Assembly: GCF_003342675.1 (NCBI RefSeq)
Contig: NZ_CP031148.1
Coordinates: forward strand, 248,001-312,000
Length of the DNA stretch: 64,000 bases
Reading direction: 5' to 3'
DNA from: Haloplanus rubicundus
GTDB taxonomy: Archaea > Halobacteriota > Halobacteria > Halobacteriales > Haloferacaceae
Positions within the stretch are counted from its first letter, which is position 1; each line of letters starts with the position of its first letter. Under the pieces are notes generated by a model, which worked only from the letters and a program-made list of their open reading frames with translations, did not search any database and had not been told where the DNA came from. Both the position numbers and the translations under genes were made by a program. Below, one piece after another: positions 1 to 64,000 of this stretch.

Positions 1-673
1 GCGCCACCCCGAGGAGAAGGGAATCGTCCACTGTCACTCCTACGCGATCCAGGAACGACTGACCGACCGCCTCGACGACTTCGGCGTCGGGGCGCGCGTC
101 CGGTCACACGACCGCGAGAACCGCGACGCGGCGCTGGAGGAGTGGAAGACGACCGACGACCCCGACGTGTTCTGCTCGGTGAAGATGGAGGAGGCGCTGG
201 ACCTCCGGGGGGATCTGGCGCGCTGGCAGGTGTGCTGTAAGGCGCCGTATCTCAACACGAACGACTCGCGGGTGGCGCGACGGCTGGCGGAGGGGCAGTG
301 GGCGTGGTACTACCGGGTCGCGCTCCGGACGGTGATCCAGGCGGCCGGCCGGGTCGTCCGCGCCCCCGACGACCACGGCGCGACCTACCTCGCGGATTCG
401 AGCCTGCTGGACCTGTTCGACCGCGCCCGGGGCGACATGCCCGACTGGTTCGCCGACGCCGTGGACGGGATGAGCCGGCCGGCGCTCCCGGAATTCGACC
501 CCGCGGCGGCGCTCGCCGGGACGGCGGCGACGCCCGGCGCGACCGGCGGCGGCTCCGAACCCTCGGGTCGGAACCGGTCTCGGTCGTCGAGGCGGCGGAC
601 CGACGGCTCGGACGATGGCGCCGACGACGCGGGGAACACGGATCACCCCCTCTCCGACGTGTGGGGGGAGTGA
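1..673 (+). CDS. Rad3/DinG-type DNA helicase, C-terminal part (cut by window start)
   Basis: C-terminal ~223 residues of a superfamily-2 helicase of the XPD/Rad3/DinG group, ATP-driven DNA unwinding enzymes of repair. The frame is open from base 2 to the TGA at 671. Visible motifs are GIVHCHSY (start of the second RecA domain), EALDLRGD (motif V) and QAAGRVVRAPDDHG (motif VI with the ATP-contacting arginines), in the order and spacing of the HELICc2 domain. The last ~60 residues are a low-complexity Ser/Arg/Asp-rich tail, probably disordered. The first RecA domain and any iron-sulfur cysteines lie outside the window, so DinG-like and XPD-like members cannot be told apart. Confidence 0.85.
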   Translation, partial: RHPEEKGIVHCHSYAIQERLTDRLDDFGVGARVRSHDRENRDAALEEWKTTDDPDVFCSVKMEEALDLRGDLARWQVCCKAPYLNTNDSRVARRLAEGQWAWYYRVALRTVIQAAGRVVRAPDDHGATYLADSSLLDLFDRARGDMPDWFADAVDGMSRPALPEFDPAAALAGTAATPGATGGGSEPSGRNRSRSSRRRTDGSDDGADDAGNTDHPLSDVWGE

Positions 674-799
674 GACGCGATACCACCCCACACAATAATA
701 TAACGTATGGTCTGTTATTCTTCTTTCTACTGCTGTTATACTGCTGTTTCCCGTAGAAAGATTTAGGTTGTAGCATCATATTGGACTGAGTGTAGACGA
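674..799. promoter_or_regulatory. AT-rich intergenic region: helicase 3' end and promoter of the next small gene
   Basis: Markedly AT-rich against its surroundings. The first part after the helicase stop contains T- and pyrimidine-rich runs (about 707-751), which fits archaeal termination on U-rich RNA without a hairpin. A TATA-like CATATT lies near 776-781, about 20-25 bases before the start at 800. No open frame of note. Confidence 0.4.
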
Positions 800-934
800 A
801 TGAGCAACAAATCGTTCGAGTCGTCGGTCGTCCTGTATCGTAGCGGCACACTCACGCTCTCGCAGGCGGCGCGACACGCCGGCTGTTCCGACGCGGAGAT
901 GGCGGCAGCGGTGGGGACGACGCGGGGCGATTAG
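800..934 (+). CDS. Small HTH-like protein (haloarchaeal DUF7317/UPF0175-like), 44 aa
   Basis: A 44-residue frame starting MSNKSFESSVVLYRSG and continuing LTLSQAARHAGCSDAEM. The second half reads like one helix-turn-helix hairpin (alternating Ala/Leu helix, turn at AGCS). The composition and the LYRSGTLTLSQAA pattern resemble a family of tiny haloarchaeal proteins related to UPF0175; I recall it as DUF7317 but cannot verify this here. Its TAG overlaps the TAA of the convergent nmd3 gene in the shared tetranucleotide TTAG at 931-934. Probable role: DNA-binding or antitoxin-like; function inferred only from fold resemblance. Confidence 0.6.
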   Translation: MSNKSFESSVVLYRSGTLTLSQAARHAGCSDAEMAAAVGTTRGD

Positions 935-2034
935 TCCGGCAGCAAGTGCAGGCCGGCGCGGGTCTTGACGACGGGCGTCGTCTCCGCGTCGGGATCGAAG
1001 AAGTCCGGGCGGGGAACGGTCTCGGCCGCGTACGTCTCGGGGTCGAGCACCTGCACGGCGTGGTCGTCCTCCACGGTCACCACCGTCGTCTCGACGGCGT
1101 CGTCGCGGGTGGCGAGACGCCGGGCGTCGGTCTCGCCGTCGAACGGCTCCTCGTACGCGTCGCCCGAGGCGAGTCGGACGCCCTTCAGGTTCCCGCTGAC
1201 GCTCTGGACGAGCACCGGCCCGTCGCCGTCGTCGGGATCGATCACGTCGCCGGGCGTGAACTTCGGCAGGCGGACGGCGTAGGTGACCCGATACACCTCG
1301 TTGCCGTCCCCGTCCTCCGTGACGAGGGTGGGGTAGCTCTCGACGCTCCCGCCGAGTTCGCGGACGATGCGTTTCGACACCTCCTCGCCCAGCCCGTTGG
1401 TCGAGAGCTTCACGTCCGGGCCGTCGTCGGTCTCTTTCACCTCCGTGACGAACGCCTCGCGGTCGCCGTCGCCCTCCTTGTCGGCGACGTGGGATTCGGC
1501 GATTTCGACGGCGCGGGCACGCTCCTCGGGGGTGGGCGTGCGGTCTGTCGCCCGAATCTGGACGGTGCTGGCGTAGTAGCCGCCGGCGATGCGGCCACAG
1601 CGATCACAGGTGCCCCGCGAGATTTTGACGGGGACGACGACCGACTCCTCCAGGGGCGTCTCGCGGACGACGCCGGTGAACTGACAGTGCATGCGGATGG
1701 TGTTCTCGTCGACCTGTTCGGGGTCGACCGCCCAGGTGACGTTCCGGGCGTCGACGTGGACGGCGAGGGCCTCGCTCACCTCGTCGACCGCCACGTCGGT
1801 GTAGTCGCGGGCGCCCACGTCCACCCAGCGGTTGCCGCGCTGGACGGCGCCACAGCCCGAACAGACGAGCACCTCGATGCGCTCGGGCGCGTCGATCATC
1901 TCGTAGTCGTCGAAGTAGCAGGCGTCACAGAGGCGGGCGTCCCGGTCGCGAGGGGTGCCGGGGAGCGGCTCCGCTCGCGCCGGGACCGGATCGCCACAGC
2001 GGGGGCAGAACTCCCGGGACTCGCTATCGCTCAT
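931..2034 (-). CDS. nmd3: Nmd3-family ribosome biogenesis/export-related protein
   Basis: Archaeal homologue of eukaryotic Nmd3, which binds the large ribosomal subunit (as an export adaptor in eukaryotes); in archaea it is presumed to act in late 50S maturation. The 367-residue protein begins with a zinc-binding region: CPRC (C10, C13), CDAC (C36, C39), CSGC (C58, C61) and a further CDRC near residue 145, the multi-CxxC pattern of the Nmd3 N-terminus. The rest is acidic alpha/beta sequence of the Nmd3 core. The start is chosen at the Met followed by SDSESREFCPRC, with no upstream in-frame alternative needed. It converges on the small gene at 800-934. Confidence 0.85.
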   Translation of the reverse strand: MSDSESREFCPRCGDPVPARAEPLPGTPRDRDARLCDACYFDDYEMIDAPERIEVLVCSGCGAVQRGNRWVDVGARDYTDVAVDEVSEALAVHVDARNVTWAVDPEQVDENTIRMHCQFTGVVRETPLEESVVVPVKISRGTCDRCGRIAGGYYASTVQIRATDRTPTPEERARAVEIAESHVADKEGDGDREAFVTEVKETDDGPDVKLSTNGLGEEVSKRIVRELGGSVESYPTLVTEDGDGNEVYRVTYAVRLPKFTPGDVIDPDDGDGPVLVQSVSGNLKGVRLASGDAYEEPFDGETDARRLATRDDAVETTVVTVEDDHAVQVLDPETYAAETVPRPDFFDPDAETTPVVKTRAGLHLLPD

Positions 2035-2116
2035 TGCCCCCGGTAGTCGGTTGCGGCGGTTAAGCCCCGCGACATCGAGCGATACTGTTTACCTTCGCGG
2101 GCATCTACTTTCACCT

Positions 2117-2986
2117 ATGGAGTGGAAACCCGACTGGGGACTGCGGGGCCGGATGGTCCTGACCATGTTCCTGCTCTTTGCCCTCTACATCGTCTTCATC
2201 GGCATCCTGTCGCAGTACATGGGGCTGTTCGGCGTCGTCGTCGTGATGGGGCTGTTCTCGCTGGGACAGTTCTTCTTCAGCGACCGCCTCGCGCTCTACA
2301 GCATGGGCGCGTCGGCGGTGGAGGAAGACGAGTACCCGAAGCTACACGCGACGGTCGGCCGCCTCTCACAGCAGGCCGACCTGCCGAAGCCGACGGTGGC
2401 CGTCGCGGATACGCGGGTGCCGAACGCCTTCGCGACCGGGCGCTCGCCGAAGAACTCGACCGTCTGTGTCACGCAGGGACTCCTCCAGACGCTGGACGAG
2501 GACGAACTCGAAGGGGTGTTGGCCCACGAACTCGCCCACATCAAGAACCGCGACGTGATGGTGATGACCATCGCCTCCTTCCTCTCGACCATCGCGTTCC
2601 TGATCGTGCGCTGGGGGTGGCTGTTCGGCGGCGGGCGCAATCGTCAGGGCGGCGGGGGCATGATCGTCGCCATCCTCGTCTCGCTCGTGGTCTGGATCGT
2701 CTCCTTCGTCCTGATCCGGACGCTCTCGCGGTACCGCGAGTATTCGGCCGACCGGGGCGGCGCGGCGATCACGGGCAACCCCTCGGCGCTCGCCTCCGCG
2801 CTCCTGACGATTTCGGGGCGGATGGACCGGGTGCCCAAAGAGGACCTCCGTGAGCAGTCGGAGATGAACGCCTTCTTCGTCATCCCGATCAAGAGCGACT
2901 TCGTCGGTCGAATCTTCTCGACGCACCCGCCGACGGAGAAGCGCGTCGAACGGCTCCGCGAGATGGCGGGAGAGATGGAGCGGTAA
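2117..2986 (+). CDS. htpX: HtpX-type M48 membrane zinc metalloprotease
   Basis: Integral membrane protease that degrades misfolded membrane proteins. The 289-residue protein has two N-terminal membrane segments (about 12-33 and 36-54), the zinc motif HELAH at 137-141 with catalytic Glu138, two further hydrophobic segments (about 150-168 and 182-203), and the third zinc ligand Glu209 in EYSAD. The start ATG at 2117 lies ~28 bases after a TATA-like TTTACC, which suggests a leaderless transcript. An in-frame extension upstream overlaps nmd3's promoter region and is rejected. The stop overlaps the next start by one base (TAATG), so it is co-transcribed with pspAB. Confidence 0.93.
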   Translation: MEWKPDWGLRGRMVLTMFLLFALYIVFIGILSQYMGLFGVVVVMGLFSLGQFFFSDRLALYSMGASAVEEDEYPKLHATVGRLSQQADLPKPTVAVADTRVPNAFATGRSPKNSTVCVTQGLLQTLDEDELEGVLAHELAHIKNRDVMVMTIASFLSTIAFLIVRWGWLFGGGRNRQGGGGMIVAILVSLVVWIVSFVLIRTLSRYREYSADRGGAAITGNPSALASALLTISGRMDRVPKEDLREQSEMNAFFVIPIKSDFVGRIFSTHPPTEKRVERLREMAGEMER

Positions 2987-3597
2987 TGGGCCTGTTCGAC
3001 TCCATCCGCTCCGTCTTCGGCCTGAGCGCCGAGGCGGACGCGACACGGGAGGCCGACCCCGAGGACCTGTTCGGGATGTCGACCGCCTACGTGACCATGG
3101 AGGCGGACCTGGAGTTCGTCCCCGTCGGCGCCGCGGCGCTCTGTTTTTCGTCCGTGGACAGCACCGACTTCGCCGCGGCCGTCGACGAGGTGGAGACCAT
3201 CCTGCACGTGGGTGAGGAGGACACCGGAACCACCTTCGGCCGCCACGAGGACGACCACGGCTACCACTGGGTCGTCCTCGAGGACAGCGACCCCGAGGAC
3301 CTCGTGACGAGCGTCCACTTCGCGGCCGACACGTTCGTCGAGGAGGGGTTCGGCTCGCGACTGCTCGCCGCCGTCTTCGGGTTCGAGCGCCCGCGGGACG
3401 GCGCCCGCGCCTACTGGATCTACTCCTTCCGCCGGGGCGCGTACTACCCCTTCGCGCCGACGGGGCGCCACGAACGCGACAACCGACTGGAATTCAAACT
3501 GCAGTCGGTCCTCGACGGCGAACTCGACGTCGACGGGGACGAGTCGTACTGGTATCCACTGTGGCCGGACGGGGCGGACGGCCACCCGTGGGAGTAG
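2986..3597 (+). CDS. pspAB: PspA-associated protein PspAB (HtpX-linked)
   Basis: Cytoplasmic 203-residue acidic protein starting MGLFDSIRSVFGLS, the typical start of the family NCBI names PspA-associated protein PspAB, found beside htpX in archaea and actinobacteria. Aromatic-rich stretches such as YWIYSFRRGAYYPF and a C-terminal YWYPLWP are characteristic. It has no membrane segment. The one-base overlap with htpX implies translational coupling, and a shared role in membrane stress is inferred from that linkage; no enzyme activity is known to me. Confidence 0.75.
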   Translation: MGLFDSIRSVFGLSAEADATREADPEDLFGMSTAYVTMEADLEFVPVGAAALCFSSVDSTDFAAAVDEVETILHVGEEDTGTTFGRHEDDHGYHWVVLEDSDPEDLVTSVHFAADTFVEEGFGSRLLAAVFGFERPRDGARAYWIYSFRRGAYYPFAPTGRHERDNRLEFKLQSVLDGELDVDGDESYWYPLWPDGADGHPWE

Positions 3598-3699
3598 GCC
3601 CCGTCGAGGCGATGCCGCGCCATCGGATTTGAACGTCGTCGTCGCTTGTGAACGAGCACCACGCTGTCGGCTGGTTTTACTTTCACTCTGGTGTTAACG

Positions 3700-3712
3700 A
3701 GGCTTTATGTAC
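3700..3712 (+). promoter_or_regulatory. TATA box of radA
   Basis: TTTATG at 3704-3709 sits about 28 bases before the radA ATG at 3735, which gives a leaderless mRNA. The 137-base gap before radA holds no other feature I can support. Confidence 0.55.
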
Positions 3713-3734
3713 GGGCCGGCACAAGCAAGCGTCC

Positions 3735-4766
3735 ATGGCAGAAGACGACCTCGAGACCCTTCCGGGCGTCGGGCCGGCGACGGCGGACAAGTTGGTCGAA
3801 GCGGGCTTCGAAAGCTACCAGAGCATCGCGGTCGCCAGTCCGGCGGAACTCTCCAACACCGCCGACATCGGCGAGTCGACGGCGAGCGACATCATCAACG
3901 CGGCCCGCGACGCCGCGGACATCGGAGGGTTCGAGAGCGGGGCGGCCGTGCTCGAACGCCGCGAACAGATCGGGAAGCTCACCTGGAACGTCCCCGAAGT
4001 CGACGAACTCCTCGGCGGCGGCGTCGAGACGCAGTCGATCACCGAGGTGTACGGCGAGTTCGGCGCCGGGAAATCGCAGGTTACCCACCAGCTCTCCGTG
4101 AACGTCCAGCTTCCCGAGGAGTACGGCGGCCTCCGCGGCAGCGCCATCTTCGTCGACAGCGAGGACACGTTCCGTCCCGAACGCATCGACGACATGGTCC
4201 GGGGCCTCGACGACGAGGTCATCCAGGCCACGATGGACGACCGTGACATCGAGGGCTCGCCCGGCGACGAGGAGGCGATGGAGGCGCTCGTCACCGACGT
4301 CCTCGACAAGATTCACGTCGCCAAGGCGTTCAACTCCAACCACCAGATTCTGCTGGCGGAGAAGGCGAAGGAACTCGCGAGCGAACACGAGGACAGCGAG
4401 TGGCCCGTCCGACTGCTCTCGGTCGACTCGCTCACCGCCCACTTCCGCGCCGAGTACGTCGGCCGTGGCGAACTCGCCGAGCGCCAGCAGAAGCTCAACA
4501 AACACCTCCACGACCTGATGCGGATCGGCGACCTCTACAACACCGCCGTCCTCGTCACGAACCAAGTCGCCTCGAACCCCGACTCCTACTTCGGCGACCC
4601 GACCCAACCCATCGGCGGCAACATCCTCGGTCACACCTCGACGTTCCGGATGTATCTCCGCAAGTCCAAGGGCGACAAACGGATCGTCCGCCTCGTCGAC
4701 GCGCCGAACCTCGCCGACGGCGAGGCCGTGATGCGGGTCCAGGACGCCGGACTGGTTCCCGAGTAG
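3735..4766 (+). CDS. radA: DNA repair and recombination protein RadA
   Basis: Archaeal RecA/Rad51 recombinase that forms filaments on single-stranded DNA and drives strand exchange. It has 343 residues, the usual haloarchaeal length. Residues 1-60 form the N-terminal helix-hairpin-helix domain ([12 protein letters not shown]), followed by the ATPase core with Walker A GEFGAGKS at 107-114 and a Walker B-like strand ending LLSVDSL. The L2/ATP-cap region with [10 protein letters not shown] is present near the C-terminus. The start [13 protein letters not shown] matches the family; a longer in-frame start at 3648 would fall upstream of the TATA box and is rejected. Confidence 0.97.
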
Positions 4767-4841
4767 GACGTTCTCACAGTCGTGTGATCATCGTACAATT
4801 TTACATAACAGCGGGGCGTCCTTCCGGACGGTGATTCAGCA

Positions 4842-5984
4842 ATGACCGCCCGCATCGTCGTCCTCGGCGGGGGGACCGGAGGGACCGTCCTGGCGAACAA
4901 ACTCGCGTCGAAGCTCGACGACGAACTCGATCGGGGGGACGCCGAGGTGACGCTGATCGACGAAACCGGCGTCCACGTCTACAAACCCGTCTGGCTCTAC
5001 GTGGCCTTCGGCGACGCCGACCCGGCGGAGGGACGGCGGCCGCTCGACGACCTGCTCCACCGGGAGGTACGGCTCCGGACGGGCCGGGTGACGGACATCG
5101 ACACGGACGCGAAACGGCTGACCGTCGACGGAACGTCGGGACTCGACTACGACCACTTGGTCGTCGCGACGGGGGCACGGCTCGTCCCGGACCGGATTCC
5201 CGGCCTCGTCGAAGGGGCACACGACTTCTACAGCGAGGCCGGCGCCGAACGGCTCCGGGAGGCCCTCGCCGCGTTCGACGGCGGGCGACTCGTCCTGTCG
5301 GTCGCCGGAATGCCGCACATGTGCCCGGCCGCGCCGGTGGAGTTCACGCTGATGGTCGAGGACTGGCTTCACGAGCGAGGCTTGCGGGACGCGAGCGAGG
5401 TGGTCTACACCGCCCCGACCGAGCGGTCACACAAGCTCCCGCCGGTCGCGGACTGGGCGGACGAGCGGTTCGACGCCCGCGGCGTCGAGAGTTACACCGG
5501 CTTCGCAGTAGAGCGGGTCGACCCGGAGGAGCGGACGCTCCACGCGGCCGACGGGCGGGCGCTCGACTACGACCTGCTGGTGACCATCCCGCCGCACGCT
5601 GGCGTCGACCTGGTGACCGAGGCCGGCCTCGGCGACGACGGCTGGGTCGAGACCGACCCGCGGACGCTCGAAGCGGCCCGCGCCGACGACGTGTACGCCA
5701 TCGGCGACACGACCGACATCGAGCGGCCGATGGCGGGGAGCGTCGCCCACTACCAAGCGGGCGTCGTCGCCGACCGGATCGCGGCCCGAGTTCGGGGTCA
5801 CCACCCGACTGCGACGTACGACGGCAAGGTGCTCTGTTTCCTCGAGGCCGGCATGGACGAGGCGACGTTCGTCTCCTTCGACTACGACTCCCTGCCCGAC
5901 CTGCGCGAGGAGTCGACACTCGTTCACTGGGCGAAGGGCGCGTACAACGAGTCGTACTGGCTGACCGCACGGGGGTTGATCTGA
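4842..5984 (+). CDS. sqr: Sulfide:quinone oxidoreductase-like FAD-dependent oxidoreductase
   Basis: Flavoprotein that probably oxidises sulfide or another reduced sulfur species and passes electrons to the quinone pool at the inner face of the membrane. The N-terminal GGGTGG at 9-14 is the FAD dinucleotide fold, ATGAR at 109-113 and YAIGDTTD the second FAD motif. Cys161 in MCPAAPVEF matches the conserved SQR redox cysteine, and Cys332 in KVLCFLEAG is in the position of the second; no third cysteine is seen. The C-terminal aromatic tail is typical of membrane-attached SQR. The gene is immediately followed by a DUF1641 gene, a common partnership. A TATA-like TTTACATAA lies at 4800-4808. An NADH dehydrogenase-like activity is the alternative. 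Confidence 0.8.
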   Translation: MTARIVVLGGGTGGTVLANKLASKLDDELDRGDAEVTLIDETGVHVYKPVWLYVAFGDADPAEGRRPLDDLLHREVRLRTGRVTDIDTDAKRLTVDGTSGLDYDHLVVATGARLVPDRIPGLVEGAHDFYSEAGAERLREALAAFDGGRLVLSVAGMPHMCPAAPVEFTLMVEDWLHERGLRDASEVVYTAPTERSHKLPPVADWADERFDARGVESYTGFAVERVDPEERTLHAADGRALDYDLLVTIPPHAGVDLVTEAGLGDDGWVETDPRTLEAARADDVYAIGDTTDIERPMAGSVAHYQAGVVADRIAARVRGHHPTATYDGKVLCFLEAGMDEATFVSFDYDSLPDLREESTLVHWAKGAYNESYWLTARGLI

Positions 5985-5985
5985 G

Positions 5986-6399
5986 ATGAGCGACGACGCC
6001 GAGGCGACGTCGAGCGGCACCCCCGACGACGACCTGGCGGCCGCCCTCGCCGAGGACCCCGAAGCGGTGGCAGCGTTCGTCCGTCGGCTCGACGACGTGA
6101 ACGAACTCCTCGACGTGTTGGCGCTCGCGACCGAGGCGGCCGACGACGAGATGGTGTCGTCGGTGGCCGGCACCGCCGGTTCACTGGGAGAACTGGCCGA
6201 CGAGGCGGCGGACCCGGAGACGGTCCGAGGCGCACGAACGCTCCTGCGGGCGCTCGGCGACGCGGGCGACCCCGAGACGACCTACCGGGAGGTGGGTGCA
6301 CTCGGCCTCCTGCGGGCGCTCCGGGATCCGGAGGTCAAGCGTGGACTCGCGTTTCTGGTTGCGCTCGCGAGAGGAATCGGGCGGGAACTGGAGCGGTAA
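5986..6399 (+). CDS. DUF1641 domain protein, partner of the upstream SQR-like flavoprotein
   Basis: A 137-residue acidic helical protein. A disordered N-terminus (about 1-18) is followed by VAAFVRRLDDVNELLDVLAL and a C-terminal VKRGLAFLVALARGIGREL, the recurrent pattern of DUF1641 proteins encoded next to SQR-like or formate-dehydrogenase-linked genes. It starts two bases after the flavoprotein stop, so they form one operon. Function unknown; an accessory or membrane-recruitment role is inferred from the conserved pairing. It converges with sufU, whose stop begins only two bases away. Confidence 0.7.
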   Translation: MSDDAEATSSGTPDDDLAAALAEDPEAVAAFVRRLDDVNELLDVLALATEAADDEMVSSVAGTAGSLGELADEAADPETVRGARTLLRALGDAGDPETTYREVGALGLLRALRDPEVKRGLAFLVALARGIGRELER

Positions 6400-6401
6400 G
6401 A

Positions 6402-6821
6402 CTACTCCTCGGTCGTCGTCTCGTCGATCTCCAGTTCACCCGCGTGGATCTTCGCGCCGTCCTGGACCACCTTCTCGGCGAGGACGGCGCATTTGATCCG
6501 CATGGGGCTAATGTCGACGCCGAGCATCTCCACCACGTCGTCGGTGTCCATCGCGTCGAGTTCGTCGAGGGTCGTCCCGGGGAGCCGTTCGGTGAGCATG
6601 CTCGCGCTCGCCTGACTGATCGCACAGCCGTCGCCGGAGAAACTGACGTACTCGATGGTCTCGCCGTCGTCGCCGAGGCGCACGTCCATCTTGATGGTGT
6701 CGCCACACGACGGGTTCTCGCCGACGTGAGAGAACGTCGGCTCGTCGAGTTCTCCGTGGTTGCGGGGGTTCTTGTAGTGGTCGAGAATCTGCTGTCGGTA
6801 CATATCCGAGCCCATACCCAT
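6402..6821 (-). CDS. sufU: Fe-S cluster assembly scaffold SufU/IscU-like
   Basis: Cytosolic IscU-fold protein that assembles or transfers sulfur for Fe-S clusters with cysteine desulfurase. The three conserved cysteines are present: Cys39 in NPSCGD (with Asp41), Cys66 in GDGCAIS and Cys111 in RIKCAVL. The 139-residue length and the extended spacer between the second and third cysteine are those of the SufU subgroup, in which the cysteines bind zinc and the protein acts as a sulfur acceptor. The start MGMGSDMYRQQ was kept because it is common among haloarchaea; MYRQQ six residues later is possible. Confidence 0.9.
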   Translation of the reverse strand: MGMGSDMYRQQILDHYKNPRNHGELDEPTFSHVGENPSCGDTIKMDVRLGDDGETIEYVSFSGDGCAISQASASMLTERLPGTTLDELDAMDTDDVVEMLGVDISPMRIKCAVLAEKVVQDGAKIHAGELEIDETTTEE

Positions 6822-6951
6822 AGTTGGACTCGTGTAGGGAAGTGCCGAGTAAAAGAATTCCGTTACTGTGAGTCCAGCGACGGGTTTCTGGCGGGGCGGG
6901 CAGCCACGTATGCCACCGAGTCGGCGAGCGAGAGTGCGCCGACGAGGAGTG

Positions 6952-7935
6952 TCAGGCCGTCTCGGCGCTCGCGTCCTCGTAGGCCGCGAGGAGTTCGCGG
7001 TAGCGGTTGCGGATGGTCACTTCCGAGATGTCGGCCACCTCGCTCACCTGGCCCTGCGTCACCGACTCGTTGGTGAGGAGGGGCGCGGCGTAGACGGCGG
7101 CGGCAGCGAGACCGACGGGGTTCTTGCCGCTGTGGATGCCCCGATCCTTGGCGGCGTCGAGCATCTCGCGCGCGAGGCGTTCGGCCTCGTCCGAGAGGTC
7201 GAGCTCCGACGCGAACCGGGTGACGTAGCTCACGGGATCCGCGGGCGCGACTTCGAGGTTGAGTTCGCGCACCACGTAGCGGTAGGTGCGCTTGAACTCC
7301 TCCTCGTCGACGCGGCTGACGCGGGCCACCTCGTCGATGGTCCGGGGGACCCCGGCCTGTCGGGCCGCGGCGTAGAGCGCACTGGTGGCGACGCCCTCGA
7401 TCGAGCGGCCGGGCAGGAGGTCCTCTTCCAGCGCGCGGCGGTAGATGACCGACGCCGTCTCGCGGACGGTTTCGGGGAGACCGAGCGCCGACGCCATCCG
7501 GTCGATTTCGCCGAGCGCCTGCCGCAGGTTGCGCTCCTGGTGATCGCTGGTCTGGAACCGGCGGTTCCAGGTGCGCAGGCGCTGCATCTTCCGGCGCTGG
7601 GCGGCCGAGAGGGTCTTGCCGTAGGCGTCCTTGTTCTGCCAGTCGATGGTGGTCGACAGCCCCTTGTCGTGCATCATCTTCGTCGTGGGCGACCCGACGC
7701 GGGCCTTCCGGTCGCGCTCCCGCGAGTCGAACGCGCGCCACTCGGGACCGTGGTCGATGCCGTCCTCCTCGACGACGAGGCCGCAGTCGCTGCAGGCAGT
7801 CTCGCCGTGTTCCTCGTCGGTCACGAGCGTGCCGCCACACTCGGGACAGACGTGTTCCTGCTCCGATTCGCTCGCCGGTCGCTCTCGCTCGCCGACCGCC
7901 GAGTCGCTGCTCGTCCAGACGCGTGTTTCAGTCAT
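6952..7935 (-). CDS. tfb: Transcription initiation factor IIB (TFB)
   Basis: General transcription factor that binds TBP-TATA complexes and recruits RNA polymerase. The N-terminal zinc ribbon has C30, C33, C48 and C51 (CPEC, CSDC), followed by the B-reader/linker region ending WNRRFQTSD and two cyclin-like repeats (about 115-215 and 220-310). I start at MTETRV (7935), the usual haloarchaeal beginning, rather than six codons upstream. Haloarchaea carry several TFB paralogues; which one this is cannot be told. The C-terminus carries the HTH that reads the BRE element (ISEVTIRNRYREL). Confidence 0.93.
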   Translation of the reverse strand: MTETRVWTSSDSAVGERERPASESEQEHVCPECGGTLVTDEEHGETACSDCGLVVEEDGIDHGPEWRAFDSRERDRKARVGSPTTKMMHDKGLSTTIDWQNKDAYGKTLSAAQRRKMQRLRTWNRRFQTSDHQERNLRQALGEIDRMASALGLPETVRETASVIYRRALEEDLLPGRSIEGVATSALYAAARQAGVPRTIDEVARVSRVDEEEFKRTYRYVVRELNLEVAPADPVSYVTRFASELDLSDEAERLAREMLDAAKDRGIHSGKNPVGLAAAAVYAAPLLTNESVTQGQVSEVADISEVTIRNRYRELLAAYEDASAETA

Positions 7936-8238
7936 GATGGGGGTTGACGCCACGACCGGCCGAGCGGGGGACCAGCCGCCGTGACGCTTCTTAACCCTGT
8001 GTTAGTTTGCTATACATATAAAGGTTTTGCCCAAAGCGTCGAACACTTATAGATCCGTCGGAATATCGGCAATAATTCTGACAATTTGAGACCCGCTGAT
8101 GTTCGGAAGTATATAACTGCTGTGCTGGCCGGCGATTGGAGCGTGGTCGCTACCGGAGCGGGTGAACGGAGAAGGCGAGCGTGAGCGTGGGTCGGGTACC
8201 GTGTCGAAGTGTTCGCCGTCGGAGGACAGTCGGCGGTA
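7936..8238. promoter_or_regulatory. AT-rich control region between tfb and pcn with several TATA-like boxes
   Basis: No gene seen. On the minus strand CTTTATATGTATAG (about 8010-8023) is a strong TATA candidate for tfb and would give a leader of ~55 bases. Two further AT-rich boxes lie near 8047-8053 and 8108-8117 (GTATATAAC). Several promoters for one tfb gene would fit condition-dependent expression, but a short untranslated RNA could also arise here. The pcn 3' end occupies the right edge. Confidence 0.45.
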
Positions 8239-8982
8239 TCAGTCGCTCTGGATGCGCGGCGCGAGCATGAAGGTCACGTTGCCGAGACCCTCGGCGAACT
8301 CGTAGTGCAGCTTCACCGGGAACTCCTCGCCGAGTTCGATGGTGACCTCGGCGTCGCCGGGGATCGCCTTGTTCATGTCCTTGAGGTAGTCGAGCGAGAA
8401 CAGCGAGTCGGCCGGGCCGGCCTCCAGATCGATGAGGTCGTCGGGACCCATCTCGAAGTCCACGTCGTCGGTGTCGCCCTCGGCCTCGATGTGGAAGGTT
8501 TCGGCGTCCTCGTCGACGCGGAGGTTGATGTGATCGGAGACCATGTCCGCGGCCGTGATCCCGCGGTCGAGCTGGTTGCCCTCGACGACGATCCGTGCCG
8601 GCAGATCGAGGTCGGGGATGTCCGGCTCCTGCCGGATCGAGTCGGGGTCGATCAACGCGAGCGTGTAGGACAGCCCGTCGATGCGGATGTGGAGCTTGCG
8701 GGTCTCCTCGTCGAGTTCGAGGTGAACGAGGTCCCCCGCGTTGCCCATACCGGCGATGTCTTCGAGACGGGCGAGGTTGACGCCGATGACACCGCCGTCG
8801 GCCTCGTAGGACTCGAAGGCGGCCGAATCGAGCGAGAGATCGACCATGCCCACGTTCGCCGGATCGACCGCACGGATCGACAGGCCGTCCTCGTTGAGCC
8901 GTACCTTGCACTCGTCGACCAGCACGCTCACGGAGTCGAGGGCATCCCGGAGCGTCGACGCGCTCACGATGGCCTTGAACAT
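8239..8982 (-). CDS. pcn: DNA polymerase sliding clamp PCNA
   Basis: Homotrimeric clamp that tethers DNA polymerase, ligase and FEN1. The 247-residue protein begins [20 protein letters not shown], has the internal duplicated alpha/beta clamp fold, an interdomain connector around residues 115-135, and the C-terminal [10 protein letters not shown], typical of haloarchaeal PCNA. The acidic surface with a basic pore-facing helix set is consistent. The start is fixed by a minus-strand TATA-like box (9006-9016) about 28 bases upstream, so the mRNA is probably leaderless. Confidence 0.97.
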
Positions 8983-9005
8983 GTACCGAGTGGTACGCCC
9001 GGGGC

Positions 9006-9016
9006 GTTAAAAATAC
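9006..9016 (-). promoter_or_regulatory. TATA box of pcn
   Basis: Reads GTATTTTTAAC on the minus strand, 24-34 bases before the pcn ATG at 8982. Confidence 0.5.
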
Positions 9017-9165
9017 CCGCTGTTCGCCGCGAGCGTACCACACGCCGTCGTCGGCCGCCCGCCACGGGTCGGCATTTATCAGCGTCCCCTGGGCGACGAA
9101 CGAAACATGGTGAACCAAGCATACCTGCTATGATCCTCCGTCAGCAATCCCCCAACGGACTATCT

Positions 9166-9828
9166 ATGGGTGTCATTGCAGACGTACGAATACCGACCCA
9201 CCAGTTCGAATTCGGTCGGCGGTTTCCGGTGCGTAACGGCGACGCCACGGAGATCGAACGGGTGGAATCGGTGGGGGACGGCGAGACGTCGATTTTCTCC
9301 TTCTCGGAACCCTTCGAGGAGCGGCCGGCCAGCGGCATCGACGATCCGTTCGTCGACGTAGAGGAGTGTCGACTCGAAGTGCTGGAGGAGTTCGACGGGC
9401 AGAAACTCTACGTTATCACGTGGGAGCCGAGCGTCGATCCGTTCTTCGGGCTCCTCGACGACTACGACGGCATCGTTCGCCGGGGGACGGGGACGGCCGA
9501 CACGTGGACCTTCGAGACGCGGTTCCCGTCCCACGACGCGCTGGCGGCGTTCCGGTCGGCCTGCGTGGAAGCGAAACTGGGTGCCGAGGTGGAGCGAGTG
9601 TACAACCCGACGAGACGCGACGCCGGCGCCTGGTACGGACTGACACCGCGACAGCGCCGGACGCTCGAACTCGCGGTCGAACGGGGATACTACGACATTC
9701 CTCGCCGGTGTACGACCATCGAACTCGCCGACGAACTCGGCATTTCCGATCAGGCCGTCACCGAACGGCTCCGCCGGGGTATCGTGACGTTCGTCACCAA
9801 CGCTCTGTTGTTCGAGGAGGGGGAGTGA
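9166..9828 (+). CDS. HTH_10 (bacterio-opsin activator-like) transcription regulator
   Basis: Haloarchaeal regulator of the Bat family: an N-terminal sensor-like alpha/beta region of ~150 residues starting MGVIADVRIP and a C-terminal HTH_10 domain (LTPRQRRTLELAVERGYYDIPR followed by ELADELGISDQAVTERLRRG). The hallmark is a repeated hydrophobic helix then a recognition helix. I use the ATG at 9166 because family members start with this strand. The in-frame ATG at 9130 is an alternative: an 8-codon frame beginning at 9107 ends on it with an ATGA overlap. Target genes are unknown; the DUF7344 regulator follows on the same strand after 82 bases. Confidence 0.82.
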   Translation: MGVIADVRIPTHQFEFGRRFPVRNGDATEIERVESVGDGETSIFSFSEPFEERPASGIDDPFVDVEECRLEVLEEFDGQKLYVITWEPSVDPFFGLLDDYDGIVRRGTGTADTWTFETRFPSHDALAAFRSACVEAKLGAEVERVYNPTRRDAGAWYGLTPRQRRTLELAVERGYYDIPRRCTTIELADELGISDQAVTERLRRGIVTFVTNALLFEEGE

Positions 9829-9910
9829 CACCGGAAGTGACAGTATTTCTATTCAACAAGTTCATGGGTCCTCCCGGAGAATCACTTGTCACACCACAGG
9901 GGGGGTGTCA

Positions 9911-10270
9911 ATGACAACGTCAAACGTCAACCGAAGCGGCGATACGACGAGCGAGGGATCGGGGGGAAATCGACACCGGACGAGTGAGGAACGAGTGGAT
10001 GCGGTCTTCGGCGTGCTATCGGACGCGCGTCGACGGCGCACCATCCGCATCCTCCAGACGCGCGAGGGAAGCATATCCGTGCCGGCGCTCGCCGAGACGC
10101 TAGCGGCACGCGAACCCGGAGACCCCGATCCGGACCGACTGGTCGTCTCGCTTCAACACGTCCACCTGCCGAAACTCGAGACGACCGGCATCGTCGAGTA
10201 CACGTCCGACCGGTCGGGGGTCCAGTACGGCGGTGGACCACTCGTCGAACGGCTCTTGGAACAGGTCTGA
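9911..10270 (+). CDS. Winged-helix DUF7344-type regulator
   Basis: A 119-residue protein. After a disordered N-terminus (about 1-25) comes VDAVFGVLSDARRRRTIRIL, the signature opening of the haloarchaeal DUF7344 winged-helix domain, then VPALAETLA (recognition part) and VVSLQHVHLPKLETTGIVEY, the dimer helix and wing. ATG at 9911 is preferred over GTG at 9905. Probable DNA-binding repressor or activator with unknown targets; its position after another regulator suggests a small regulatory block. Confidence 0.75.
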   Translation: MTTSNVNRSGDTTSEGSGGNRHRTSEERVDAVFGVLSDARRRRTIRILQTREGSISVPALAETLAAREPGDPDPDRLVVSLQHVHLPKLETTGIVEYTSDRSGVQYGGGPLVERLLEQV

Positions 10271-10370
10271 TACGGTCGGTGGGGGCGTGGGGGAGGCGTA
10301 CGGCGGCCGTTCGACCCATCCGCCGGGTCGATCCGACGTACCTTTCCGGATCGACCGCCTGTGAGCGAGT

Positions 10371-10421
10371 ATGACCACCGATTCGTCAGGCTTCGAGACC
10401 CGTCCGGGGGGAGACGTATGA
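10371..10421 (+). other. Possible 16-codon leader ORF coupled to rlmE
   Basis: ATG at 10371 opens a 16-residue frame (MTTDSSGFETRPGGDV) whose TGA overlaps the rlmE ATG as ATGA. A TATA-like stretch near 10335-10344 places the transcript 5' end close to this ATG. May be chance; see findings. Confidence 0.3.
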
Positions 10422-11188
10422 CTGGCCGGGACGAGTACTACAACCGCTCGAAACAGGAGGGCTACCGCGCCCGGTCGGCCTACAAGCTCAAGCAACTCGA
10501 CGCGGCGGCGAACCTGTTCGACGCCGGCGACAGTGTTGTCGACCTCGGCGCCGCGCCGGGGGGCTGGCTCCAGGTCGCCGCCGAAGCGGTCGGCGAGTCG
10601 GGGACCGTCGTCGGGGTCGACCGCCAGCGCATCCGCCCGCTGGAGGCCGACAACGTCGAGACCGTCCGCGGCGACATGACCGAGGAGGCGACGGTCGACC
10701 GCCTCCACGAGGCCCTCGTGCCGGCCGGCGTCGACGTCGTCGTCTCCGACATGGCGCCGAACATGACGGGCGAGTACTCCGTCGATCACGCCCGCTCCGT
10801 CCACCTCGCCCGGCAGGCGTTCGACGTGGCACGCGACTGTCTCGCCCCCGGCGGCGACTTCGTGGTGAAGGTGTTCGACGGCCCGGACCTCGCCGACCTC
10901 CGGAGCGACATCGAGGAGTCATTCGAGTACGTCCGCTCGATCCGCCCGGACGCCTCCCGGGACTCCTCCTCGGAACTCTACCTCGTCGCCAAGGGGTATC
11001 TGACGGCACCCGTCGCCGCCGGCGACGAACTGACCGTCGAGATCAGCGACGAGGGACGCGAGGGCGACGGCATCGCCCGCGTCGACGGCTTCACCGTGTT
11101 CGTCCCCGACGCCGCGGTGGGCGAGGAAGTCGACGTGCGGATCGAGGACGTGAAACCGCGGTTCGCGTTCGCCGAGCGGCTCGATTAG
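10418..11188 (+). CDS. rlmE: 23S rRNA 2'-O-methyltransferase RlmE (FtsJ) with TRAM domain
   Basis: SAM-dependent ribose methyltransferase of 23S rRNA. Residues 1-200 form the Rossmann methyltransferase: VVDLGAAPGGWLQVA (SAM motif I), SDMAPNMTG (motif IV with catalytic Asp), FVVKVFDG (catalytic Lys) and SSELYLVAKG (Glu), so the K-D-K-E tetrad is complete with Lys24 in AYKLKQ. Residues ~205-256 are a TRAM RNA-binding domain, a fusion usual in haloarchaea. Start: MTGRDEYYNRSKQEGY aligns with the family start; the GTG at 10361 would add 19 unconserved residues. Confidence 0.92.
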   Translation: MTGRDEYYNRSKQEGYRARSAYKLKQLDAAANLFDAGDSVVDLGAAPGGWLQVAAEAVGESGTVVGVDRQRIRPLEADNVETVRGDMTEEATVDRLHEALVPAGVDVVVSDMAPNMTGEYSVDHARSVHLARQAFDVARDCLAPGGDFVVKVFDGPDLADLRSDIEESFEYVRSIRPDASRDSSSELYLVAKGYLTAPVAAGDELTVEISDEGREGDGIARVDGFTVFVPDAAVGEEVDVRIEDVKPRFAFAERLD

Positions 11189-11928
11189 AAGTCGTCGACC
11201 GATTCGGTCTCACCCGCGGAGGCGGCCGCGGCGGCCTTCGCGGCCGCGTCGGCCCGCGACCGGACGATTCCGACGACGGCGTAGACGAAGGGCGTGTCGA
11301 CGAGCGCGATGAGTAGTTTCAGCAGGTACTGACCCAGCATCAGCGTGACGACCACCGACCACGGCGTCTCCATCCCGATCCCCACGTACCGCGGCAGCAG
11401 GTAGAACGCGATGCCGACGAAGATGACCGTATCGATGGCCTGACTCGTCGCCGTCGAGACGATGTTCCGGAGCCAGAGGAAGTCACCGTCGGTCGCCTCG
11501 CGGAGGCGGTGGAAGACGATCACGTCCCAGTTCTGGCTGACGAGGTAGGCGAGCAGACTCCCGGCGACGATGTTGGTCGCCGGGGCGAGGACGCCCTCGA
11601 ACTGCGCGGCGAACTCGGGGTTGCGGGCGGGCGCGAGGATAGTCGACCACACGAGCGCGAGCAGGACGAAGTTCATCACGAAGCCGACGTTCACCATCAC
11701 CTGCGCGTCGCGGCGGCCGTAGAGTTCGCCGTAACAGTCGGAGGCGAAGAAGGTGAGCGCGTACGCGAGCGCCGCCCCAGGCAGGAAGATGGTGTTCCCG
11801 ATCCGCGGTACGGCGGTCGGAAGCGGGATGGCGAGTAGCTTCGACGCCGTCAACTGCGCGGTCACCAGAGCGGTGACGAACAGCGCCAGGATGGCGACAC
11901 GGCCGACCGGCCAGTCGTCGGCGCTCAT
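11185..11928 (-). CDS. yhhQ: Queuosine/archaeosine precursor transporter, YhhQ family
   Basis: Integral membrane protein that imports 7-deazaguanine precursors (preQ0/preQ1) used for archaeosine or queuosine in tRNA. The 247-residue protein has six hydrophobic segments, and the family signature FFASDCYGELYGRRDAQ and the C-terminal GQYLLKLLIALVDTPFVY are present. It ends with an Ala/Glu-rich tail. Its ATG overlaps the stop of the upstream ribbon-helix-helix gene (ATGA), so both are one transcript. The 3' end overlaps the rlmE stop region by four bases. Confidence 0.87.
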   Translation of the reverse strand: MSADDWPVGRVAILALFVTALVTAQLTASKLLAIPLPTAVPRIGNTIFLPGAALAYALTFFASDCYGELYGRRDAQVMVNVGFVMNFVLLALVWSTILAPARNPEFAAQFEGVLAPATNIVAGSLLAYLVSQNWDVIVFHRLREATDGDFLWLRNIVSTATSQAIDTVIFVGIAFYLLPRYVGIGMETPWSVVVTLMLGQYLLKLLIALVDTPFVYAVVGIVRSRADAAAKAAAAASAGETESVDDF

Positions 11929-12098
11929 TCGTCCTCCAGCCGCCCGTGTCGGGCGTCGATGTCGTCGAGGACGTCGAGATTCTTTCGGATCGAGGCACGA
12001 ATCGCGTCACTCCGATTCACGTACTTCGCGTCGTCGCCGACGTGTTCGTCCAGATCCGCGAGCAGTTCGTCCGGAATTTCGACGCTGATCTTGCTCAC
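11925..12098 (-). CDS. Ribbon-helix-helix (CopG/Arc-like) small regulator, 57 aa
   Basis: GTG start at 12098 preceded by a Shine-Dalgarno GGAGGTG seven bases away, unusual here because most genes look leaderless. The protein is a compact RHH: strand KISVEIPDELLADLDEHV, then RSDAIRASIRKNLDVLDDI as the helix pair. Such proteins bind DNA as dimers through the N-terminal strand. It overlaps yhhQ by four bases, so it is likely a co-transcribed regulator, perhaps controlling its own operon according to precursor or queuosine status; the latter is inference. Confidence 0.75.
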   Translation of the reverse strand: MSKISVEIPDELLADLDEHVGDDAKYVNRSDAIRASIRKNLDVLDDIDARHGRLEDE

Positions 12099-12249
12099 AC
12101 CGACGCACCTCCGCAGCCGATGACTCCCCGTGATATTCGCATGGTGTTCTTCAGCGCATATTGACCGATGGGTGGTTTAAACGCGACGGGTTCGGCCGAC
12201 GCGTGTCGCGACCCCACGATCGGTCGGCGACGCGCCCGTCCGGAGGCGG

Positions 12250-12335
12250 CTGATTCGGTTCGTTGGAAGTCGGTACCGGTGTTCGCCACGACGGTCCGGC
12301 GAACCACCGGTGAACAGTTACAACCATCCGTATGA
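12250..12335. repeat. Dispersed palindromic element, copy 1 (decayed left end)
   Basis: Shares with copies at 50006 and 56522 the outer CTGAT.CGG, an inner stem made of ACCGGTG.TTCGCC and GGCGAACCACCGGT, and the right end CAGTTACAA..ATCCGTATGA. The left TTATTGTAA block is mutated to TCGTTGGAA-like sequence. It lies between the divergent RHH/yhhQ promoter side and the small gene at 12369. No coding capacity, so it would need a transposase in trans if mobile. Confidence 0.7.
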
Positions 12336-12368
12336 AGGCTTATGCGGCGCGACTCCGTACCATTTGAC

Positions 12369-12569
12369 ATGATCGGTGGACTCCTGGCCCGACTCGCCCA
12401 TCGCCTCCGGAGCGACGACGGGACGGAGTCGAACGACGCCCGGTTCGTCCCCTCCCCACTCGGCGCGTCGGTCCGCTACGCCCACGGCGGGGGCGGGGAC
12501 GAAGTCGAGTGCGAACTCGACGAGATTCGGGACGAGGCGGAGCGGTTGGAGGGGCGACGCGACGGGTGA
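12369..12569 (+). CDS. Small hypothetical acidic protein, 66 aa
   Basis: Starts MIGGLLARLAHRLRSDDG (short amphipathic helix), has a central PLGASVRYAHGGGGDE and ends ELDEIRDEAERLEGRR, a charged helix. The ATG at 12369 lies 25-30 bases after a TATA-like CTTATG (12339-12344) that follows the dispersed repeat. No family recognised; compositional bias is normal for the neighbourhood. Function unknown. Confidence 0.5.
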   Translation: MIGGLLARLAHRLRSDDGTESNDARFVPSPLGASVRYAHGGGGDEVECELDEIRDEAERLEGRRDG

Positions 12570-12663
12570 GGCCGTCGCCCCGACCGACCGGCGGTATCGT
12601 AGCGGCTGGCCGTCGTCCACCGGCGGCTGTCACCCGTCCACGGTAGTCACGACCCCGCGGTAG

Positions 12664-12693
12664 CGAACACCGGTACGAACTTACAGCCACCGG
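12664..12693 (+). repeat. Possible degenerate half copy of the dispersed palindromic element
   Basis: GCGAACACCGGTACGAACTT followed by ACAG resembles one arm of the ~87 bp element (reverse strand of the copy at 50006), with a few mismatches and a missing base. The ACTTACA part is centred ~28 bases before the enolase-like ATG, where a TATA box would sit. Confidence 0.35.
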
Positions 12694-12708
12694 GAGTAGG
12701 CGCGACCG

Positions 12709-13980
12709 ATGACAGCCTCACCCATCGAGTCCGTCGCCGCCCGCGAGATTCTCGACAACCGACTGGAGCCGACGTTGCGTGTCACCGTCGAGACCCCCGT
12801 CGGAACCGGACGGGCCGACGTTCCGCGGGGCCGATCCCGGGGCGCCCACGAGGCCCACGACCGCCGCGACGGCGACGACCGGTATCGCGGTCAGGGGGTG
12901 AAAGAGGCCGTCGCGGCCGTCGAGGAGGACGTCGAACCGGCCCTCGTCGGCCACGACGCGACGGATCAGCGCGGCGTCGACGCGGCCCTCCTCGACCTCG
13001 ATGGGACACGGAAGAAAGAACGGCTCGGCGGGAACGTCGTCACCGGCGTCTCGCTGGCCGCCCTCCGGGCGGGCGCGGCGGCGACCGGCCTCCCGCTCTA
13101 TCGCTACGTCGGCGGCGCCGACGCGGGCGTCCTCCCCCTCCCCTTCTTCGACCTGATCGAGGGCGGCGAACTCGCCGGCGGCGACCTGCCCTTTCAGGAG
13201 CATCAGGTGGTGCCCGTCGGCGCCGACTCGGTCGCGGAGGCCGTCCGTTGGACCGCCGAAGTCTACTACGAACTCGGCGACATCCTCCGGGACGAGTACG
13301 GCGAGGCGTCGCTGAACGTCGGCGACGAGGGCGGGTACAACCCCCTCGGCGTCGACGACCCGCGGGAGGCGTTCGACCTCGAACTCCGGGCGGTCGAGGC
13401 GTGTGGCTACGGCGGCGAGTTCGCCCTCGCGGCCGACGTGGCGGCCTCCCACTTCCACGACGCCGAGACGGGGACGTACGCGCTGCTCGGCGAGTCGATG
13501 ACGCGCGACGAACTGCTCGGCTTCTACGAGGACCTCGTGGCCGACTACCCGATCGTCTCGCTGGAGGACCCCCTCGACCAGCACGACTTCGCGGGCGTCG
13601 CCGATCTCACCGACCGCCTCGACGTCCAGATCGTCGGCGACGACCTGTTCACGACGAACCCGGAGCGGCTGCAGGAGGGGATCGACCACGGCGCCGCGAA
13701 CGCCCTGCTGTGGAAGGTGAACCAGATCGGCACCGTCACCGAGGCGACCGAGGCCGCGCGGCTCGCCACCCGCAACGGCTACGCTGTCCAGGTGTCGGAG
13801 CGGTCGGGACAGACCCCCGACACGTGGCTCGCGGACCTCGCGGTCGGGCTCGGCGCCGGCCAGATCAAGACGGGCGTCACGCGCGGCGAGCGGACGGAGC
13901 AGTACAACCGCCTGCTCGAAATCGAGGCCGAGTTGGGTGACGCCGCGACGTTCGGCCCGCCCGGCGACGCCCTCCGATGA
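12709..13980 (+). CDS. Enolase-family protein (divergent paralogue)
   Basis: A 423-residue member of the enolase superfamily close to 2-phosphoglycerate dehydratase. Conserved: Ser43 in the GRSRG loop, Glu164 (FQEH), Glu207 (GDEGG), metal ligands Asp243, Glu286 and Asp311, Lys336 (KVNQIGT), Arg365-Ser366 and Lys387 (IKTG). Altered: the loop histidine that is His159 in yeast enolase is Leu155 (GGELAGG), and the phosphate-contacting His373 is Glu364 (VSERSGQT). So the fold and catalytic Lys/Glu pair remain but substrate handling may differ. A canonical haloarchaeal eno is normally in a ribosomal-protein/RNA-polymerase-subunit cluster, which this is not. It overlaps the glycerate 2-kinase start by four bases, suggesting glycerate to 2-phosphoglycerate to PEP, or a related acid. 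Confidence 0.82.
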   Translation: MTASPIESVAAREILDNRLEPTLRVTVETPVGTGRADVPRGRSRGAHEAHDRRDGDDRYRGQGVKEAVAAVEEDVEPALVGHDATDQRGVDAALLDLDGTRKKERLGGNVVTGVSLAALRAGAAATGLPLYRYVGGADAGVLPLPFFDLIEGGELAGGDLPFQEHQVVPVGADSVAEAVRWTAEVYYELGDILRDEYGEASLNVGDEGGYNPLGVDDPREAFDLELRAVEACGYGGEFALAADVAASHFHDAETGTYALLGESMTRDELLGFYEDLVADYPIVSLEDPLDQHDFAGVADLTDRLDVQIVGDDLFTTNPERLQEGIDHGAANALLWKVNQIGTVTEATEAARLATRNGYAVQVSERSGQTPDTWLADLAVGLGAGQIKTGVTRGERTEQYNRLLEIEAELGDAATFGPPGDALR

Positions 13981-15317
13981 TCCGGAACCGCGAGTCACTC
14001 GTCGATCACGGCAACCGCGCGGCCCGGGAGACCCTCCTCGACGTCGCGACGGCGGCCGTCGACGCCGTCCACCCCCGAACCACCGTTCCCCGAACCGTGG
14101 CCCGCGACGGCGACCGCCTCCGCGTCGGCGACCGGACGTACGACCTCGGTGCCGTCGGGGAGGTGTACGTCGTCGGCGCCGGCAAGGGGGCGGGAGCGGT
14201 CGCGGCCGAACTGGCCGCGATCCTCGACGACCGGATCGCGGGAGGCGTCGTCGCCGAGAAAACGGGCGAGATCGACAGCGTTCCCGACGCAATCGACGTC
14301 GTCGCCGCCGGACACCCCATCCCGGACGACCGGAGCCTCGACGCGGGACGGCGGGCGCTCGCCGTCGCCGACGCCGCCGGACCGGACGACCTCGTTTTGC
14401 TCCCCATTACCGGCGGGGCGTCGGCGACGCTCGTCGCCCCGGCCGACGGCCTCACGCTCGACGACCTCGCGTCGACGACGGAGACGCTGTTGAACGCCGG
14501 CTGCCGGATCGACGAGATCAACGCGGTGCGCAAGCACTGCTCGGCGATCAAGGGCGGCCGCCTCGCGGAGCGGATCGCCCCGGCGACGGCGGTCACGCTC
14601 GTCGTCGTCGACGAGGTGGCCGGCGAGCCGTGGGGACCGACCGTCGGCGACGGGACGACGTTCGCCGACGCGCTCGACGTACTCGCACGGTACGACCTGC
14701 TCGATGCCGTGTCCCCGAGGATCGTCGACCACCTCCGGCGCGGCCGCGACGGCGAGGTGTCGGAGACGCCGCACGGGACGGCCGGCCACGTCGTCGTCCT
14801 CGCGGGGCCGGCTGACGCCGCCGAAGCGGCCGAAACGCGCGTCACGGAACTTGGCTACGAGCCGCTGATCCTCTCGACGACCGTCGAGGGTGAGAGCCGT
14901 GAGGTGGCGACCTGTCTGACCGCCATCGCGGCGGAAGCGGCGACGTACGACCGCCCGGCTGAGCCGCCCTGTGTCCTGATCTCGGGCGGCGAGACGACGG
15001 TGCGGGTCGGCGAGGGGAGTGGGAAGGGCGGGCCGAACCAGGAGTTCGCGCTCGCCAGCGCGCTCGAACTCGACGGGGAGGGGACGGTGACGACGCTCGC
15101 CCTCGGCACCGACGGCACCGACGGGCCCACCGACGTGGCGGGCGGCCTCGTCGACGGGACGACGGTCCCGCGGATGCGGCATCGAGGAATCGACCCCCGC
15201 GACCACCTGCGCCGCCACGACGCGACGCCGGCGCTCCGGGCCGTCGACGACGCGGTGCTCACGGGGGCAACGGGAACGAACGTGATGGACCTCCGGCTGA
15301 CGCTGGTCGAGGAGTGA
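13977..15317 (+). CDS. gckA: Glycerate 2-kinase (MOFRL family)
   Basis: ATP-dependent kinase giving 2-phosphoglycerate from glycerate. The 446-residue protein has the N-terminal DUF4147 domain with VVGAGKGAGAVA, GHPIPDDRSLDAG and LLPITGGASATL, and the C-terminal MOFRL domain with CVLISGGETTVRV, GKGGPNQEFAL and LGTDGTDGPTD. Its ATG overlaps the enolase-like gene (ATGA), so the pair is translationally coupled, and its product is the normal enolase substrate. No downstream operon partner: the next gene has its own TATA box. Confidence 0.92.
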   Translation: MIRNRESLVDHGNRAARETLLDVATAAVDAVHPRTTVPRTVARDGDRLRVGDRTYDLGAVGEVYVVGAGKGAGAVAAELAAILDDRIAGGVVAEKTGEIDSVPDAIDVVAAGHPIPDDRSLDAGRRALAVADAAGPDDLVLLPITGGASATLVAPADGLTLDDLASTTETLLNAGCRIDEINAVRKHCSAIKGGRLAERIAPATAVTLVVVDEVAGEPWGPTVGDGTTFADALDVLARYDLLDAVSPRIVDHLRRGRDGEVSETPHGTAGHVVVLAGPADAAEAAETRVTELGYEPLILSTTVEGESREVATCLTAIAAEAATYDRPAEPPCVLISGGETTVRVGEGSGKGGPNQEFALASALELDGEGTVTTLALGTDGTDGPTDVAGGLVDGTTVPRMRHRGIDPRDHLRRHDATPALRAVDDAVLTGATGTNVMDLRLTLVEE

Positions 15318-15403
15318 GATGACCACCGTCACGGTGGACGTCGTACGCCCGTCCGGCCGTTCGGACCCCAAGCTATTTTCACACCCATCACTCACGTAGC
15401 ACG

Positions 15404-16729
15404 ATGACGACGCCGGCCGGTTTCGTGGGTTTCACCCTCGTGCCGGCGATTGCACTCGGCCTCGGAATCGCCTACTCCCTCGTCTCGATCCGGCGGCTCG
15501 ACGACTACCGGCCGCTGGTGCTGGTGGCCCTGCTGGGACTCATGGCGGCCCATCAGGCGAACGAAGCCGTGCAGTACGCGCGGGACGTGGGCTCGCTCGA
15601 CGCCTTCGGCGAACTCGTCGAGACGGGGGCGAATCTGCTCGCGAGTCTCACGTCGTACTTCCTGCTCGGCTTCCTGCGCGAACAACGACGCATGAGCGAA
15701 CGGCTCAGGGAACAGGCACACGACCTGCGTCGAATGAACCGTGCCATCGACGCGTCGGGGCATGCGGTGTACATCACCGACGGCGAGGGTCGCATCGACT
15801 ACGTGAACCCCGCGTTCGAGGAGCTCACCGGCTACGCGGCGGACGAGGTCCTCGGGGAACGCCCGGACGTGTTGCGAGCGGCGGACGCGAGCGACACGGA
15901 TGGCGAGACCGGAGCGCCCGGCCACGACCGGGAAGACGAACGCGTCTATCGTCGCGCTGACGGCGAACGGTACCACGCCCGTCGAACGAGGGCACCGATC
16001 TTCGGTCCCGACGGGCAGCAACAGGGCAGTGTCACCATCCAGACGGACATCACCGACCGCAAACGGCTGGAGAACGACCTCCGGGAGAGCCTCAGACAGC
16101 TACGGGTGTTCGACCGCATCCTCCGGCACAACTTCCACAACGACATGAACGTCATCAAAGGCTACGCCGAGATGATTCAGGCGGGCGGCGACGGACAGGT
16201 CGCCAGATGCGCCGAGATCGTCGTCGACCGGAGCGAGCGCCTGCTCCACACGGTCGATAAGGAACACGAGATCACCAAACGGCTGTCGAACCCGCAGTCG
16301 CCGGAACCGGTCGAACTGGCTCCGTTGATCGAGTCGGTCGTCTCGAACGTCGATAGTCACGGGGCGACCCTCACTGTCCAACAGCCGGCGGACGTGGTGG
16401 TGCGGGCGACCCGAGACATCAGACTCGCCATCGACGAGTTGGTGACGAACGCCATCGATCACTCGGACCGGGACACGCCGACCGTGACCGTCGACGTGGC
16501 CGTCCACGACGGGACGGCCGTGATCAGCGTCGCCGACGACGGCCCGGGCATCCCGGAGATGGAACGGGATATCCTGACGACCGAACGCGACATCGAACCG
16601 CTGTATCACGGAAGCGGCGTCGGCCTCTGGCTCGTCACGCTGATCGTCCAGCAGTCGGACGGACAGCTCGCCTTCCACGAGAACGAGCCGCGGGGGAGCG
16701 TGGTGACGATACGGCTGCCGACCGCCTGA
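15404..16729 (+). CDS. Membrane-anchored PAS sensor histidine kinase
   Basis: 441-residue two-component sensor. N-terminal hydrophobic segments (about 7-28, 38-56 and 75-93) form a small membrane sensor, a linker helix (95-112) leads to a PAS domain (about 113-225: YITDGEGRIDYVNPAFEELTG), then an H-box RILRHNFHNDMNV carrying the phospho-accepting His, and an HATPase domain with ELVTNAIDHSD (N box), VADDGPGIP (G1) and GSGVGLWLV (G2). Signal unknown. No response regulator adjoins it, as is usual for orphan haloarchaeal kinases. A TATA-like CTATTTTC lies at about 15373-15380. Confidence 0.87.
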   Translation: MTTPAGFVGFTLVPAIALGLGIAYSLVSIRRLDDYRPLVLVALLGLMAAHQANEAVQYARDVGSLDAFGELVETGANLLASLTSYFLLGFLREQRRMSERLREQAHDLRRMNRAIDASGHAVYITDGEGRIDYVNPAFEELTGYAADEVLGERPDVLRAADASDTDGETGAPGHDREDERVYRRADGERYHARRTRAPIFGPDGQQQGSVTIQTDITDRKRLENDLRESLRQLRVFDRILRHNFHNDMNVIKGYAEMIQAGGDGQVARCAEIVVDRSERLLHTVDKEHEITKRLSNPQSPEPVELAPLIESVVSNVDSHGATLTVQQPADVVVRATRDIRLAIDELVTNAIDHSDRDTPTVTVDVAVHDGTAVISVADDGPGIPEMERDILTTERDIEPLYHGSGVGLWLVTLIVQQSDGQLAFHENEPRGSVVTIRLPTA

Positions 16730-16731
16730 TC

Positions 16732-18906
16732 CTACGCGTTCGCACTCCGGCTCCGCGACAGGTCACGCCGCCCGCCGAGTGTCACCACGAACAGCACGAC
16801 GAGTCCGATTCCGTAGGCGACCATCAGCGGAATCGTGACCATGAACATCGTCATCACGTCGGCCGGGGTGGCGACGGCGGCGAAGGCCATGATGCCGACG
16901 GTCACCTCGCGCCAGCGGTCCCGCATCGTCCGGTAGGAGACGCCCGCGGTGTTGAGCAGGAGCATGAGGACGGGCACGTCCGCGAGCAAGCCGATTCCGG
17001 CGGTGGTGAAGAAGATGAGCCAGAAGAAGTTGGTGATGCGGTAGGCGATGATCATGTTCGCCCGGACGCCGTCGGCGACGAGATAGGAGATGACCGTCGG
17101 CGCGACGGTGGTGTAGCCGAGGACGAAGCCGCCGAACAGGCCGACGACGAGGGCGGCGGCCCACCCGAAGATGACGTTGCGGTTGCCGCGGACGAACCCG
17201 CGTTCCCGGAGCGCCGGCCAGGCGTAGTACATGACGATGGGGAGGGTGACGAAGACGGCGATGAGCGTCGAGAACTTCACCTCGAAGATCAGCGCCTCCA
17301 TCGGGTGGAGGGCGACGACGTTGATGTCCTCGGGCGTCACCTGACTCGGGAGTTGGGAGAGGAACTGCTCGAAGACGCGGCCGATGCCGCCGGTGTAGAG
17401 CCACCCGAACGTCGACGCGAGGACGATACCGAAGACGGCGGCGATGCGGAACGCGCGCGAGGTGAGCGAGTCGAGGATGAAGGCGACGTCGGTGTAGTAG
17501 CCGCCGATGTCGTCCTCGTCGGTCTCGCCGTCGGTGAACTCGTCGAGGAAGGTGCCGCCGGCGCGACTCGCCCGGTCGCCGATCTCCTCGGTCGTCGACT
17601 GGGGGGCGTCGGCGCTGCCTTCCGCTTCCCGGACCGTCTCGGCCTCGTCGAACCGGTCGAGGATGGCGCGGGCCTTCTCCTTGTCGTCCGCGTCCATCGC
17701 GTCGCCGGCCATCGAGACGGCGTCGTCCTCGCTCAGGTCGGCGAAGGCCTCGGGCGGCGCGGCGCGAATCCCGGCGGCGTCGAGTTCGGCGAGGTCGATT
17801 TCGGTCGGATCGCCCACCTCGATGGGGTCGACCGCGGCGTCGAGTTCGGCGTAGACGTAGTACATGAACGCGACGACGCCCGCGAGGAGGGTGCCGACCG
17901 CGGTCCACAGCGCGAGGCCGGCGGTCCGGGAGAGCGGCAGGGTCGATCCGGGGGCGGCGAGGCGCCGACTGCTCCCCGCCCACGCCAAGGCGTCGTTGGC
18001 GAGGGGCAGGCCGCCGCGGGTGAAGAAGGCGTAGACGAGGAGGCCGCCGATCAGCCCAAACCCGAGGATGAAGTTCCAGTGGCCGGCGGCGGCGGCGCCG
18101 ACGCTGATTTGCTCGCTCCCCCGCTTGGCCGTGATCACGACCTTCGTGAGATAGAGGCTGAACCCGTAGAGCACGAGCATGGGGATGGCCCACATGATCT
18201 GCGTGAACGGGTCGGGCGGGGTAAAGAGGGCGCCGAAGGCGAACATGGCGACGACGGCGTACCGCCAGCGGTCGCGGAACGTCTCGTACTGAACGATTTC
18301 GGCGTAGGACAGGGCGCTCATCGCCAGCGGCAGTTGGGCCGCGAGGCCAAAGGAGAGGGTGAGCAGGAAGATGAACTGCGCCCAGAGGACGATGGAGTAG
18401 GTGGGGGTGAAGCCCGCCGAGAGGGCGTTGTTGGCGAGGAACGCGAACATCACGGGGAAGAAGACGAGATAGCCGTAGGCGAGGCCGGCGAGGAAGAGGC
18501 CGGCCGCGAGCAGGCCGCCGAGGGCGAGTTTCCACCGCGACACCGGTGACGAGGGCCACAACCCCCGCTCCTGAAGCGCGTCGCGGGAGAAGTAGAGGAA
18601 CACGGGGAGTCCGAGGATGATGCCCGCGACGAGGCCGATTTTCGCCTGCAGGAGGATCACGTCGAAGGGCGTCTGGGCGATGATCTGGAGTTCGCCCGAC
18701 GCCACCTCGTCCAGCCGCGACCGAGTGATCCCTTCGAGGAAGCCCCAGACGTACAGTCGGAGGGCGTAGAAGGAACCGATGAACCCGACGAGGAAGACGA
18801 TGAACACCTTCTGCAGATCCTTCTGGGCGGACCGGAGCATCGCGCCGGCAGTCTCACGGCCCGCGTCCAGCGTCTGCCGGGTGTCCTCATCGAGCGCGCT
18901 CGACAT
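16732..18906 (-). CDS. tatC2: Twin-arginine translocase TatCt (two fused TatC domains)
   Basis: Haloarchaeal Tat receptor with two TatC units in one 724-residue chain. Residues ~30-270 and ~475-710 each carry six hydrophobic segments. Between them is an extra segment pair (about 285-355) and a soluble acidic linker (about 365-470). TatC exports folded proteins with RR signal peptides, the dominant secretion route in these organisms; several window proteins (binding proteins, PQQ lipoprotein) carry such signals. It is divergently transcribed from tatCo, sharing a 108-base promoter region. The arrangement TatCt/TatCo is known from Haloferax and relatives. Confidence 0.92.
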   Translation of the reverse strand: MSSALDEDTRQTLDAGRETAGAMLRSAQKDLQKVFIVFLVGFIGSFYALRLYVWGFLEGITRSRLDEVASGELQIIAQTPFDVILLQAKIGLVAGIILGLPVFLYFSRDALQERGLWPSSPVSRWKLALGGLLAAGLFLAGLAYGYLVFFPVMFAFLANNALSAGFTPTYSIVLWAQFIFLLTLSFGLAAQLPLAMSALSYAEIVQYETFRDRWRYAVVAMFAFGALFTPPDPFTQIMWAIPMLVLYGFSLYLTKVVITAKRGSEQISVGAAAAGHWNFILGFGLIGGLLVYAFFTRGGLPLANDALAWAGSSRRLAAPGSTLPLSRTAGLALWTAVGTLLAGVVAFMYYVYAELDAAVDPIEVGDPTEIDLAELDAAGIRAAPPEAFADLSEDDAVSMAGDAMDADDKEKARAILDRFDEAETVREAEGSADAPQSTTEEIGDRASRAGGTFLDEFTDGETDEDDIGGYYTDVAFILDSLTSRAFRIAAVFGIVLASTFGWLYTGGIGRVFEQFLSQLPSQVTPEDINVVALHPMEALIFEVKFSTLIAVFVTLPIVMYYAWPALRERGFVRGNRNVIFGWAAALVVGLFGGFVLGYTTVAPTVISYLVADGVRANMIIAYRITNFFWLIFFTTAGIGLLADVPVLMLLLNTAGVSYRTMRDRWREVTVGIMAFAAVATPADVMTMFMVTIPLMVAYGIGLVVLFVVTLGGRRDLSRSRSANA

Positions 18907-19014
18907 GGCTTATCGAAACCGTCTCGCCGCTATCAATCTTTTCTCTCCATCGTCCGCGCCCGTCGCGACACGATGGAAAAAGGCCTATAACAGCACGGGG
19001 GATATGTCGGGTGA
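18907..19014. promoter_or_regulatory. Divergent promoter region tatCt / tatCo
   Basis: For tatCo, CCTATAAC at about 18984-18991 is 25-30 bases before ATG 19015. For tatCt, an AT-rich AAAAGATTGATAG on the minus strand (about 18933-18945) lies ~28 bases before its ATG at 18906. Confidence 0.5.
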
Positions 19015-20490
19015 ATGGCTGAGGAATCGGAGTCGGGACCACCGTCGGGTCCGACGGACGAGGAGCCGTCGGACTCGGAAGACCGTCGCCCGGAGGGGGA
19101 GAGCGACGCGGCCGGGGACGACGCCGGTGACGACAGCCAGTTCGACCCCGAGACGGACACGGTCTACTCGCCGGACGACGACGACGTTCCCGGCGGCTCC
19201 ATCGAGGACTATCTCGACGACGACGAGTCCGTCGTCGCGGCGGACGAACGGGCGCCGATGGGGGCGACGGGGACGGCCGACCCGTTCGACGAGGACGAAC
19301 GCCGCAGCGTCTCGGACGCCGTCGGTGCCCCCGTTTCCGACTCCGAACTCGAAGCGGACCCGGACCTCGAACTCGACCCGAGCGTCGTGGCGGCGGACGA
19401 CGACGAGGACGGAGCAACCGACGACGCCCCCCGAACCGGTCGGGAGATGCGCGACTCCACGGCACCGCGGCATCGACGGGTGGACGACGAGGAGGACACG
19501 GCAGACGACGAGTCGGTCGTCGACACCGACGCCGATTCGGAGTCGGTCGTGGAGGCGGACGACCAGTCGGTCGTGGAGGCGGACGACCAGTCGGTCGTGG
19601 AGACGGACGACCAGTCGGTCGTGGAGACCGACGCCGAATCGCCATCCGTCGACGACGCCGAGACGACCGCACCGTCGGTCGACGACGGGGAGACGGCGGC
19701 CGACCTCACGGCGGCCGACGACGACGCGGCCGACGCCATCGACGAGGGGTTGGTGGGGGAGGGACCGGCCACGGACGAGGAGATGCCGCTCGCGGCCCAC
19801 ATCGAGGAGATGGTGCGCCGGCTGGCGGTAGTGCTCGTCGTCGGGGGCATCGTCGCGCTCGCGGTGTTTCCGGTCGCCGACCAACTGATCAACTTCCTCT
19901 GGAACTCCCACATCCCCGGTGCGTCGACTATCGCGGACCGGCGGCCGCGGCTCTACGGCCCGCTCGAACTCGTCGTCACCGAACTCAAGGTGGCGGCGCT
20001 GGCCGGCTTCGTCGTCGGCCTCCCCATCGCCGTCTACGAGACGTATCTGTTCATGCGCCCCGGTCTCTTTCCCCGCGAACGCCGCTACTACCTCGCCGCC
20101 GTCCCGACCAGCCTCATTCTCGCGTTGATCGGCGTCGCCTTCGCCCACTTCGTCGTCCTCCCCGCCATCTTCGCGTACTTCACCGCCTACACCACGGGGA
20201 CGGCCGTCGTCGCGTTCGGCCTCAAGGAAACGTTCAGCCTCATTCTCGTCCTCATGGGCTACATGGCGCTCGTCTTTCAAATTCCGCTCTTCATTATGCT
20301 GGCGATCATGATGAACCTCACCACGCGGGTGTGGCTGGAAGACCGTCGCCTCCTGTTCTGGGGCGGCTTCCTCGGCGTCGCCTTCCTCATCAGCCCCGAT
20401 CCGACGGGGATGGCACCCATCATCGTCGCGGCGACGATGATCACCCTGTTCGAGGGGACGCTCGCGCTCCTGCGCTGGACCGGCAACTGA
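19015..20490 (+). CDS. tatC1: Twin-arginine translocase TatCo with long acidic N-terminal extension
   Basis: TatC receptor component. The TatC domain occupies residues ~257-490 with six membrane segments and the conserved start MPLAAHIEEMVRRL, plus FMRPGLFPRERRY and a C-terminal SPDPTGMAPI. Residues 1-256 are an unusually long, acidic, low-complexity cytoplasmic extension with Asp/Glu/Ser/Val repeats, including four near-perfect octad repeats (residues ~176-207). An ordinary TatC is ~250 residues, so half of this protein is extension. Divergent from tatCt, it completes the halophile Tat receptor pair. Confidence 0.9.
   Translation: MAEESESGPPSGPTDEEPSDSEDRRPEGESDAAGDDAGDDSQFDPETDTVYSPDDDDVPGGSIEDYLDDDESVVAADERAPMGATGTADPFDEDERRSVSDAVGAPVSDSELEADPDLELDPSVVAADDDEDGATDDAPRTGREMRDSTAPRHRRVDDEEDTADDESVVDTDADSESVVEADDQSVVEADDQSVVETDDQSVVETDAESPSVDDAETTAPSVDDGETAADLTAADDDAADAIDEGLVGEGPATDEEMPLAAHIEEMVRRLAVVLVVGGIVALAVFPVADQLINFLWNSHIPGASTIADRRPRLYGPLELVVTELKVAALAGFVVGLPIAVYETYLFMRPGLFPRERRYYLAAVPTSLILALIGVAFAHFVVLPAIFAYFTAYTTGTAVVAFGLKETFSLILVLMGYMALVFQIPLFIMLAIMMNLTTRVWLEDRRLLFWGGFLGVAFLISPDPTGMAPIIVAATMITLFEGTLALLRWTGN
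19540..19635 (+). repeat. Four tandem 24-base repeats inside tatCo
   Basis: Units begin at 19540, 19564, 19588 and 19612 and read (C/G)AGTCGGTCGTGGAG plus a variable end, encoding ESVVEADD, QSVVEADD, QSVVETDD and QSVVETDA. In-frame, so copy number can change without breaking the protein. Confidence 0.85.
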
Positions 20491-20584
20491 TCTCGGGTGA
20501 GAACGGTTGGCGAACGGAGCGGTCGGATGTCGTCCACTCTCCTTCCGAGCAACGCTCTTGTAGGCGACGGTGCTACGGCCCTCC

Positions 20585-21214
20585 ATGCCGACGGTCCTCC
20601 TCGCCAGACACGGCGAGACGACGTGGAACCGCGACGGGCGACTGCAGGGCTGGGCGCCGACGCCGCTGACAGACCGCGGGCACGAACAGGCGCGGGCGCT
20701 CGCCGCCGCCGTCGCGGCCGAGTACGACGTGGACCGGGTCGTCGCCTCGGACCTCCGACGCGCCAGACAGACGGCCTCCTACCTCGCCGACCACGTGGGT
20801 CGCGACCCGACCTTCGAGTCGGCGTGGCGCGAACGCGACTTCGGCCGATACCAGGGCCTCCCCCACGAGACGGTGTTCGAGGACCACGAGCGCCTGTCGC
20901 TCGCCCGCGCCGGCCGGGACGCGGTCGACGCCCGGCCGGAGAGCGGCGAGAGCCTCCGCGACGTGCGCGAACGCGTCCTCTCCGGCTGGGAGCGGGTCCT
21001 CGCCGAGAGCAGTGACGACGAGACGGTGGCAATCGTCGCTCACGGCGGCCCGCTCTATCTCCTCCTCGGCGCCGTCGACGACCGTGACATCGTCTCCGCG
21101 GTAGTGGAGGGCGAACAGCACAACTGCGCGCTGAACGAACTGCAGGTCGAAAACGGCGCGTCGCGGGTCGTCGCGGAGAACCGGACGGACTTCCTCGACG
21201 AAGCGCCGGCGTAG
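20585..21214 (+). CDS. Histidine phosphatase family protein (phosphoglycerate mutase-like)
   Basis: 209-residue enzyme of the branch-1 histidine phosphatase superfamily. RHGETTWNRDGRLQGW near residues 8-23 holds the phospho-accepting His, SDLRRARQTA the phosphate-binding Arg, ERDFG the acid/base Glu region, and VAHGGPL the second catalytic His. Substrate unknown (phosphosugar, phosphoglycerate or cobalamin/nucleotide phosphate are all possible). The start at 20585 (MPTVLLARHG) is preferred over the GTG at 20570. Single gene, converging with larE. Confidence 0.88.
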   Translation: MPTVLLARHGETTWNRDGRLQGWAPTPLTDRGHEQARALAAAVAAEYDVDRVVASDLRRARQTASYLADHVGRDPTFESAWRERDFGRYQGLPHETVFEDHERLSLARAGRDAVDARPESGESLRDVRERVLSGWERVLAESSDDETVAIVAHGGPLYLLLGAVDDRDIVSAVVEGEQHNCALNELQVENGASRVVAENRTDFLDEAPA

Positions 21215-21259
21215 CTCGTCGTCGCGGACACACCCCCGGCCCGAACCGACGGGGATCGA

Positions 21260-22123
21260 TCAGTCCTCGCGAACCGGATACTCCTGCTCCAGATCGGGAC
21301 CGGCGTCAGCCCCGTCGCCCTCGGGACTCACGCTCCCCGTCCGGTAGCCGTGCAGGTCGAGCGTGACGTGGTCGAAGCCGGCGTCGGTGAGGTGTTCGCG
21401 GGCCGCGCGGGCGAACTCGCGGTCGAGGGCGGCGTCGAGTTCGTCGGGCGCCACCTCGATGCGCGCGAGGCCGTCGTGGTCGCGGACGCGGAACTGCGAG
21501 AACCCCCACGTCCGCAGGAGGCGTTCGGCTTTCTCGACGCGCGTCAGCTTCTCCTCGGTCACCTCCAGGCCGGTCGGGATACGGGAGGAGAGACACGCCA
21601 TCGAGGGTTTGTCGGCGACCGAGAGGTCGTAGCGGTCGGCGGCCTCGCGCACCTCGGCTTTGCTCAGGTCGTGTGCCAGCAGCGGCGAGAACACTTCGAG
21701 TTCCTCGACGGCGCGCAGTCCGGGACGGTGGCCCTCGCCGGGGTCGGAAGCGTTCGTGCCGTCACAGACGGTCCCGATACCCCGGTCGCGGGCCACCTCG
21801 TACATCTTCCCCAGCCGCATCGTCCGACAGTGGTAACACCGCTCGCCGTCGTTTGCGACGAAGTCGGGGTTGTCGAGTTCGGAGAAGGTGACCGTCTCGT
21901 GTCGAATCCCGATTTCGTCGGCGACACGGCGGGCGTCGTCGAGTTCCGCGGCGGGGAGCGTCTCGCTCCGGGCCGTACACGCCACGGCGTCGTCGTCGAG
22001 GGCGTCGTGGGCGAGGGCGGCGACGACGGCCGAGTCGACGCCGCCGGAGAAGGCGACGACGACGCCGTCGCGGGCGGCCAAGTCGTCGCGGGCGGCGTCG
22101 AGTTTCGCGTCGAGGGCAGTCAT
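21260..22123 (-). CDS. larE: ATP-dependent sacrificial sulfur transferase LarE
   Basis: Enzyme of nickel-pincer nucleotide cofactor synthesis: it adenylates the pyridinium dicarboxylate made by LarB and donates sulfur. The PP-loop SGGVDSA is at 26-32; Cys177 in KPSMACLSSRIPTG matches the sacrificial cysteine. Extra cysteines at 96 and 99 (ERCYHC) could bind metal, but I cannot tell whether this is a sacrificial or cluster-using LarE. LarB is encoded 28 kb away in this window; LarC is not seen. The last ~25 residues are a variable acidic tail. Confidence 0.9.
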   Translation of the reverse strand: MTALDAKLDAARDDLAARDGVVVAFSGGVDSAVVAALAHDALDDDAVACTARSETLPAAELDDARRVADEIGIRHETVTFSELDNPDFVANDGERCYHCRTMRLGKMYEVARDRGIGTVCDGTNASDPGEGHRPGLRAVEELEVFSPLLAHDLSKAEVREAADRYDLSVADKPSMACLSSRIPTGLEVTEEKLTRVEKAERLLRTWGFSQFRVRDHDGLARIEVAPDELDAALDREFARAAREHLTDAGFDHVTLDLHGYRTGSVSPEGDGADAGPDLEQEYPVRED

Positions 22124-22225
22124 CGGCCCCGCCTACTGCGCCGACGGGCAAAAGCGCGTTGTCTGTGCGGCCGGGCGAGCGCACCGACCGGGGATTAATA
22201 TTCAACTTTCGTCTGTAGTGGTAAA

Positions 22226-22255
22226 GTTATTATACTATACTATTGAGTTAATAAC
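22226..22255. promoter_or_regulatory. znu promoter with overlapping inverted repeat (candidate metal operator)
   Basis: GTTATTA at 22226-22232 and TAATAAC at 22249-22255 form a perfect 7-base inverted repeat with a 16-base AT-rich centre. The left arm coincides with the TATA position (25-32 bases before ATG 22260) and the right arm with the expected start of transcription, the layout of a repressor site. The whole stretch is far more AT-rich than its surroundings. Confidence 0.5.
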
Positions 22256-22259
22256 CAAG

Positions 22260-23288
22260 ATGCACCTGACCAGACGGCGGTTGGTGACGGCGGCAGGAAC
22301 GGCCGGCATCGGCGGGTTCGCGGGGTGTCTCGGTGGTGGCGCCGCCGGGGAGGCGGCCGAGGCGTCGAGCGACGGTGCGGTCGCGCGGTCGTCGTTTTTC
22401 GTCTTCGGCGACCTCACCGCGCGAGTCGCGGGGGACACCGCGACCGCGGAGTTGCTCGTCCCGGTCGGTCAGCACGGTCACGGGTGGGAGCCCGGACCGC
22501 GGATTCGGGAGGAGATTCGCGGCGCGGACCTGTTCGTCCACGGGATGCCGGGGTTCCAGCCGTGGGTGGACGCCATCACTCGCGACCTCGCGGCCGACGG
22601 GGCGGACGTGACCACAGTCGACGCGAGCGCCGGGATCGACCTGCTCGCCACCGGGTCGGGACACGACCACGGGCACGAAGGGGCTCACGACGAGCACGCC
22701 GACGAGGAGACTCGCGACCACGCGAGCGAGGAAGCACACGACGACCACGGCGATGGGGCGGACCCGCACTTCTGGATGGACCCGCTCCGCGTGAAGGACG
22801 CGGTGGGGAACGTCCGACGGGGGTTGACCGCCGTCGACGAGGGGAACGCGGACGCGTACGCCGAGAACGCCGACACCGTCCGAGCCAGACTCGACGACCT
22901 CCACGACCGGATCGCGTCGGCGGTGGTCGACGGATCGACCGAGACGATTCTCGTCGCCGGACACAACGCCCACCGGTATCTTGCCGATCGCTACGGCCTC
23001 GACGTCGTCTCGCTGACCGACGCCTCGCCCGACGACCGGCCGACGGCACGCGACGTCGAGCGGGCGCGACGACTCGTCGACGACCGCGACCTGCGGTACG
23101 TCTGTGCGGACCCGCTGGAATCCCAGCGGGCCGCCGAGCAACTGGTCGCGGAGACCGGCGCCGAGGCAGTCCTCCCGCTGACGGCCATGCCCGGACTGAC
23201 CGACGAGTGGGACGCGAACGACTGGGGGTACGTCGACGTGATGGAGCGCGTGAACCTCCCGACGCTGGAGCGGGTGCTGGACGCGTGA
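22260..23288 (+). CDS. znuA: Zinc-type ABC transporter substrate-binding lipoprotein (ZnuA-like)
   Basis: Extracellular metal-binding lipoprotein of the cluster A-I family. The Tat signal TRRRLVTAAGTAGIGGFAGC ends at lipid-anchored Cys23. A His/Asp/Glu-rich loop (135-163) as in zinc ZnuA proteins precedes DPHFWMDP with His170; other likely ligands are the His of QHGHGWEPGP, the His in GHNAHRYLADRYGL and an acidic residue in DPLESQ. The loop argues for zinc over manganese. The start codon is set by the TATA box ~28 bases upstream. The stop overlaps the ATPase GTG start. An upstream in-frame extension runs antisense through larE and is rejected. Confidence 0.9.
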   Translation: MHLTRRRLVTAAGTAGIGGFAGCLGGGAAGEAAEASSDGAVARSSFFVFGDLTARVAGDTATAELLVPVGQHGHGWEPGPRIREEIRGADLFVHGMPGFQPWVDAITRDLAADGADVTTVDASAGIDLLATGSGHDHGHEGAHDEHADEETRDHASEEAHDDHGDGADPHFWMDPLRVKDAVGNVRRGLTAVDEGNADAYAENADTVRARLDDLHDRIASAVVDGSTETILVAGHNAHRYLADRYGLDVVSLTDASPDDRPTARDVERARRLVDDRDLRYVCADPLESQRAAEQLVAETGAEAVLPLTAMPGLTDEWDANDWGYVDVMERVNLPTLERVLDA

Positions 23289-24022
23289 CGGCCGTCGAAG
23301 CCCGCGGCGTCACGTTCGCGTACGGGGATCGGCCGGTCGTCGAGGGCGTCACACTCGACGTCGCCGAGGGCGCGTTTCTGGGGCTCGTCGGGCCGAACGG
23401 CTCCGGGAAGACGACGCTACTCGAACTCCTGATCGGCCTCCGGCGCCCCGATAGCGGATCGGTCACGCTGTTCGGCGAGCCCGCGCACCGCTTCGACGAC
23501 GGCGAGCGCATCGGCTACGTCCCCCAGAACGTGACGACCGCGAACGACGGCCTCCCGATCACCGTCGAGGAGGTCGTCCGGATGGGACGCTATCCACACC
23601 GGTGGATCGGTCGGTTCGACGGCGACGACCGCCGGGCGGTCCGGACGGCGTTGGACCGGGTGGGGATCACGGATCTCGCGGACCGGCGCGTCGGCCGCCT
23701 CTCCGGCGGCCAGCGCCAGCGCGTCTTCATCGCCCGGGCACTGGCGAGCGAGGCCGACCTGCTCGCGCTCGACGAGCCGACCGTCGGCGTCGACGCCGAG
23801 TCCCGTGAGGCGTTCTACGACCTCCTCCGCAACCTGAACGACGACGGCCTCACGATCGTCCTCGTCGAACACGACATCGGCGTCGTGACGACCCACGCCA
23901 CCGAGGTGGCCTGTCTCGACCGGACGCTGTTTTTCCACGGCGACCCCGACACGTTCGTCGAGACGGACGCACTCGCCGAGGCCTACGGCGGCTCACACGG
24001 CGTCGTCCACCACGATCACTGA
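23285..24022 (+). CDS. znuC: Metal ABC transporter ATP-binding protein (ZnuC-like)
   Basis: Cytoplasmic ATPase of the zinc importer, 245 residues. Walker A GPNGSGKTT, signature LSGGQRQRV, Walker B LLALDEP and the switch His in LVEHDI are all present. It starts with GTG at 23285 overlapping the znuA stop (GTGA) and runs into znuB with a one-base TGATG overlap, so all three subunits are coupled in translation. A long upstream in-frame extension is antisense-like low-complexity and is rejected. Confidence 0.92.
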   Translation: MTAVEARGVTFAYGDRPVVEGVTLDVAEGAFLGLVGPNGSGKTTLLELLIGLRRPDSGSVTLFGEPAHRFDDGERIGYVPQNVTTANDGLPITVEEVVRMGRYPHRWIGRFDGDDRRAVRTALDRVGITDLADRRVGRLSGGQRQRVFIARALASEADLLALDEPTVGVDAESREAFYDLLRNLNDDGLTIVLVEHDIGVVTTHATEVACLDRTLFFHGDPDTFVETDALAEAYGGSHGVVHHDH

Positions 24023-24960
24023 TGACGCCGATTCCGCCCACCGAGCCGGTGGTCCCGTTCGTCGCCGTCGTCGGACGGGTCTTCGAGGCGGTGCTCGACG
24101 GCTGGGGCGCCGGGCTGGACCTCCTGTCGGCGCTGACCGGGATCGAGATGCTCGCGTCCCCGTTCATGCAGCGGGCGTACTTCGCGGCCGTCTGTATCGC
24201 CTTCATCGGGCCGGTCGTCGGGAGTTTCCTCGTCCACCGGGAGATGGCGATGATCGGCGACACGCTCGCCCACTCCGCGTTCGCCGGCGTCGCCGCCGGC
24301 CTGTTCGTGAACGCCGCCTTCGCGGTGACGGTCCCGCCGCTGTTGACGGCGCTCGTCGTCGCCGCCGTCGCCGCGCTCCTCGTCCAGACGCTCGTCGACT
24401 ACGCCGGCACGTATCGCGACACCTCGCTCGCCATCGTCCTGACCGGGTCGTTCGCCGTCGGGAGCGTGCTCGTGACGGCGACGGACGGCGGCATCGCCGT
24501 CGGCATCGACGCCTACCTCTTCGGGTCGCTCGCGACGGTGTCCCGGGCGAACGCCGCGATCCTGTTGGCGTCGAGCGTCGTCGTCGGGGGCGTCGTCGCC
24601 GCGGCGTATCGCCCGCTCCTCTACGTCACGTTCGACGCCGTGGGCGCCCGCGCCGCGGGCCTCGACGTCGAGCGCTACAACCGCGTCCTCGCCGTGCTGA
24701 CGGCAGTCGTCGTCGTCGCCGCCATGCAGATCATGGGCGTGATCCTCGTCGCCGCCATGCTGGTGATCCCGGTGGCGACGGCGACGGCGGTCACCGGATT
24801 CAAGCGCGCGCTCGTCGCGGCGGTCGCCGCGGGGCAGGTCGCGACCCTCGCCGGCGTCACCCTCTCGTATCTGTACGACGTGGCCGCCGGCGGCACCGTC
24901 GTCCTCGTGGCCATCGCCGGCTACGTCGCCGTGGCCGTCGCCGTCCGGGTTCGTCGGTGA
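24022..24960 (+). CDS. znuB: Metal ABC transporter permease (ZnuB-like, ABC-3 family)
   Basis: 312-residue membrane subunit with eight to nine hydrophobic segments. HREMAMIGDTLAHSAFAG is the conserved ABC-3 coupling motif, and the later AAMLVIPVATA segment is typical. It ends the znu operon; the next gene starts 72 bases on with its own upstream region. It works with ZnuA and ZnuC to import zinc (or manganese). Confidence 0.92.
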   Translation: MTPIPPTEPVVPFVAVVGRVFEAVLDGWGAGLDLLSALTGIEMLASPFMQRAYFAAVCIAFIGPVVGSFLVHREMAMIGDTLAHSAFAGVAAGLFVNAAFAVTVPPLLTALVVAAVAALLVQTLVDYAGTYRDTSLAIVLTGSFAVGSVLVTATDGGIAVGIDAYLFGSLATVSRANAAILLASSVVVGGVVAAAYRPLLYVTFDAVGARAAGLDVERYNRVLAVLTAVVVVAAMQIMGVILVAAMLVIPVATATAVTGFKRALVAAVAAGQVATLAGVTLSYLYDVAAGGTVVLVAIAGYVAVAVAVRVRR

Positions 24961-25032
24961 GCCGTCGGACGCCGCCGGTAGACGGCCCGCGACCCGCAAC
25001 GTTTTGCCGGATGGGGCGATACACTGCGCCGA

Positions 25033-27006
25033 ATGGAGTTTACGGCCATCCCGGGCGTCGGCGAGAAGACGGCGGCGGCGCTCGCCGACCTCGACGATCC
25101 GGAACGGGCGCTCCGGGACGGCGACGTGGCGGCGCTCTCGCGGGCGCCAGGGATCTCCGCCGGCCGCGCCGCCGCCATCGCCCGCGCGGCCGTCCGCCAC
25201 GAACACGGCGCCGAGGGCGACTTCCTCGCGACCGACCGCGCCCGCGACGTCTTCGAGTCCGTCCTCTCGCTCCTGCAGGAGCGGACGGTCACCGACTACG
25301 CCGCCCGGCGGGTGGAGACGTTCGTCCCGACGGGCGCCGAGTCGCGCATCGCGGAGGTGCGCGAACTCGTCGAGCGGGCGCGGAGCCGCGAGGTGGACGA
25401 CGAAACGCTCGACGCGCTGACCGACGTGAAGCCGCTCGCGGACCCGCCGACGAGGCGGGTCCGCGACCGCTGTCTCGCGACGACCGACGCGGAGACGTAC
25501 GCCGAAGCGTCCGACACGATACCGGAGCTCTCGGTCGAGGTGGTCGACGACGCCCGCGGGCTGGCGGAGCTCGCGCGGTCGTACGCGACGGTGATCGCCC
25601 TCGACGAGTCCTTCGCCGGCGTCGACGTGGCCGGCGACGTGCGGGTGCGCCCCGACGCCCTCGATCACCCCGCCGAGGTGGTGCCCGAACGCCTCCTCAG
25701 CTTCTTCGCCGCCAACCGCGAGTCCCTGCTCGCGGCCGCTCGCGTCCACGAGACGGCCGACATGGACCCGCCCTGTGACCTCGACGCCCTCCGGGACGCC
25801 CTGGACCGCCTCGACGACGACGGCACGCCCGTCGGCGACGACGAACTCGACCGGCTCACCGTCGCGGTCGACGACCTGGACGCCGCCGTCGGGACGGCCG
25901 AATCCGTCGCCAACGACCACCTCCGGGAGGTGATCCGGGAGCGGGACGTGACCATCGAGGGGACGGACTTCCTCTCCCTGGTCGAACAGGGCGCCCGCGT
26001 CGACGCCCTGCTCTCGCGGGAACTCGCCGACGAGTTCGACCGCGCCGTCGAGAAGGCCCGCGACCATCTGGTCGGCAGCCTCGACCTCGGCGACGAGGCA
26101 GACCTCGCGGAGCGGGCCTTCGGGGACGACCCCACCTTCCCCGTCGAGCACGATGCGGAGGCCGTCTCCCGGCTCCGGACCGAACTGAAGGCCGCCCGCG
26201 ACCGCCGGGCGGCGCGGCTCAAGGCCGATCTGGCGACCGATCTGGGCGCGCTCCGCGACCCGGCCGACGACCTGGTGCGGGCGGCGCTCGAACGCGACGT
26301 GGAACTCGCGCTCGCGCGCTTCGCCGACGACTTCGACTGCACGCTCCCCGACGTCGGGGCGGACGTGACGGGCGTCGCCGTCGAGGGCGGGCGCTCGCCC
26401 CTGCTGGACGTGGCGTTCGAGGACGTGGAACCCGTCGACTACGCCGTCTCGGGCGTGACGCTCCTCTCGGGCGTCAACAGCGGCGGCAAGACCTCCACGC
26501 TCGACCTGCTGGCGCTGGTGACGATCCTCGCGCACATGGGGCTTCCCGTCCCCGCGGAGTCGGCGCGGGTCGAACGCGTCTCCGAACTCCACTACTACGC
26601 CAAGAGTCAGGGGACCCTCGACGCGGGGGCGTTCGAGGCGACGCTCCGGGACTTCGCCGACCTCGCCCGCGGCACGGACTCGCGGCTCGTCCTCGTCGAC
26701 GAACTGGAGAGCATCACGGAGCCGGGCGCGAGCGCGAAGATCATCGCCGGCATCCTCGAGTCGCTCGACGGGCAGGCGGTGACGGCGGTGTTCGTCTCCC
26801 ACCTCGCGGGCGAGATTCGGGACGCCGCGGGGGTCGACGTGGCCGTCGACGGCATCGAGGCCGTGGGGCTAGTGGACGGCGAACTCCGGGTGAACCGCTC
26901 GCCGGTGACCGACCACCTCGCCCGGTCGACGCCCGAACTCATCGTCGAGAAGCTGGCGGGGGAGGGAGACGGGGAGTTCTACGGCCGCCTGCTGGAGAAG
27001 TTCTGA
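25033..27006 (+). CDS. MutS-related ATPase with N-terminal helix-hairpin-helix
   Basis: 657-residue protein of the MutS family found in haloarchaea besides MutS1. Residues 1-55 are HhH-like (IPGVGEKTAAAL, APGISAGRAAAI); a long helical lever region follows (about 60-460), then a MutS ATPase domain with Walker A GVNSGGKTSTLDL, LVLVDELESITEPG (Walker B) and AVFVSHLAGEI. The mismatch-binding domain I and a Smr nuclease domain are absent, so it is nearer MutS4/5- or MutS2-like proteins that act on branched DNA than a mismatch sensor. Precise role is unknown; recombination or junction processing is the likeliest. Confidence 0.82.
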   Translation: MEFTAIPGVGEKTAAALADLDDPERALRDGDVAALSRAPGISAGRAAAIARAAVRHEHGAEGDFLATDRARDVFESVLSLLQERTVTDYAARRVETFVPTGAESRIAEVRELVERARSREVDDETLDALTDVKPLADPPTRRVRDRCLATTDAETYAEASDTIPELSVEVVDDARGLAELARSYATVIALDESFAGVDVAGDVRVRPDALDHPAEVVPERLLSFFAANRESLLAAARVHETADMDPPCDLDALRDALDRLDDDGTPVGDDELDRLTVAVDDLDAAVGTAESVANDHLREVIRERDVTIEGTDFLSLVEQGARVDALLSRELADEFDRAVEKARDHLVGSLDLGDEADLAERAFGDDPTFPVEHDAEAVSRLRTELKAARDRRAARLKADLATDLGALRDPADDLVRAALERDVELALARFADDFDCTLPDVGADVTGVAVEGGRSPLLDVAFEDVEPVDYAVSGVTLLSGVNSGGKTSTLDLLALVTILAHMGLPVPAESARVERVSELHYYAKSQGTLDAGAFEATLRDFADLARGTDSRLVLVDELESITEPGASAKIIAGILESLDGQAVTAVFVSHLAGEIRDAAGVDVAVDGIEAVGLVDGELRVNRSPVTDHLARSTPELIVEKLAGEGDGEFYGRLLEKF

Positions 27007-27044
27007 CCCGTAGGTATAGGACGCCGGTGGCCGAACGCCGACAC

Positions 27045-27419
27045 ATGGCACCGACCTTTCAGGTGTTCGAGGACGCCGCCGGGGAGTGGCGCTGGCGCTT
27101 CGTCGCGGCGAACGGGGAGATCATCGCCGACGGCGGCGAGGGCTACGTCTCGAAGCGCAACGCGCGGGAGGCGGCCGAACGGGTGCGGGCCGCCGCCCCC
27201 GACGCGGACGTACTCGACGTCGACGACGCCGCGTTCGAGGTGTACGAGGACCGGGCGGGCGAGTGGCGGTGGCGGCTCCGCCACCGAAACGGCGAAATCG
27301 TCGCCGACGGCGGCGAGGGCTACGCCTCGCGGCGCGGCGCCCGCGAGGCCGTCGGCCGGGTCAAGCAGCGAGCGGACGGAGCAGCGGTGGAGACGGAGGC
27401 GGACGACGGGGGCGCGTGA
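27045..27419 (+). CDS. Tandem DUF1508 (YegP-like) protein
   Basis: 124 residues made of two ~48-residue repeats: FQVFEDAAGEWRWRFVAANG...GEGYVSKRNAREAAERVR and FEVYEDRAGEWRWRLRHRNG...GEGYASRRGAREAVGRVK. This is the duplicated DUF1508 fold (HVO_2922 type). ATG at 27045 (MAPTFQVFED) is preferred to the GTG at 27027. Function unknown. It sits between the MutS-like gene and orc1/cdc6 on the same strand. Confidence 0.8.
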   Translation: MAPTFQVFEDAAGEWRWRFVAANGEIIADGGEGYVSKRNAREAAERVRAAAPDADVLDVDDAAFEVYEDRAGEWRWRLRHRNGEIVADGGEGYASRRGAREAVGRVKQRADGAAVETEADDGGA

Positions 27420-27491
27420 CCGGCCGCCGTCAGACGGTCGTCGTGCGGCGCGCGACAAGGGTTAAGTGGTCACGTGAGCGAGGTGAAAGTG

Positions 27492-28616
27492 ATGACAGAG
27501 GACCCGGAGGAGGGGATGCTGTCGTGGGACGAGTCGGTCTTTCGTGACGAACACGTCTTCGAAATCGACTACGTTCCCGAGACGTTCGACCACCGGGAGA
27601 CGCAACTGGAGAACCTGAAATACGCCCTCCGCCCGGCGGTCCGTGGCTCCCGCCCGCTCAACACGATGGTCCGCGGCCCGCCGGGAACGGGCAAGACCAC
27701 GGCCGTCCTGAAGCTGTTCGGCGAGCTAACGGGACAGCCCGGCGTGCGGACGGTTCGGGTCAACTGCCAACTGGATTCGACCCGCTACGCCGTCTTCTCC
27801 CGCGTCTTCGAGAACGTCTTCGACTACGAACCCCCCTCCTCGGGCATCTCCTTCAAGAAGCTGTTCGGGCAGATCACCGACCGCCTCGTCGACGACGACG
27901 AAGTGCTCGTGGTCGCGCTCGACGACGTGAACTACCTGTTCTACGAGAACGAGGCGTCCGATACCCTCTACTCGCTGTTGCGCGCCCACGAGGGATCGGC
28001 GGGGGTTCGGATCGGCGTCATCGTCGTCTCCTCTGACCTGAGTCTGGACATCATGGAGGAACTCGACGGCCGGGTCCAGAGCGTCTTCCGGCCGGAGGAG
28101 GTGTACTTCCCCGTCTACGACGCCGACGAAATCGTCGACATCCTGGGAGAGCGGGTGGACCGCGGGTTCCACGACGGCGTGATCGGGCCACAGGAACTCG
28201 ACCGCGTCGCCGAACTGACCGCCGAGAGCGGCGACCTCCGGGTCGGCATCGACCTGTTGCGGCGGGCGGGACTCAACGCCGAGATGCGCGCGAGTCGGAC
28301 GATCAGCGTCGACGACGTGGAGACGGCGTACGACAAGTCGAAGTACGTCCACCTCTCGCGGTGTCTGCGCGAACTCACGGAGTCGGAGCGGGCGCTGGTG
28401 GAGACCATCGCCGAACACGACGGCGAACAGGCCGGAACGGTGTACGAGGCGTTCCACGAGTCGACGGACCTCGGCTACACGCGCTATACGGAGATCGTCA
28501 ACAAACTCGATCAGTTGGGCGTCATCGAGGCCGACTACGCCGACGTGGAGGGGCGGGGGCGCTCGCGGTCGCTCACGCTCTCCTACGACGCCGACGCGGT
28601 GTTGGATCGGCTGTAG
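27492..28616 (+). CDS. Orc1/Cdc6-type replication initiator
   Basis: AAA+ initiator that binds replication origins and loads MCM. Walker A RGPPGTGKTT, Walker B VVALDDVNYL, a sensor-1 region (IVVSSDLSL) and the sensor-2 region DLRVGIDLLRRAG are seen; the C-terminal ~90 residues form the winged helix (about 295-374). ATG at 27492 lies ~28 bases after GTTAAG, a plausible TATA box; the GTG at 27474 is in frame but less likely. The flanking gaps are only ~70-105 bases and lack visible long origin-recognition repeats, so I do not call an origin. Confidence 0.9.
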   Translation: MTEDPEEGMLSWDESVFRDEHVFEIDYVPETFDHRETQLENLKYALRPAVRGSRPLNTMVRGPPGTGKTTAVLKLFGELTGQPGVRTVRVNCQLDSTRYAVFSRVFENVFDYEPPSSGISFKKLFGQITDRLVDDDEVLVVALDDVNYLFYENEASDTLYSLLRAHEGSAGVRIGVIVVSSDLSLDIMEELDGRVQSVFRPEEVYFPVYDADEIVDILGERVDRGFHDGVIGPQELDRVAELTAESGDLRVGIDLLRRAGLNAEMRASRTISVDDVETAYDKSKYVHLSRCLRELTESERALVETIAEHDGEQAGTVYEAFHESTDLGYTRYTEIVNKLDQLGVIEADYADVEGRGRSRSLTLSYDADAVLDRL

Positions 28617-28721
28617 GCCACGTCGTCGACGGAACGTGAGCGTGACGCGGGTGAGGTCGTCGACTGGAGCGAGACGGTCGACGTTCGTGTGACTCATGGG
28701 GCTACGGTGAGTGGGAGTCGT

Positions 28722-29495
28722 ATGGAAGACGGGGCAAACCGGAAAACGGCTACTGCCGATTCGTTCGGCGCGAGCGCCGACGGGTATCTGAGTAGTACCA
28801 CCCACCGGGAAGGGGCAGACCTCGAACGACTGGCCTCCTGGTGTGACGAGGCGTCGTGGGCACTCGACGTCGCAACGGGCGCCGGCCACACTGCAGGAGC
28901 GCTCGTGGACACGGGCGTCCCGAACGTCGTCGCCGCGGACGCATCCCACTCGATGGTTGCCACGAGCGTCGACTCGTTTCCCGGTGTCGCGGGCGTCGTC
29001 GCCGATGCCGAACGACTCCCGTTCCCAGCGGAGACGTTCGACGCTGTGACGTGTCGAATTGCGGCACATCACTTCCCGGACCCCGAAACGTTCCTCGACG
29101 AAGTGAGCCGAGTGCTTCGTCCGGGGGGCGTCTTCGCGTTCGAGGACAACGTCGTCCCGGACGACGACACGCTCGGTTCGTTCCTCAATCGCGTCGAGGA
29201 GATGCGTGATCCGACGCACGTCGAATCGTACAGGACGTCGACGTGGCACCGGTGGATGGAGAACACCGGATTCGCCGTAGCGGAGACGGCGCATCTCGTG
29301 AAGCGACTGGACGTCCAGGCGTGGATCGACCGAATACACTCACTCGATGCCGAAGAGGGAGCGCGCGTTCGGCGGACTTTGGCGGAGGCTCCCGAACCGG
29401 TACTCGATTTCTTCGACGTCAGGTTCGAGGACGGTGCAGTCGGATCGTTCGGCAGTCCGAAGGCACTGATTCGGGCACCAAAACCCTCCGAATGA
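28722..29495 (+). CDS. Class I SAM-dependent methyltransferase (UbiE-like)
   Basis: 257-residue methyltransferase with ALDVATGAGHTAGAL (motif I), VVAADASHSMV (motif II acidic end), AERLPFPAETFDAVTCRIA and VLRPGGVFAFEDNV, the order of UbiE/MenG-type small-molecule methyltransferases. Substrate unknown. ATG at 28722 (MEDGANRKTATADSFG) is preferred; a GTG at 28689 is possible. Monocistronic by position; it borders the metabolic island that begins with the next regulator. Confidence 0.85.
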   Translation: MEDGANRKTATADSFGASADGYLSSTTHREGADLERLASWCDEASWALDVATGAGHTAGALVDTGVPNVVAADASHSMVATSVDSFPGVAGVVADAERLPFPAETFDAVTCRIAAHHFPDPETFLDEVSRVLRPGGVFAFEDNVVPDDDTLGSFLNRVEEMRDPTHVESYRTSTWHRWMENTGFAVAETAHLVKRLDVQAWIDRIHSLDAEEGARVRRTLAEAPEPVLDFFDVRFEDGAVGSFGSPKALIRAPKPSE

Positions 29496-29578
29496 ACGCG
29501 GCGCGTTCCGAACGACGATCCGCCGTGATGTCCACGGACGTACGCAGGAACGGCGGGAGGGTCGTTCGTGACAGGTAT

Positions 29579-29600
29579 CCATATAAAAGGTTATATTCGG
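29579..29600 (+). promoter_or_regulatory. TATA-rich promoter of the HTH_10 gene at 29692
   Basis: CATATAAAAGGTTATATTC is the only AT-rich block in the 196-base gap; it predicts a 5' leader of about 65-80 bases. The rest of the gap shows nothing else. Confidence 0.45.
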
Positions 29601-29691
29601 GTCGCGGTAACGTCCGCTCTACGGCCGGTGGTGATCTAGCATTCTCCGAATCGAGTTCCGCACGGTCGCATCCGGGGTCGTGAGGGACCTC

Positions 29692-30360
29692 ATGGAACGG
29701 ATTCCGGACGGCGAACGCATCGAGTTCGAGAACGCGTTCTACGCCGACGAGGGCAACTGGATCGAGTCGCTCCTCGTCACGGCCCGCTCCCCGTTCGATC
29801 CGGAGTCGGTGGTCGGGGAGCTCTCGCGTGTCGAGCTATTTCACCACGAACGGGTGTCGGACAGCTCGGTGGACCACGCGAGTTACCGGCTGACCGTCGT
29901 CGCTCAGGAGCCGTATCCCTTTCTCCTCGGCGTCATCCTGCGTGGAACGGCGATACCCAACCGACTCCAGCTTCACGACAGCTCCTTCGACGGGGTCGTC
30001 ACCGTCAAGGAGTGGGAAACGTTTCGGGCGCTCGCGGAACGGATCGAAGAACAGTTCGGGCAGTTCGAGCTGTTGCGGGTCAATCAGGTCGAAACCACCG
30101 GCGAACCGTTCGGAAGCGGACAACTCGGGCGTGTCCTACGGAACGAGCTCTCGCAGGAACAGCTTACGACGCTGCAAACCGCTCACAGACTCGGCTACTT
30201 CGACGTGCCACGACGGGCATCCGCGGAAGATATCGCCACGGAACTCGGCATCGCGCAGTCGACGCTCAGCGAACGGCTCCGACTCGCGGAGAATCGACTG
30301 TTCGACCTCGTTTTCTCGGGATCGGAGAGCGACCCGGCCGGCGACGCCGACGAGGGATAA
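29692..30360 (+). CDS. HTH_10 (bacterio-opsin activator-like) regulator at the island boundary
   Basis: 222-residue regulator: an N-terminal alpha/beta region starting MERIPDGERIEFENAFY and a C-terminal HTH_10 (LSQEQLTTLQTAHRLGYFDVPR, then DIATELGIAQSTLSERLRLAE). GTG at 29680 is an alternative start. It lies 177 bases before the ABC importer operon in the same direction, so control of that operon is a reasonable inference. It has the same architecture as the gene at 9166 but clearly different sequence. Confidence 0.8.
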   Translation: MERIPDGERIEFENAFYADEGNWIESLLVTARSPFDPESVVGELSRVELFHHERVSDSSVDHASYRLTVVAQEPYPFLLGVILRGTAIPNRLQLHDSSFDGVVTVKEWETFRALAERIEEQFGQFELLRVNQVETTGEPFGSGQLGRVLRNELSQEQLTTLQTAHRLGYFDVPRRASAEDIATELGIAQSTLSERLRLAENRLFDLVFSGSESDPAGDADEG

Positions 30361-30537
30361 CGCCACCACGTTCGCGCCGCTCGCACGGACGGGTATCGAA
30401 GCGGCGGACGATACCGGTGGACGGGTGCTGGCTCGGTCGGACGCCACGCTCTGCGGCAGGGGGGTAATAAAAGATGATGTGCATTGGAGGCCATCGGGGA
30501 CAGGTTGAGGCTGATACCGTCGAGATGAGCACCTGGA
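30361..30537 (+). promoter_or_regulatory. Promoter region of the ABC importer operon
   Basis: GGTAATAAAAGATG at about 30462-30475 contains a TATA-like AATAAAA; transcription would start near 30495-30500 and leave a leader of ~40 bases before ATG 30538. No small gene or hairpin supported. Confidence 0.4.
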
Positions 30538-32496
30538 ATGTCACAGGACAAGCCATACGAGATGGAGCGGGGAACGACCGGGAACGTATCGCGACGACGG
30601 TTCGTGCGGATCGCGGGCGTGGCGGGCGCCGCTGGGCTGGCGGGATGTGGTGGTGAAGGCGGCGACGGCGGTGACGGCGGCGACGGCGGCGACGGCGGCG
30701 ATGGCGGTGGCGGTGACGGCGGCGGAGAATCCATCGAGACGCGGTTCTGGGACGAGTGGCCGGTCGAGACGAAAGGCGTCGACGTCAACGACGAGGCGAT
30801 CCAGTTCGAGTACACCGCCGTCGAGGGACAGTCGGTCCCCGAAGTCGACACCCACTTCGCGCAGGCGGAGACCCCGTGGATGCGCGAGTTCGCGTTGCAG
30901 GTCCAGCAGTCGTTCAACGACATCGGCGTTCCGGTGAACCTGATCACCGTCCAGCCGAGCACCCGGTACGGCGAGTTCTGGCGAGCCGACATCGGGCACC
31001 CGGTGCCGGTGACGATGAACCTCCACGGGCCGGACCCCCAGCGTGGGCTCGACCCGAACCCGTTCCTCATGCGTGCGCACCCGGAGACGGGCGGAAACTA
31101 CTACAACTACAAGAACGACGAGGTCACGGAACTCCTCGACGAACAGGCCCAGACGATCGGCGACGTGGAAGCGCGGGCCGAGATCTGTCAGGAGATCCAG
31201 CGCAAGCTCAGTCAGGACGCCTACCTCATCGCGGCGAACTTCCCGGAGGTCATCACGGTCGCGAACACCGCGAACTGGGAAGGGTACGTCCCGACGCCGG
31301 GCAACGGGACGACCCGGGACTCGTTCATCTGGACGCAGGTGAACCTCCAGCCGCAGGGTGACTCGACGACCTGGGTCAAGGGCGTCACCTCGGGGATGCA
31401 GGGGACGAACCTCCCGTTCTCCAGCGGCGGTCAGGAGGAGAAGCGCCTCCTCAACGTCTACGACGGGCTGTTCGACGCCTCGCCGGAGCTCGAGATCGTC
31501 CCGGCACTGGCGACGAACGCCGACGTCGTCGACGACACGACCGTCGAGATGGACCTCCGTGAGGGCGTCGAGTGGCACGACGGGGAGTCGTTCGGCCCGG
31601 ACGACGTCAAGTTCAGCGTCGAGATGTACAAGGAGAACAACGCGCCCCAGCAGGGGGCGTTCGTCCGGACGATCGACAGCGTCGAGATACTGTCCGAGAG
31701 CGGCGGCGGCCGCGTCAGGTTCAACCTCACCGAGCCCGACGCAGCGTTCCTCACGCAGCGGGTCGTCCGCAGTGCCATCATGCCGAAGCACCGCTGGGAG
31801 GACGTCGACAGTCCGGCCCAGCACAACCCCGACAACCCGGTCGGTACCGGGCCGTTCTCCTTCGTCAACTGGGAACAGGGCTCCGAGCTCAGGCTCGAGA
31901 AACACGAGAACAACTGGATGTGGGACGACGACATCCGCCAGGAACTCCTCGGCGACTACTTCGTCCCCGGCGACGGCATCGACGAGATGGTCCACGTCAA
32001 CGTCGGGAACGTCTCGACGCTCATCGGCGCCATGCAGTCCGGCGATATCGACGCCATCGGGACGACCGTCTCGAACCAGCAGGCCAACCGCGCGTCCAAT
32101 GCGAGCGGCGTCGAAAAACAGACCGCACGGAACTACGTCCCCACGGACGTCCACCTCAGCCACCTCGTCCCGCTGTTCCGCGACAAGACGTTCCGCGTCG
32201 CGTTGAGTCACGCCTTCGACAAGGAAGGGTTCGTCGAGAACACGCTCGGCGGACGCGGTGAGGCGATCCAGGGGCAGAACCTGCTCACCCCGCTGCTGAC
32301 GCCGTTCTACGGCGAGACGGAGCCGTACGAGTACAACGTCGACCGAGCCCGGCAACTGCTCCGCCAGGGCGGGTACACCTTCGACAACAACGACATGCTG
32401 GTCTGGCCCGAGGGCGACGCCTGGGACGCGTTCGCCGAGCGCGTCGAAAACGGACACGCCACCCGCTCAGAGCTCGAACAGTCGGACTTCTCGTAA
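30538..32496 (+). CDS. Family-5 ABC substrate-binding lipoprotein with permuted domain order
   Basis: 652 residues. Tat lipoprotein signal with RRR at 19-21 and lipobox GLAGC ending at Cys37, then a Gly/Asp linker (38-64). Residues ~85-275 match the part normally at the C-terminus of SBP_bac_5 proteins such as DppA: MREFALQVQQSFNDIGVPV, the NYYNYKNDEVTELLDEQAQ stretch and EIQRKLSQDA. Residues ~276-640 match the normal N-terminal and middle parts: NVYDGLFDASPEL, LREGVEWHDG, NPVGTGPF and YNVDRARQLLRQGGY. So the chain looks circularly permuted, ending where the family usually continues. Ligand unknown; annotation as peptide/nickel binding would be by family only. First gene of the importer operon. 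Confidence 0.85.
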   Translation: MSQDKPYEMERGTTGNVSRRRFVRIAGVAGAAGLAGCGGEGGDGGDGGDGGDGGDGGGGDGGGESIETRFWDEWPVETKGVDVNDEAIQFEYTAVEGQSVPEVDTHFAQAETPWMREFALQVQQSFNDIGVPVNLITVQPSTRYGEFWRADIGHPVPVTMNLHGPDPQRGLDPNPFLMRAHPETGGNYYNYKNDEVTELLDEQAQTIGDVEARAEICQEIQRKLSQDAYLIAANFPEVITVANTANWEGYVPTPGNGTTRDSFIWTQVNLQPQGDSTTWVKGVTSGMQGTNLPFSSGGQEEKRLLNVYDGLFDASPELEIVPALATNADVVDDTTVEMDLREGVEWHDGESFGPDDVKFSVEMYKENNAPQQGAFVRTIDSVEILSESGGGRVRFNLTEPDAAFLTQRVVRSAIMPKHRWEDVDSPAQHNPDNPVGTGPFSFVNWEQGSELRLEKHENNWMWDDDIRQELLGDYFVPGDGIDEMVHVNVGNVSTLIGAMQSGDIDAIGTTVSNQQANRASNASGVEKQTARNYVPTDVHLSHLVPLFRDKTFRVALSHAFDKEGFVENTLGGRGEAIQGQNLLTPLLTPFYGETEPYEYNVDRARQLLRQGGYTFDNNDMLVWPEGDAWDAFAERVENGHATRSELEQSDFS

Positions 32497-32516
32497 GACG
32501 GTCACCACGATTCCAA

Positions 32517-33500
32517 ATGAGCTTTCGACGCTTCCTGTTAAAACGAACGGTGATCGCGGCGTTGCTGACGCTGATAGCGGTCAGTGTCATCTTCGTCACC
32601 CTGCGGCTGTTACCCTCGGACCCGTTCAGCGGACTCGTCGCATCCGGATCGCTCACGGCGGAGCAAGTGGAACGGGTTCGCGCGATGTACGGGCTGGACG
32701 AACCGATCTACGTCCAGTACCTGAAGTACGTTCAGAACCTGTTCACGTTCCAGTTCGGAATCTCGCTCACCCAGCAGCGACCGGTCGGGGAGATCATCAT
32801 TCCGGCGCTGATGAACACCATGGTGCTGCTGTTGCCCGCACTCGTCGTGACGGCAATCGTCAGCTCGGTCGCCGGCATGTACGCGGGGTGGAACCGCGGG
32901 TCGTGGTTCGAGCAGTCGAGCATCGTCGCGACCACGGTTTTCCGCGCGGTCCCGATCTTCGTGACCGGGATCTTCCTGCTCATCATCTTCTCGTACGGGT
33001 TGGGCTGGCTGCCGGCGTTCGGGATGCGCAGTCCGCTGGCGAATCCGGACGGCTACCTGGAGACGTATCTCTCCGTCGACTTCCTGAAACACTACATCCT
33101 CCCGTTCACGGCGACGGTGTTGTTCTACAGCGGCGACTTCCTGATGCTCGCCCGCAACTCCGTCGTCGAGCGGAAAGGCTCGGAGTTCCTCATGCTCCAC
33201 CGTGCCAAGGGTCTGTCGGACATGGAGCAACTCGGTCGCGCCGGGCGGAATTCGTTGCTGCCGCTGGTGACGTACTTCGCACTCCGGACGGGGATGCTCT
33301 TCCAGGGAGTCATCACGCTGGAAGTCGTCTTCGCGTGGCCGGGCATCGGTCGCGCACTGGTCCAGGCGATCCTCAACCAGGACTACCCGACGGTGCAGGC
33401 GGCCGTGTTCATCATGGCACTTGCGGTCATCGTGATGAACCTCACGGCCGACGTGGCGTACGCGAAACTGGACCCGACCGTCGAGGCAGGTGACGTCTGA
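32517..33500 (+). CDS. ABC transporter permease (DppB/OppB type)
   Basis: 327-residue inner-membrane subunit with six hydrophobic segments. It has the N-terminal RTVIAALLTLIAVSVIFVTLR helix and GPxD-like motif LPSDPFSG typical of DppB, and the cytoplasmic coupling loop LMLHRAKGLSDMEQLGRAGRN before LLPLVTYFALRTG. It starts 20 bases after the binding protein and shares one base with the next permease (TGATG). Forms the channel with the DppC-type subunit. Confidence 0.9.
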   Translation: MSFRRFLLKRTVIAALLTLIAVSVIFVTLRLLPSDPFSGLVASGSLTAEQVERVRAMYGLDEPIYVQYLKYVQNLFTFQFGISLTQQRPVGEIIIPALMNTMVLLLPALVVTAIVSSVAGMYAGWNRGSWFEQSSIVATTVFRAVPIFVTGIFLLIIFSYGLGWLPAFGMRSPLANPDGYLETYLSVDFLKHYILPFTATVLFYSGDFLMLARNSVVERKGSEFLMLHRAKGLSDMEQLGRAGRNSLLPLVTYFALRTGMLFQGVITLEVVFAWPGIGRALVQAILNQDYPTVQAAVFIMALAVIVMNLTADVAYAKLDPTVEAGDV

Positions 33501-34420
33501 TGGCGGGGTCCACACTCGATAGCGACACCGCGAAAGATCGACTCCGCTCGGAGTTCGGACGGGCGAAACGCACGCTCAGCTACGTCCTCAAGGACAACGC
33601 GGCGAAGGTCGGCTTCGTGACCCTCGTCGGGTTCGTCTTCCTCGGCCTCTTCGGGCCGTACATCGCCCCGTACCACCCCATCGAGGACACGCTCCGACAG
33701 GGCGGGTCGATGATGCGGCTCCAGGACCCCGGCGGGAAGGCCCTGTTGGGGACGACGTCGTTCGGGAAGGACGTCCTGAGCCAGTTCCTCGCCGGTGCGC
33801 GGCCGACGCTCATCGTCGGCCTGTTCGGCGGCGTCGGAACCGGCGTGCTGGGATTCCTCGTCGGCCTCACGAGCGGCTACTTCGGCGGCCGCGTCGACGA
33901 ACTCCTGATGCGGCTGACCGACCTGACGTTCGCGCTCCCGTTCCTGCCGATGGCGCTCGTGATCCTCTCGTTCGTGACCCCGAGCGTCTGGCTGATCACC
34001 GCCGTCTTGGTCGTCTTCCTCTGGAAGATGCCCGCGCGGGTCATCCGGTCGGAGGTGATGACCGTCAAGGAGCGGACGTTCGTCAAGTCCGCCCGAGCGA
34101 GGGGTGCCGGTCACATGCGGACGATGTTCCTGCACGTGGCCCCGAACGTCTTGGGGATCGGCTTCCTCTACACCGCCTACGCCGTCGGCTGGTCGATCGT
34201 CGCCGGGGCGTCGCTGGCGTTTCTCGGCTTCGGCGATCCGACGACCACTTCGTGGGGACGGATGCTCCAGCAGGTGTTCCGCTCGGGCGCCATCCGCGTC
34301 GCGTGGTGGTGGGTGCTCCCACCCGCAATCGGTATCGGCGCCGTCACGACGTCCGTCTTCCTGGTCGGCCGGGCGTTCGAGGAGATAGTCAATCCCGACC
34401 TACAAACGGAGCAAGAATGA
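33500..34420 (+). CDS. ABC transporter permease (DppC/OppC type)
   Basis: 306 residues with six membrane segments. The periplasmic-side IAPYHPIEDTL and FGKDVLSQFLAGARPTLIVG are DppC hallmarks, followed by the coupling loop RTFVKSARARGAGHMRTMFLH. It ends with ATGA overlap into the ATPase gene, so the operon is tightly coupled. The C-terminal tail EEIVNPDLQTEQE replaces the common RDALDPR ending. Confidence 0.9.
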   Translation: MAGSTLDSDTAKDRLRSEFGRAKRTLSYVLKDNAAKVGFVTLVGFVFLGLFGPYIAPYHPIEDTLRQGGSMMRLQDPGGKALLGTTSFGKDVLSQFLAGARPTLIVGLFGGVGTGVLGFLVGLTSGYFGGRVDELLMRLTDLTFALPFLPMALVILSFVTPSVWLITAVLVVFLWKMPARVIRSEVMTVKERTFVKSARARGAGHMRTMFLHVAPNVLGIGFLYTAYAVGWSIVAGASLAFLGFGDPTTTSWGRMLQQVFRSGAIRVAWWWVLPPAIGIGAVTTSVFLVGRAFEEIVNPDLQTEQE

Positions 34421-36522
34421 GTCTACTCGAAGTCGACGACGTGAAAATCACGTATCGGATGCCGGACAAGGACATACACGCCGTCAACAACGTCTCCTTC
34501 TCTATCGAAGAGGGGGACAACTACGGACTCGTCGGCGAATCCGGCTCCGGCAAGTCGACGCTCGCAAAGGCCGTCCTCGGACTGCTCGACGACAACGGCG
34601 AGATCCGTTCGGGGAGCATTCGCTTCGACGGCCGGGAGTTGATCGACCTCTCGGAACGGGATTGGCGGTCGGTCCGCTGGGAGGAAATCTCGTACATCCC
34701 ACAGAGCGCGATGGACTCACTCGACCCGGTGATGACGGTCGGCGCACAGATCCGACAGGCCATCCGCAAACACAGGAACGTCTCGAAAGCGACCGCGAAC
34801 GAGCGCGTCGCCGAGGTGTTCGAGATGGTCGGGCTCGATCCCGCACGAACGGGCGACTATCCCCACCAGTTCTCGGGGGGGATGCGCCAGCGCGTCACCA
34901 TCGCGATGGCGCTCGCACTGGACCCCGACCTCATCATCGCGGACGAGCCGACGACCGGTCTCGACGTGATCGTCCAGGACAAGATCATCGACAAACTGCT
35001 GGAGATTCAGGAGAAGACGGACAGTTCGCTCCTGCTCATCACCCACGACGTGGGGGTCGTCGCCGAGACGTGCGACGAGGTGTCGGTCCTGTACGGTGGG
35101 AAGGTGATGGAACAGGGCGACACCGACCAGGTGTTCAGGGCGCCGACGAACCCCTACTCGATGGGGCTGAAAAACGCCTTCCCGGAGGTCGACGAATTCG
35201 ACGAGCAGGCCATCTCGATCCCCGGATCGCTTCCGGACCTCACCGGCGAGCCGACCGGCTGTGTGTTCCGGAACCGGTGTCCGTTCGCGACCGAGGAGTG
35301 CGAACAGAGCCATCCGCCGCTGGTCGAGACCGACGGCCAGCTATCGGCCTGTCACTACACGGACCGGGCCGACGAGATGCGGGCAAACGCCGACGACCCC
35401 ACGACGTGGGGTATAGAGCCGCGGGACCGGAGCGCGAGGAGGGACGAAACCGGCGACGTCATCCTCGAAACCCGCGGCCTCGAGAAGTGGTTCAAGCAGC
35501 CACAGGGGATCCTCGACGACCTGCGAGGGAACGATCCCGACTACGTCAAGGCGGTAAACGACGTGAATCTCACGGTTCACGAGAGCGAAATCGTCGGCGT
35601 CGCCGGCGAGTCGGGCTGCGGGAAGTCGACCCTCGCGGAGGTGATCGCCGCGCTCCAGGACCGGACTGGCGGCGACATATTCGTCGACGGCACGTCGGTC
35701 GACGAGTTGCTCGGGAAGAGTGCCAAGAAGTTCCGCTCCCAGGTACAGTTCATCTTCCAGGACCCGTTCGACTCGCTCAACCCACGGCAGCGGGTTCGTG
35801 CGGCGGTGTCCGAACCGTTGAAGATCCAGGGGTTCGACGCCGAGACCATCGACAGACGGGTCAGACAGACCGTCGCCGACGTCGGCCTCGAACCGGTCGA
35901 CAAGTACCTCGACAAACTGCCGGCCCAGCTCTCGGGCGGGGAGCGCCAGCGCGTCGCCATCGCGCAGGCGCTGGTGCTCGAACCGCGGCTGCTCATCTGT
36001 GACGAGCCGGCGTCGATGCTCGACGTTTCGCTGAAGGCCAACATCCTCAACATCCTGCGGGAGATGGCCGACGAGCGTGACATCGGCATCGTCTACATCT
36101 CGCACGACCTCGCGAGCCTCACGCAGATCGCCGACCGCCTCGCGGTGATGTATCTCGGTCGGATCGCCGAACTCGGGGACACCGAGGACGTCGTCCAGTC
36201 GCCCAAACACCCGTATACGGCGTCGCTCCTGGCCGCGTCACCCAGGACCGACCCCGACATCGACCGTCAGCGGGTGCTGTTGCCCGGCGAGCCGCCGAAC
36301 CCAGTCAACCTGCCGAACGGCTGTAACTTCGCGCCCCGCTGTCCGAAGGCGACCGAGGAGTGTCGCGGCGAGGAGCCGGACCGGTCCGCGTTCGCCGACG
36401 ACGGCCACGAAGCGGCCTGCTACTTCCCGGTCGAGGACGTCGAGACCGAACTCCTGGAACGCTACGCCGCCAAACAGGAGGACGACGGAGCGAGAGCGCT
36501 CGGCGACGAGATGACCCTGTAG
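34417..36522 (+). CDS. Fused ABC ATPase (DppD-DppF in one chain)
   Basis: 701-residue double ATPase for the importer. First nucleotide-binding domain: Walker A GESGSGKST (40-48), signature FSGGMRQRV, Walker B LIIADEP; its oligopeptide C-terminal extension has CVFRNRCPFATEEC. Second domain: Walker A GESGCGKST (397-405), signature LSGGERQRV, Walker B LLICDEP; extension CNFAPRCPKATEEC. The two cysteine-rich ends are where Opp/Dpp ATPases hold iron-sulfur clusters. One chain thus supplies both ATP sites. An upstream in-frame extension lies inside dppC and is rejected. Confidence 0.92.
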   Translation: MSLLEVDDVKITYRMPDKDIHAVNNVSFSIEEGDNYGLVGESGSGKSTLAKAVLGLLDDNGEIRSGSIRFDGRELIDLSERDWRSVRWEEISYIPQSAMDSLDPVMTVGAQIRQAIRKHRNVSKATANERVAEVFEMVGLDPARTGDYPHQFSGGMRQRVTIAMALALDPDLIIADEPTTGLDVIVQDKIIDKLLEIQEKTDSSLLLITHDVGVVAETCDEVSVLYGGKVMEQGDTDQVFRAPTNPYSMGLKNAFPEVDEFDEQAISIPGSLPDLTGEPTGCVFRNRCPFATEECEQSHPPLVETDGQLSACHYTDRADEMRANADDPTTWGIEPRDRSARRDETGDVILETRGLEKWFKQPQGILDDLRGNDPDYVKAVNDVNLTVHESEIVGVAGESGCGKSTLAEVIAALQDRTGGDIFVDGTSVDELLGKSAKKFRSQVQFIFQDPFDSLNPRQRVRAAVSEPLKIQGFDAETIDRRVRQTVADVGLEPVDKYLDKLPAQLSGGERQRVAIAQALVLEPRLLICDEPASMLDVSLKANILNILREMADERDIGIVYISHDLASLTQIADRLAVMYLGRIAELGDTEDVVQSPKHPYTASLLAASPRTDPDIDRQRVLLPGEPPNPVNLPNGCNFAPRCPKATEECRGEEPDRSAFADDGHEAACYFPVEDVETELLERYAAKQEDDGARALGDEMTL

Positions 36523-36627
36523 CCGGCGGCGTCTTCGCCGGTCGGCATCCGCTCGTATCCGCTCCGACGGGTCGGACGCGGTTGCCGACGGGGCGATGGG
36601 GCCGACCCTCGAACGGGACGACAGCAG

Positions 36628-38775
36628 TCAGTCGCGCGTTCGGACGAGAGCGTCGACCGCCACCGGCCCGTCCGCCGCGATCACGACCGGGTTGAGATCG
36701 ATTTCGGCGACGGCGTCCACCGACGCAGCCAAGTCACCGACGTTCACCAGGAGGTCGACGACGTCCTCGACGGGGAGCGCGTCGCCGCCGCGACGGTCGG
36801 TCAGCAGATCCGCGAGCGCGGTCTCCTCGACGGCGCGCCGTGCGTCGGCCGGCGCGAACGGCGGGACGAGCGTCGCGCTCTCGTCCAGCGCCTCCACGAG
36901 GACGCCGCCGGGACCGACGGTGACGACCGAGTCGAACACGTCCCCGGGCGCGACCCCGAGGATGGCCTCGACGCCGTCGCCGACCATCGGCTGGACCAGT
37001 ACGCCGGCCACGTCCGACTCGTCGACGTGTGCCAACGCCGCCTCCCGCACGTCTCGGTAGGCCTCGCGGACCGCCTGGGGGGTGTCGAGGCCGAGCGCGA
37101 CGGCCCCGACGTCCGTCCGATGGGGGAGCGCCGGCGAATCGATCTTCAGGACGACCGGATAGCCGACGGCCTCGGCGGCCGCGACGGCCGCCTCCGGATC
37201 GGTCGCGACGCGCGTCTCGACGACGGGGATGTCGAAGGCGTCCAAGAGCGGCTCCGTCTCCCGCCACTCGAGGACCCGTCCTCGGGGGAGGTCGAGGTCG
37301 GGCACGTCGAGGGCAGCCGCGAGTTCGCGTCTGGACGGCCGATCGGCCACGCGGTCGCGGTCCGCGACGTACTCGGTCGTCGACGCGACCGCGTCCAGAC
37401 AGCGTCCCGGGTCCTCGTACACCGGCACGGACTCCCGGAGGCGCGCGTACGGCGGCGTCACGGTCGGGTCGTCCGGCTCCTTCCGCCCAGTCCAGAGCAC
37501 GTACACCGGATCGTCGGCGGCCGTGACGATCCGCTCCAGATCGGCGGCGATGGTTTCGGCACGGTCGTCGACCCCCGGGAGCCCGATCGCGAAGACGTAC
37601 GCGTCGAACGCGTCGTCGGACAGGAGTGCGTCGGCGATCGCCGGCAGTACCTCGGCGCCGTACCCGCGGATGTCGGCGGGGTTGTTGAATCCGCCGTAGG
37701 TCAGCAGTTCGTCGATGTCCAGCAGCGCCCGTTCGGTCGCCCCGTCGATGTCGGGGAGCGCGAGGTCCCGCTCGGCCGCCATGTCGGCGAGGAGGCTCGC
37801 GAGGCCGCCGCTGGTCGAGGCGATACAGAGACGGTCGCCGTCGACCGTGTCGTAGGCAGTGTGGGCGTTCGCCCGCGAGAGCAGGTCCGGAATGTCCGGC
37901 ACCCGCTGGACGCCGGATTGATCGAAGGCCGCCCGCCAGGCGTCGTCGCTCCCGGTGAGGGATCCGGTGTGGGACAGCGTCGCCGCCTCGGCGAGGTCCG
38001 ACTGCCCGATCTTGACCGTCAGCACCGGCGTGCCGTCGCGGGTCGCCCGCTCCGCGACGCGCATGAACCGTTCGGGGTCTTCGATCCCTTCGACGTAGGT
38101 GCAGATGACGTCGACGGTCTCCCGTTCGGCGAGGTAGGCGACGTAGTCGGTCAGCGTGAGATCCGCCTCGTTGCCGGTCGAGACGATGTGACTGAAGTGA
38201 AGATCGCGGTCCGCCGCCCGCTCGAAGAAGGTGGTAAACGCCAAGGCGCCGGACTGGCTGACGAGGCCGATCCGGCCGGGCTGGGGCTGGCGCGAACAGG
38301 TCGACGTGAGCGTCGCGCCACGGGCGGCCATCACGCCGATGCAGTTCGGCCCGACGATACGAATATCCGTGTCGGCGGCCGTCTCGGCGAGTCGTGACGC
38401 CAGGCGCTGCCCTTCCTCGTCGGCCTCCGAGAAGCCGGCCGTGAGGACGAGCGCGACCGGTACGCCCCGCTCGCCCGCCGTGGTCACCACGTCGACGACG
38501 TACTCTCGCGGGACGCTCACGACGGCCAGGTCGACCGTTTCGGGCAGGTCGTCGATGTCGTCGTAACACTCACGACCCCAGACCTCGTCCCGGCCGGGAT
38601 TGACGGGGTAGAGCGTCCCCTCGAAGCCGTAGTCGAGGAGATTGGCCACGAGGTTCCCCGAGTAGAACGAGTCTGGACTGGCGCCGACGACGGCGACCGA
38701 GTCCGGGTCGAACAGCGGATCGAGTTCCGGGATCGCGGGATCGGCGCTCGATAGCGACGGGTCGATGGGTTCCAT
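36628..38775 (-). CDS. ADP-forming acyl-CoA synthetase (acetate/acyl-CoA ligase, ACD family)
   Basis: Single-chain 715-residue ligase, alpha and beta parts fused: CoA-binding domain (about 18-150, VAVVGASPDSFYSGN), ligase-CoA domains (about 165-460) with the phospho-accepting His269 in SHTGSLTGSD, and a C-terminal ATP-grasp domain (about 490-710, FDIPVVETRVA, YPVVLKID, VEAILG). The family converts acyl-CoA + ADP + Pi to acid + CoA + ATP, reversibly. Here it sits beside a CitE-like lyase and opposite an acid importer, so activation of an imported di- or hydroxyacid is possible, as is energy recovery from an acyl-CoA. Its 3' end converges with the importer operon. Confidence 0.88.
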   Translation of the reverse strand: MEPIDPSLSSADPAIPELDPLFDPDSVAVVGASPDSFYSGNLVANLLDYGFEGTLYPVNPGRDEVWGRECYDDIDDLPETVDLAVVSVPREYVVDVVTTAGERGVPVALVLTAGFSEADEEGQRLASRLAETAADTDIRIVGPNCIGVMAARGATLTSTCSRQPQPGRIGLVSQSGALAFTTFFERAADRDLHFSHIVSTGNEADLTLTDYVAYLAERETVDVICTYVEGIEDPERFMRVAERATRDGTPVLTVKIGQSDLAEAATLSHTGSLTGSDDAWRAAFDQSGVQRVPDIPDLLSRANAHTAYDTVDGDRLCIASTSGGLASLLADMAAERDLALPDIDGATERALLDIDELLTYGGFNNPADIRGYGAEVLPAIADALLSDDAFDAYVFAIGLPGVDDRAETIAADLERIVTAADDPVYVLWTGRKEPDDPTVTPPYARLRESVPVYEDPGRCLDAVASTTEYVADRDRVADRPSRRELAAALDVPDLDLPRGRVLEWRETEPLLDAFDIPVVETRVATDPEAAVAAAEAVGYPVVLKIDSPALPHRTDVGAVALGLDTPQAVREAYRDVREAALAHVDESDVAGVLVQPMVGDGVEAILGVAPGDVFDSVVTVGPGGVLVEALDESATLVPPFAPADARRAVEETALADLLTDRRGGDALPVEDVVDLLVNVGDLAASVDAVAEIDLNPVVIAADGPVAVDALVRTRD

Positions 38776-38907
38776 GCGAGCCGCTACTCCGTAGACGGGC
38801 CTGTACCTGCCCCCGAAGCGACGCCATAGTAATCGTCCTTTATTACGGTCGAACGGCGCCCCGCGAGGGATGGGCTCCGAGGCACCGGACGGTGGCTTCC
38901 GACGCGG

Positions 38908-39762
38908 CTACCGAATCCCGGCGGCCTCCGCCCGTCGGACGATCGTTCGGGCGCGTTCGACCAGCGGTGGGTCTATCATCTGGTCGTCGACGGTGAACAC
39001 CCCGGCGTCCGCTTCGCTCGCCCGTTCCTGACCGGCGAGCACCTTCTCGGCCCACTCGAGTTCGTCACTCGCCGGCGTGAACGCCTCGTTGATGACGGGA
39101 ATCTGGTTCGGGTGGATCGCGAGTTTGCCGTCGAACCCGAGTTCGACGACGAACTCGGTCTGTTCGCGGAGCCCCGCGACGTCCTCGATGTCGGTGTGGA
39201 CGGTGTCGAACGCATCGACGCCGGCCGCGGCCGCGGCGACGACCGTTCGCTGGCGAGCGTACAGCGACTCGGTCTTGTCGTCGGTCACGGTCGCGCCGAT
39301 GTCGGCGGTGAAATCCTGGTCGCCGTAGGCGACGGCCGTGACTCCCGGTGCGGCCGCGATGTCGTCGGCCGAGAGGACGCCCGCCGCCGTCTCGATCAAC
39401 GGGACGATACCGACGTCCGACGCCCCGAGATCCGCGAGTTGGTCGTGGAGCGCCTCGACCGGGTCGGCGTCGTTCACTTTCGGCAGGAGGACGCTATCCG
39501 GCGGCGTCGCCACGTCGCCGACGACGGCGTCGACGTCCGCCCGGCCGGACAGGTCGTACGGGTTGACGCGGACGGCGACGTTCGGGACCGGGTCGTCGAG
39601 CGCATCGAGCGTCGACCGCACGGTTCGTCGTGCCCCCTCCTTCGAGGCGGGTGCAACCGCGTCCTCGAGGTCGAAGATGACCGTATCGGCGGCCGTCTCG
39701 ACCGCTTTCTCCAGCATACGGCGATCGTCACCGGGGGAGTACAGTAGCGAGCGCTGAACCAT
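38908..39762 (-). CDS. CitE-like CoA-ester lyase (HpcH/HpaI family)
   Basis: 284-residue TIM-barrel lyase of the CitE/malyl-CoA/citramalyl-CoA lyase group. The start MVQRSLLYSPGDDRRML is characteristic; FDLEDAVAP carries the acidic active-site residues, VAVRVNP the substrate Arg, VPLIETAAGVL and AYGDQDFTADIG the Mg ligands Glu and Asp. It cleaves a 3-hydroxyacyl-CoA to acetyl- or propionyl-CoA plus a 2-oxoacid. Proximity to the ADP-forming CoA ligase (same strand, 132 bases downstream) suggests they act in sequence. Substrate (malyl-, citramalyl- or methylmalyl-CoA) cannot be read from sequence. Confidence 0.87.
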   Translation of the reverse strand: MVQRSLLYSPGDDRRMLEKAVETAADTVIFDLEDAVAPASKEGARRTVRSTLDALDDPVPNVAVRVNPYDLSGRADVDAVVGDVATPPDSVLLPKVNDADPVEALHDQLADLGASDVGIVPLIETAAGVLSADDIAAAPGVTAVAYGDQDFTADIGATVTDDKTESLYARQRTVVAAAAAGVDAFDTVHTDIEDVAGLREQTEFVVELGFDGKLAIHPNQIPVINEAFTPASDELEWAEKVLAGQERASEADAGVFTVDDQMIDPPLVERARTIVRRAEAAGIR

Positions 39763-39901
39763 GCTGTCGACACGGACCGTCGGTGGAAAAGTTCGGTGGC
39801 TGGTCACGAGCGGCGGTCGGTCTCGCAGTCCCACGGATGCCCGTCGACGACTGCTCGCCGGAACGGCCCGGTGAGAAGCCGTGACGCCTTCCGAGAGACC
39901 C

Positions 39902-42061
39902 CTAGTCGTCGTCCGCCGATTCCCCGACCCGTGCTGGCCCGTCGGGGTCCGGACGCTCCGCCGGCCGGAAACACGCAGCCGAGTGGTCCCGTGCCGTCCA
40001 CACGTCGAGGTCGGGTTCGTCTTCCAGACACGCCGCGTCCGCTTTCGGACAGCGGGGGGCGAACCGACAGCCCGGAAACTCCCCCTCCGCGTCGGCCGGC
40101 TTCCCGTCGAGGGTGACGCGCTCGCGGCTCCCTCGCGGGTCCGTCTCGGGGACCGCCGAGAGCAATGCCTCGGTGTAGGGGTGTTGCGGGCGGTTCACGA
40201 TGTGCTCGGTGCGCCCCCGCTCGACGAACCGTCCGAGATACATGATAGATAGTCGGTCGGCGATTCGCGTGAGGCTCGCGATGTCGTGAGAGATGTACAG
40301 GACGCCGATCCCTCGGGTGTTCGCCAGCGTCCGAAGCAGGTTGAGCACCTCCGCTTGAAGCGAGATATCGAGCATCGACGCCGGCTCGTCACAGATGAGG
40401 AAGTCGGGGTCGATGACGAGCGCGCGGGCGATGGCGACGCGCTGTCGCTGGCCCCCCGAGAGCTCGTTCGGATACTTCTCCAGATAGTGCTCGGCGGGCG
40501 CCATCCCGACCTGTTCGAGCGTCTCCCGGACGGCCGCGGCTTTCTCGTCGGTCCGGTACCCGTGGATCGTCAGCGGCTCCTTGACCAACTGTTCGACCGT
40601 CATCCGCGGGTTCAGCGAATCGTACGGGTTCTGGAAGATGATCTGCAGTTTCTGCCGGAAGGATTGGAGGTTACCTTCCCGGTAGTGCTCGTACGAACGG
40701 CCGTCGAGCCGGAACCCGCCGTCGGTCGGATCTTCCAGAAGTGCGAGCGTCTGGCCCAGCGTCGTCTTTCCGCACCCCGACTCGCCGACGACGCCGTGGA
40801 TCTCCCCGCGCGCGACGGACAGCGAGACGCCGTCGACGGCGCGGACGTGGGACCCGTCGTCGTTGAGCATCTCGGTGAGGATCTCGCCGCGCTGTTCGTA
40901 CCACCGGCGAATACTGTTCGAGAACCCGGTCACGGTGGGCGAAACCCCACCGAAGGGGAGCCACCCCAGCAGCGACCCCGAGCGCTCGTACCACTTGCAC
41001 AGGTCGTCGACTTCGAGCAGGACTTCGCCGTCGTCGGACCGGGACCCGCCCGTACTCCCGCCCCACGTGGAGGCGTCCTCGGCGTCGCGGCGCATCCGCG
41101 CCGCTCGATCCGCGTTGTGACACGCGACCCGCTGGTTTCGATACGGGAGCGTCTCCAACGCCGGTTCGGTCGTTGCACACTCCTCGCCCGCGAACGGGCA
41201 CCGGGGTTCGAAGACGCAGGCCGTCGGCTCCGAGTCGAGGCTCGGCGGTTCCCCCGGAATCGAGACGAGGTCACCGTCGCCATCTTCGAGCGCCCCGAAC
41301 GCGCTCTTCAGCCCGATCGTGTACGGGTTCGTGGGATTGAGCAGGAGGTTCTCGACGCGCCCTTGCTCCATCACCTTCCCGCCGTACATCACCGACATCT
41401 CGTCGCACGTCTCGGCGATGACGCTCAGGTCGTGGGTGATGAGCAGGAGCGAGCTATCGGTCTCCTCCTGAATCTGGAGGATGTTGTCGATGATCTTGTC
41501 CTGGACGATCACGTCGAGACCGGTCGTCGGCTCGTCCGCGACGATGAGTTTCGGCTCGAGCGCGAGCGCCATCGCGATGACGACGCGCTGGCGCATCCCC
41601 CCCGAGAACTGGTGGGGGTAGTCGTCGACACGGTCGGGATCGAGCCCGACCGTCCCGAACAGTTCACGAGCTCGCCGACTGGCGTTGCGCTCGGAGAGTT
41701 CCCGGTGTGTCTGGATCGCCTGCTCGATCTGTGCGCCGACCGTCATGACCGGATCGAGCGCGTCGATGGCCGTCTGTGGGATGAACGCGATTTCCTCCCA
41801 GAGCAGGTCCTGTCGCTCCGACGGCGTCAGCGAGCGGAGGTCCCGCCCCTCGAACTCGATCACGCCCGATTCGATCTCCGCGTGGTCCGGCAGCAGTCCC
41901 AGAATCGCCTTCGCCGTCGTCGACTTTCCCGAGGCCGACTCGCCGGAGAGCGCGTAGTTGACCCCGTCCTCGATGCTGAACGAGACGCCGTTCACGCTGT
42001 GGAGCGGTCCCTCCCGCGTGTCGTACCGCACCACGAGGTCGTCGACGTCGAGAAGCGTCAT
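39902..42061 (-). CDS. Second fused DppD-DppF ABC ATPase, without adjacent partners
   Basis: 719-residue double ATPase, same layout as the one at 34417 but clearly diverged. Walker A GESASGKST (40-48) and GESGCGKTT in the second half; signatures FSGGMRQRV and LSGGQRQRV; two cysteine-rich C-extensions (CVFEPRCPFAGEEC and CRFAPRCPKADAAC). Between the halves is an added stretch (about 380-430) with SLLGWLPFGGV. No permease or binding protein is next to it in this window, which is unusual. It may serve permeases elsewhere, or be what remains of a second importer operon. Confidence 0.9.
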   Translation of the reverse strand: MTLLDVDDLVVRYDTREGPLHSVNGVSFSIEDGVNYALSGESASGKSTTAKAILGLLPDHAEIESGVIEFEGRDLRSLTPSERQDLLWEEIAFIPQTAIDALDPVMTVGAQIEQAIQTHRELSERNASRRARELFGTVGLDPDRVDDYPHQFSGGMRQRVVIAMALALEPKLIVADEPTTGLDVIVQDKIIDNILQIQEETDSSLLLITHDLSVIAETCDEMSVMYGGKVMEQGRVENLLLNPTNPYTIGLKSAFGALEDGDGDLVSIPGEPPSLDSEPTACVFEPRCPFAGEECATTEPALETLPYRNQRVACHNADRAARMRRDAEDASTWGGSTGGSRSDDGEVLLEVDDLCKWYERSGSLLGWLPFGGVSPTVTGFSNSIRRWYEQRGEILTEMLNDDGSHVRAVDGVSLSVARGEIHGVVGESGCGKTTLGQTLALLEDPTDGGFRLDGRSYEHYREGNLQSFRQKLQIIFQNPYDSLNPRMTVEQLVKEPLTIHGYRTDEKAAAVRETLEQVGMAPAEHYLEKYPNELSGGQRQRVAIARALVIDPDFLICDEPASMLDISLQAEVLNLLRTLANTRGIGVLYISHDIASLTRIADRLSIMYLGRFVERGRTEHIVNRPQHPYTEALLSAVPETDPRGSRERVTLDGKPADAEGEFPGCRFAPRCPKADAACLEDEPDLDVWTARDHSAACFRPAERPDPDGPARVGESADDD

Positions 42062-42297
42062 CTCCGTACGCTGTTGGCCGGGTCGCGAGCGGCGGTCACG
42101 CCCAGACGGGGCGTCTCACTCACCAGCAACGGAATCCCGCGTTCACGTCGGTCCATGCTGCTCCCGCCTAACATGCTGACTGTTATGAACCCTCGGATCG
42201 CACTGGCAACCGACATGACGGGACGCCAGTCGTCTCGTCCGCCCTCGGACACCCAGTCGAACGAGCCACACGTCGTACGGCGTCGGTGCGGAGCCAC
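42058..42297 (-). other. Short ORF overlapping the second ATPase start; possible permease remnant
   Basis: A 79-codon frame whose TGA overlaps the ATPase ATG (ATGA), exactly the junction seen between dppC and the ATPase in the other operon. Its end, ITVSMLGGSSMDRRERGI to AARDPANSVRR, loosely recalls a permease C-terminus, but I cannot align it with confidence. Otherwise the 272-base gap to the MFS gene holds nothing I can support. It could simply be chance. Confidence 0.25.
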
Positions 42298-42333
42298 GAC
42301 GCCGACCGGATTCGAAGGCCGAGAGCACCCGTG

Positions 42334-43560
42334 ATGACGGCGGACCGTCGGTCGCTATCCGGGCGGATCGGCCACTTCGACGCGATCGTCCTCACCTCCG
42401 CCCTGTGGTTTCTGACCAAGTTCGTTCGCTTCGCGTTCCCGCCACTGTTCGAACAGCTCGCGAGCGTGTACGACATCTCGGCGGCGGTCCTGGGGACGGC
42501 GTTCAGCGGCCTCCTCCTGGTCTACGCGGCCATGCAGTTCCCGTCGGGCCTGCTCGCGGATCGGTTCAGTTCCGTGGCCGTCATCGGGGCGGGAGCGTCG
42601 CTCGCGGCCGTCGGCGCCTTCGCGCTGGCCGTCGACAGTCCGCTGGTCGTCCTCGTCGGTGCCATGCTGACTATCGGCGCCGGCACCGGTCCGGTCAAGA
42701 CCGTCGGCATCCGGGTGCTCTCGCGAACGTATCCGGAGCGGACCGGCCGCGCGCTCGGCGTGTTCGACACCATCGGGACGTTCGGCGGTGCGGCGGCGCC
42801 CGCCACGGTGGTCCTGTTCACGAGCCTGCCCGGAGTGGTGGGTGCCAGTTGGCGGACGACGTTCCTCGTCGCCGGCATCGTCGGCGTCGTCGTCACCGTC
42901 GCCTTCGTCGCCCGGGTTCCCCGGCGGCTTCCGGACGCCGAGACGAACGAGACGGACGCCGGAACGGCCGTCCCGATCCGCGAGTACGGGGCGCTGTTCC
43001 GGGAGTGGCGATTCTCCGTGTTCGTCCTCGTTACGACCCTCTTTTCCTTTTCGTACAACGCCACGCTCGCCTTCCTTCCGCTGTACTTCACGCGGGAGGT
43101 CGGACTCGACTCGACCACGGCGAGTCTGCTGTTCAGTGCGCTGTTCGCGGTGAGCGTCGTCCAGTTACTCACCGGCGAGATCAGCGACCGGACGGGGACA
43201 CTCCCGCTCGTCGCACTCACGGTCGGGCTGGCGACGACGGGACTGGGGTCGATACTCCTCCTGACCGACGTCGCCGGCCCCCTCGTGTTGGGCGGGGCCG
43301 TCGTCTGTCTCGGGCTCGGCGCGCACGGCTACCGCCCGGTTCGCGGCGCGTACCTGATGTCGGTCATCCCCACGTCCGTCGCCGGTGGGAGCCTCGGCGC
43401 GGTACGGACGATACAGATGGTCGCCGGGGCGGCCTCCCCCGCCCTCGTCGGCGTGCTCTCCGAGACGGCCGGGCTGCGGCCGGCGTTCGGGATCCTCACG
43501 GCGGCGTTGCTCGTCGCGACCGGTCTCTCCCTGCTCCTCTGGCTGTTCGATTCGTCCTGA
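42334..43560 (+). CDS. MFS transporter
   Basis: 408-residue major-facilitator protein with twelve hydrophobic segments in two halves of six and a charged central loop (about 195-220). The first half has the GLLADRFSS motif between segments 2 and 3 and the second the related GEISDRTG. Substrate unknown; its place before the lyase and PrpF genes suggests organic acid exchange. ATG at 42334 is preferred over GTG at 42331. Confidence 0.85.
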   Translation: MTADRRSLSGRIGHFDAIVLTSALWFLTKFVRFAFPPLFEQLASVYDISAAVLGTAFSGLLLVYAAMQFPSGLLADRFSSVAVIGAGASLAAVGAFALAVDSPLVVLVGAMLTIGAGTGPVKTVGIRVLSRTYPERTGRALGVFDTIGTFGGAAAPATVVLFTSLPGVVGASWRTTFLVAGIVGVVVTVAFVARVPRRLPDAETNETDAGTAVPIREYGALFREWRFSVFVLVTTLFSFSYNATLAFLPLYFTREVGLDSTTASLLFSALFAVSVVQLLTGEISDRTGTLPLVALTVGLATTGLGSILLLTDVAGPLVLGGAVVCLGLGAHGYRPVRGAYLMSVIPTSVAGGSLGAVRTIQMVAGAASPALVGVLSETAGLRPAFGILTAALLVATGLSLLLWLFDSS

Positions 43561-43581
43561 CGCGGCCCGCCAGTCGGCCGA

Positions 43582-43590
43582 TACTTTATA
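43582..43590 (+). promoter_or_regulatory. TATA box of the isocitrate-lyase-family gene
   Basis: ACTTTATAG centred ~27 bases before ATG 43613; predicts leaderless mRNA starting the lyase-prpF pair. Confidence 0.55.
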
Positions 43591-43612
43591 GTTCGGACGA
43601 CATCTGCCGCGT

Positions 43613-44512
43613 ATGTACGGGCGTCAGCGGTTGGCAGAGATGATCGCCGAACCGGAAATCACGGTCGTTCCGGGGGTTTACGACGGTATCAGTGCGCGAC
43701 TCGTCGAGCAACAGGGCTTCGAGACGGGGTTCCTCTCCGGCGCCGGCGTCTCCAACAGCCGCCTCGCACAGCCGGACGTCGGCTTCCTCACGTTGCCGGA
43801 CGTCGCCGACCAGTCGCGGGAGATCGCGGACGCGGTCGATATCCCGATCTGGGTCGACGCCGACACCGGCTACGGAAACGCGGTGAACGTCCATCGCACG
43901 GTCCGAAAGCTGGCGAACGCGGGCGCAGCGGCCGTCATGATCGAGGATCAGGAGTGGCCGAAGCGGTGTGGCCACATGGCGGGGAAGTCAGTCGTTCCGT
44001 TCGACGAGGCCGTCACGAAGATCGAAGCGGCGGCGGACGCACGCGACGAACACGCGCCGAACATGCTCCTGAAAGCGCGGACCGACGCGACCGAGCCGGA
44101 CGGACTCGACGAGGCGATCAGGCGGTTGAACGCGTTCGCCGACGCCGGCGCCGACGTCGTCTTCGCGGACGCGCTCCGCTCGGCGGATGACATCCGTCGC
44201 GTCGCGGCCGACGTCGACGCCCCGCTGTCGGTCAACATGGGGTTCGGGGTTCGAAGCCGCCCGACGACGCCGCTGATCCCGGCCGCGCGTCTCGAGGAGA
44301 TGGGGGTCGCGGTCGTCATCTATCCGCGGCTCATCACCGCTGCGGCGACCGCAGGAATGAAACGTGGGCTCGAGGAACTCGCGACGGCCGTCGAGACGCG
44401 CGAGGAGTACGAGGCACCGGACGCCGTCGTCGACTGGGACACCTACACGGACCTGATCGGGAAACCGGCCGTCGACGACCTCGAAGGGCGGTTCCGGGCG
44501 GACTCCGGCTGA
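43613..44512 (+). CDS. Isocitrate lyase/PEP mutase family lyase (PrpB- or dimethylmalate-lyase-like)
   Basis: 299-residue TIM barrel of the ICL/PEPM superfamily. PGVYDGISARLVEQ and SGAGVSNSRLA start the active site; WVDADTGYGN holds Mg-binding Asp residues; KRCGHMAGK is the Cys-bearing loop of true lyases (isocitrate, 2-methylisocitrate and 2,3-dimethylmalate lyases) and separates it from PEP mutase. It would split a branched malate or isocitrate into pyruvate or glyoxylate plus an acid. It is followed after 73 bases by a PrpF-family isomerase, as in dimethylmalate or methylcitrate routes. Confidence 0.85.
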   Translation: MYGRQRLAEMIAEPEITVVPGVYDGISARLVEQQGFETGFLSGAGVSNSRLAQPDVGFLTLPDVADQSREIADAVDIPIWVDADTGYGNAVNVHRTVRKLANAGAAAVMIEDQEWPKRCGHMAGKSVVPFDEAVTKIEAAADARDEHAPNMLLKARTDATEPDGLDEAIRRLNAFADAGADVVFADALRSADDIRRVAADVDAPLSVNMGFGVRSRPTTPLIPAARLEEMGVAVVIYPRLITAAATAGMKRGLEELATAVETREEYEAPDAVVDWDTYTDLIGKPAVDDLEGRFRADSG

Positions 44513-44585
44513 CCTCGCGAGCGGCCGGGGCGGGACCCCCCGATCCGGCACAACACCTACGCCGGGGGCACACGAACCCGCCGGC

Positions 44586-45737
44586 ATGGTCGATCAATCG
44601 GTGCAGGGATCCGTTCGGGGCACCCTGCTCCGCGGCGGAACGAGCCGTGGGCTGTACGTGACACCCGACCGGTTGCCGCCGGCCGGCGAGCGGCGGGACG
44701 AGATTCTCGTCGAGCTGTTCGGAACGCCCGACCCGCTACAGATCGACGGCATCGGCGGCGGGAACTCCCACACGAGCAAGGTGATGATCGTCGACGAGTC
44801 CGACCGTCCGGACGCCGATATCGAGTACACGTTCGGCCAAGTCGGGATCGAGAACGCGACCGTCGACTGGTCGGGCAACTGCGGGAATCTGACGAGCGGC
44901 GTCGGCGTCTTCGCGCTGTTGTCGGGGCTCGCCAGCGCCGAGAGCCCGGAGACGGAGCTGTGCCTCTACAATACGAACACGGACACGTACGTCGATCAGG
45001 TCGTTCCGATCACCGACGGAGAACCGGCGGTCCACGGCGAGTACCACGTCGACGGAATTCCGGGGACGGGTGCGCGGATCGATTCGTACTTCCGGGACCC
45101 GGGTGGCTCCGTCACCGGCCAGCTACTGCCGACCGGCGAACGCCGCGAGACGGTCACGGTCGACGGCGAGGACTACCCCGTCTCCATCGTCGACGTCGCG
45201 AACCCCAACGTGTTCCTCAGGGCGCGCGATCTCGGGCTCGACGGCACGGAGCTTCCGGACGAGTTGGACGACCCGGACCTGCTGGACCGACTCGAACTGA
45301 TACGGGGTGCAGCGTGCGAGCGACTCGGTCTCGTCGACGATAGACGCAATGCGGTCGACGAGCGACCGGCGATCCCACAGATCGCGCTGGTGTCCGACCC
45401 GCAGTCGTTCGGGACCGTCTCGGGCGGACGGGTGGACGACGACGACATCGACATCACGTCCCGTATCGTGACGACGGGGACGCCCCACCACTCCTACGCG
45501 ACGACCGGCGCGATGTGCCTCGCCGCGGCGACCCGACTCGACGGGACGATCCCGGCCGAGTTCGTCCGCGGGACCGACGGACCGGACGTGACCATCGGCC
45601 ACCCGAAGGGAACGATCACCATCGGCGTCGAGACGGCGACGCGCGCCGGCGAGACGACGGTCGAGCGTGTCCGCGTCGGTCGTACGGCCCGATTACTCGT
45701 CGACGGCAGACTGTTCTATCGCCACGTTCCCGGATGA
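44586..45737 (+). CDS. PrpF-family acid isomerase (methylaconitate/methylitaconate isomerase-like)
   Basis: 383-residue protein with two DapF-like halves. LLRGGTSRGLYV, DGIGGGNSHTSKVMIVD (with the catalytic Lys of the SHTSKV motif) and GNCGNLTSGVGVFAL in the first half, ITSRIVTTGTPHHSYATTGAMCLA in the second, are PrpF signatures. The family includes 2-methylaconitate cis-trans isomerase, 3-methylitaconate delta-isomerase and 4-oxalomesaconate tautomerase. No AcnD-type hydratase is next to it here, so the methylcitrate cycle is only one option. Likely isomerises an unsaturated branched acid before hydration and cleavage by the neighbouring lyase. Confidence 0.85.
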   Translation: MVDQSVQGSVRGTLLRGGTSRGLYVTPDRLPPAGERRDEILVELFGTPDPLQIDGIGGGNSHTSKVMIVDESDRPDADIEYTFGQVGIENATVDWSGNCGNLTSGVGVFALLSGLASAESPETELCLYNTNTDTYVDQVVPITDGEPAVHGEYHVDGIPGTGARIDSYFRDPGGSVTGQLLPTGERRETVTVDGEDYPVSIVDVANPNVFLRARDLGLDGTELPDELDDPDLLDRLELIRGAACERLGLVDDRRNAVDERPAIPQIALVSDPQSFGTVSGGRVDDDDIDITSRIVTTGTPHHSYATTGAMCLAAATRLDGTIPAEFVRGTDGPDVTIGHPKGTITIGVETATRAGETTVERVRVGRTARLLVDGRLFYRHVPG

Positions 45738-45802
45738 CGAGTTCCCGGGTTTCACACCCGCCGGAACACATTTAGCCACGGAATCCCGCGTGGTGATAGA
45801 AG

Positions 45803-47191
45803 ATGCCGCGTGAAACGTTCACACGCAGGGGTTGGCTCGCGGTACTCGCCGGGGGAGTGACCGCGGGCTGTGGCGGGCGATCCGACGCGGGGCGAGACAC
45901 GACGGCGACGACCACGCCGCCCCCGACGACCACGCGGGCGACGCCGACGGAGACGGCGACTCGTGCAGCGGCGACCGCCGGCGACGGGGAGATGGCCGCA
46001 GTCGACGAATCGTTCGAGCAGGGGCCGGGAACCTGTGCGCTGGCGGCGGACCCGATCCCCGACGGGACGTGGCCGATGGTCCACCGCGATCCGGCGGGGA
46101 CGAACGCCTCGCCGACGGCCAACGGCCCGACCGGCTTCCCCCTCAACGAACGCTGGACCATGTCCGCGGTCGACGCGCAGGTCACCTTCCCGGTCGCGGA
46201 CGAGAACTTCGTCTATCTGGTGGCGGCGGACCCCGACTCCGATCCGAGCGTGCCGACGGCGGCCGTGCTGTGTCACGACCCGCGACGCAACGGCGAGATC
46301 CAGTGGCGATACAAGATCGACGCCATGCCCATCGGTCCGCCGGTGGCCGCCGCAGGGCTGGTGTACGTCCCCTTCGGCCCCCGCGACGACGCCCGCGTCC
46401 TCGCCATCGACCGCACGAACGGGGAGTTGCGGAACACCTACGACCTCCCCGGCCGGTTCGTGGGCGAACTGGGCACGGCGGGCACCAGCCTCGTGATGCC
46501 GAGCGAGGACGCCTACCGCGTCGTCGATGCCCGAACCGGCGAGCACTGCTGGTCGTTCACGCCGAATCAGGTGCGCGACTCCGACCGCCGCGACCGGAAG
46601 ATCCGTGCCGCGGCCGTCGGCGACGGCGTCGCCTACATCGGCACGGGCTACCCCGACGGCGAGCCGACGACCGAAATCGGCCACCTGTACGCAGTCGATC
46701 CGTCGGTCCCGGGGATGCGGTGGCACGTTCCGATGAGCGGCCCAGTGGGCCGCATCGCCGTCGCCGACGGCGTCGTCGTCGCGACGACGGGCGACGGCGT
46801 CGCCGGCTTCGCCCCACGGAGCGGCGAGGAACTGTGGACCGCCACCAGCGACGCGTCGGTCCGGCCGGCGACGCTCGCCGTGTCGGACGGCGTCGCCGTC
46901 TACGGGACGCGGCGGACGCTCCACGGCCTCGACGTGTCGAGCGGCGAGGAGCGCTGGTCGCTCCCCTTCGGCGTCCGGGGCGACGTGATCTTCGTCGGCG
47001 ACGTGCTCTACGCCGTGGGCCGGAGCGATCCGACGAGCCAGCGCATCCTGCTCGCTGCCGTCGACGCGGCGTCCGGGCAACTCCGGTGGCAACAGGAGAT
47101 TTACGACCCCATCGTCGACGTGATGGCCGCCAACGGCTACCTCTACAGCATCACGACCGACGGTCGCCTGTTCGCGTTCACGAGCATCTAG
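45803..47191 (+). CDS. PQQ-like beta-propeller lipoprotein
   Basis: 462 residues exported by Tat (TRRGWLAVLAGGVTAGC, lipid anchor at Cys23). A Thr/Pro/Ala-rich spacer (about 30-65) leads to a propeller built of repeated units with Gly-Glu-x-x-W endings, for example GEIQWRYK, GEELWTAT, GEERWSLP and SGQLRWQQ. Such proteins are scaffolds or assembly factors at the cell surface (BamB-like); no quinoprotein catalytic residues are evident. A TATA-like ACATTTAG lies ~30 bases upstream. Its TAG and the SDR stop share CTAG at 47188-47191. Confidence 0.85.
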   Translation: MPRETFTRRGWLAVLAGGVTAGCGGRSDAGRDTTATTTPPPTTTRATPTETATRAAATAGDGEMAAVDESFEQGPGTCALAADPIPDGTWPMVHRDPAGTNASPTANGPTGFPLNERWTMSAVDAQVTFPVADENFVYLVAADPDSDPSVPTAAVLCHDPRRNGEIQWRYKIDAMPIGPPVAAAGLVYVPFGPRDDARVLAIDRTNGELRNTYDLPGRFVGELGTAGTSLVMPSEDAYRVVDARTGEHCWSFTPNQVRDSDRRDRKIRAAAVGDGVAYIGTGYPDGEPTTEIGHLYAVDPSVPGMRWHVPMSGPVGRIAVADGVVVATTGDGVAGFAPRSGEELWTATSDASVRPATLAVSDGVAVYGTRRTLHGLDVSSGEERWSLPFGVRGDVIFVGDVLYAVGRSDPTSQRILLAAVDAASGQLRWQQEIYDPIVDVMAANGYLYSITTDGRLFAFTSI

Positions 47192-47913
47192 ACGAACTCG
47201 ACGGCGCCGCCCGGCCCGTTCGTGAGGTGAACCTCGAAGGGCATCGTGGCGAGGTCGGCCGTCACCAGATCCCAGTACTGCGCTGCGATAGCGTCGGGGT
47301 CGAGGTGTGTCGGCGGGTCGCCGGGGACCACGTCCGGCGGCCGGATCGAGCCGTCGAGGACGACGTGGGCGACGTGGACGCCCTCGGGGCCGAGTTCGCG
47401 CGCGAGCGACTGTGCCATCCCCCGGATCGCGAATTTGGTGGCGGAGAAGCCGAGCGCCCCCTCCTTCCCCCGGACCGAGGTGGTGGCGCCGGTGAAGACG
47501 ACGGTGCCGGCCTCGTCGTCGCCGTCACCGTCGCTGCCGAGCATGTCCGCCACCGCTTCCTTCGCACACAGCAGGGCGCCGCGTGGCCCCGTCGCCAGCG
47601 CGTCGTCGAACTCGTCGACGGCGATGTCCAACCCCTTCCACGGCGTCCCGCTCGCGTTGTAGACGAGGACGTCCGTCGGCCCGAACGTCTCGCGGACGGT
47701 TTCGAACGCCGATTCGACCGCCTCGGCGTCGGTGAGATCGGTCGGGACGCCCAGCGCCTCCCCCTCGGCGTCGCCCAGTTCCGCGGCGAGCGAGTCGAGG
47801 TACGGTTCGGAACGGGCGAGCAGCGCGACCCGGCAGCCCTCGGCGGCGAATCGGCGGGCGACGGCGGCACCGAGGCCCGGGCCGACCCCGGCGACGACGG
47901 CGGTTCGTGTCAT
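47188..47913 (-). CDS. Short-chain dehydrogenase/reductase
   Basis: 241-residue SDR with the NAD(P) motif AGVGPGLGAAVARRF near the N-terminus and VYNASGTP at the NAG position. The catalytic Tyr-Lys is not canonical: where YxxxK is expected the sequence reads GFSATKFAIRG, so Tyr is replaced (Phe-Ser) while Lys remains. A reduced or altered activity is possible. The start at 47913 (MTRTAVVAG) fits the family, and a minus-strand TTTTGTCCG box sits ~28 bases before it. The upstream in-frame extension is rejected. Confidence 0.83.
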   Translation of the reverse strand: MTRTAVVAGVGPGLGAAVARRFAAEGCRVALLARSEPYLDSLAAELGDAEGEALGVPTDLTDAEAVESAFETVRETFGPTDVLVYNASGTPWKGLDIAVDEFDDALATGPRGALLCAKEAVADMLGSDGDGDDEAGTVVFTGATTSVRGKEGALGFSATKFAIRGMAQSLARELGPEGVHVAHVVLDGSIRPPDVVPGDPPTHLDPDAIAAQYWDLVTADLATMPFEVHLTNGPGGAVEFV

Positions 47914-47954
47914 GGGTGGGGCGATGGTCGGCGCGGACAAAACGGTTCGGCCGC

Positions 47955-48449
47955 TCACGCCGCACCGGCGAGTCGCTCGCCCGCCGCGACGATCAACAGA
48001 TCGAGGGCCGCGAAGCCCACGCCGGCGACGGCGCCGACCAGCGCCGACACGGGTGCCCCGACGAGGGCGAGCACCGCCACGAAGACGGGGTCGGGGAGGG
48101 CCACGGCCACGGCGACGAGGAGGACGAAGAGGAACCCGACGCCGGTGACGGCACCCCACGTCGCGGCCGGACGGATCGTCTCCCGGAGGCCGTCGAGTCG
48201 CGTCGCCGCCAGCCACCGCCCGTTCGTCCACCAGGTGAGCCCCCAGAGCGCGAGATAGAGGCCGAGGCCGGTGGCCGTGTGGACGCCCTGCAGGAGCGAG
48301 CCGAGGGCGTCGACGGCGTAGAGGATGGCGAGCGGAACGACCAGGAGGGTCGCGGCGTGAAACGACGCCAGCGCCCACCGCAGGAGGGGGTCGGGTGCGG
48401 GCGACGCCCCGTCCGCGGCCGGAGCGGACGTCCCATCGCCGTCAGCCAT
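47955..48449 (-). CDS. Four-helix membrane protein of unknown function
   Basis: 164 residues, an N-terminal disordered stretch (1-22) and four hydrophobic segments (about 27-48, 58-76, 95-115, 122-150). HAATLLVVPLAILYAV and a WTNGRWLAATRLDGL cytoplasmic loop are the only memorable parts. It overlaps the preceding CopD-like gene by eight bases, so they are one operon and possibly one complex. No family name can be given. Confidence 0.65.
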   Translation of the reverse strand: MADGDGTSAPAADGASPAPDPLLRWALASFHAATLLVVPLAILYAVDALGSLLQGVHTATGLGLYLALWGLTWWTNGRWLAATRLDGLRETIRPAATWGAVTGVGFLFVLLVAVAVALPDPVFVAVLALVGAPVSALVGAVAGVGFAALDLLIVAAGERLAGAA

Positions 48450-48879
48450 GCGCCATCACCGCCGCGAGGGCGACGAGGGTAGCGAAGGCGACGGCGGTGA
48501 GCGCGTAGCCGCGTTCGATGGTCCTCGTCGCCGGTGCGGGCGCGTCGCGAGCGGCCCGGACCGTCGCCGACCGGACCGCCGAGCCGACGAGGACGAGGAC
48601 GAGGAGGCCGAGTTTGGCGAGCAACGCCGTGCCCCACCGGCCGCGAGGGATGGCGGGCGCGAGGGCGCCGAGGTTGCCGATGCCCGTCATCACGAGGGCG
48701 CCGAGTGCCCCCCAGAACGCGAACTCGTAGGTCGTCGCGACGGCGAGGGTCGTCTCGCTGTCGGCGACGCGGCTCACGCCCCACGCGAGGATGGCCCCGC
48801 CGAGGGCGACGGCCATCGCGAGGACGTGTAGCCAGCGGACGAACAGGTGGGTGGCGGCGGAGAGCGGGAGGGGGACCAT
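48442..48879 (-). CDS. CopD-like small membrane protein
   Basis: 145 residues with four hydrophobic segments. HLFVRWLHVLAMAVALGGAI resembles the first helix of CopD/YebZ-type membrane proteins, which include conserved His residues near the membrane. It is the first gene of a two-gene operon with the membrane protein at 47955. Copper- or redox-linked function is only suggested by this resemblance. The start is set at MVPLPLSAATHLF; longer frames run antisense through rpiA. Confidence 0.65.
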   Translation of the reverse strand: MVPLPLSAATHLFVRWLHVLAMAVALGGAILAWGVSRVADSETTLAVATTYEFAFWGALGALVMTGIGNLGALAPAIPRGRWGTALLAKLGLLVLVLVGSAVRSATVRAARDAPAPATRTIERGYALTAVAFATLVALAAVMAHG

Positions 48880-48955
48880 ACCGGGACCGACGCCGGTGAG
48901 GGACGTAGTTCCGTCGACCGGGCCGTTTTTGTCGCCGCCGGTGGTGGCTACGCGC

Positions 48956-49654
48956 ATGAAGACGCCCGGCGGATCGGACGCGGCGAAGCGTCGCGCGGGT
49001 GAACACGCCGCCGAAGTCGTGACCGACGGCGACGTGGTGGGGTTGGGGACTGGCAGCACCGCCGCCCACGCCATCCGCGCGCTGGGCCGGGCGGTCGACG
49101 ACGGTCTCGACGTGCGCGGCGTCGCCACCTCCTACGCCTCGCGTGACCTCGCCCGCGAGGTGGGGATACCGGTGGTCGGGCTCGATTCGGTCGAACGGAT
49201 CGACGTGGCCATCGACGGGGCGGATCAGGTCGACGACGGCCTGGCGCTGATCAAGGGCGGCGGCGCGGCCCACGCCCGGGAGAAGGTGGTCGATTCGGCG
49301 GCGGACCGGTTCGTCGTCGTCGTCGACCCCTCGAAGGAGACGCCGGAACTGGACCGCCCGGTCCCGGTAGAGATACTCCCGGACGCGCGAGCGACGATCC
49401 GGCGAGCGCTCCGCGACCTGGGCGGGACGCCGACGCTCCGAACGGCCGAGCGCAAGGACGGACCCGTCGTGACGGACAACGGCAACCTCGTCCTCGACGC
49501 CGACTTCGGCACCGTCGCCGAGCCGAGAGCGCTGGCGACGGATCTCGCGACGATTCCGGGCGTCGTCGAACACGGGTTGTTCGTCGGGCTAGCCGACGAG
49601 GTACACGTCGGACGCGAGGACGGCGTGACGGTACGGCGCGCCGACGACCGATAG
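48956..49654 (+). CDS. rpiA: Ribose-5-phosphate isomerase A
   Basis: Interconverts ribose 5-phosphate and ribulose 5-phosphate in nucleotide synthesis. The 232-residue protein has VVGLGTGSTAAHAI (phosphate loop), DVAIDGADQVD (catalytic Asp), LIKGGGAAHAREKVV (catalytic Glu region is GGAAHAREK) and VVVVDPSKETPEL. Divergent from the CopD-like gene; CCGTTTTTG about 28 bases upstream may be its TATA region. Confidence 0.93.
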   Translation: MKTPGGSDAAKRRAGEHAAEVVTDGDVVGLGTGSTAAHAIRALGRAVDDGLDVRGVATSYASRDLAREVGIPVVGLDSVERIDVAIDGADQVDDGLALIKGGGAAHAREKVVDSAADRFVVVVDPSKETPELDRPVPVEILPDARATIRRALRDLGGTPTLRTAERKDGPVVTDNGNLVLDADFGTVAEPRALATDLATIPGVVEHGLFVGLADEVHVGREDGVTVRRADDR

Positions 49655-49705
49655 CGATAGCGGTCGCTCGACCGCTGAAAAAACGTGAGAAGTTGTCGAG
49701 CCGAC

Positions 49706-49873
49706 TTACAGGTCGCGCGGCTGGACGGTCTTTCGGTCGTTCTGCTCGGCGCGACGGGCGGCGTCGGCGAGCAGTTCCTCGACTTCCTCGTCGAGGGCAT
49801 CGTAGAAGTCCGAAGCGACGTTCTTGTCCTGGAGCGCTTCCTTGACAGCGGCTTTGACGATAAGGTCTGCCAT
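49706..49873 (-). CDS. Small DUF1931/histone-fold-like protein, 55 aa
   Basis: MADLIVKAAVKEALQDKNVA then DFYDALDEEVEELLADAARR and NDRKTVQPRDL, the pattern of short DUF1931 proteins whose two-helix layout and RKTVQPRD end resemble a histone fold. Nucleoid or DNA-related function is inferred, not shown. A minus-strand TATA-like TTATTAATA (about 49896-49904) lies ~27 bases before the ATG. Confidence 0.8.
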   Translation of the reverse strand: MADLIVKAAVKEALQDKNVASDFYDALDEEVEELLADAARRAEQNDRKTVQPRDL

Positions 49874-49958
49874 ACGACCTACACATACTGACCCTTATTA
49901 ATAAGATTTCCCAAATCGGCCGCACGTACCGCCACAGGGGCCGTTCTCGCGCGTTTCG

Positions 49959-49981
49959 CCCCAGATATATAAATACTGGGG
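49959..49981. promoter_or_regulatory. Palindrome CCCCAG/CTGGGG around a TATA-like core
   Basis: CCCCAG at 49959-49964 and CTGGGG at 49976-49981 flank ATATATAAATA. As DNA it could be an operator over a TATA box; as RNA a hairpin. It lies in the gap between the DUF1931 gene and larB, whose other content is the dispersed repeat at 50006. Confidence 0.5.
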
Positions 49982-50005
49982 CCGGAAACCGACATCTACG
50001 AGTGT

Positions 50006-50092
50006 CTGATACGGTTTATTGTAAGTCCGCACCGGTGGTTCGCCGGACCGTCTCGGCGAACCACCGGCAAACAGTTACAATAATCCGTATGA
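50006..50092. repeat. Dispersed palindromic element, copy 2 (best preserved)
   Basis: Outer ends CTGATACGGTTTATTGTAAG and CAGTTACAATAATCCGTATG are near-perfect inverted repeats. The inner stem CCGGTGGTTCGCC pairs exactly with GGCGAACCACCGG around a ten-base loop. The reverse complement matches the copy at 56522 almost base for base. The right end lies 16 bases before larB, and its TTACAATAA is centred ~28 bases upstream of the larB ATG. Confidence 0.88.
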
Positions 50093-50108
50093 CGACCGGA
50101 CGGGGCGT

Positions 50109-50867
50109 ATGCGCGATATTCTCGACGCGGTGGCGAGCGGCGACCTCTCGCCGGCCGAGGCGGAAGCCCGACTCGTCGGGTACGCCACGACGGACGCGGG
50201 CCGGTTCGACGCCGCCCGCGAGCGTCGGCGAGGGATTCCGGAAGCGGTCCTCGCGGAGGGCAAGACACCGGCGGAGGTGGCGTCGATGGCCGAGACGGCA
50301 CTGGAGACGACGGGGCGGGCGTTGATCACCCGGGCCGACGACGCCCACGTCGCCGCCGTCACCGACGGCCTGCCGGCCGACGCGACGGTCGACCACGACG
50401 AACGCGCCCGGACACTCGTCGTCCACGCGCCCGACTTCGACCCGCCGACCATCGACGCGACGGTGGCCGTCGTCACCGCGGGCACCTCCGACGCGGCGGC
50501 GGCGGGCGAGGCGGCGGCCCTCGCCCACGCCGTGGGGGCGACGGTCGAACGCGTCGACGACGTGGGCGTCGCCCACCTCGGCCGCATCGTCGACCACCTC
50601 GACACGCTCCGGGCGGCCGACGTGGCCGTCGTCGCCGCCGGGCGGGAGGGGGCGCTCCCGACGGTGGTCGCCGGCCTCGTCGACACGCCGGTGATCGGGT
50701 TGCCCGTCTCGACCGGCTACGGCCACGGCGGCGAGGGCGAGTCCGCACTCGCCAGCATGCTCCAGTCGTGTACGGTTCTCTCGACGGTCAACATCGACGA
50801 CGGCTTCACCGCAGGCGCCCAGGCGGGACTGATCGCCCGGGCGATTGCGGGTGCGCGCTGCGGCTGA
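50109..50867 (+). CDS. larB: Nickel-pincer cofactor biosynthesis protein LarB
   Basis: Carboxylates and hydrolyses nicotinic acid adenine dinucleotide to pyridine-3,5-dicarboxylate mononucleotide, first step of nickel-pincer nucleotide synthesis. The 252-residue protein has an N-terminal ~90-residue domain (FDAARERRRGIPEAVLAEGKT) and a PurE-like C-terminal domain with VVTAGTSDAAAAGEAA, VVAAGREGALPTVVAGL and PVSTGYGHGGEGESAL. LarE lies at 21260 on the other strand; no larC in the window. Its promoter seems to come from the repeat element just upstream. Confidence 0.93.
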   Translation: MRDILDAVASGDLSPAEAEARLVGYATTDAGRFDAARERRRGIPEAVLAEGKTPAEVASMAETALETTGRALITRADDAHVAAVTDGLPADATVDHDERARTLVVHAPDFDPPTIDATVAVVTAGTSDAAAAGEAAALAHAVGATVERVDDVGVAHLGRIVDHLDTLRAADVAVVAAGREGALPTVVAGLVDTPVIGLPVSTGYGHGGEGESALASMLQSCTVLSTVNIDDGFTAGAQAGLIARAIAGARCG

Positions 50868-50950
50868 GAACCGACCGAATCAGCCCCTGAGACACAGTTT
50901 TTGGACGTTCGTAAACCGTACACGCACGCGCGCGATGCTCCTTTAGGTGT

Positions 50951-50963
50951 GTGTACCGTACAC
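50951..50963. promoter_or_regulatory. Perfect palindrome GTGTAC-C-GTACAC (candidate operator)
   Basis: 13-base dyad 35 bases before the small zinc-finger gene; a second CCGTACACGC half-site lies at about 50918-50927. A TATA-like CTTTAG (50941-50946) sits between them, so the sites bracket a promoter. Confidence 0.4.
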
Positions 50964-50997
50964 GGACTTGCCGGCACCGGTGGTAGCCGGTTCAATC

Positions 50998-51147
50998 ATG
51001 GCACGCTGCGATCACTGCGGGTCACACGTCTCGGAGCGCTTCGCACGGGTGTTCGCCGACGCCAGTGGGCGAATCCTCGCCTGTCCAAGCTGCTCGGCCA
51101 ACGCCGGTATCGCGGAGGCATCGAGGCGTCGCACCCCAAACGCGTAA
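50998..51147 (+). CDS. Zinc-finger miniprotein (DUF7563-like), 49 aa
   Basis: MARCDHCGSHVSERFARVFA followed by GRILACPSCSANAGI: two CxxC pairs forming one treble-clef or ribbon zinc site, as in a family of ~50-residue haloarchaeal proteins I recall as DUF7563. Function unknown. The 225 bases after it (to 51372) show only a TATA-like CATTATAC at 51341-51348 for the next gene. Confidence 0.7.
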   Translation: MARCDHCGSHVSERFARVFADASGRILACPSCSANAGIAEASRRRTPNA

Positions 51148-51372
51148 CCACTGCAGCGACGTTCGACCACCACGCGAAGCCGCCTTCCACGCACAGTTCG
51201 TGTCCGCTCGGTCGTCAGCCCCCGAACGGGCGCCCGTCTCCCCGATTCGCCACCGCAGTCCGGCGACTCGCCGCGGAACGGGCACACCGACGGCTGACGC
51301 CCGGCGACGCGGGAGGGCCACGGCGACGGCGGACGACAACCATTATACCGACGGCTCCGTCTCGACGGACGA

Positions 51373-51624
51373 GTGCACTACGTCTACGTCCTCGAGTGTG
51401 CGGACGGCACCTACTACACGGGCTACACGACGGACGTGGAGCGACGCGTGGCCGAACACGACGCCGGCGAGGGGGCGAAGTACACCCGCGGTCGGACGCC
51501 GGTCGAACTCGTCCACGTCGAGGAGTACGGCACACGGTCGGCGGCGATGAGCCGCGAACACGGCATCAAGTCGCTCTCGCGGCAGGAAAAAGAACGGCTG
51601 GTCGACGGCGCTACACGCGATTGA
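51373..51624 (+). CDS. GIY-YIG nuclease domain protein (UPF0213-like)
   Basis: 83 residues starting from [26 protein letters not shown] gives the split GIY-YIG (YVY...YTG), with the catalytic Arg in RRVAEHD and the Glu in [16 protein letters not shown]. Single-domain members of this family are common and their substrates unknown; DNA repair or structure-specific cleavage is assumed. Its end overlaps the convergent zinc-ribbon gene by 14 bases. Confidence 0.85.
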
Positions 51625-51772
51625 TCTGGCGCACCTCGGCCGAGTCGCACTTCGAACACGTCGGCTCGTCGATGTCCGGGTCGGTGCGGAACGTCGCCCC
51701 ACACGCGTCGCACCGATAGACGATGCGTTCGTCGGCGGTGAACACCCGTTTCAGGCTGTCTACGAGTGACAT
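51611..51772 (-). CDS. Zinc-ribbon miniprotein, 53 aa
   Basis: [20 protein letters not shown] then [22 protein letters not shown]: a classical CxxC...CxxC zinc ribbon after a short amphipathic helix. Small zinc ribbons like this accompany many haloarchaeal genes; function unknown. The longer in-frame upstream reading is antisense to the phosphomutase and rejected. Confidence 0.75.
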
Positions 51773-51919
51773 ACGTCTCCCCCAGTTAAGAGCTACCGTG
51801 TCACATGGTAACACTCTTTCGCCGCAGCTTCGAAACTGGACGTTCGTCCAGCGCGACGACAGCGTCGCCCGGGACCGCCCGACGCCCACCTTTTTCTCGT
51901 CCGCCACGGAGGGGAGGAT

Positions 51920-53287
51920 ATGGACGCCATCTCCTTCGGCACCGACGGGTGGCGCGCCCGTCTCGACATCTTCACCGACGAGCGGGTGCGGATGGTCGGA
52001 CAGGCCGTCGCGGACCACCTCGCCGACGCGGGCCACGACGCCCCGGTCGCCGTCGGCTACGACGCGCGGGCCACCTCCGAGGGGTTCGCGGAGTCGCTCG
52101 CGGACGTGCTGGCGGCCAACGGCTTCGACGCCCTGCTCCCCGAACGGGACTGCCCGACGCCGCTGGTCGCGTGGGCCGTCGTCGACCGCGACCTCTCGGG
52201 GGCGCTGATGGTCACCGCCTCCCACAACCCGCCCGAGTACAACGGCGTGAAGTTCATCCCGTCGGACGGCGCGCCGGCGCTCCCCGACGTGACCGACGAC
52301 ATCGAGGCGCGACTCGCCGAGCCGCGCGCGGACGGTCCCCGCGGCTCCGTCGAGCGGGTCGATTTCGTGACTCCCCACGCCGAACAGGTCCGCGAGCTCG
52401 TCGCCCCCGGCTGCGAGGGCCTGACCGTCGTCTACGACGCCATGCACGGAAGCGGTCGGGGCGTCACCGACGCCCTCCTCGAATCCGCGGGGGCGACGGT
52501 GATCCGGCGGCGCTGCGACCGGGACACGTCCTTCGGGGGCACACCGCCCGAGCCGAGCGCCGAACATCTCACGGGCCTCGTCGACGCCGTGGCGGCCCAC
52601 GACGCCGACCTCGGCATCGCGAACGACGGCGACGCCGACCGCCTCGCCCTCGTCACGCCGGACCGGGGCTTCCTCGACGAGAACCTGTTTTTCGCCGCCG
52701 TCTACGACGAACTGCTCGACGACGACTCGGGACCGGCGGTGCGCACCGTCTCGACCACCTTCCTGATCGATCGGATCGCCGCCGCCCACGACGAGGACGT
52801 GATCGAGACGGCGGTCGGGTTCAAGTGGGTCGCGGAGGCGATGGTCGACGCGGACGCCCTGATGGGCGGCGAGGAGTCCGGGGGCTTCTCGATCCGCGGG
52901 CACGTCCCCGAGAAGGACGGCGTGTTGATGGCGGCGCTCGCGGCCGACGCCGCCGCGACGGAGTCGCTCGACGACCGGGTCGACCGCCTGCTCGACGAAC
53001 ACGGCGACATCGTCGCCGACAAGGTGAGCGTGGACTGTCCGGACGACCGCAAGGCGGGCGTGATCGACGCCCTCGGCGACGCCATCCCCGACCGCGTGGC
53101 CGGCGAGGCGGTCGAGGACGTCGTCACGCTCGACGGCTTCAAACTCCTCCTGACCGATGGCTCGTGGCTCCTCGTCCGCCCCAGCGGCACCGAGCCGAAG
53201 ATGCGGGTGTACGCCGAGGCCGGGAGCCGTGACCGGGTCGACGACCTGCTCGACGAGGGGCGGGCGCTGGTCGCCGAGTTGGTCTGA
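51920..53287 (+). CDS. Phosphoglucomutase/phosphomannomutase family enzyme
   Basis: Alpha-D-phosphohexomutase moving phosphate between C1 and C6 of hexose phosphates. The 455-residue protein has FGTDGWRA at the start, the phosphoserine loop MVTASHNP with Ser101, the metal loop NDGDADR, the sugar loop GGEESGG and the phosphate loop RPSGTEPKMRVY. Which sugar (glucose, mannose or glucosamine phosphate) is not decided by these motifs. The TATA region is probably the CTTTTTC at about 51890-51896. Confidence 0.93.
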   Translation: MDAISFGTDGWRARLDIFTDERVRMVGQAVADHLADAGHDAPVAVGYDARATSEGFAESLADVLAANGFDALLPERDCPTPLVAWAVVDRDLSGALMVTASHNPPEYNGVKFIPSDGAPALPDVTDDIEARLAEPRADGPRGSVERVDFVTPHAEQVRELVAPGCEGLTVVYDAMHGSGRGVTDALLESAGATVIRRRCDRDTSFGGTPPEPSAEHLTGLVDAVAAHDADLGIANDGDADRLALVTPDRGFLDENLFFAAVYDELLDDDSGPAVRTVSTTFLIDRIAAAHDEDVIETAVGFKWVAEAMVDADALMGGEESGGFSIRGHVPEKDGVLMAALAADAAATESLDDRVDRLLDEHGDIVADKVSVDCPDDRKAGVIDALGDAIPDRVAGEAVEDVVTLDGFKLLLTDGSWLLVRPSGTEPKMRVYAEAGSRDRVDDLLDEGRALVAELV

Positions 53288-53335
53288 CGCCCCCGCCCGA
53301 AGGCTTTACACGCGACTCCCCGTACCGCCGGGGCG

Positions 53336-54106
53336 ATGACGTCGCTCCGGTCGCTGCTCGTCCGCCGGCGCGTCGACGCGGGCGCGGCGTGGGGCGTCAC
53401 CGCGACCCTCCCCGTGGCCGCCGTCGTCCTCCTCCGGCGCGGTGAGCCGGACTGGGCGGTCTTCGCGGTGCTCGTCGCGGGCGTCGCGGTGCTCGCGGGC
53501 GACCCGGGGGTCACGGTCCCCGCCGAACTCCTGGCGCTGTCCGCCGCCCCGTTCGTGGTCAGGGCGGCCGGGCTGCTCCCGGGCGTGACGGCCTTCTTCG
53601 CGGCGGCGGCGCTGACGCTTCTCGTCGTCGTCGTCCTCGACGTGTTCACCTCGCTGTCGATGACCCCCCGGTTCGCCGCCGTCTTCGTCGTCGTCGCGAC
53701 GATGGCCGTCGCCGGCCTCTACACGGCGTTCGGGTGGTACGACAGCGTCGCCCACGCGCTGTCGGCGTCGCTGGTCGCCGGCGGGGGCTACGCCGTCGCT
53801 CGGGGCGTCGAGCGTCACTCCCGGAGCGTCGACTTCGACCGGCGGTTCCGGGCCGCGTTCGTCGTCCTGTTCGTCCTCGCGGTCGGCGTCGGCTGGGAGA
53901 TTCTGGAGTTCGCCAGCGGCGGCCTCGCGGCGGTCGTCGGCGGCGAGGCGCTCCTCGCGCAGTACGGCACCGCGGACATCGTCAACGACCTCGTGTTCAA
54001 CGCCGTCGGCGCCGTCGTCGTCGCGGCCGGGAGCACCGCCCGCTTCGAGACGCTCGCCGGCCGCCTCGTCGGCCGTCTCGACGCCGTCGTCCACGGCGGC
54101 GAGTGA
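53336..54106 (+). CDS. YjdF-like (DUF2238-type) membrane protein
   Basis: 256 residues with about six hydrophobic segments. GWYDSVAHALSASLVAGGGY, then VGVGWEILEFASGG and GTADIVNDLVFNAVGA, give the D-x-x-x-H, WEILE and D-x-x-N-D-L pattern of the YjdF/DUF2238 family. Function unknown. Follows the phosphomutase on the same strand after 48 bases. Confidence 0.7.
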   Translation: MTSLRSLLVRRRVDAGAAWGVTATLPVAAVVLLRRGEPDWAVFAVLVAGVAVLAGDPGVTVPAELLALSAAPFVVRAAGLLPGVTAFFAAAALTLLVVVVLDVFTSLSMTPRFAAVFVVVATMAVAGLYTAFGWYDSVAHALSASLVAGGGYAVARGVERHSRSVDFDRRFRAAFVVLFVLAVGVGWEILEFASGGLAAVVGGEALLAQYGTADIVNDLVFNAVGAVVVAAGSTARFETLAGRLVGRLDAVVHGGE

Positions 54107-54158
54107 CGCCGGCGCGGAAGTCGACATTTCCATAGTCCTCCGCGACCGAGTGCAACGT

Positions 54159-54197
54159 ATGACCGCGACCGTCGGTCGACGGGAGGTGCGGACGTGA
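54159..54197 (+). other. Possible 12-codon leader ORF coupled to the next membrane gene
   Basis: ATG at 54159 opens MTATVGRREVRT and ends in a TGA that overlaps the GTG at 54194 (GTGA). A weak AT-rich CATTTCCATAG lies ~28 bases before the ATG. Confidence 0.3.
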
Positions 54198-54892
54198 GCG
54201 AAGCCTACGACCCGCTCGCGCGGGTCCGTCGGCTCCTCCTCGCGGAGACGGCCGCCATCCGGTGGTGGAGTCTCGTCCTCGCCGCCGAACTCGCCCTCGT
54301 CACCGCGTACCTCGCCGTCACCCCGACTGTGACCGTTGTCGAACCTCGCTACGTCGTGTATCCGTTCCTCTGGATCAACGTCGGTGTGTGGGCGATGATT
54401 CGGACGAAGACGCCGAGTGTCGACCGTCGGCAGTGGGCCGTGGCAACCGCAGTAGCCGTCGGCTATCTGCTGGTCCTGTTCGTCGCGGCCGGCACCCTCC
54501 AACTCGGGATCAGCGAACCGCTCAACGGTGGTGCGGTTGCCTCGATTCACTGGAACATTCCCGGGTTGGGTCCAATCGTCGTCTACGGCACTCCGCGGAT
54601 CCGCCTCTCGATCATTCCGTTCAAAGTGGTGGGCTACGTCGCCATGACCTACCTCGTCTACGCCCGCCTGCTCGACGCGACGCGGGCGGTGCTCTCGGGC
54701 GTCCTCGGTCTCGTCTCCTGTGTCGGCTGTACGTTCTCCATCCTCCTCCCCCTGCTCGGCGCCACCGCGCTGTTCGGGTCGACGCTAACCGGCCTCGCCT
54801 GGGACCTCTCGACTGCCGTCTTCCTGCTCACCGTCGCCCTCCTCTACTGGGCGGACGAGGTGGGCGTCGCCGTCTCGCGGCGGCTTCCCTAA
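54194..54892 (+). CDS. Six-helix haloarchaeal membrane protein (DUF7546-like)
   Basis: 232 residues starting from GTG. Hydrophobic segments at about 25-43, 48-67, 80-100, 130-160, 163-190 and 200-222. LGLVSCVGCTFSILLPLLGA with a CxxC in the fifth helix is distinctive; it might bind metal or form a disulfide. I recall similar proteins as DUF7546 but cannot verify. Its last 108 bases overlap the tail of the convergent SAMP-GNAT gene. Confidence 0.7.
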   Translation: MSEAYDPLARVRRLLLAETAAIRWWSLVLAAELALVTAYLAVTPTVTVVEPRYVVYPFLWINVGVWAMIRTKTPSVDRRQWAVATAVAVGYLLVLFVAAGTLQLGISEPLNGGAVASIHWNIPGLGPIVVYGTPRIRLSIIPFKVVGYVAMTYLVYARLLDATRAVLSGVLGLVSCVGCTFSILLPLLGATALFGSTLTGLAWDLSTAVFLLTVALLYWADEVGVAVSRRLP

Positions 54893-55471
54893 CGTCCCGC
54901 GGAGCCGACCGTCGCCGTCCCCGACCGCCTCGATGTCGAACCCCAGCGACTCGTAGAACGGACGCACGTCGGGGTCGAACGCGGCGACGAGGCAGCTGCG
55001 CGTCTCCAGGGCCGCGGCGATCAGCGCGCTCCCGACCCCCCGGTCGCGGTGGCGGCGCCGGGTCGCCACGGCGGTCACCCGGTCGCCGTCGCGGACGAGG
55101 GCGCCGACGGGGCGGCCGTCCACTATCGCCACCAGCACCTCGTCGTCGTCGATTCGCTCGCGCACCGTCGCCGCGTCGACGGCGAGCATCGCGCCGTCCA
55201 GAATTCGCATTACGTCGAGGTGATCGGCCGCGTCGGCAGCGCGAATCCGGATCGACCGTCGATCCGGTGCGCCCCCTTTCACCAGGCGGAGGACGCGCAC
55301 CCGATCCGCGTCGACCGGACGGTCCTCGGGGACGGGCGCGTCGTCGACGAGGACCGTCGCCTCGTGGGAGCTGAATCCGAGGGCGGCGAGCACGTCGCCG
55401 TAGGTGGCGTCGGACGCGAGGTCGACCTCCTCGACACCCTCGCCGACCACCTCGGCGCGGACCGTGGGCAT
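54785..55471 (-). CDS. SAMP2-like ubiquitin-fold domain fused to a GNAT acetyltransferase
   Basis: 228 residues in one uninterrupted frame. Residues 1-67 match small archaeal modifier protein SAMP2: VRAEVVGEGVEEVDLASDAT, HEATVLVDDAPVPED, and the end DRVRVLRLVKGG with the diglycine at 66-67 (codons 55271-55276). The frame continues at once into APDRRSIRIRAADAADHLDV, a GNAT domain with RHRDRGVGSALI (acetyl-CoA loop) and FDPDVRPFYESLGF. SAMP2 is normally a free ~66-residue protein whose terminal GG is activated by UbaA. A linear fusion would need cleavage after GG, as in ubiquitin precursors, to act as a modifier or as sulfur carrier for tRNA thiolation. The last ~34 residues are a low-complexity acidic tail overlapping the convergent gene. 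Confidence 0.85.
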   Translation of the reverse strand: MPTVRAEVVGEGVEEVDLASDATYGDVLAALGFSSHEATVLVDDAPVPEDRPVDADRVRVLRLVKGGAPDRRSIRIRAADAADHLDVMRILDGAMLAVDAATVRERIDDDEVLVAIVDGRPVGALVRDGDRVTAVATRRRHRDRGVGSALIAAALETRSCLVAAFDPDVRPFYESLGFDIEAVGDGDGRLRGTLGKPPRDGDAHLVRPVEEGDGEQEDGSREVPGEAG

Positions 55472-55549
55472 GGCTGGGGGAAGTCGGGCGAGGGGCCTGA
55501 ACCTTCGGATCGGCGCGCGAGTTTTGCCCGTCGAGCCGTACGGTCGGGT

Positions 55550-55870
55550 ATGCGCCTCCGGAACCGGGACGGGACGGCCGTCGACGCGGTGCCCTTCCTC
55601 GTCGTGACGGCGATGGCCGGCCTCGTCTGCTTCTCCTTCGGCCCCATCTACGCCATCGCCATCGGCCTGTCGGGACCGGCGGTGTTCGGCCTGCCGACCG
55701 TCGCCTGTCTCGCCGCCGTCGCCGTGGCGTATCACCGCCTCGTCTACACCGCCCACCCGGAACTGCGAGGCGAGCTGTCGCCAGAGCAGCGCATCAAGGG
55801 CCTGCTGTACGCCGCGCTCGTGGGGGCTGCGGTCCTCGTTGCCCTCTCCCTCCCGCTTTTGGTGCGGTGA
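55550..55870 (+). CDS. Small membrane protein, 106 aa
   Basis: Starts MRLRNRDGTAVDAVPFLVVT; hydrophobic segments at about 14-36, 38-62 and 86-105 give two to three membrane passes. A cytoplasmic loop has TAHPELRGELSPEQRIK. Divergent from the SAMP-GNAT gene across 78 bases. No family name recognised; function unknown. Confidence 0.6.
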   Translation: MRLRNRDGTAVDAVPFLVVTAMAGLVCFSFGPIYAIAIGLSGPAVFGLPTVACLAAVAVAYHRLVYTAHPELRGELSPEQRIKGLLYAALVGAAVLVALSLPLLVR

Positions 55871-55885
55871 CGCGAAGACCCGACG

Positions 55886-56296
55886 ATGCGCGAGGTGGAA
55901 GTCTCACGGTTCGTCCGAGCGACGCCGACGGCGGTCGAACGCGTCCTGACACCAGCGACGGTCGTCGAGAGCGAAGGGAGCTTCACCGTCCGCGACGTGA
56001 CCGACGGGGCGGACGGGACGCTCGTCACCGCCGGCGCGCGGGGGCTGGAACTCACGCTCCGGTTCGAGGAGCGGGCGGACGGCCTCCACTACACCCAGGC
56101 GGGGTCGGCGGGGCCGTTCGACGCCATGACGACCGATCTGATCGTCACGGCCGAAAACGAGGGATCACGCGTCACGGCTCGGTCGGCGGTGAGCCTCGGC
56201 CTCCCCGTCCCGGCGCTGACCGATCGGATCGCGACGTGGAAGCGCCGGGGGGAGCTGGAACGCCTGCTGGACGCACTCGCGGAGGCGGCGACCTGA
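55886..56296 (+). CDS. SRPBCC (START-like) ligand-binding domain protein
   Basis: 136 residues: MREVEVSRFVRATPTAVERVL opening strand and helix, repeated beta-strands, and the C-terminal long helix TWKRRGELERLLDALAEAAT, the SRPBCC/polyketide-cyclase fold in order. It binds a hydrophobic ligand in a deep pocket; ligand unknown. Same strand as the small membrane gene, 15 bases after it, so they are probably co-transcribed. Confidence 0.8.
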   Translation: MREVEVSRFVRATPTAVERVLTPATVVESEGSFTVRDVTDGADGTLVTAGARGLELTLRFEERADGLHYTQAGSAGPFDAMTTDLIVTAENEGSRVTARSAVSLGLPVPALTDRIATWKRRGELERLLDALAEAAT

Positions 56297-56321
56297 AGTA
56301 GTCGCCGCCCGAGTGACGACC

Positions 56322-56525
56322 ATGGACTGGCGTGACCTCGTGACCATTACCCTCGCCGGCGTCCTCGGGATGGTCGGCGGCGTCTTCGGCCCGGTCGGCA
56401 TCGCCGCCGGCGTCGTCGTCGGGGCGGCCGTCGGCGCCCGGTGGGGCGCACGCTCCGACCGGATCGCCGCCCTCGAAGACCGGGTGTCGGCCGTGGAGTC
56501 CGAAGCGACGGACGAGGACGCCTGA
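56322..56525 (+). CDS. Small membrane protein with coiled-coil tail, 67 aa
   Basis: MDWRDLVTITLAGVLGMVGG, then a Gly/Ala/Val-rich helix (GIAAGVVVGAAVGARWGA) with glycine-zipper spacing, and the heptad SDRIAALEDRVSAVESEAT as a short coiled coil. ATG at 56322 preferred to GTG at 56313. Its TGA (56523-56525) coincides with the left end of the dispersed repeat copy 3. Function unknown. Confidence 0.6.
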   Translation: MDWRDLVTITLAGVLGMVGGVFGPVGIAAGVVVGAAVGARWGARSDRIAALEDRVSAVESEATDEDA

Positions 56526-56608
56526 TACCGATTATTGTAACTGTTTACCAGTGGTTCGCCGAGACGGTCCGGCAAACTACTGGTACTGACTTACAATAAA
56601 CCGTACGA
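56522..56608. repeat. Dispersed palindromic element, copy 3
   Basis: Left end CTGATACCGATTATTGTAAC, right end TACTGACTTACAATAAACCG. The interior equals the reverse complement of copy 2 with few changes (GTGGTTCGCCGAGACGGTCC shared). It sits immediately after the small membrane gene, whose stop codon is inside the first four bases, and before the zinc-ribbon gene. Confidence 0.88.
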
Positions 56609-56678
56609 CCGTCGCGGCCGTGCGCCGCGGGCGGACAGCCGACCGAGACTTTACCCGTCGGCGCGTGAACCGTTCGGT

Positions 56679-56900
56679 ATGGGACTGTTGAACACGATTA
56701 CGGACACCCTGAAGGCCTCGTCCTCGTCTTCGAACCGGGGGAGCGGCGCGGGCGAGTCGAAGGGCGCGTACTGGTGTCACGACTGTAGTGAACGGATTCT
56801 CGACACCGACGTCGAGGGCGACGACGCGCCGACGTGTCCGGCCTGTGGCGACGAGATGGAGTTCGAGCGCTCGCCCGGATCGACCGGGTGTGCCTGTTAG
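56679..56900 (+). CDS. Zinc-ribbon protein, 73 aa
   Basis: N-terminal Ser-rich helix (MGLLNTITDTLKASSSSSNR) then WCHDCSERILDTDV and CPACGDEMEFERSP, two CxxC knuckles of a zinc ribbon, ending GCAC. A TATA-like CTTTACC (about 56649-56655) is ~28 bases upstream. Its TAG and the stop of the convergent CobW-like gene share TTAG at 56897-56900. Function unknown. Confidence 0.75.
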   Translation: MGLLNTITDTLKASSSSSNRGSGAGESKGAYWCHDCSERILDTDVEGDDAPTCPACGDEMEFERSPGSTGCAC

Positions 56901-58156
56901 GGCTCGGTCACGACCAGTTCCTCGCCCGCCTCGGTCGGAAACGCGTTCCCGAAGCCGTCCCAGTCGGCCGCCATCTCGTCGTCGGTGAGCAGACAGTCGT
57001 CGAGCGCCGCGATCAGCGCGTCGTCGTCCATCCCCCGGCCGATGAAGACGAGTTCCGTCCGCCGATCACCCCACTCCTCGTCCCACTCCAGGTTCGAGCG
57101 GTTGCGCCGGTAGGCGTCCTGTTCGAACTCGGGGAGGCTGGCGATCCAGGGGCCGGCGACCTCCACCCGAACCGAGGGGCCAGCCTGCCCCATCGTGTAG
57201 GAGCAGTCGGCACCGGTGGCGATCCAGCAGGTGCCCTTCGAGCGGACGACTGCGGGGGGCAGGTCGGCGAGCAGGGAGCGGAGTCGGGCGGGATGGAACG
57301 GGCGCCGGCGACGGTAGGTGAAGGAGGTGACGCCGTAGACGGCCTCGGGGTGGGCGTGGGCGTCGTGGTCGTGTGCGTGGTCGGCGTGGTCGTGTGCGTG
57401 GTCGGCGTGGTCGTGCGCGTGGTCGTCGTCGTGGTCGTCCCCCTCCAGCGCCCGCTTCCACCCCGCCTCGTCGGCGGTGGCGGGGTCGTACCGTCGTTCG
57501 AGGACGACGCCCGGATCGACCCGGCTGTGTTCGGTGCGGACCACCTCGGCGTCGGGGCGGAGCGCCCGCACCATCTCCTCGACGGCGTCGAGTTCGTCGG
57601 GTGTCACGAGGTCCGTCTTGTTGAGGACGACGAGGTTCGCGAACTCGACGCCCTCGACGAGGAGGTCGGAGAGGGGGCGGGTGTCGTCGTCGCCGGTGCC
57701 ACGGCGGGCTGCGACCCCCTCGTCGCCGAAGGCGTCGTGGAACTGGCGGGCGTCGACGACGGAGACGACAGAGGCCACGTCGTAGCGGGCGGCGGCTTGC
57801 GACCCCGTGGTGAAGAGGCGAGCGACGGGCCGGGGTTCGGAGATGCCCGACGCCTCGACGACGAGGTGGTCGAAGCCCCGTTCCCGGGCGAGGCGGACGA
57901 CGGCGGTTTCGAGGTCGTCCCGGAGTTCACAGCAGATACAGCCGTTCGAGAGTTCGGCCACGCCGCCGTCGACGGCGAGGTCCGTGTTCCCGCTCACGAG
58001 GTCGGCGTCGACGTTGATGTCGCCCATGTCGTTGACGAGGACGGCGATGTCGCGGTCGCCCGCCCCGGCGAGGAGGTGGTTGAGCAGCGTCGTCTTGCCG
58101 GCGCCGAGGCTCCCGCTCAGGATGGTGACGGGGATGGCGTCGCGGTCGCGAGACAT
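56897..58156 (-). CDS. CobW/COG0523 metal-trafficking GTPase with His-rich segment
   Basis: 419-residue G3E GTPase that delivers a metal, most often zinc, to client proteins. Walker A GSLGAGKT (15-22), the metal-binding CxCC at 73-76 in NGCICCELRDDL, NKTDL as the guanine motif. Between the GTPase and C-terminal CobW_C domains lies a His/Asp/Ala-rich stretch (about 244-273) built from three 21-base repeats, a likely zinc reservoir. The C-terminal domain includes RSKGTCWIATGAD. The znu operon in this window is the natural partner pathway; direct interaction is inference. The start MSRDRDAIPVTILSG is chosen over an in-frame upstream ATG. Confidence 0.88.
   Translation of the reverse strand: MSRDRDAIPVTILSGSLGAGKTTLLNHLLAGAGDRDIAVLVNDMGDINVDADLVSGNTDLAVDGGVAELSNGCICCELRDDLETAVVRLARERGFDHLVVEASGISEPRPVARLFTTGSQAAARYDVASVVSVVDARQFHDAFGDEGVAARRGTGDDDTRPLSDLLVEGVEFANLVVLNKTDLVTPDELDAVEEMVRALRPDAEVVRTEHSRVDPGVVLERRYDPATADEAGWKRALEGDDHDDDHAHDHADHAHDHADHAHDHDAHAHPEAVYGVTSFTYRRRRPFHPARLRSLLADLPPAVVRSKGTCWIATGADCSYTMGQAGPSVRVEVAGPWIASLPEFEQDAYRRNRSNLEWDEEWGDRRTELVFIGRGMDDDALIAALDDCLLTDDEMAADWDGFGNAFPTEAGEELVVTEP
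57365..57427. repeat. Three tandem 21-base repeats in the His-rich region
   Basis: Units at 57365, 57386 and 57407, first two identical (GTGGTCGTGTGCGTGGTCGG plus C), third with two changes; on the minus strand they encode ADHAHDH-type heptads. Confidence 0.85.
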
Positions 58157-58255
58157 GGGTGAGGACAGGGCGTCGACGCCCCTTAACCCCGCGGACGTGC
58201 GCCGGCGACGGGCGACCGACGACACGCTTTTGCCCACGCCGCGGGGAAACGGGGC

Positions 58256-58552
58256 ATGGACCTCGCGGAACGGATCGAGCGGTTCCGGCGGGTGGCCGAG
58301 GAGTGGCTCCGCGGCCTGTATCACGGGCTGATCTCCCACCCCGCCTACGAGAAAATCGAGAAGGAGGCCGAGGATCGGGAGGATACGTTCATGCTCGCCT
58401 GCTTCCCCGACGCCTTCGGCATCCCGAGCCCGGTGTCGTACTACACCGCCGAACTCCTACCCTACCTCGAAGACGAGTTCGAGGCGTGGGAGCGTCGGAT
58501 GTGGAATCGGGGGTCGCTCCTGGAGCGCAAGGGCGAGCAGTACCACTTCTGA
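58256..58552 (+). CDS. Small conserved protein coupled to the Get3/ArsA gene, 98 aa
   Basis: MDLAERIERFRRVAEEWLRG helix, then ISHPAYEKIEKEAEDREDTF and LACFPDAFGIPSPVSYYTAE, ending RGSLLERKGEQYHF. Mostly helical, no cysteine pair. The stop overlaps the ATPase ATG by one base (TGATG), so the two are translationally linked, and I believe this pairing recurs in haloarchaea. It may be a partner of the tail-anchor/metal ATPase; unproven. Confidence 0.65.
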   Translation: MDLAERIERFRRVAEEWLRGLYHGLISHPAYEKIEKEAEDREDTFMLACFPDAFGIPSPVSYYTAELLPYLEDEFEAWERRMWNRGSLLERKGEQYHF

Positions 58553-59511
58553 TGGACCGCTTCGTCTTCTTCGGCGGCAAGGGCGGCGTCGGCAAGACCA
58601 CGATGTCGAGCGCCTACGGCCTGAAGTGTGCGCGGGCGGGACTGGAGACGCTGGTCGTCTCGACCGACCCCGCCCACAGCACCGCCGACGTGTTCGATCA
58701 GGAGTTCTCCGACGATCCCCGATCGGTCGAGGGGGTCGAGGGACTGAGCGTCATGGAGATCGACCCCGACGAGGAACTCGAACGACACCTGATGGAGACG
58801 AAACGCGCCCTCGGCGATCAGGTGAGCGCGGCGATGGTCAACGAGATCGACCGCCAGATCGAGATGGCCCACCAGACCCCGGGGGCGTACGAGGCGGCGC
58901 TGTTCGACCGCTTCATCGACGTGATGCGTGATCCCGACCCCTACGACCGGATCGTCTTCGACACCTCGCCCACGGGCGGGACCCTGCGGCTGCTGAGCCT
59001 CCCCGAGTTCCTGGCGGGGTGGGTCGACCGCCTCCTCCACAAGCGCAAACAGAGCGTCAAGCTGTACGAACGGGCGGCCATCGGTAACCAGGAACCGCGA
59101 CGGCTGATGGACGGCGACCCGATCATCGCCCGCCTGCAGGAGCGCAAGGAGGGCTTCGAGTTCGCGAAAGAGACCCTGCAAGAGGAGGCCGCGTTCTTCC
59201 TCGTCGTCAACCCGGACGAACTGTCGATCCGGGAGACGCGACGGGCGGTCGACGGCCTCGCGGACCACGGCCTTCGAGTCGAGGGGTTGGCGGTGAACAA
59301 ACTGACGCCGTCGCCGGACGACGACGAGGACGGCCGCGGGGCCCGGTATCTCCGCGACCGGGTCGCGACCGAGCGGGACCGACTCCGGGAACTCCACGAG
59401 ACGTTCGAACAGCCGGTGATCGCGGAGGTGGAGACTCGGGTCCGGGAAGTGAAAGGATCGCTACTCGACGAGGTGGCCGCCGAACTCGACGTGGCGGTGT
59501 CGCCGGAGTAA
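58552..59511 (+). CDS. Get3/ArsA family ATPase
   Basis: 319-residue P-loop ATPase of the ArsA/Get3 group: GGKGGVGKTTMSSAYG (deviant Walker A with signature Lys), VSTDPAHSTADVF (switch I/A-loop), FDTSPTGGTLRLLSLPEF (switch II), and a Met-containing hydrophobic region around the helices at 85-130. No arsenic-binding cysteine triad is evident, so a Get3-like role in tail-anchored protein handling is more likely than arsenite efflux. Coupled to the upstream 98-residue gene. Confidence 0.88.
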   Translation: MDRFVFFGGKGGVGKTTMSSAYGLKCARAGLETLVVSTDPAHSTADVFDQEFSDDPRSVEGVEGLSVMEIDPDEELERHLMETKRALGDQVSAAMVNEIDRQIEMAHQTPGAYEAALFDRFIDVMRDPDPYDRIVFDTSPTGGTLRLLSLPEFLAGWVDRLLHKRKQSVKLYERAAIGNQEPRRLMDGDPIIARLQERKEGFEFAKETLQEEAAFFLVVNPDELSIRETRRAVDGLADHGLRVEGLAVNKLTPSPDDDEDGRGARYLRDRVATERDRLRELHETFEQPVIAEVETRVREVKGSLLDEVAAELDVAVSPE

Positions 59512-59545
59512 CGCGCGTGTGCGCCGCGCGGGCAGATGCCCAACG

Positions 59546-59555
59546 TTTAAATAAT
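59546..59555 (+). promoter_or_regulatory. TATA-rich promoter of cstA
   Basis: TTTAAATAAT within the stretch ACGTTTAAATAATAATTTTT; transcription would begin ~59575-59580, leaving a 10-15-base leader before ATG 59590. Confidence 0.5.
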
Positions 59556-59589
59556 AATTTTTCGTGACTTCGAGTTGGGTCACACACAC

Positions 59590-61410
59590 ATGGTACAGGC
59601 TATTACAGTGGTGGTACTCACGCTCGTGTCGTTCACGGTCGCGTATCTCGGGTACTCGCGGTACCTGTCACAGTTCGTCGACCTGGACGACGAGCGTGAG
59701 ACGCCAGCACACAAGTATCGGGACGGGCAGGAGTACGTCCCGTCGAAGAAGCCGGTGTTGTTGGGGCATCACTATTCGAGCATCGCGGGGGGAGCACCGA
59801 TCGTCGGCCCGATCACGGCGACCGTGGTCTGGGGTTGGGTGCCGGCGTTCCTGTGGGTCGCCATCGGCAACCCACTGTTCGGCTCCGTCCACGACTTCAT
59901 GGCGCTGACGGCGAGCATGCGCCACGAGGGGAAGTCGATCGGCTACATCATCGGGGAGTACGTCGGCGAACGCGGCAAGGACATGATCCTCTGGTTCGCG
60001 TTCCTGACGATCGTCCTCGTGGTCGCCGTGTTCGGCCTCGTGATCGCGTTGGTGTTCAACGCGTACCCACAGGCCGCGACGGCGTCGCTCGTCTACATCC
60101 TGCTGGCGCTCGTGTTCGGCGTGTATCTCTACCAACTCGACCTCCCGTTCCTGCCGGGGACGCTCGCGTTCGTCGCGGCCGTCTTCGCCGGCGTCTGGGT
60201 CGGCGTCCAGTACCCGCTCGCGCTGGTGCCGGGCGACTACCCCGCGGGCACCATCGTCCTCCTGTCGGGAAGCCCGCTCCCGCCGGTGCTCGGCAGCGTC
60301 AACATCGCGACGTGGATTCCGGTGATCCTCGTCTACGGCTTCATCGCCAGCGTCCTGCCGGTCTGGGTGCTGCTCCAGCCGCGTGACTTCCTCACGTCCA
60401 GCCTGCTGTACGCGGGCGTCGGCGGGACGCTGCTTGCGGTCATCGTCGGGACGTTCACCGGCGGCGCGTCCCAGCTCGTCATCGACGCCCCCGCGTTCGC
60501 CGGGTTCTGGGGCGGCGCGCTGGTGGACACGACGCTCCCACTCTTCCCGCTTCTCTTCGTCACTATCGCCTGCGGGACGATCAGCGGCTTCCACTCCCTG
60601 GTCTCCTCGGGGACGACGGCCAAACAGCTCGACAAGGAGACCGACGCCCGCACCATCGGGTACGGCGGTATGCTCGGGGAGGGCCTGCTCGCCACCGTCG
60701 CCATCGTCACCGTCGCGGTGTACACGCAGGTGCCGACCGGCGGCGGTATCGGCCTCGCCCTGCCCAACTTCGCGTCCGGCGGGGGGCTCATCCTCAACGT
60801 CGGCTTCGGCATCCCGGAGAGCATCGCCGCACCCTTTATGGGGCTCGTCCTCGTGAGCTTCCTGCTCACCAGCACGGACACCGCGGTCCGGCTGGGTCGG
60901 TACATGGTCGAGGAACTCGTCGGGACGCCCGAGACGCAGGTGCAGGAGGTGGCGGCCAACCGCTACGTCAACGCCTTCCTGCAGGTGGCGCCGGCGTACG
61001 TCCTCGTCGCCTCCGGTCGGTGGGCCGACCTCTGGCCCCTGTTCGGCGGCGCGAATCAGACGCTCGCGGCGCTCGCCTTGCTCGTCGCGACCATCTGGCT
61101 CGCCAACTGGGACGACCAGAAACAGCTCATCTCCACCGGCGCGCCGATGGCGTTCATGTTCGTCATCACCACGACGGCCTTGCTGTATCTCGCCTTCTAC
61201 CAGAACCTCTATCAGAAGTTCATCCAGGGCAACTGGGCCGGCGGCGGGACGACCGTCGAGATGGCCTCTGCCGGCGTCCAGATCGTGATCGCACTGGTGC
61301 TCGTCTGGCTGGCGTTGTCGCTCGCCTACATGGGCATCAGCAACATCCGACAGGTCCGTGGCACGAGTGCGGCCGTCGCCGACGGCGGCGAACCCACGGA
61401 CGACGACTGA
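59590..61410 (+). CDS. cstA: CstA-type transporter (carbon starvation protein family)
   Basis: 606-residue membrane protein with ~16 hydrophobic segments. LGHHYSSIAGGAPIVGPI, WVPAFLWVAIGNPLFGSVHD and SGFHSLVSSGTTAKQLDKETD are signatures of the CstA family, which includes pyruvate and peptide importers induced on starvation. ATG at 59590 is preferred; a TTG fifteen bases earlier is in frame. Substrate here unknown; pyruvate is plausible given haloarchaeal metabolism. Confidence 0.9.
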   Translation: MVQAITVVVLTLVSFTVAYLGYSRYLSQFVDLDDERETPAHKYRDGQEYVPSKKPVLLGHHYSSIAGGAPIVGPITATVVWGWVPAFLWVAIGNPLFGSVHDFMALTASMRHEGKSIGYIIGEYVGERGKDMILWFAFLTIVLVVAVFGLVIALVFNAYPQAATASLVYILLALVFGVYLYQLDLPFLPGTLAFVAAVFAGVWVGVQYPLALVPGDYPAGTIVLLSGSPLPPVLGSVNIATWIPVILVYGFIASVLPVWVLLQPRDFLTSSLLYAGVGGTLLAVIVGTFTGGASQLVIDAPAFAGFWGGALVDTTLPLFPLLFVTIACGTISGFHSLVSSGTTAKQLDKETDARTIGYGGMLGEGLLATVAIVTVAVYTQVPTGGGIGLALPNFASGGGLILNVGFGIPESIAAPFMGLVLVSFLLTSTDTAVRLGRYMVEELVGTPETQVQEVAANRYVNAFLQVAPAYVLVASGRWADLWPLFGGANQTLAALALLVATIWLANWDDQKQLISTGAPMAFMFVITTTALLYLAFYQNLYQKFIQGNWAGGGTTVEMASAGVQIVIALVLVWLALSLAYMGISNIRQVRGTSAAVADGGEPTDDD

Positions 61411-61417
61411 GCGGCGA

Positions 61418-62071
61418 CTACCCTTTTTCGTGACGCACCGCCCCGAGAAGTCGGGGGAGCGACGCGTCGACACCGCGCGGGGCGATGGCGGCCACCGTCA
61501 CGTAGTCGTCGCCGTGGGCGACCGTGACGAGAGCGGCAGCGACGGGGCGGTCGGTGCCGTTGACCCGTGCCGTCCCCCGATACCGGGTGAGCGTCGCCTC
61601 GCTCCCGAGCACCGTCACCGACCGCTCGCCCGCCGTCGAGCGGACGCGCACGTCGGCGTAGACGGGTTGGGCGCGGGCGAGTCGGTCGGCGGGTGACAGG
61701 CCGGCCGCCGGGTCCTTCCGCAGGTCGGCGTTCTCGAAGGGTTTCACGCTCGGGACCGCGTGGAGCCCGACGACCACGGGACCGTCCGGCGTCGACCGGG
61801 CGTACACCCGACGGGCGGTCGTCGCCCGCACGTCGCGGGTGGTTTGGAGCGTCACGTCCCCCTCGATGCGGGCCGTGACCGTCGCGTTCAACCACGGCGC
61901 GTCGGCGCGGCGTTCGGCGTAGCCCGTCGCCGAGAGGACGGCTGGATCGAGCGTCGCCGGCGCCGCAGTCGCGTGGAGCGGGGGGTCGGGGGTCGGCGTC
62001 GCGCCGCCGCCGGCCCCCGCACAGCCGGCGAGGACGACGAGGGCGAGGACGGGGAGCACACGCCGGAACAT
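61418..62071 (-). CDS. Hypothetical lipoprotein
   Basis: 217 residues. MFRRVLPVLALVVLAGC is a lipoprotein signal with Cys17; the RR is not followed by the full Tat consensus, so Sec export is as likely. A Gly/Thr/Pro spacer follows, then a beta-rich domain (ATVTARIEGDVTLQTTRDVRA) without a known family. The ATG at 62071 is used rather than the GTG two codons upstream. It converges with cstA, seven bases apart. Function unknown. Confidence 0.65.
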   Translation of the reverse strand: MFRRVLPVLALVVLAGCAGAGGGATPTPDPPLHATAAPATLDPAVLSATGYAERRADAPWLNATVTARIEGDVTLQTTRDVRATTARRVYARSTPDGPVVVGLHAVPSVKPFENADLRKDPAAGLSPADRLARAQPVYADVRVRSTAGERSVTVLGSEATLTRYRGTARVNGTDRPVAAALVTVAHGDDYVTVAAIAPRGVDASLPRLLGAVRHEKG

Positions 62072-62147
62072 GCGCACATCTCGACGGGCGCGGTCCTTCA
62101 GTGTCGCGTCGGTCGTGTGCGGCGAGTGGACGACCGTCGGCGGCGGG

Positions 62148-62783
62148 CTACCCCAACAGCCGGCGCTTGAGCCGTTCGAGCGGGCCGGGGGCGTCGGCGT
62201 CGATGGGGCGCCAGACGGTGAGCGCGTCGCCCACGTCGGCGCGCTGGCTCGTCACCACGTCCTCCCGCTCCGGCGCGACGACCGCGAGGTGGGTCTCGTA
62301 GTAGCCGTTGTAGCCGTACTTGAGCATGTTCCGGTCGGAGAAGCCGGCGACGAACTCGCGCACGTCGTCGGGAACGGTGGGGACGACGACGACGAACGTA
62401 AACTCCGTGGCGTAGTGTTCCTCGTCGGCCTCGATCCAGCGGTCGGCGAGGTCGGCGGCGAGGGCGACGAGGCGTTCGAGCGTCGCAACGCGAACGCCGT
62501 CGGCGCGGCGGAGAAACAGGTGTTCGTACGACTCGTGGTGGCCGTAGGTGATGGCGGGATGGAAGAACTTCTTCTGGGTGTGGATCTCCAGACGGCCGTA
62601 GAGGTCGAACGACTCGGCGTCGACCCGGTAGTCGCGCTCGAGGTCGTAGTTGAACATCAGGCGGTCGCTGACCCGGTCGACGTACTCGTCGTCCCAGTGG
62701 GGGACGTCGTCGGGCACGTCGCCGTCGGCGTCCGCGTCGACGCCCGTCTCCGCGCCGCCGCTCGGCACCCCGTCGTCGCTCAC
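62148..62783 (-). CDS. Conserved hypothetical haloarchaeal protein, 211 aa
   Basis: Acidic N-terminus (1-30) then WDDEYVDRVSDRLMFNYDLE, FDLYGRLEIHTQKKFFHPAI, TYGHHESYEHLFLRRADGV and FVVVVPTVPDDVREFVAGF. No membrane segment, no known catalytic motif. Its start is overlapped by the cupin stop (ATGA), so both are one transcript. Function unknown. Confidence 0.7.
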   Translation of the reverse strand: MSDDGVPSGGAETGVDADADGDVPDDVPHWDDEYVDRVSDRLMFNYDLERDYRVDAESFDLYGRLEIHTQKKFFHPAITYGHHESYEHLFLRRADGVRVATLERLVALAADLADRWIEADEEHYATEFTFVVVVPTVPDDVREFVAGFSDRNMLKYGYNGYYETHLAVVAPEREDVVTSQRADVGDALTVWRPIDADAPGPLERLKRRLLG

Positions 62784-63157
62784 GAGTCCGGATCGTACGC
62801 GTGGACGTCGCCGTCGATTGCCGGCGCCCCGATGGCGACGACGTCGACGGGTTCCTCGGCGTCCTCGGGGTTGTACGCGAACTGGGGGCTGTCGGGCTCG
62901 ACGGTGAGTAACGTATCCGGCCCGGCCTCCAAGTCGCCCTCCGGCGTCTTCACGTGGAGCGTGCCCGAGAGGACGTAGAACGCCTCCTCCTGTTCGTCGT
63001 GGTAGTGGTAGGCGAGCGGCAGTTCCTCACCCGGTTCGGCCGTGTAGCGGTTGATGGCCATGTTGGTGAGGCCGGCGAGGTCGGATAGCGACCGGCGCGT
63101 GCAGGGGCGGTCGGGATCCGGCTCGACTTCGTCGGTGTCGACGACGTGGTAACCCAT
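62780..63157 (-). CDS. Cupin domain protein
   Basis: 125-residue single-domain cupin: YHYHDEQEEAFYVLSGTLHV gives motif 1 (HxH...E) and DTLLTVEPDSPQFAYNPE motif 2 with its usual His replaced. Likely binds one metal; may be a small dioxygenase, isomerase or a storage/signalling cupin. A minus-strand CTTTTTGTC (about 63180-63188) is ~27 bases before its ATG. First gene of a two-gene operon with the hypothetical protein at 62148. Confidence 0.8.
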   Translation of the reverse strand: MGYHVVDTDEVEPDPDRPCTRRSLSDLAGLTNMAINRYTAEPGEELPLAYHYHDEQEEAFYVLSGTLHVKTPEGDLEAGPDTLLTVEPDSPQFAYNPEDAEEPVDVVAIGAPAIDGDVHAYDPDS

Positions 63158-63244
63158 ATCCGTCCACTGAACGGGCGGGACAAAAAGCTCGTCGTCACCG
63201 GCACGGCAAGGTTTAATCCGCCCGTAGCCGTACACGCAGGTACG

Positions 63245-63463
63245 ATGGGTGGCAAAGAAACCGAAACCTGCGGCCGATGTGCCATGAGCTCGGTCGTCGG
63301 CGTGGCCTCGGCGGACGACGAGGGCGACGAACGGGACCCGTATGCGGGCGCCCGCATCGAGGTGGACGAGCGGCAGCTTCGCGCCGTCTCGCCGGCGGCG
63401 TGGCTCGCGCGGGTCAAGCGTCGGATCGACGAGTACGCGACCCGACTCACGTACGGCCGGTAG
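63245..63463 (+). CDS. Small protein with N-terminal CxxC, 72 aa
   Basis: MGGKETETCGRCAMSSVVGV then an acidic spacer and a C-terminal basic helix LARVKRRIDEYATRLTYGR. One CxxC only, so a metal site would need a dimer. A TATA-like GTTTAATC (63211-63218) lies ~30 bases before the ATG and is shared as a divergent promoter region with the cupin operon. No family recognised. Confidence 0.65.
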   Translation: MGGKETETCGRCAMSSVVGVASADDEGDERDPYAGARIEVDERQLRAVSPAAWLARVKRRIDEYATRLTYGR

Positions 63464-63508
63464 CGCGGAACCGTTTTGTACGCTGGGACCATGGAGGCCT
63501 GACAAGCG

Positions 63509-64000
63509 ATGGAAGAGAGCGTGTCCGGCTTCAAATGCCGGGGAACGTGGGCGGATATCGTCGAGCACGGCGAGCGGATAACGCGCGCGCTCCGCGAGGC
63601 CGGAGCCGACGGCGAGGCGTTCGAGGAGTGGGACGAGTGGCGACCCAAATCCCACGAACGCCTCGGTGAGGACGTGAGCGAAAAGACCGCCGAACAGGCG
63701 AGCGTCGACGAGGGTGAAGGCGAGAAAGCCGGGAAAGAGCCCGACGAGGACCTGCGAACGGCCGGCGAAAAGCTCTCCGAGTCCTACGAACGCGTCGAGA
63801 AGGGGGACAACGAGGGGGCGGTCGAGCGCTGGCAGGACTCGATCAACTACGTCGCCCGCGCCGCCGACTCCGCCGGCCGGAAGGCGCTCCGGGCCGTCGA
63901 GGACACGGTGTATCGGAAGGTGATGACCCAGCTCGCCCCCTACTACTTCGACAACGAACTCGTGAGCGCGAACGTCCAGAAGACGGCCCGCGGCGGCGAC
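63509..64000 (+). CDS. DUF5828-like haloarchaeal protein, N-terminal part (cut by window end)
   Basis: Starts MEESVSGFKCRGTWADIVEH and is open to the window end (164 codons seen). EWDEWRPKSHERLGEDVSEK, a Glu/Lys-rich region, and LRTAGEKLSESYERVEKGDN are helical and charged; then KALRAVEDTVYRKVMTQLAP. I recall this opening as DUF5828. No catalytic motif visible; function unknown. The C-terminus is missing. Confidence 0.75.
   Translation, partial: MEESVSGFKCRGTWADIVEHGERITRALREAGADGEAFEEWDEWRPKSHERLGEDVSEKTAEQASVDEGEGEKAGKEPDEDLRTAGEKLSESYERVEKGDNEGAVERWQDSINYVARAADSAGRKALRAVEDTVYRKVMTQLAPYYFDNELVSANVQKTARGGD

Follow-up and report, generated by a model that had tools for sequence, protein, structure and literature searches.

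Very likely natural circular permutation of a family-5 substrate-binding protein in a haloarchaeal ABC importer, and its likely recurrence within the family

The substrate-binding protein (SBP) encoded at 30538–32496 on the + strand of the window, the whole 64,000-nucleotide stretch of DNA that was analysed, is very likely (probability about 0.95) a natural circular permutant of a family-5 (SBP_bac_5, DppA/OppA/NikA-type) SBP. The segment corresponding to the classical C-terminal third (the C-part) precedes that corresponding to the classical N-terminal and central parts (the N-part), and the protein is therefore described as a permuted variant, an SBP_bac_5 homologue rather than a canonical member. 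Trees and breakpoints indicate that permutation in family-5 SBPs is likely to have had five or more separate origins.

The open reading frame is intact at these coordinates and encodes 652 residues; all of the following features lie on the + strand. A Tat-type signal (SRRRFVRIAG) and a lipobox (LAGC, Cys37) occupy residues 1–37 (30538–30648). They were recognized in the sequence, with a weak Pfam TAT_signal match at residues 16–36 and with columns 5–37 of a profile of normal-order proteins falling on residues 14–52. The twin-arginine motif and lipobox are thus present as sequence, and export itself is inferred. A Gly/Asp-rich linker, also recognized in the sequence, spans residues 38–64 (30649–30729). 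The moved block, equivalent to the classical C-terminal third, comprises residues ~85–262 (30790–31323) and is supported by phmmer, a rotation scan, structure matching and the profile, columns 376–508 of which lie at residues 113–254. The junction of the old C-terminus and old N-terminus was located by profile positions and dN/dS at residues ~263–271 (31324–31350), where the window protein has no remnant signal peptide. The classical N-terminal and central parts, assigned by PF00496, the profile and VIA-align, fill residues 272–618 (31351–32391; profile columns 37–361). They are followed, past the new breakpoint, by a conserved C-terminal tail of 34 residues (619–652; 32392–32493), defined by the profile and dN/dS, which the close subfamily shares and which many distant members lack or have only in short form. 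A 638-codon antisense open frame (30541–32457, − strand) spans nearly the whole gene. Long antisense frames over this and many neighbouring genes are ascribed to the high G+C content and are not taken as evidence of genes.

PF00496 matched residues 319–620 on profile positions 1–285 of 368 (E = 1e-50; 173 bits compared with a cut-off of 32.4), and the best stretch stopped there. The best matches of the NCBIfam models (Opp4A, NikA, DppA and others) were also in the N-part. A phmmer comparison with PDB 5isu returned two stretches in swapped order, query residues 317–615 pairing with chain residues 55–338 (i-E = 1.5e-21) and query residues 116–241 with chain residues 354–473 (i-E = 0.0027). When a profile of normal haloarchaeal paralogues only was used, the order signal, C-part, N-part was observed in every relative examined.

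A rotation scan was carried out using a 523-column profile of normal-order proteins from which nine normal proteins had been held out, each sequence being rotated in five-residue steps and rescored. In its native order the window protein scored 240.3 bits and matched only partially, over columns 37–361. Started at residue 265, it scored 293.4 bits as one domain over columns 38–498. Six other permuted proteins behaved like the window protein. For all nine held-out normal proteins the native order was either the best or within 4 bits of the best rotation, no rotation raising their scores by more than about 3 bits. The full set of fold parts (profile columns about 37–508) is present in the window protein, with only the canonical N-to-C order absent. 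The criterion for a circular permutant, that rotation restores a collinear full-length match and that unpermuted homologues exist, is met. Judged as a single domain, the C-part is matched only weakly, with the phmmer i-E of 0.0027 quoted above and a Z of about 6 in the structure match.

Prediction of residues 64–652 by AlphaFold2 together with 22 permuted relatives gave one well-ordered fold (pLDDT 88, pTM 0.87). VIA-align placed model residues 206–566 sequentially on residues 18–358 of 1xoc (Z = 23.6, 331 aligned), and the same model residues likewise matched the N-terminal two thirds of about 50 other SBPs. As only these residues were covered, the C-part was folded alone. The isolated prediction was poor (pLDDT 66, pTM 0.52), and most of the same residues scored far higher in the whole model. 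Being poorly folded alone and ordered in the whole protein, the C-part appears to need the N-part. Most of the best structure matches of the C-part alone fell on the final third of cluster C SBPs (5isu 355–523, 1xoc 341–520 and 1ola 350–517); these matches were weak (Z = 5.5–5.9) and were used only for the chain range. Foldseek superposition of the whole model on SBPs gave a TM of about 0.4–0.46 and an rmsd of mostly 6–11 Å, and was not counted as evidence, since a poor result is expected when a sequential aligner meets a permutation. The PDB chains searched yielded no experimentally determined structure of a permuted member. None of the best-matching chains was collinear with the permuted profile, their best stretches beginning no earlier than about profile position 183. 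The placement of the C-part within the fold therefore rests on AlphaFold2 and sequence.

An initial annotation, made without database searches, had proposed a circular permutation with the domain order C–N. This held in the profile, phmmer and rotation analyses: as it expected, the SBP_bac_5-type match falls into two partial stretches whose order is reversed, and no single collinear full-length match was seen in the native order. Its structural expectation also held, as far as a predicted model allows, with the two parts forming a single confident fold rather than two half domains. Its boundaries (~85–275 and ~276–640) are refined to ~85–262 for the moved block and 272–618 for the N-part. Its statement that the protein ends where a normal one would continue is likewise refined, since the conserved tail comes after the N-part. 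The description of an intact lipoprotein in a normal operon was upheld by the intact reading frame, the lipobox and the permease and ATPase genes.

The same arrangement could in principle reflect a fusion, in which an N-terminal helper domain merely resembling the C-terminal third is joined to a truncated SBP without its third part. The individually weak C-part match, and the fact that Pfam is confident for the N-part only, would fit such a fusion. Against it, rotation yields one continuous full-length match with a gain of ~53 bits that was not seen in the normal controls, and the C-part is ordered in the whole model although poorly folded alone. Fusion is further disfavoured because the moved block is 38–51% identical to the unpermuted C-terminal part in events B, C and E described below, and is hence the same block. 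A fusion is accordingly judged very unlikely. An assembly or gene-calling artefact is all but excluded, since the frame is uninterrupted in many genomes, complete replicons among them, the operon is conserved and selection is purifying. Circular permutation remains the preferred reading.

Both parts and the junction are under purifying selection. Relative to five orthologues, dN/dS was 0.11–0.23 for the C-part, 0.16–0.24 for the N-part, 0.02–0.12 for the junction (residues 263–290) and 0.07–0.15 for the conserved C-terminal tail. Directly upstream of the SBP gene is that of an HTH_10 (bacterio-opsin activator type) regulator (29680–30360, +), and this neighbour is retained in 12 of the 14 orthologous loci examined. 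Domain matches and the orthologous loci identify a DppB-type permease (32517–33500, +), a DppC-type permease (33500–34420, +; OppC_N, BPD_transp_1) and a fused dual OppD/OppF-type ATPase (34417–36522, +; two ABC_tran and two oligo_HPY domains). All 14 loci contain the transporter genes, and the order regulator, SBP, DppB, DppC, fused OppDF ATPase is kept in most of them. A SAM-dependent methyltransferase-like gene lies upstream (28689–29495, +), and L324 and L325 have homologues of 50–55% identity close to their permuted importer.

On the other side of the operon, a gene for an NDP-forming acyl-CoA synthetase (36628–38775, −) adjoins or lies near the transporter in 11 of the 14 loci, and one for an HpcH/CitE-type lyase (38908–39834, −) is near it in several. 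These two neighbours are the only grounds for proposing an organic acid or a conjugate of one as the imported solute. The assignment is tentative and held with low confidence, as it rests on neighbouring genes without binding or transport data. The wider neighbourhood (36628–45737) holds, besides the synthetase and the lyase, genes for an MFS carrier, a PEP mutase/isocitrate-lyase-type enzyme and a PrpF isomerase, and might serve the breakdown of a di- or tricarboxylic acid. It also contains a second fused dual oligopeptide-type ABC ATPase (39902–42061, −) without adjoining permeases or SBP. L324 and L326 have relatives of this ATPase (76% identity) close to their permuted importer, and the ATPase here may be a remnant or spare one of a lost sister importer.

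The permutation represented by the window protein is designated event A. In a set of 293 Halobacteriales genomes, about 50 carried a full-length collinear orthologue (41–94% identity) and many more carried collinear permuted proteins near 30% identity. The window's genome encodes a second permuted SBP, L006, which was a long-branch outlier in the first tree and grouped with event A when 14 sampled relatives were added. A tblastn search of plasmids revealed permuted SBPs in Maritalea, Nitratireductor, Neorhizobium, Ketogulonicigenium, Microvirga and Roseomonas; where annotated, their operons are of the usual SBP–permease–ATPase kind. The Maritalea protein, WP_117397031.1, is a mesophilic relative. 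A genome scan added Bosea, Burkholderiaceae, Desulfobacteraceae, Trueperaceae, Brevibacillus and Desulfurococcaceae, so that the groups recorded outside haloarchaea are Alphaproteobacteria, Burkholderiaceae, Desulfobacterota, Deinococcota, Brevibacillus and Desulfurococcaceae. The scan was seeded with a three-sequence alignment (a seven-sequence one being without a conserved stretch), and the spread outside haloarchaea is at least that given here. The initial annotation, which had asked how many haloarchaeal importers share the architecture, understated the case: it occurs in many importers, haloarchaeal and beyond, with more than one origin.

Classification of 203 proteins gave 100 permuted and 103 normal. 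The N-part ended at profile columns 360–367 in 99 of the 100 permuted proteins, which places it in the loop following the helix that terminates in the ..LL..AGY motif. The event A clade was moderately supported (SH-aLRT 97 with 30 rows and 90 in a larger tree; 81/86 on the N-part alone). Two deep archaeal permuted members, L158 and L166, fell outside event A in the trees. L158 (Thermoprotei MAG, ORF from about base 2893, +) is a permuted SBP with a C-terminal transmembrane anchor and is a candidate for a separate permutation. In L166 (Candidatus Geothermarchaeota, ORF from about base 90, +), the permuted SBP is followed by Ig-like repeats, identified by eye, and by a C-terminal transmembrane anchor, so that tethering is at the new C-terminus and not at the N-terminus.

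Event A might itself comprise several events at one breakpoint, with the C-terminally anchored L158 and L166 permuted separately. L166 groups with the unpermuted L199 (SH-aLRT 98), and an AU test rejected a single clade of A and L158 (p = 0.004). On the other hand, the rows of L158 and L166 are long and compositionally odd, L166 was not rejected from A (p = 0.08), the breakpoint of both proteins equals that of A, and the grouping was picked after the tree had been seen. The balance tips slightly against several events, and A is treated as one.

Event B comprises 22 haloarchaeal proteins. One of these, L067, shares 43–46% identity in both parts, swapped in order, with the unpermuted L002 of the window's own genome. 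The B breakpoint lies about one helix earlier than that of A, the N-part ending mostly at columns 332–344 and the C-part starting at 346–364. B as a single event was not rejected (p = 0.145). Event C (L273 and L303–L307) has a breakpoint at about columns 334/345. Compared with the unpermuted L309 and L317, relatives of L003, its proteins are 46–53% identical in the N-part and 38–45% in the C-part; the unpermuted L003 is also encoded in the window's genome. For L306 the permutation was not resolved by the rotation scan and rests on blastp. Event D (L263 and L266) is closest to the unpermuted L245 and has its breakpoint after the helix at about column 360, nearly as in A. Event E (L308, L313 and L314, all haloarchaeal) involves relatives of the C group in which only the last ~80 residues have moved to the front. 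Its breakpoint is ~100 columns further on, at about columns 440/454, and blastp against the unpermuted L309 and L310 gave two blocks in swapped order with 41–51% identity.

In the N-part tree, {D, L245, B and the unpermuted B relatives} was supported at 100/99 and {C, E and their unpermuted relatives} at 100/100, and well-supported branches force at least five changes between the normal and permuted states. Monophyly of the permuted proteins as a whole was tested as well, and rejected.

One ancestral permutation, with the unpermuted kin of B, C, D and E being reversions, would account for the location of all breakpoints in the same chain half (lobe 2 by homology) and for the nearly common site of A and D. 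Nevertheless, the breakpoints differ, lying at about column 360 in A and D, 333–345 in B and C, and 440 in E. Reversion would have to recreate the standard termini exactly, and all unpermuted members have them. Moreover, forcing A and B into one clade cost 248 log-likelihood units and was rejected (AU p = 2e-74), and B, C, D and E nest with unpermuted proteins with good support. A single ancestral permutation is thus very unlikely, and separate events remain the favoured interpretation.

Prevalence was estimated from 25 haloarchaeal genomes, in which PF00496 gave 158 matches, secondary stretches included. The 40 early-stopping candidates proved to be permuted (35), normal (3) or not assigned (2). 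With the two in the window's genome, this amounts to 37 permuted family-5 SBPs, or at least 23%, distributed over 18 of the 21 sampled genomes that have family-5 proteins.

The window protein is proposed to act as the membrane-anchored SBP of a Dpp/Opp-type ABC importer. The termini of family-5 SBPs meet in lobe 1, and the anchored N-terminus of normal proteins enters lobe 1, as established for OppA and DppA. In the permuted protein the old termini would be joined by a short linker. The initial annotation likewise argued that permutation is feasible because both termini lie in one lobe. The new termini would lie in a lobe 2 loop just past one helix, so that the lipid anchor is inferred to enter through lobe 2 instead of lobe 1. 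The binding cleft and the permease-docking faces would be kept. As the same parts are supplied, cleft binding and docking to DppB/DppC are expected to be as in ordinary family-5 proteins; no binding or transport data bear on this inference.

The permuted state of event A is interpreted as old and as having spread between archaea and bacteria, with B, C, D and E as later, separate permutations within subfamilies of haloarchaea in which unpermuted proteins persist. Permutants are generally explained by tandem duplication and fusion of a gene with subsequent loss of the outer halves. The likely, though inferred, genetic route here is a tandem duplication of an SBP gene, in-frame fusion of the copies and loss of the outer halves, with a signal-plus-linker module presumably joined to the new start point. 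No intermediate of this route was found among the proteins studied. An advantage linked to tethering is conceivable and would agree with the haloarchaeal lipoproteins and with L158 and L166, which are anchored C-terminally. It does not suit the permuted members from Alphaproteobacteria, which have no recognizable lipobox, and tethering alone is therefore not the whole reason.

Compared with cluster C SBPs (PF00496: OppA, DppA, AppA 1xoc, CtaP 5isu and NikZ 4oet), the window protein is homologous in both parts, is alike in its two-lobed fold by sequence and prediction, has the same DppBC/OppDF-type partners and carries a lipoprotein anchor like other haloarchaeal SBPs. It differs in having the order C–N rather than N–C and a chain that is predicted to begin and end in a lobe 2 loop, and in that PF00496 and the NCBIfam models align mainly to the N-part of permuted proteins.

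A natural circular permutation has been described in a Type I SBP, Treponema pallidum Tp0684 (TpMglB-2), for which the designation 'Type Ic / cluster Bc' was proposed (PMC4990184). That protein was also spotted because sequence searches failed on its C-terminal part, it occurs in several lineages, and its authors raised tethering as a possible, untested driver (PMC4990184). It belongs to a different family, with a Type I, cluster B sugar-binding fold, in which the permuted strands lie in the N lobe and create a fourth hinge crossing, and it is found in spirochaetes and Gram-positives (PMC4990184). The window protein is not of the TpMglB-2 type, as its family, sequence and best structure matches are all cluster C family-5. 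Moreover, the TpMglB-2 type was described as one subclass, whereas the family-5 permutants represent at least five events. The Type I and Type II periplasmic-binding-protein folds are themselves related by a topology change. That is an ancient fold-level difference, whereas the family-5 permutation occurs within one family that has unpermuted close relatives. No report of permutation in family-5 SBPs was found in the open-access literature searched. Within that literature, the fold family and the kind of event are known, and the permutation of family-5 SBPs is unreported; it is widespread and, in all likelihood, recurrent.

Reports of natural circular permutation usually describe something rare that happened once in a family. 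The family-5 SBPs, which belong to one of the commonest importer families, have probably been permuted repeatedly, with breakpoints concentrated in one region. A bolder reading, also considered likely, is that permutation is recurrent and retained in the family-5 fold: at least five and perhaps seven events, most with breakpoints around one lobe 2 helix, moved the tether from lobe 1 to lobe 2 in about a quarter of the haloarchaeal family and in several bacterial and archaeal phyla. Family models cover only part of such proteins, mainly the N-part (PF00496, NCBIfam). Since unpermuted relatives exist at about 40–50% identity, some in the same genome, the effects of permutation are directly testable in matched pairs. 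Its influence on ligand affinity, closure and permease docking, the position of the tether as a driver and the origin of the permuted genes can now be addressed.

Follow-up and report, generated by a model that had tools for sequence, protein, structure and literature searches.

A SAMP2 modifier encoded head to tail with a GNAT acetyltransferase in Haloplanus: a probable natural precursor for the desampylase JAMM1

SAMPs are commonly described as free small proteins with a GG end. In a gene of Haloplanus rubicundus, the GG of SAMP2 is not the C-terminus of the protein, since 161 residues come after it, and the locus raises the question of how such a modifier could be set free. The gene lies on a contig of 3.4 Mb, in a genome of three contigs that total 3.77 Mb, within a stretch of 64,000 nucleotides (hereafter the window). 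An earlier note on this DNA had read residues 1-67, ending LRLVKGG, as SAMP2-like, and had seen no stop between them and a GNAT domain in the same frame starting within five residues. The SAMP2 part indeed scores above the thresholds of PF21965 (84.9 bits, cut-off 27) and of the NCBIfam equivalog NF041919 (95.7 bits, cut-off 70) over residues 4-67, and the minus strand holds one ORF without internal stop that joins both domains, though about seven residues rather than five separate the GG from the GNAT part. The features of the locus are the following.

55496..55507, minus strand: promoter-like element, CGAAGGTTCAGG, almost unchanged throughout the genus and placed 25-36 nt before the ATG of SAMP2.
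54785..55471, minus strand: SAMP2-GNAT fusion gene, 228 aa plus stop, with an orthologous fusion in 12/12 Haloplanus genomes.
55271..55471, minus strand: SAMP2 domain (beta-grasp, ubiquitin-like), residues 1-67, with the SAMP2 structures 2l32 and 4hrs in the PDB and AF2 pLDDT of ~85-94.
55271..55279, minus strand: K65-G66-G67, with the predicted cleavage point after G67; unchanged in 12/12 Haloplanus, the codons differing only synonymously; pLDDT < 50 at 66-68.
55250..55270, minus strand: linker APDRRSI, without in-frame ATG, GTG or TTG up to the GNAT core, its length and sequence differing across species.
54887..55249, minus strand: GNAT acetyltransferase domain (residues ~75-195), which includes the acetyl-CoA motif R142-x-x-G145-x-G147 (PF13508, PF13673, PF00583; motif; Foldseek).
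54788..54886, minus strand: C-terminal read-through tail, residues 196-228, in full in 2/12 Haloplanus; pLDDT < 50 at 198-215.

The spacing of CGAAGGTTCAGG to the SAMP2 ATG fits a leaderless transcript and backs the choice of start codon, and from its position and conservation the element is taken as a putative promoter. The GNAT part matches PF13508 (36.7 bits, cut-off 27) over residues 109-179, with the GNAT fold starting at about residue 75. Its R142xxG145xG147, invariant in the Haloplanus fusions, fits the GNAT acetyl-CoA motif Q/R-x-x-G-x-G/A, and its Foldseek matches are GNATs such as 3bln and Ard1 4pv6; a search for a close characterised homologue of this part found none. AlphaFold2 gives two confident domains; its confidence drops below 50 at the GG and the residue after it, and again in the C-terminal tail. 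This tail is probably without function: the last 33 residues of the protein were considered as part of the GNAT and rejected, being antisense to a neighbouring gene and missing in most relatives. The overlap, of ~105 nt (54788-54892), is with the DUF7546 membrane-protein gene at 54194-54892 of the plus strand; the full tail occurs in the host species and in G005 only, and most other Haloplanus fusions end before the DUF7546 gene. Elsewhere in the window, positions 56900-58252 of the minus strand hold a gene for a CobW/HypB-type GTPase with a His-rich stretch (HDHAHDHADHAH), likely a metal chaperone.

Within the genus, the fusion runs uninterrupted through the junction in 12/12 genomes, and in each of them a profile search finds it as the sole SAMP2, always above the equivalog cut-off. 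A second free SAMP2, which the earlier note had named as a finding that would speak against its reading, was sought in the present genome by profile search and none was found; a weak SAMP2 match (L002) was rejected as a second copy, being MoaD-like and without a GG end. The codons of G66 differ among the 12 genomes by synonymous changes only (GGG in 6, GGC in 4, GGA and GGT in 1 each), the residue right after the GG is variously A, D, T, G or S, and the distance from the GG to the first GNAT helix ranges from 16 to 25 residues. In 6/12 species, the host included, no in-frame start codon (ATG, GTG or TTG) occurs between the GG and the GNAT core, so that in these species an independent translation start is impossible and the GNAT could be produced only as a fusion. 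Among other Ubl proteins of this genome (L247, L248, L250, L251), ends of the type ...VSGGRQ, ...VAGGA and ...MRGGTR are seen, and one of its Ubl proteins has a CC end, as does the arCOG00539 family of PMC2948915.

The same genome encodes what the maturation and use of a SAMP would call for, namely a JAMM1 (NF041370, 191.9 bits, cut-off 130) with an intact JAMM metal motif HSHP...PSATD, and a UbaA (NF047750, 525 bits, cut-off 450). It also encodes, on a contig of 225 kb, a protein of 788 aa that combines E1 (ThiF) and JAB domains (G000:C1:48051-49172; L045, L052), scores 1205 bits with the PADLOC E1-E2 model and resembles Ubl-type anti-phage defence proteins. As for published precedent, an engineered linear SAMP1-MoaE fusion is cut after the GG by HvJAMM1 both in vivo and in vitro, the cut making the fusion functional, and deletion of the GG leaves no detectable cleavage in vivo (PMC4443979). 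Against this stands in vitro work, summarised in PMC8832034, where HvJAMM1 cut linear fusions without requiring the diglycine. Natural substrates are also on record, with SAMP precursors of C. subterraneum cleaved by CsJAMM (PMC6043591) and a Deinococcus MoaD-MoaE cut by DRJAMM (PMC8832034).

These systems resemble the Haloplanus gene to different degrees. The Ubl-MoaE proteins (DR2607 with DRJAMM, PMC8832034; SAMP1-MoaE with HvJAMM1, PMC4443979) are likewise prokaryotic chains of a beta-grasp domain, a GG and an enzyme released by a JAMM protease, but their partner is an enzyme of the Ubl's own pathway, whereas SAMP2 is joined to a GNAT or a peroxiredoxin-like protein. The ubiquitin and SAMP precursors of Caldiarchaeum subterraneum are archaeal too, and their residues past the GG are trimmed by CsRpn11 or CsJAMM (PMC6043591); CsUb-pre differs in carrying a 9-residue tail rather than a folded enzyme and belongs to a different lineage. 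On the eukaryotic side, the fusions of ubiquitin or FUBI to ribosomal proteins (UBA52, RPS27A, FAU) also place a Ubl-GG head to tail with an unrelated protein and are cut after the GG (PMC11354881), but by other proteases, whereas in Haloplanus the partner is an acetyltransferase and the Ubl a ThiS-type SAMP2.

A survey of fused versus split genes, which the earlier note had proposed, placed the locus in a wider frame. SAMP2 and GNAT are separate genes lying close together in most other haloarchaea, usually adjacent, and this neighbourhood (arCOG00535-arCOG04721) was already listed in Table 1 of PMC2948915 by Makarova and Koonin; the text of that paper gives the two as neighbours, and a GNAT fusion was not found in it. 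The GG is retained in all 181 genomes surveyed: the gene stops right there in 78 of them and runs on into a short tail in 77, and in the rest a GNAT (15) or a peroxiredoxin-like domain (11) follows. In other words, SAMP2 genes run past the GG in 103/181 genomes, and the GG as C-terminus does not define the family at the level of the gene. In these 77 the short tails span 2-25 residues, as against 1-25 among tailed SAMP2 genes overall, and nearly all SAMP2 genes of the genus g14 carry one; some of them (L183, L188, L194, L206, L211) resemble expanding short repeats such as ATDGGA, ATDGDATDGGA and AEGGPAEGG. On a tree of SAMP2 plus GNAT, which is a gene tree and not a species tree, the GNAT fusion state changes four times (Haloplanus, two members of g14, and G047), with weak support for some of the branches concerned. 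The AhpC/TSA-type peroxiredoxin-like domain, found after the same SAMP2 GG in Halorussus and several other genera, also shows four changes on the tree; in such fusions (L106, L104, L109, L184, L127, L205, from Halorussus and others) a GNAT gene lies next downstream. No report of either a SAMP2-GNAT or a SAMP2-peroxiredoxin fusion was found in the open-licence literature.

If it takes the desampylase to remove residues past the GG, genomes without JAMM1 are predicted to have no extended SAMP2. With JAMM1 scored by NF041370 and called absent when no match reached E <= 1e-6, none of the 58 JAMM1-minus genomes, which span 19 genera, had an extended SAMP2 (58 stop, 0 extended), as compared with 105 extended and 73 stop among the JAMM1-plus ones (236 genomes scored for both traits). 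Fisher's test over all genomes gives p = 1e-18, a value inflated by relatedness, and at the level of genera the counts of stop and extended are 19/0 against 29/23 (p = 1.5e-4). The pattern was first noticed in family f1, which was searched completely (12/0 without JAMM1, 44/95 with it, G004 set aside), and was then tested outside f1 on samples with JAMM1-minus genomes picked deliberately, where it held at 46/0 against 29/10 (p = 2e-4). Among the newly read genomes of that outside set, all 44 JAMM1-minus ones end at the GG, the status of 32 of them being read from absence in a list of matches, and 10/36 JAMM1-plus ones are extended. A Pagel-type model favours dependent over independent evolution of the two traits (LR 31.2, p = 3e-6); in its fit, extensions are hardly ever gained where JAMM1 is absent and JAMM1 is hardly ever lost where SAMP2 is extended, both rates coming out near zero. 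An independent-pairs test offers only 4-6 informative pairs, too few for significance, and none of them contradicts the pattern. SAMP1 behaves alike, being extended in 0/21 genomes without JAMM1 and in 7/24 with it (p = 0.01). A single genome seems to break the rule, the 79% complete G004 of Haloplanus, in which the fusion is present and a JAMM1 match is missing, most likely because of an assembly gap; the fused G047, 78% complete, was left out of the JAMM1 scoring. Altogether, the comparison suggests that joined or tailed SAMPs occur only with JAMM1 present. Many complete haloarchaeal genomes have kept their SAMPs but have no JAMM1 (g10, g20, g22 and g24 in f1, and 15 genera outside), and the tree shows about 15 changes between its presence and absence.

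Several observations point in one direction: how the gene is built and conserved, its being the only SAMP2 copy, the repeated origin of fusions and their co-occurrence with JAMM1. We infer from the sequences that the gene very probably encodes a naturally occurring SAMP2 precursor for maturation by JAMM1; the cut itself and the activity of either product are predicted on the same grounds. The processing after the GG by a JAMM-type desampylase that the earlier note had predicted finds strong comparative support in the invariant GG, the freely varying residues downstream, the co-occurrence with JAMM1 and the published precedent. In such a scheme, one leaderless message would yield a SAMP2-GG-GNAT polypeptide, which JAMM1, the orthologue of HvJAMM1, would cut past the second glycine. 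UbaA would then adenylate the freed SAMP2-GG, for attachment to lysines and also for tRNA thiolation as happens in Haloferax, whose SAMP2 is important both in sampylation and in the thiolation of tRNA-Lys(UUU) (PMC4048286). The GNAT would be set free as an enzyme of its own, in the same amount as SAMP2. The fusion itself may have originated when the SAMP2 stop codon was lost in an ancestral operon with the GNAT gene just downstream, a change that could be tolerated because JAMM1 would trim whatever comes after the GG.

An improbable alternative, also contemplated in the earlier note, is that SAMP2 is never cut off and serves the acetyltransferase for regulation or docking, without conjugation, the GG being a relic. 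The linker would suit two folded domains in one chain, and Ubl domains are fused elsewhere, as in the Ubl-Cgi121 of Thaumarchaeota (PMC2948915, silent on its cleavage); a relic, however, is hard to reconcile with an internal GG that admits synonymous change only, in the sole SAMP2 of a genome with an intact UbaA. Nor would a permanently attached domain account for unrelated partners and short dissimilar tails following the same GG, or for extended forms never occurring without JAMM1 in 58 JAMM1-minus genomes. This last pattern also bears on whether the fusion is cleaved mainly by another protease (JAMM2, the proteasome or an unknown one), the co-occurrence with JAMM1 reflecting lineage history. 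The genomes do hold further JAMM-family proteins, Haloferax work links JAMM2 with the recycling of SAMP2 (PMC4895103) and the strict pairs test is underpowered, but the lack of extended forms across 19 genera, repeated outside f1 and with SAMP1, leaves this reading a slim chance.

It counts against the precursor reading that JAMM1 also takes off conjugated SAMPs, so that its presence has another reason. A sequencing error or frameshift masking a stop codon after the GG, raised in the earlier note as a possible refutation and made conceivable by the run of G bases at the junction, is excluded for practical purposes by the same open frame in 12 independently assembled species.

As for why these partners are joined, the conserved neighbourhood and the repeated fusion suggest that the GNAT is functionally tied to SAMP2, although equal dosage or mere tolerance of stop-codon loss would also account for the fusions. 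The link between acetylation and sampylation put forward in the earlier note stays a proposal that draws on the conserved gene neighbourhood. Mild oxidants induce SAMP2 conjugation and delta-samp2 cells are oxidant-sensitive (PMC5587910), which makes the peroxiredoxin-like partner suggestive. On a broader and more tentative view, possible but rather doubtful at present, JAMM1 might be the general maturation protease of haloarchaeal SAMPs, many of them made as precursors, with one cleavage freeing both the modifier and a stress or acetylation enzyme and desampylase activity setting both.

The occurrence of extensions only alongside the desampylase would give JAMM1 a testable second job, maturation besides deconjugation, and the SAMP2 fusions would offer an archaeal parallel to ubiquitin precursors. 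Moreover, the pattern may explain which lineages could lose JAMM1, and the GNAT and peroxiredoxin-like partners hint at the functions that evolution ties to SAMP2.
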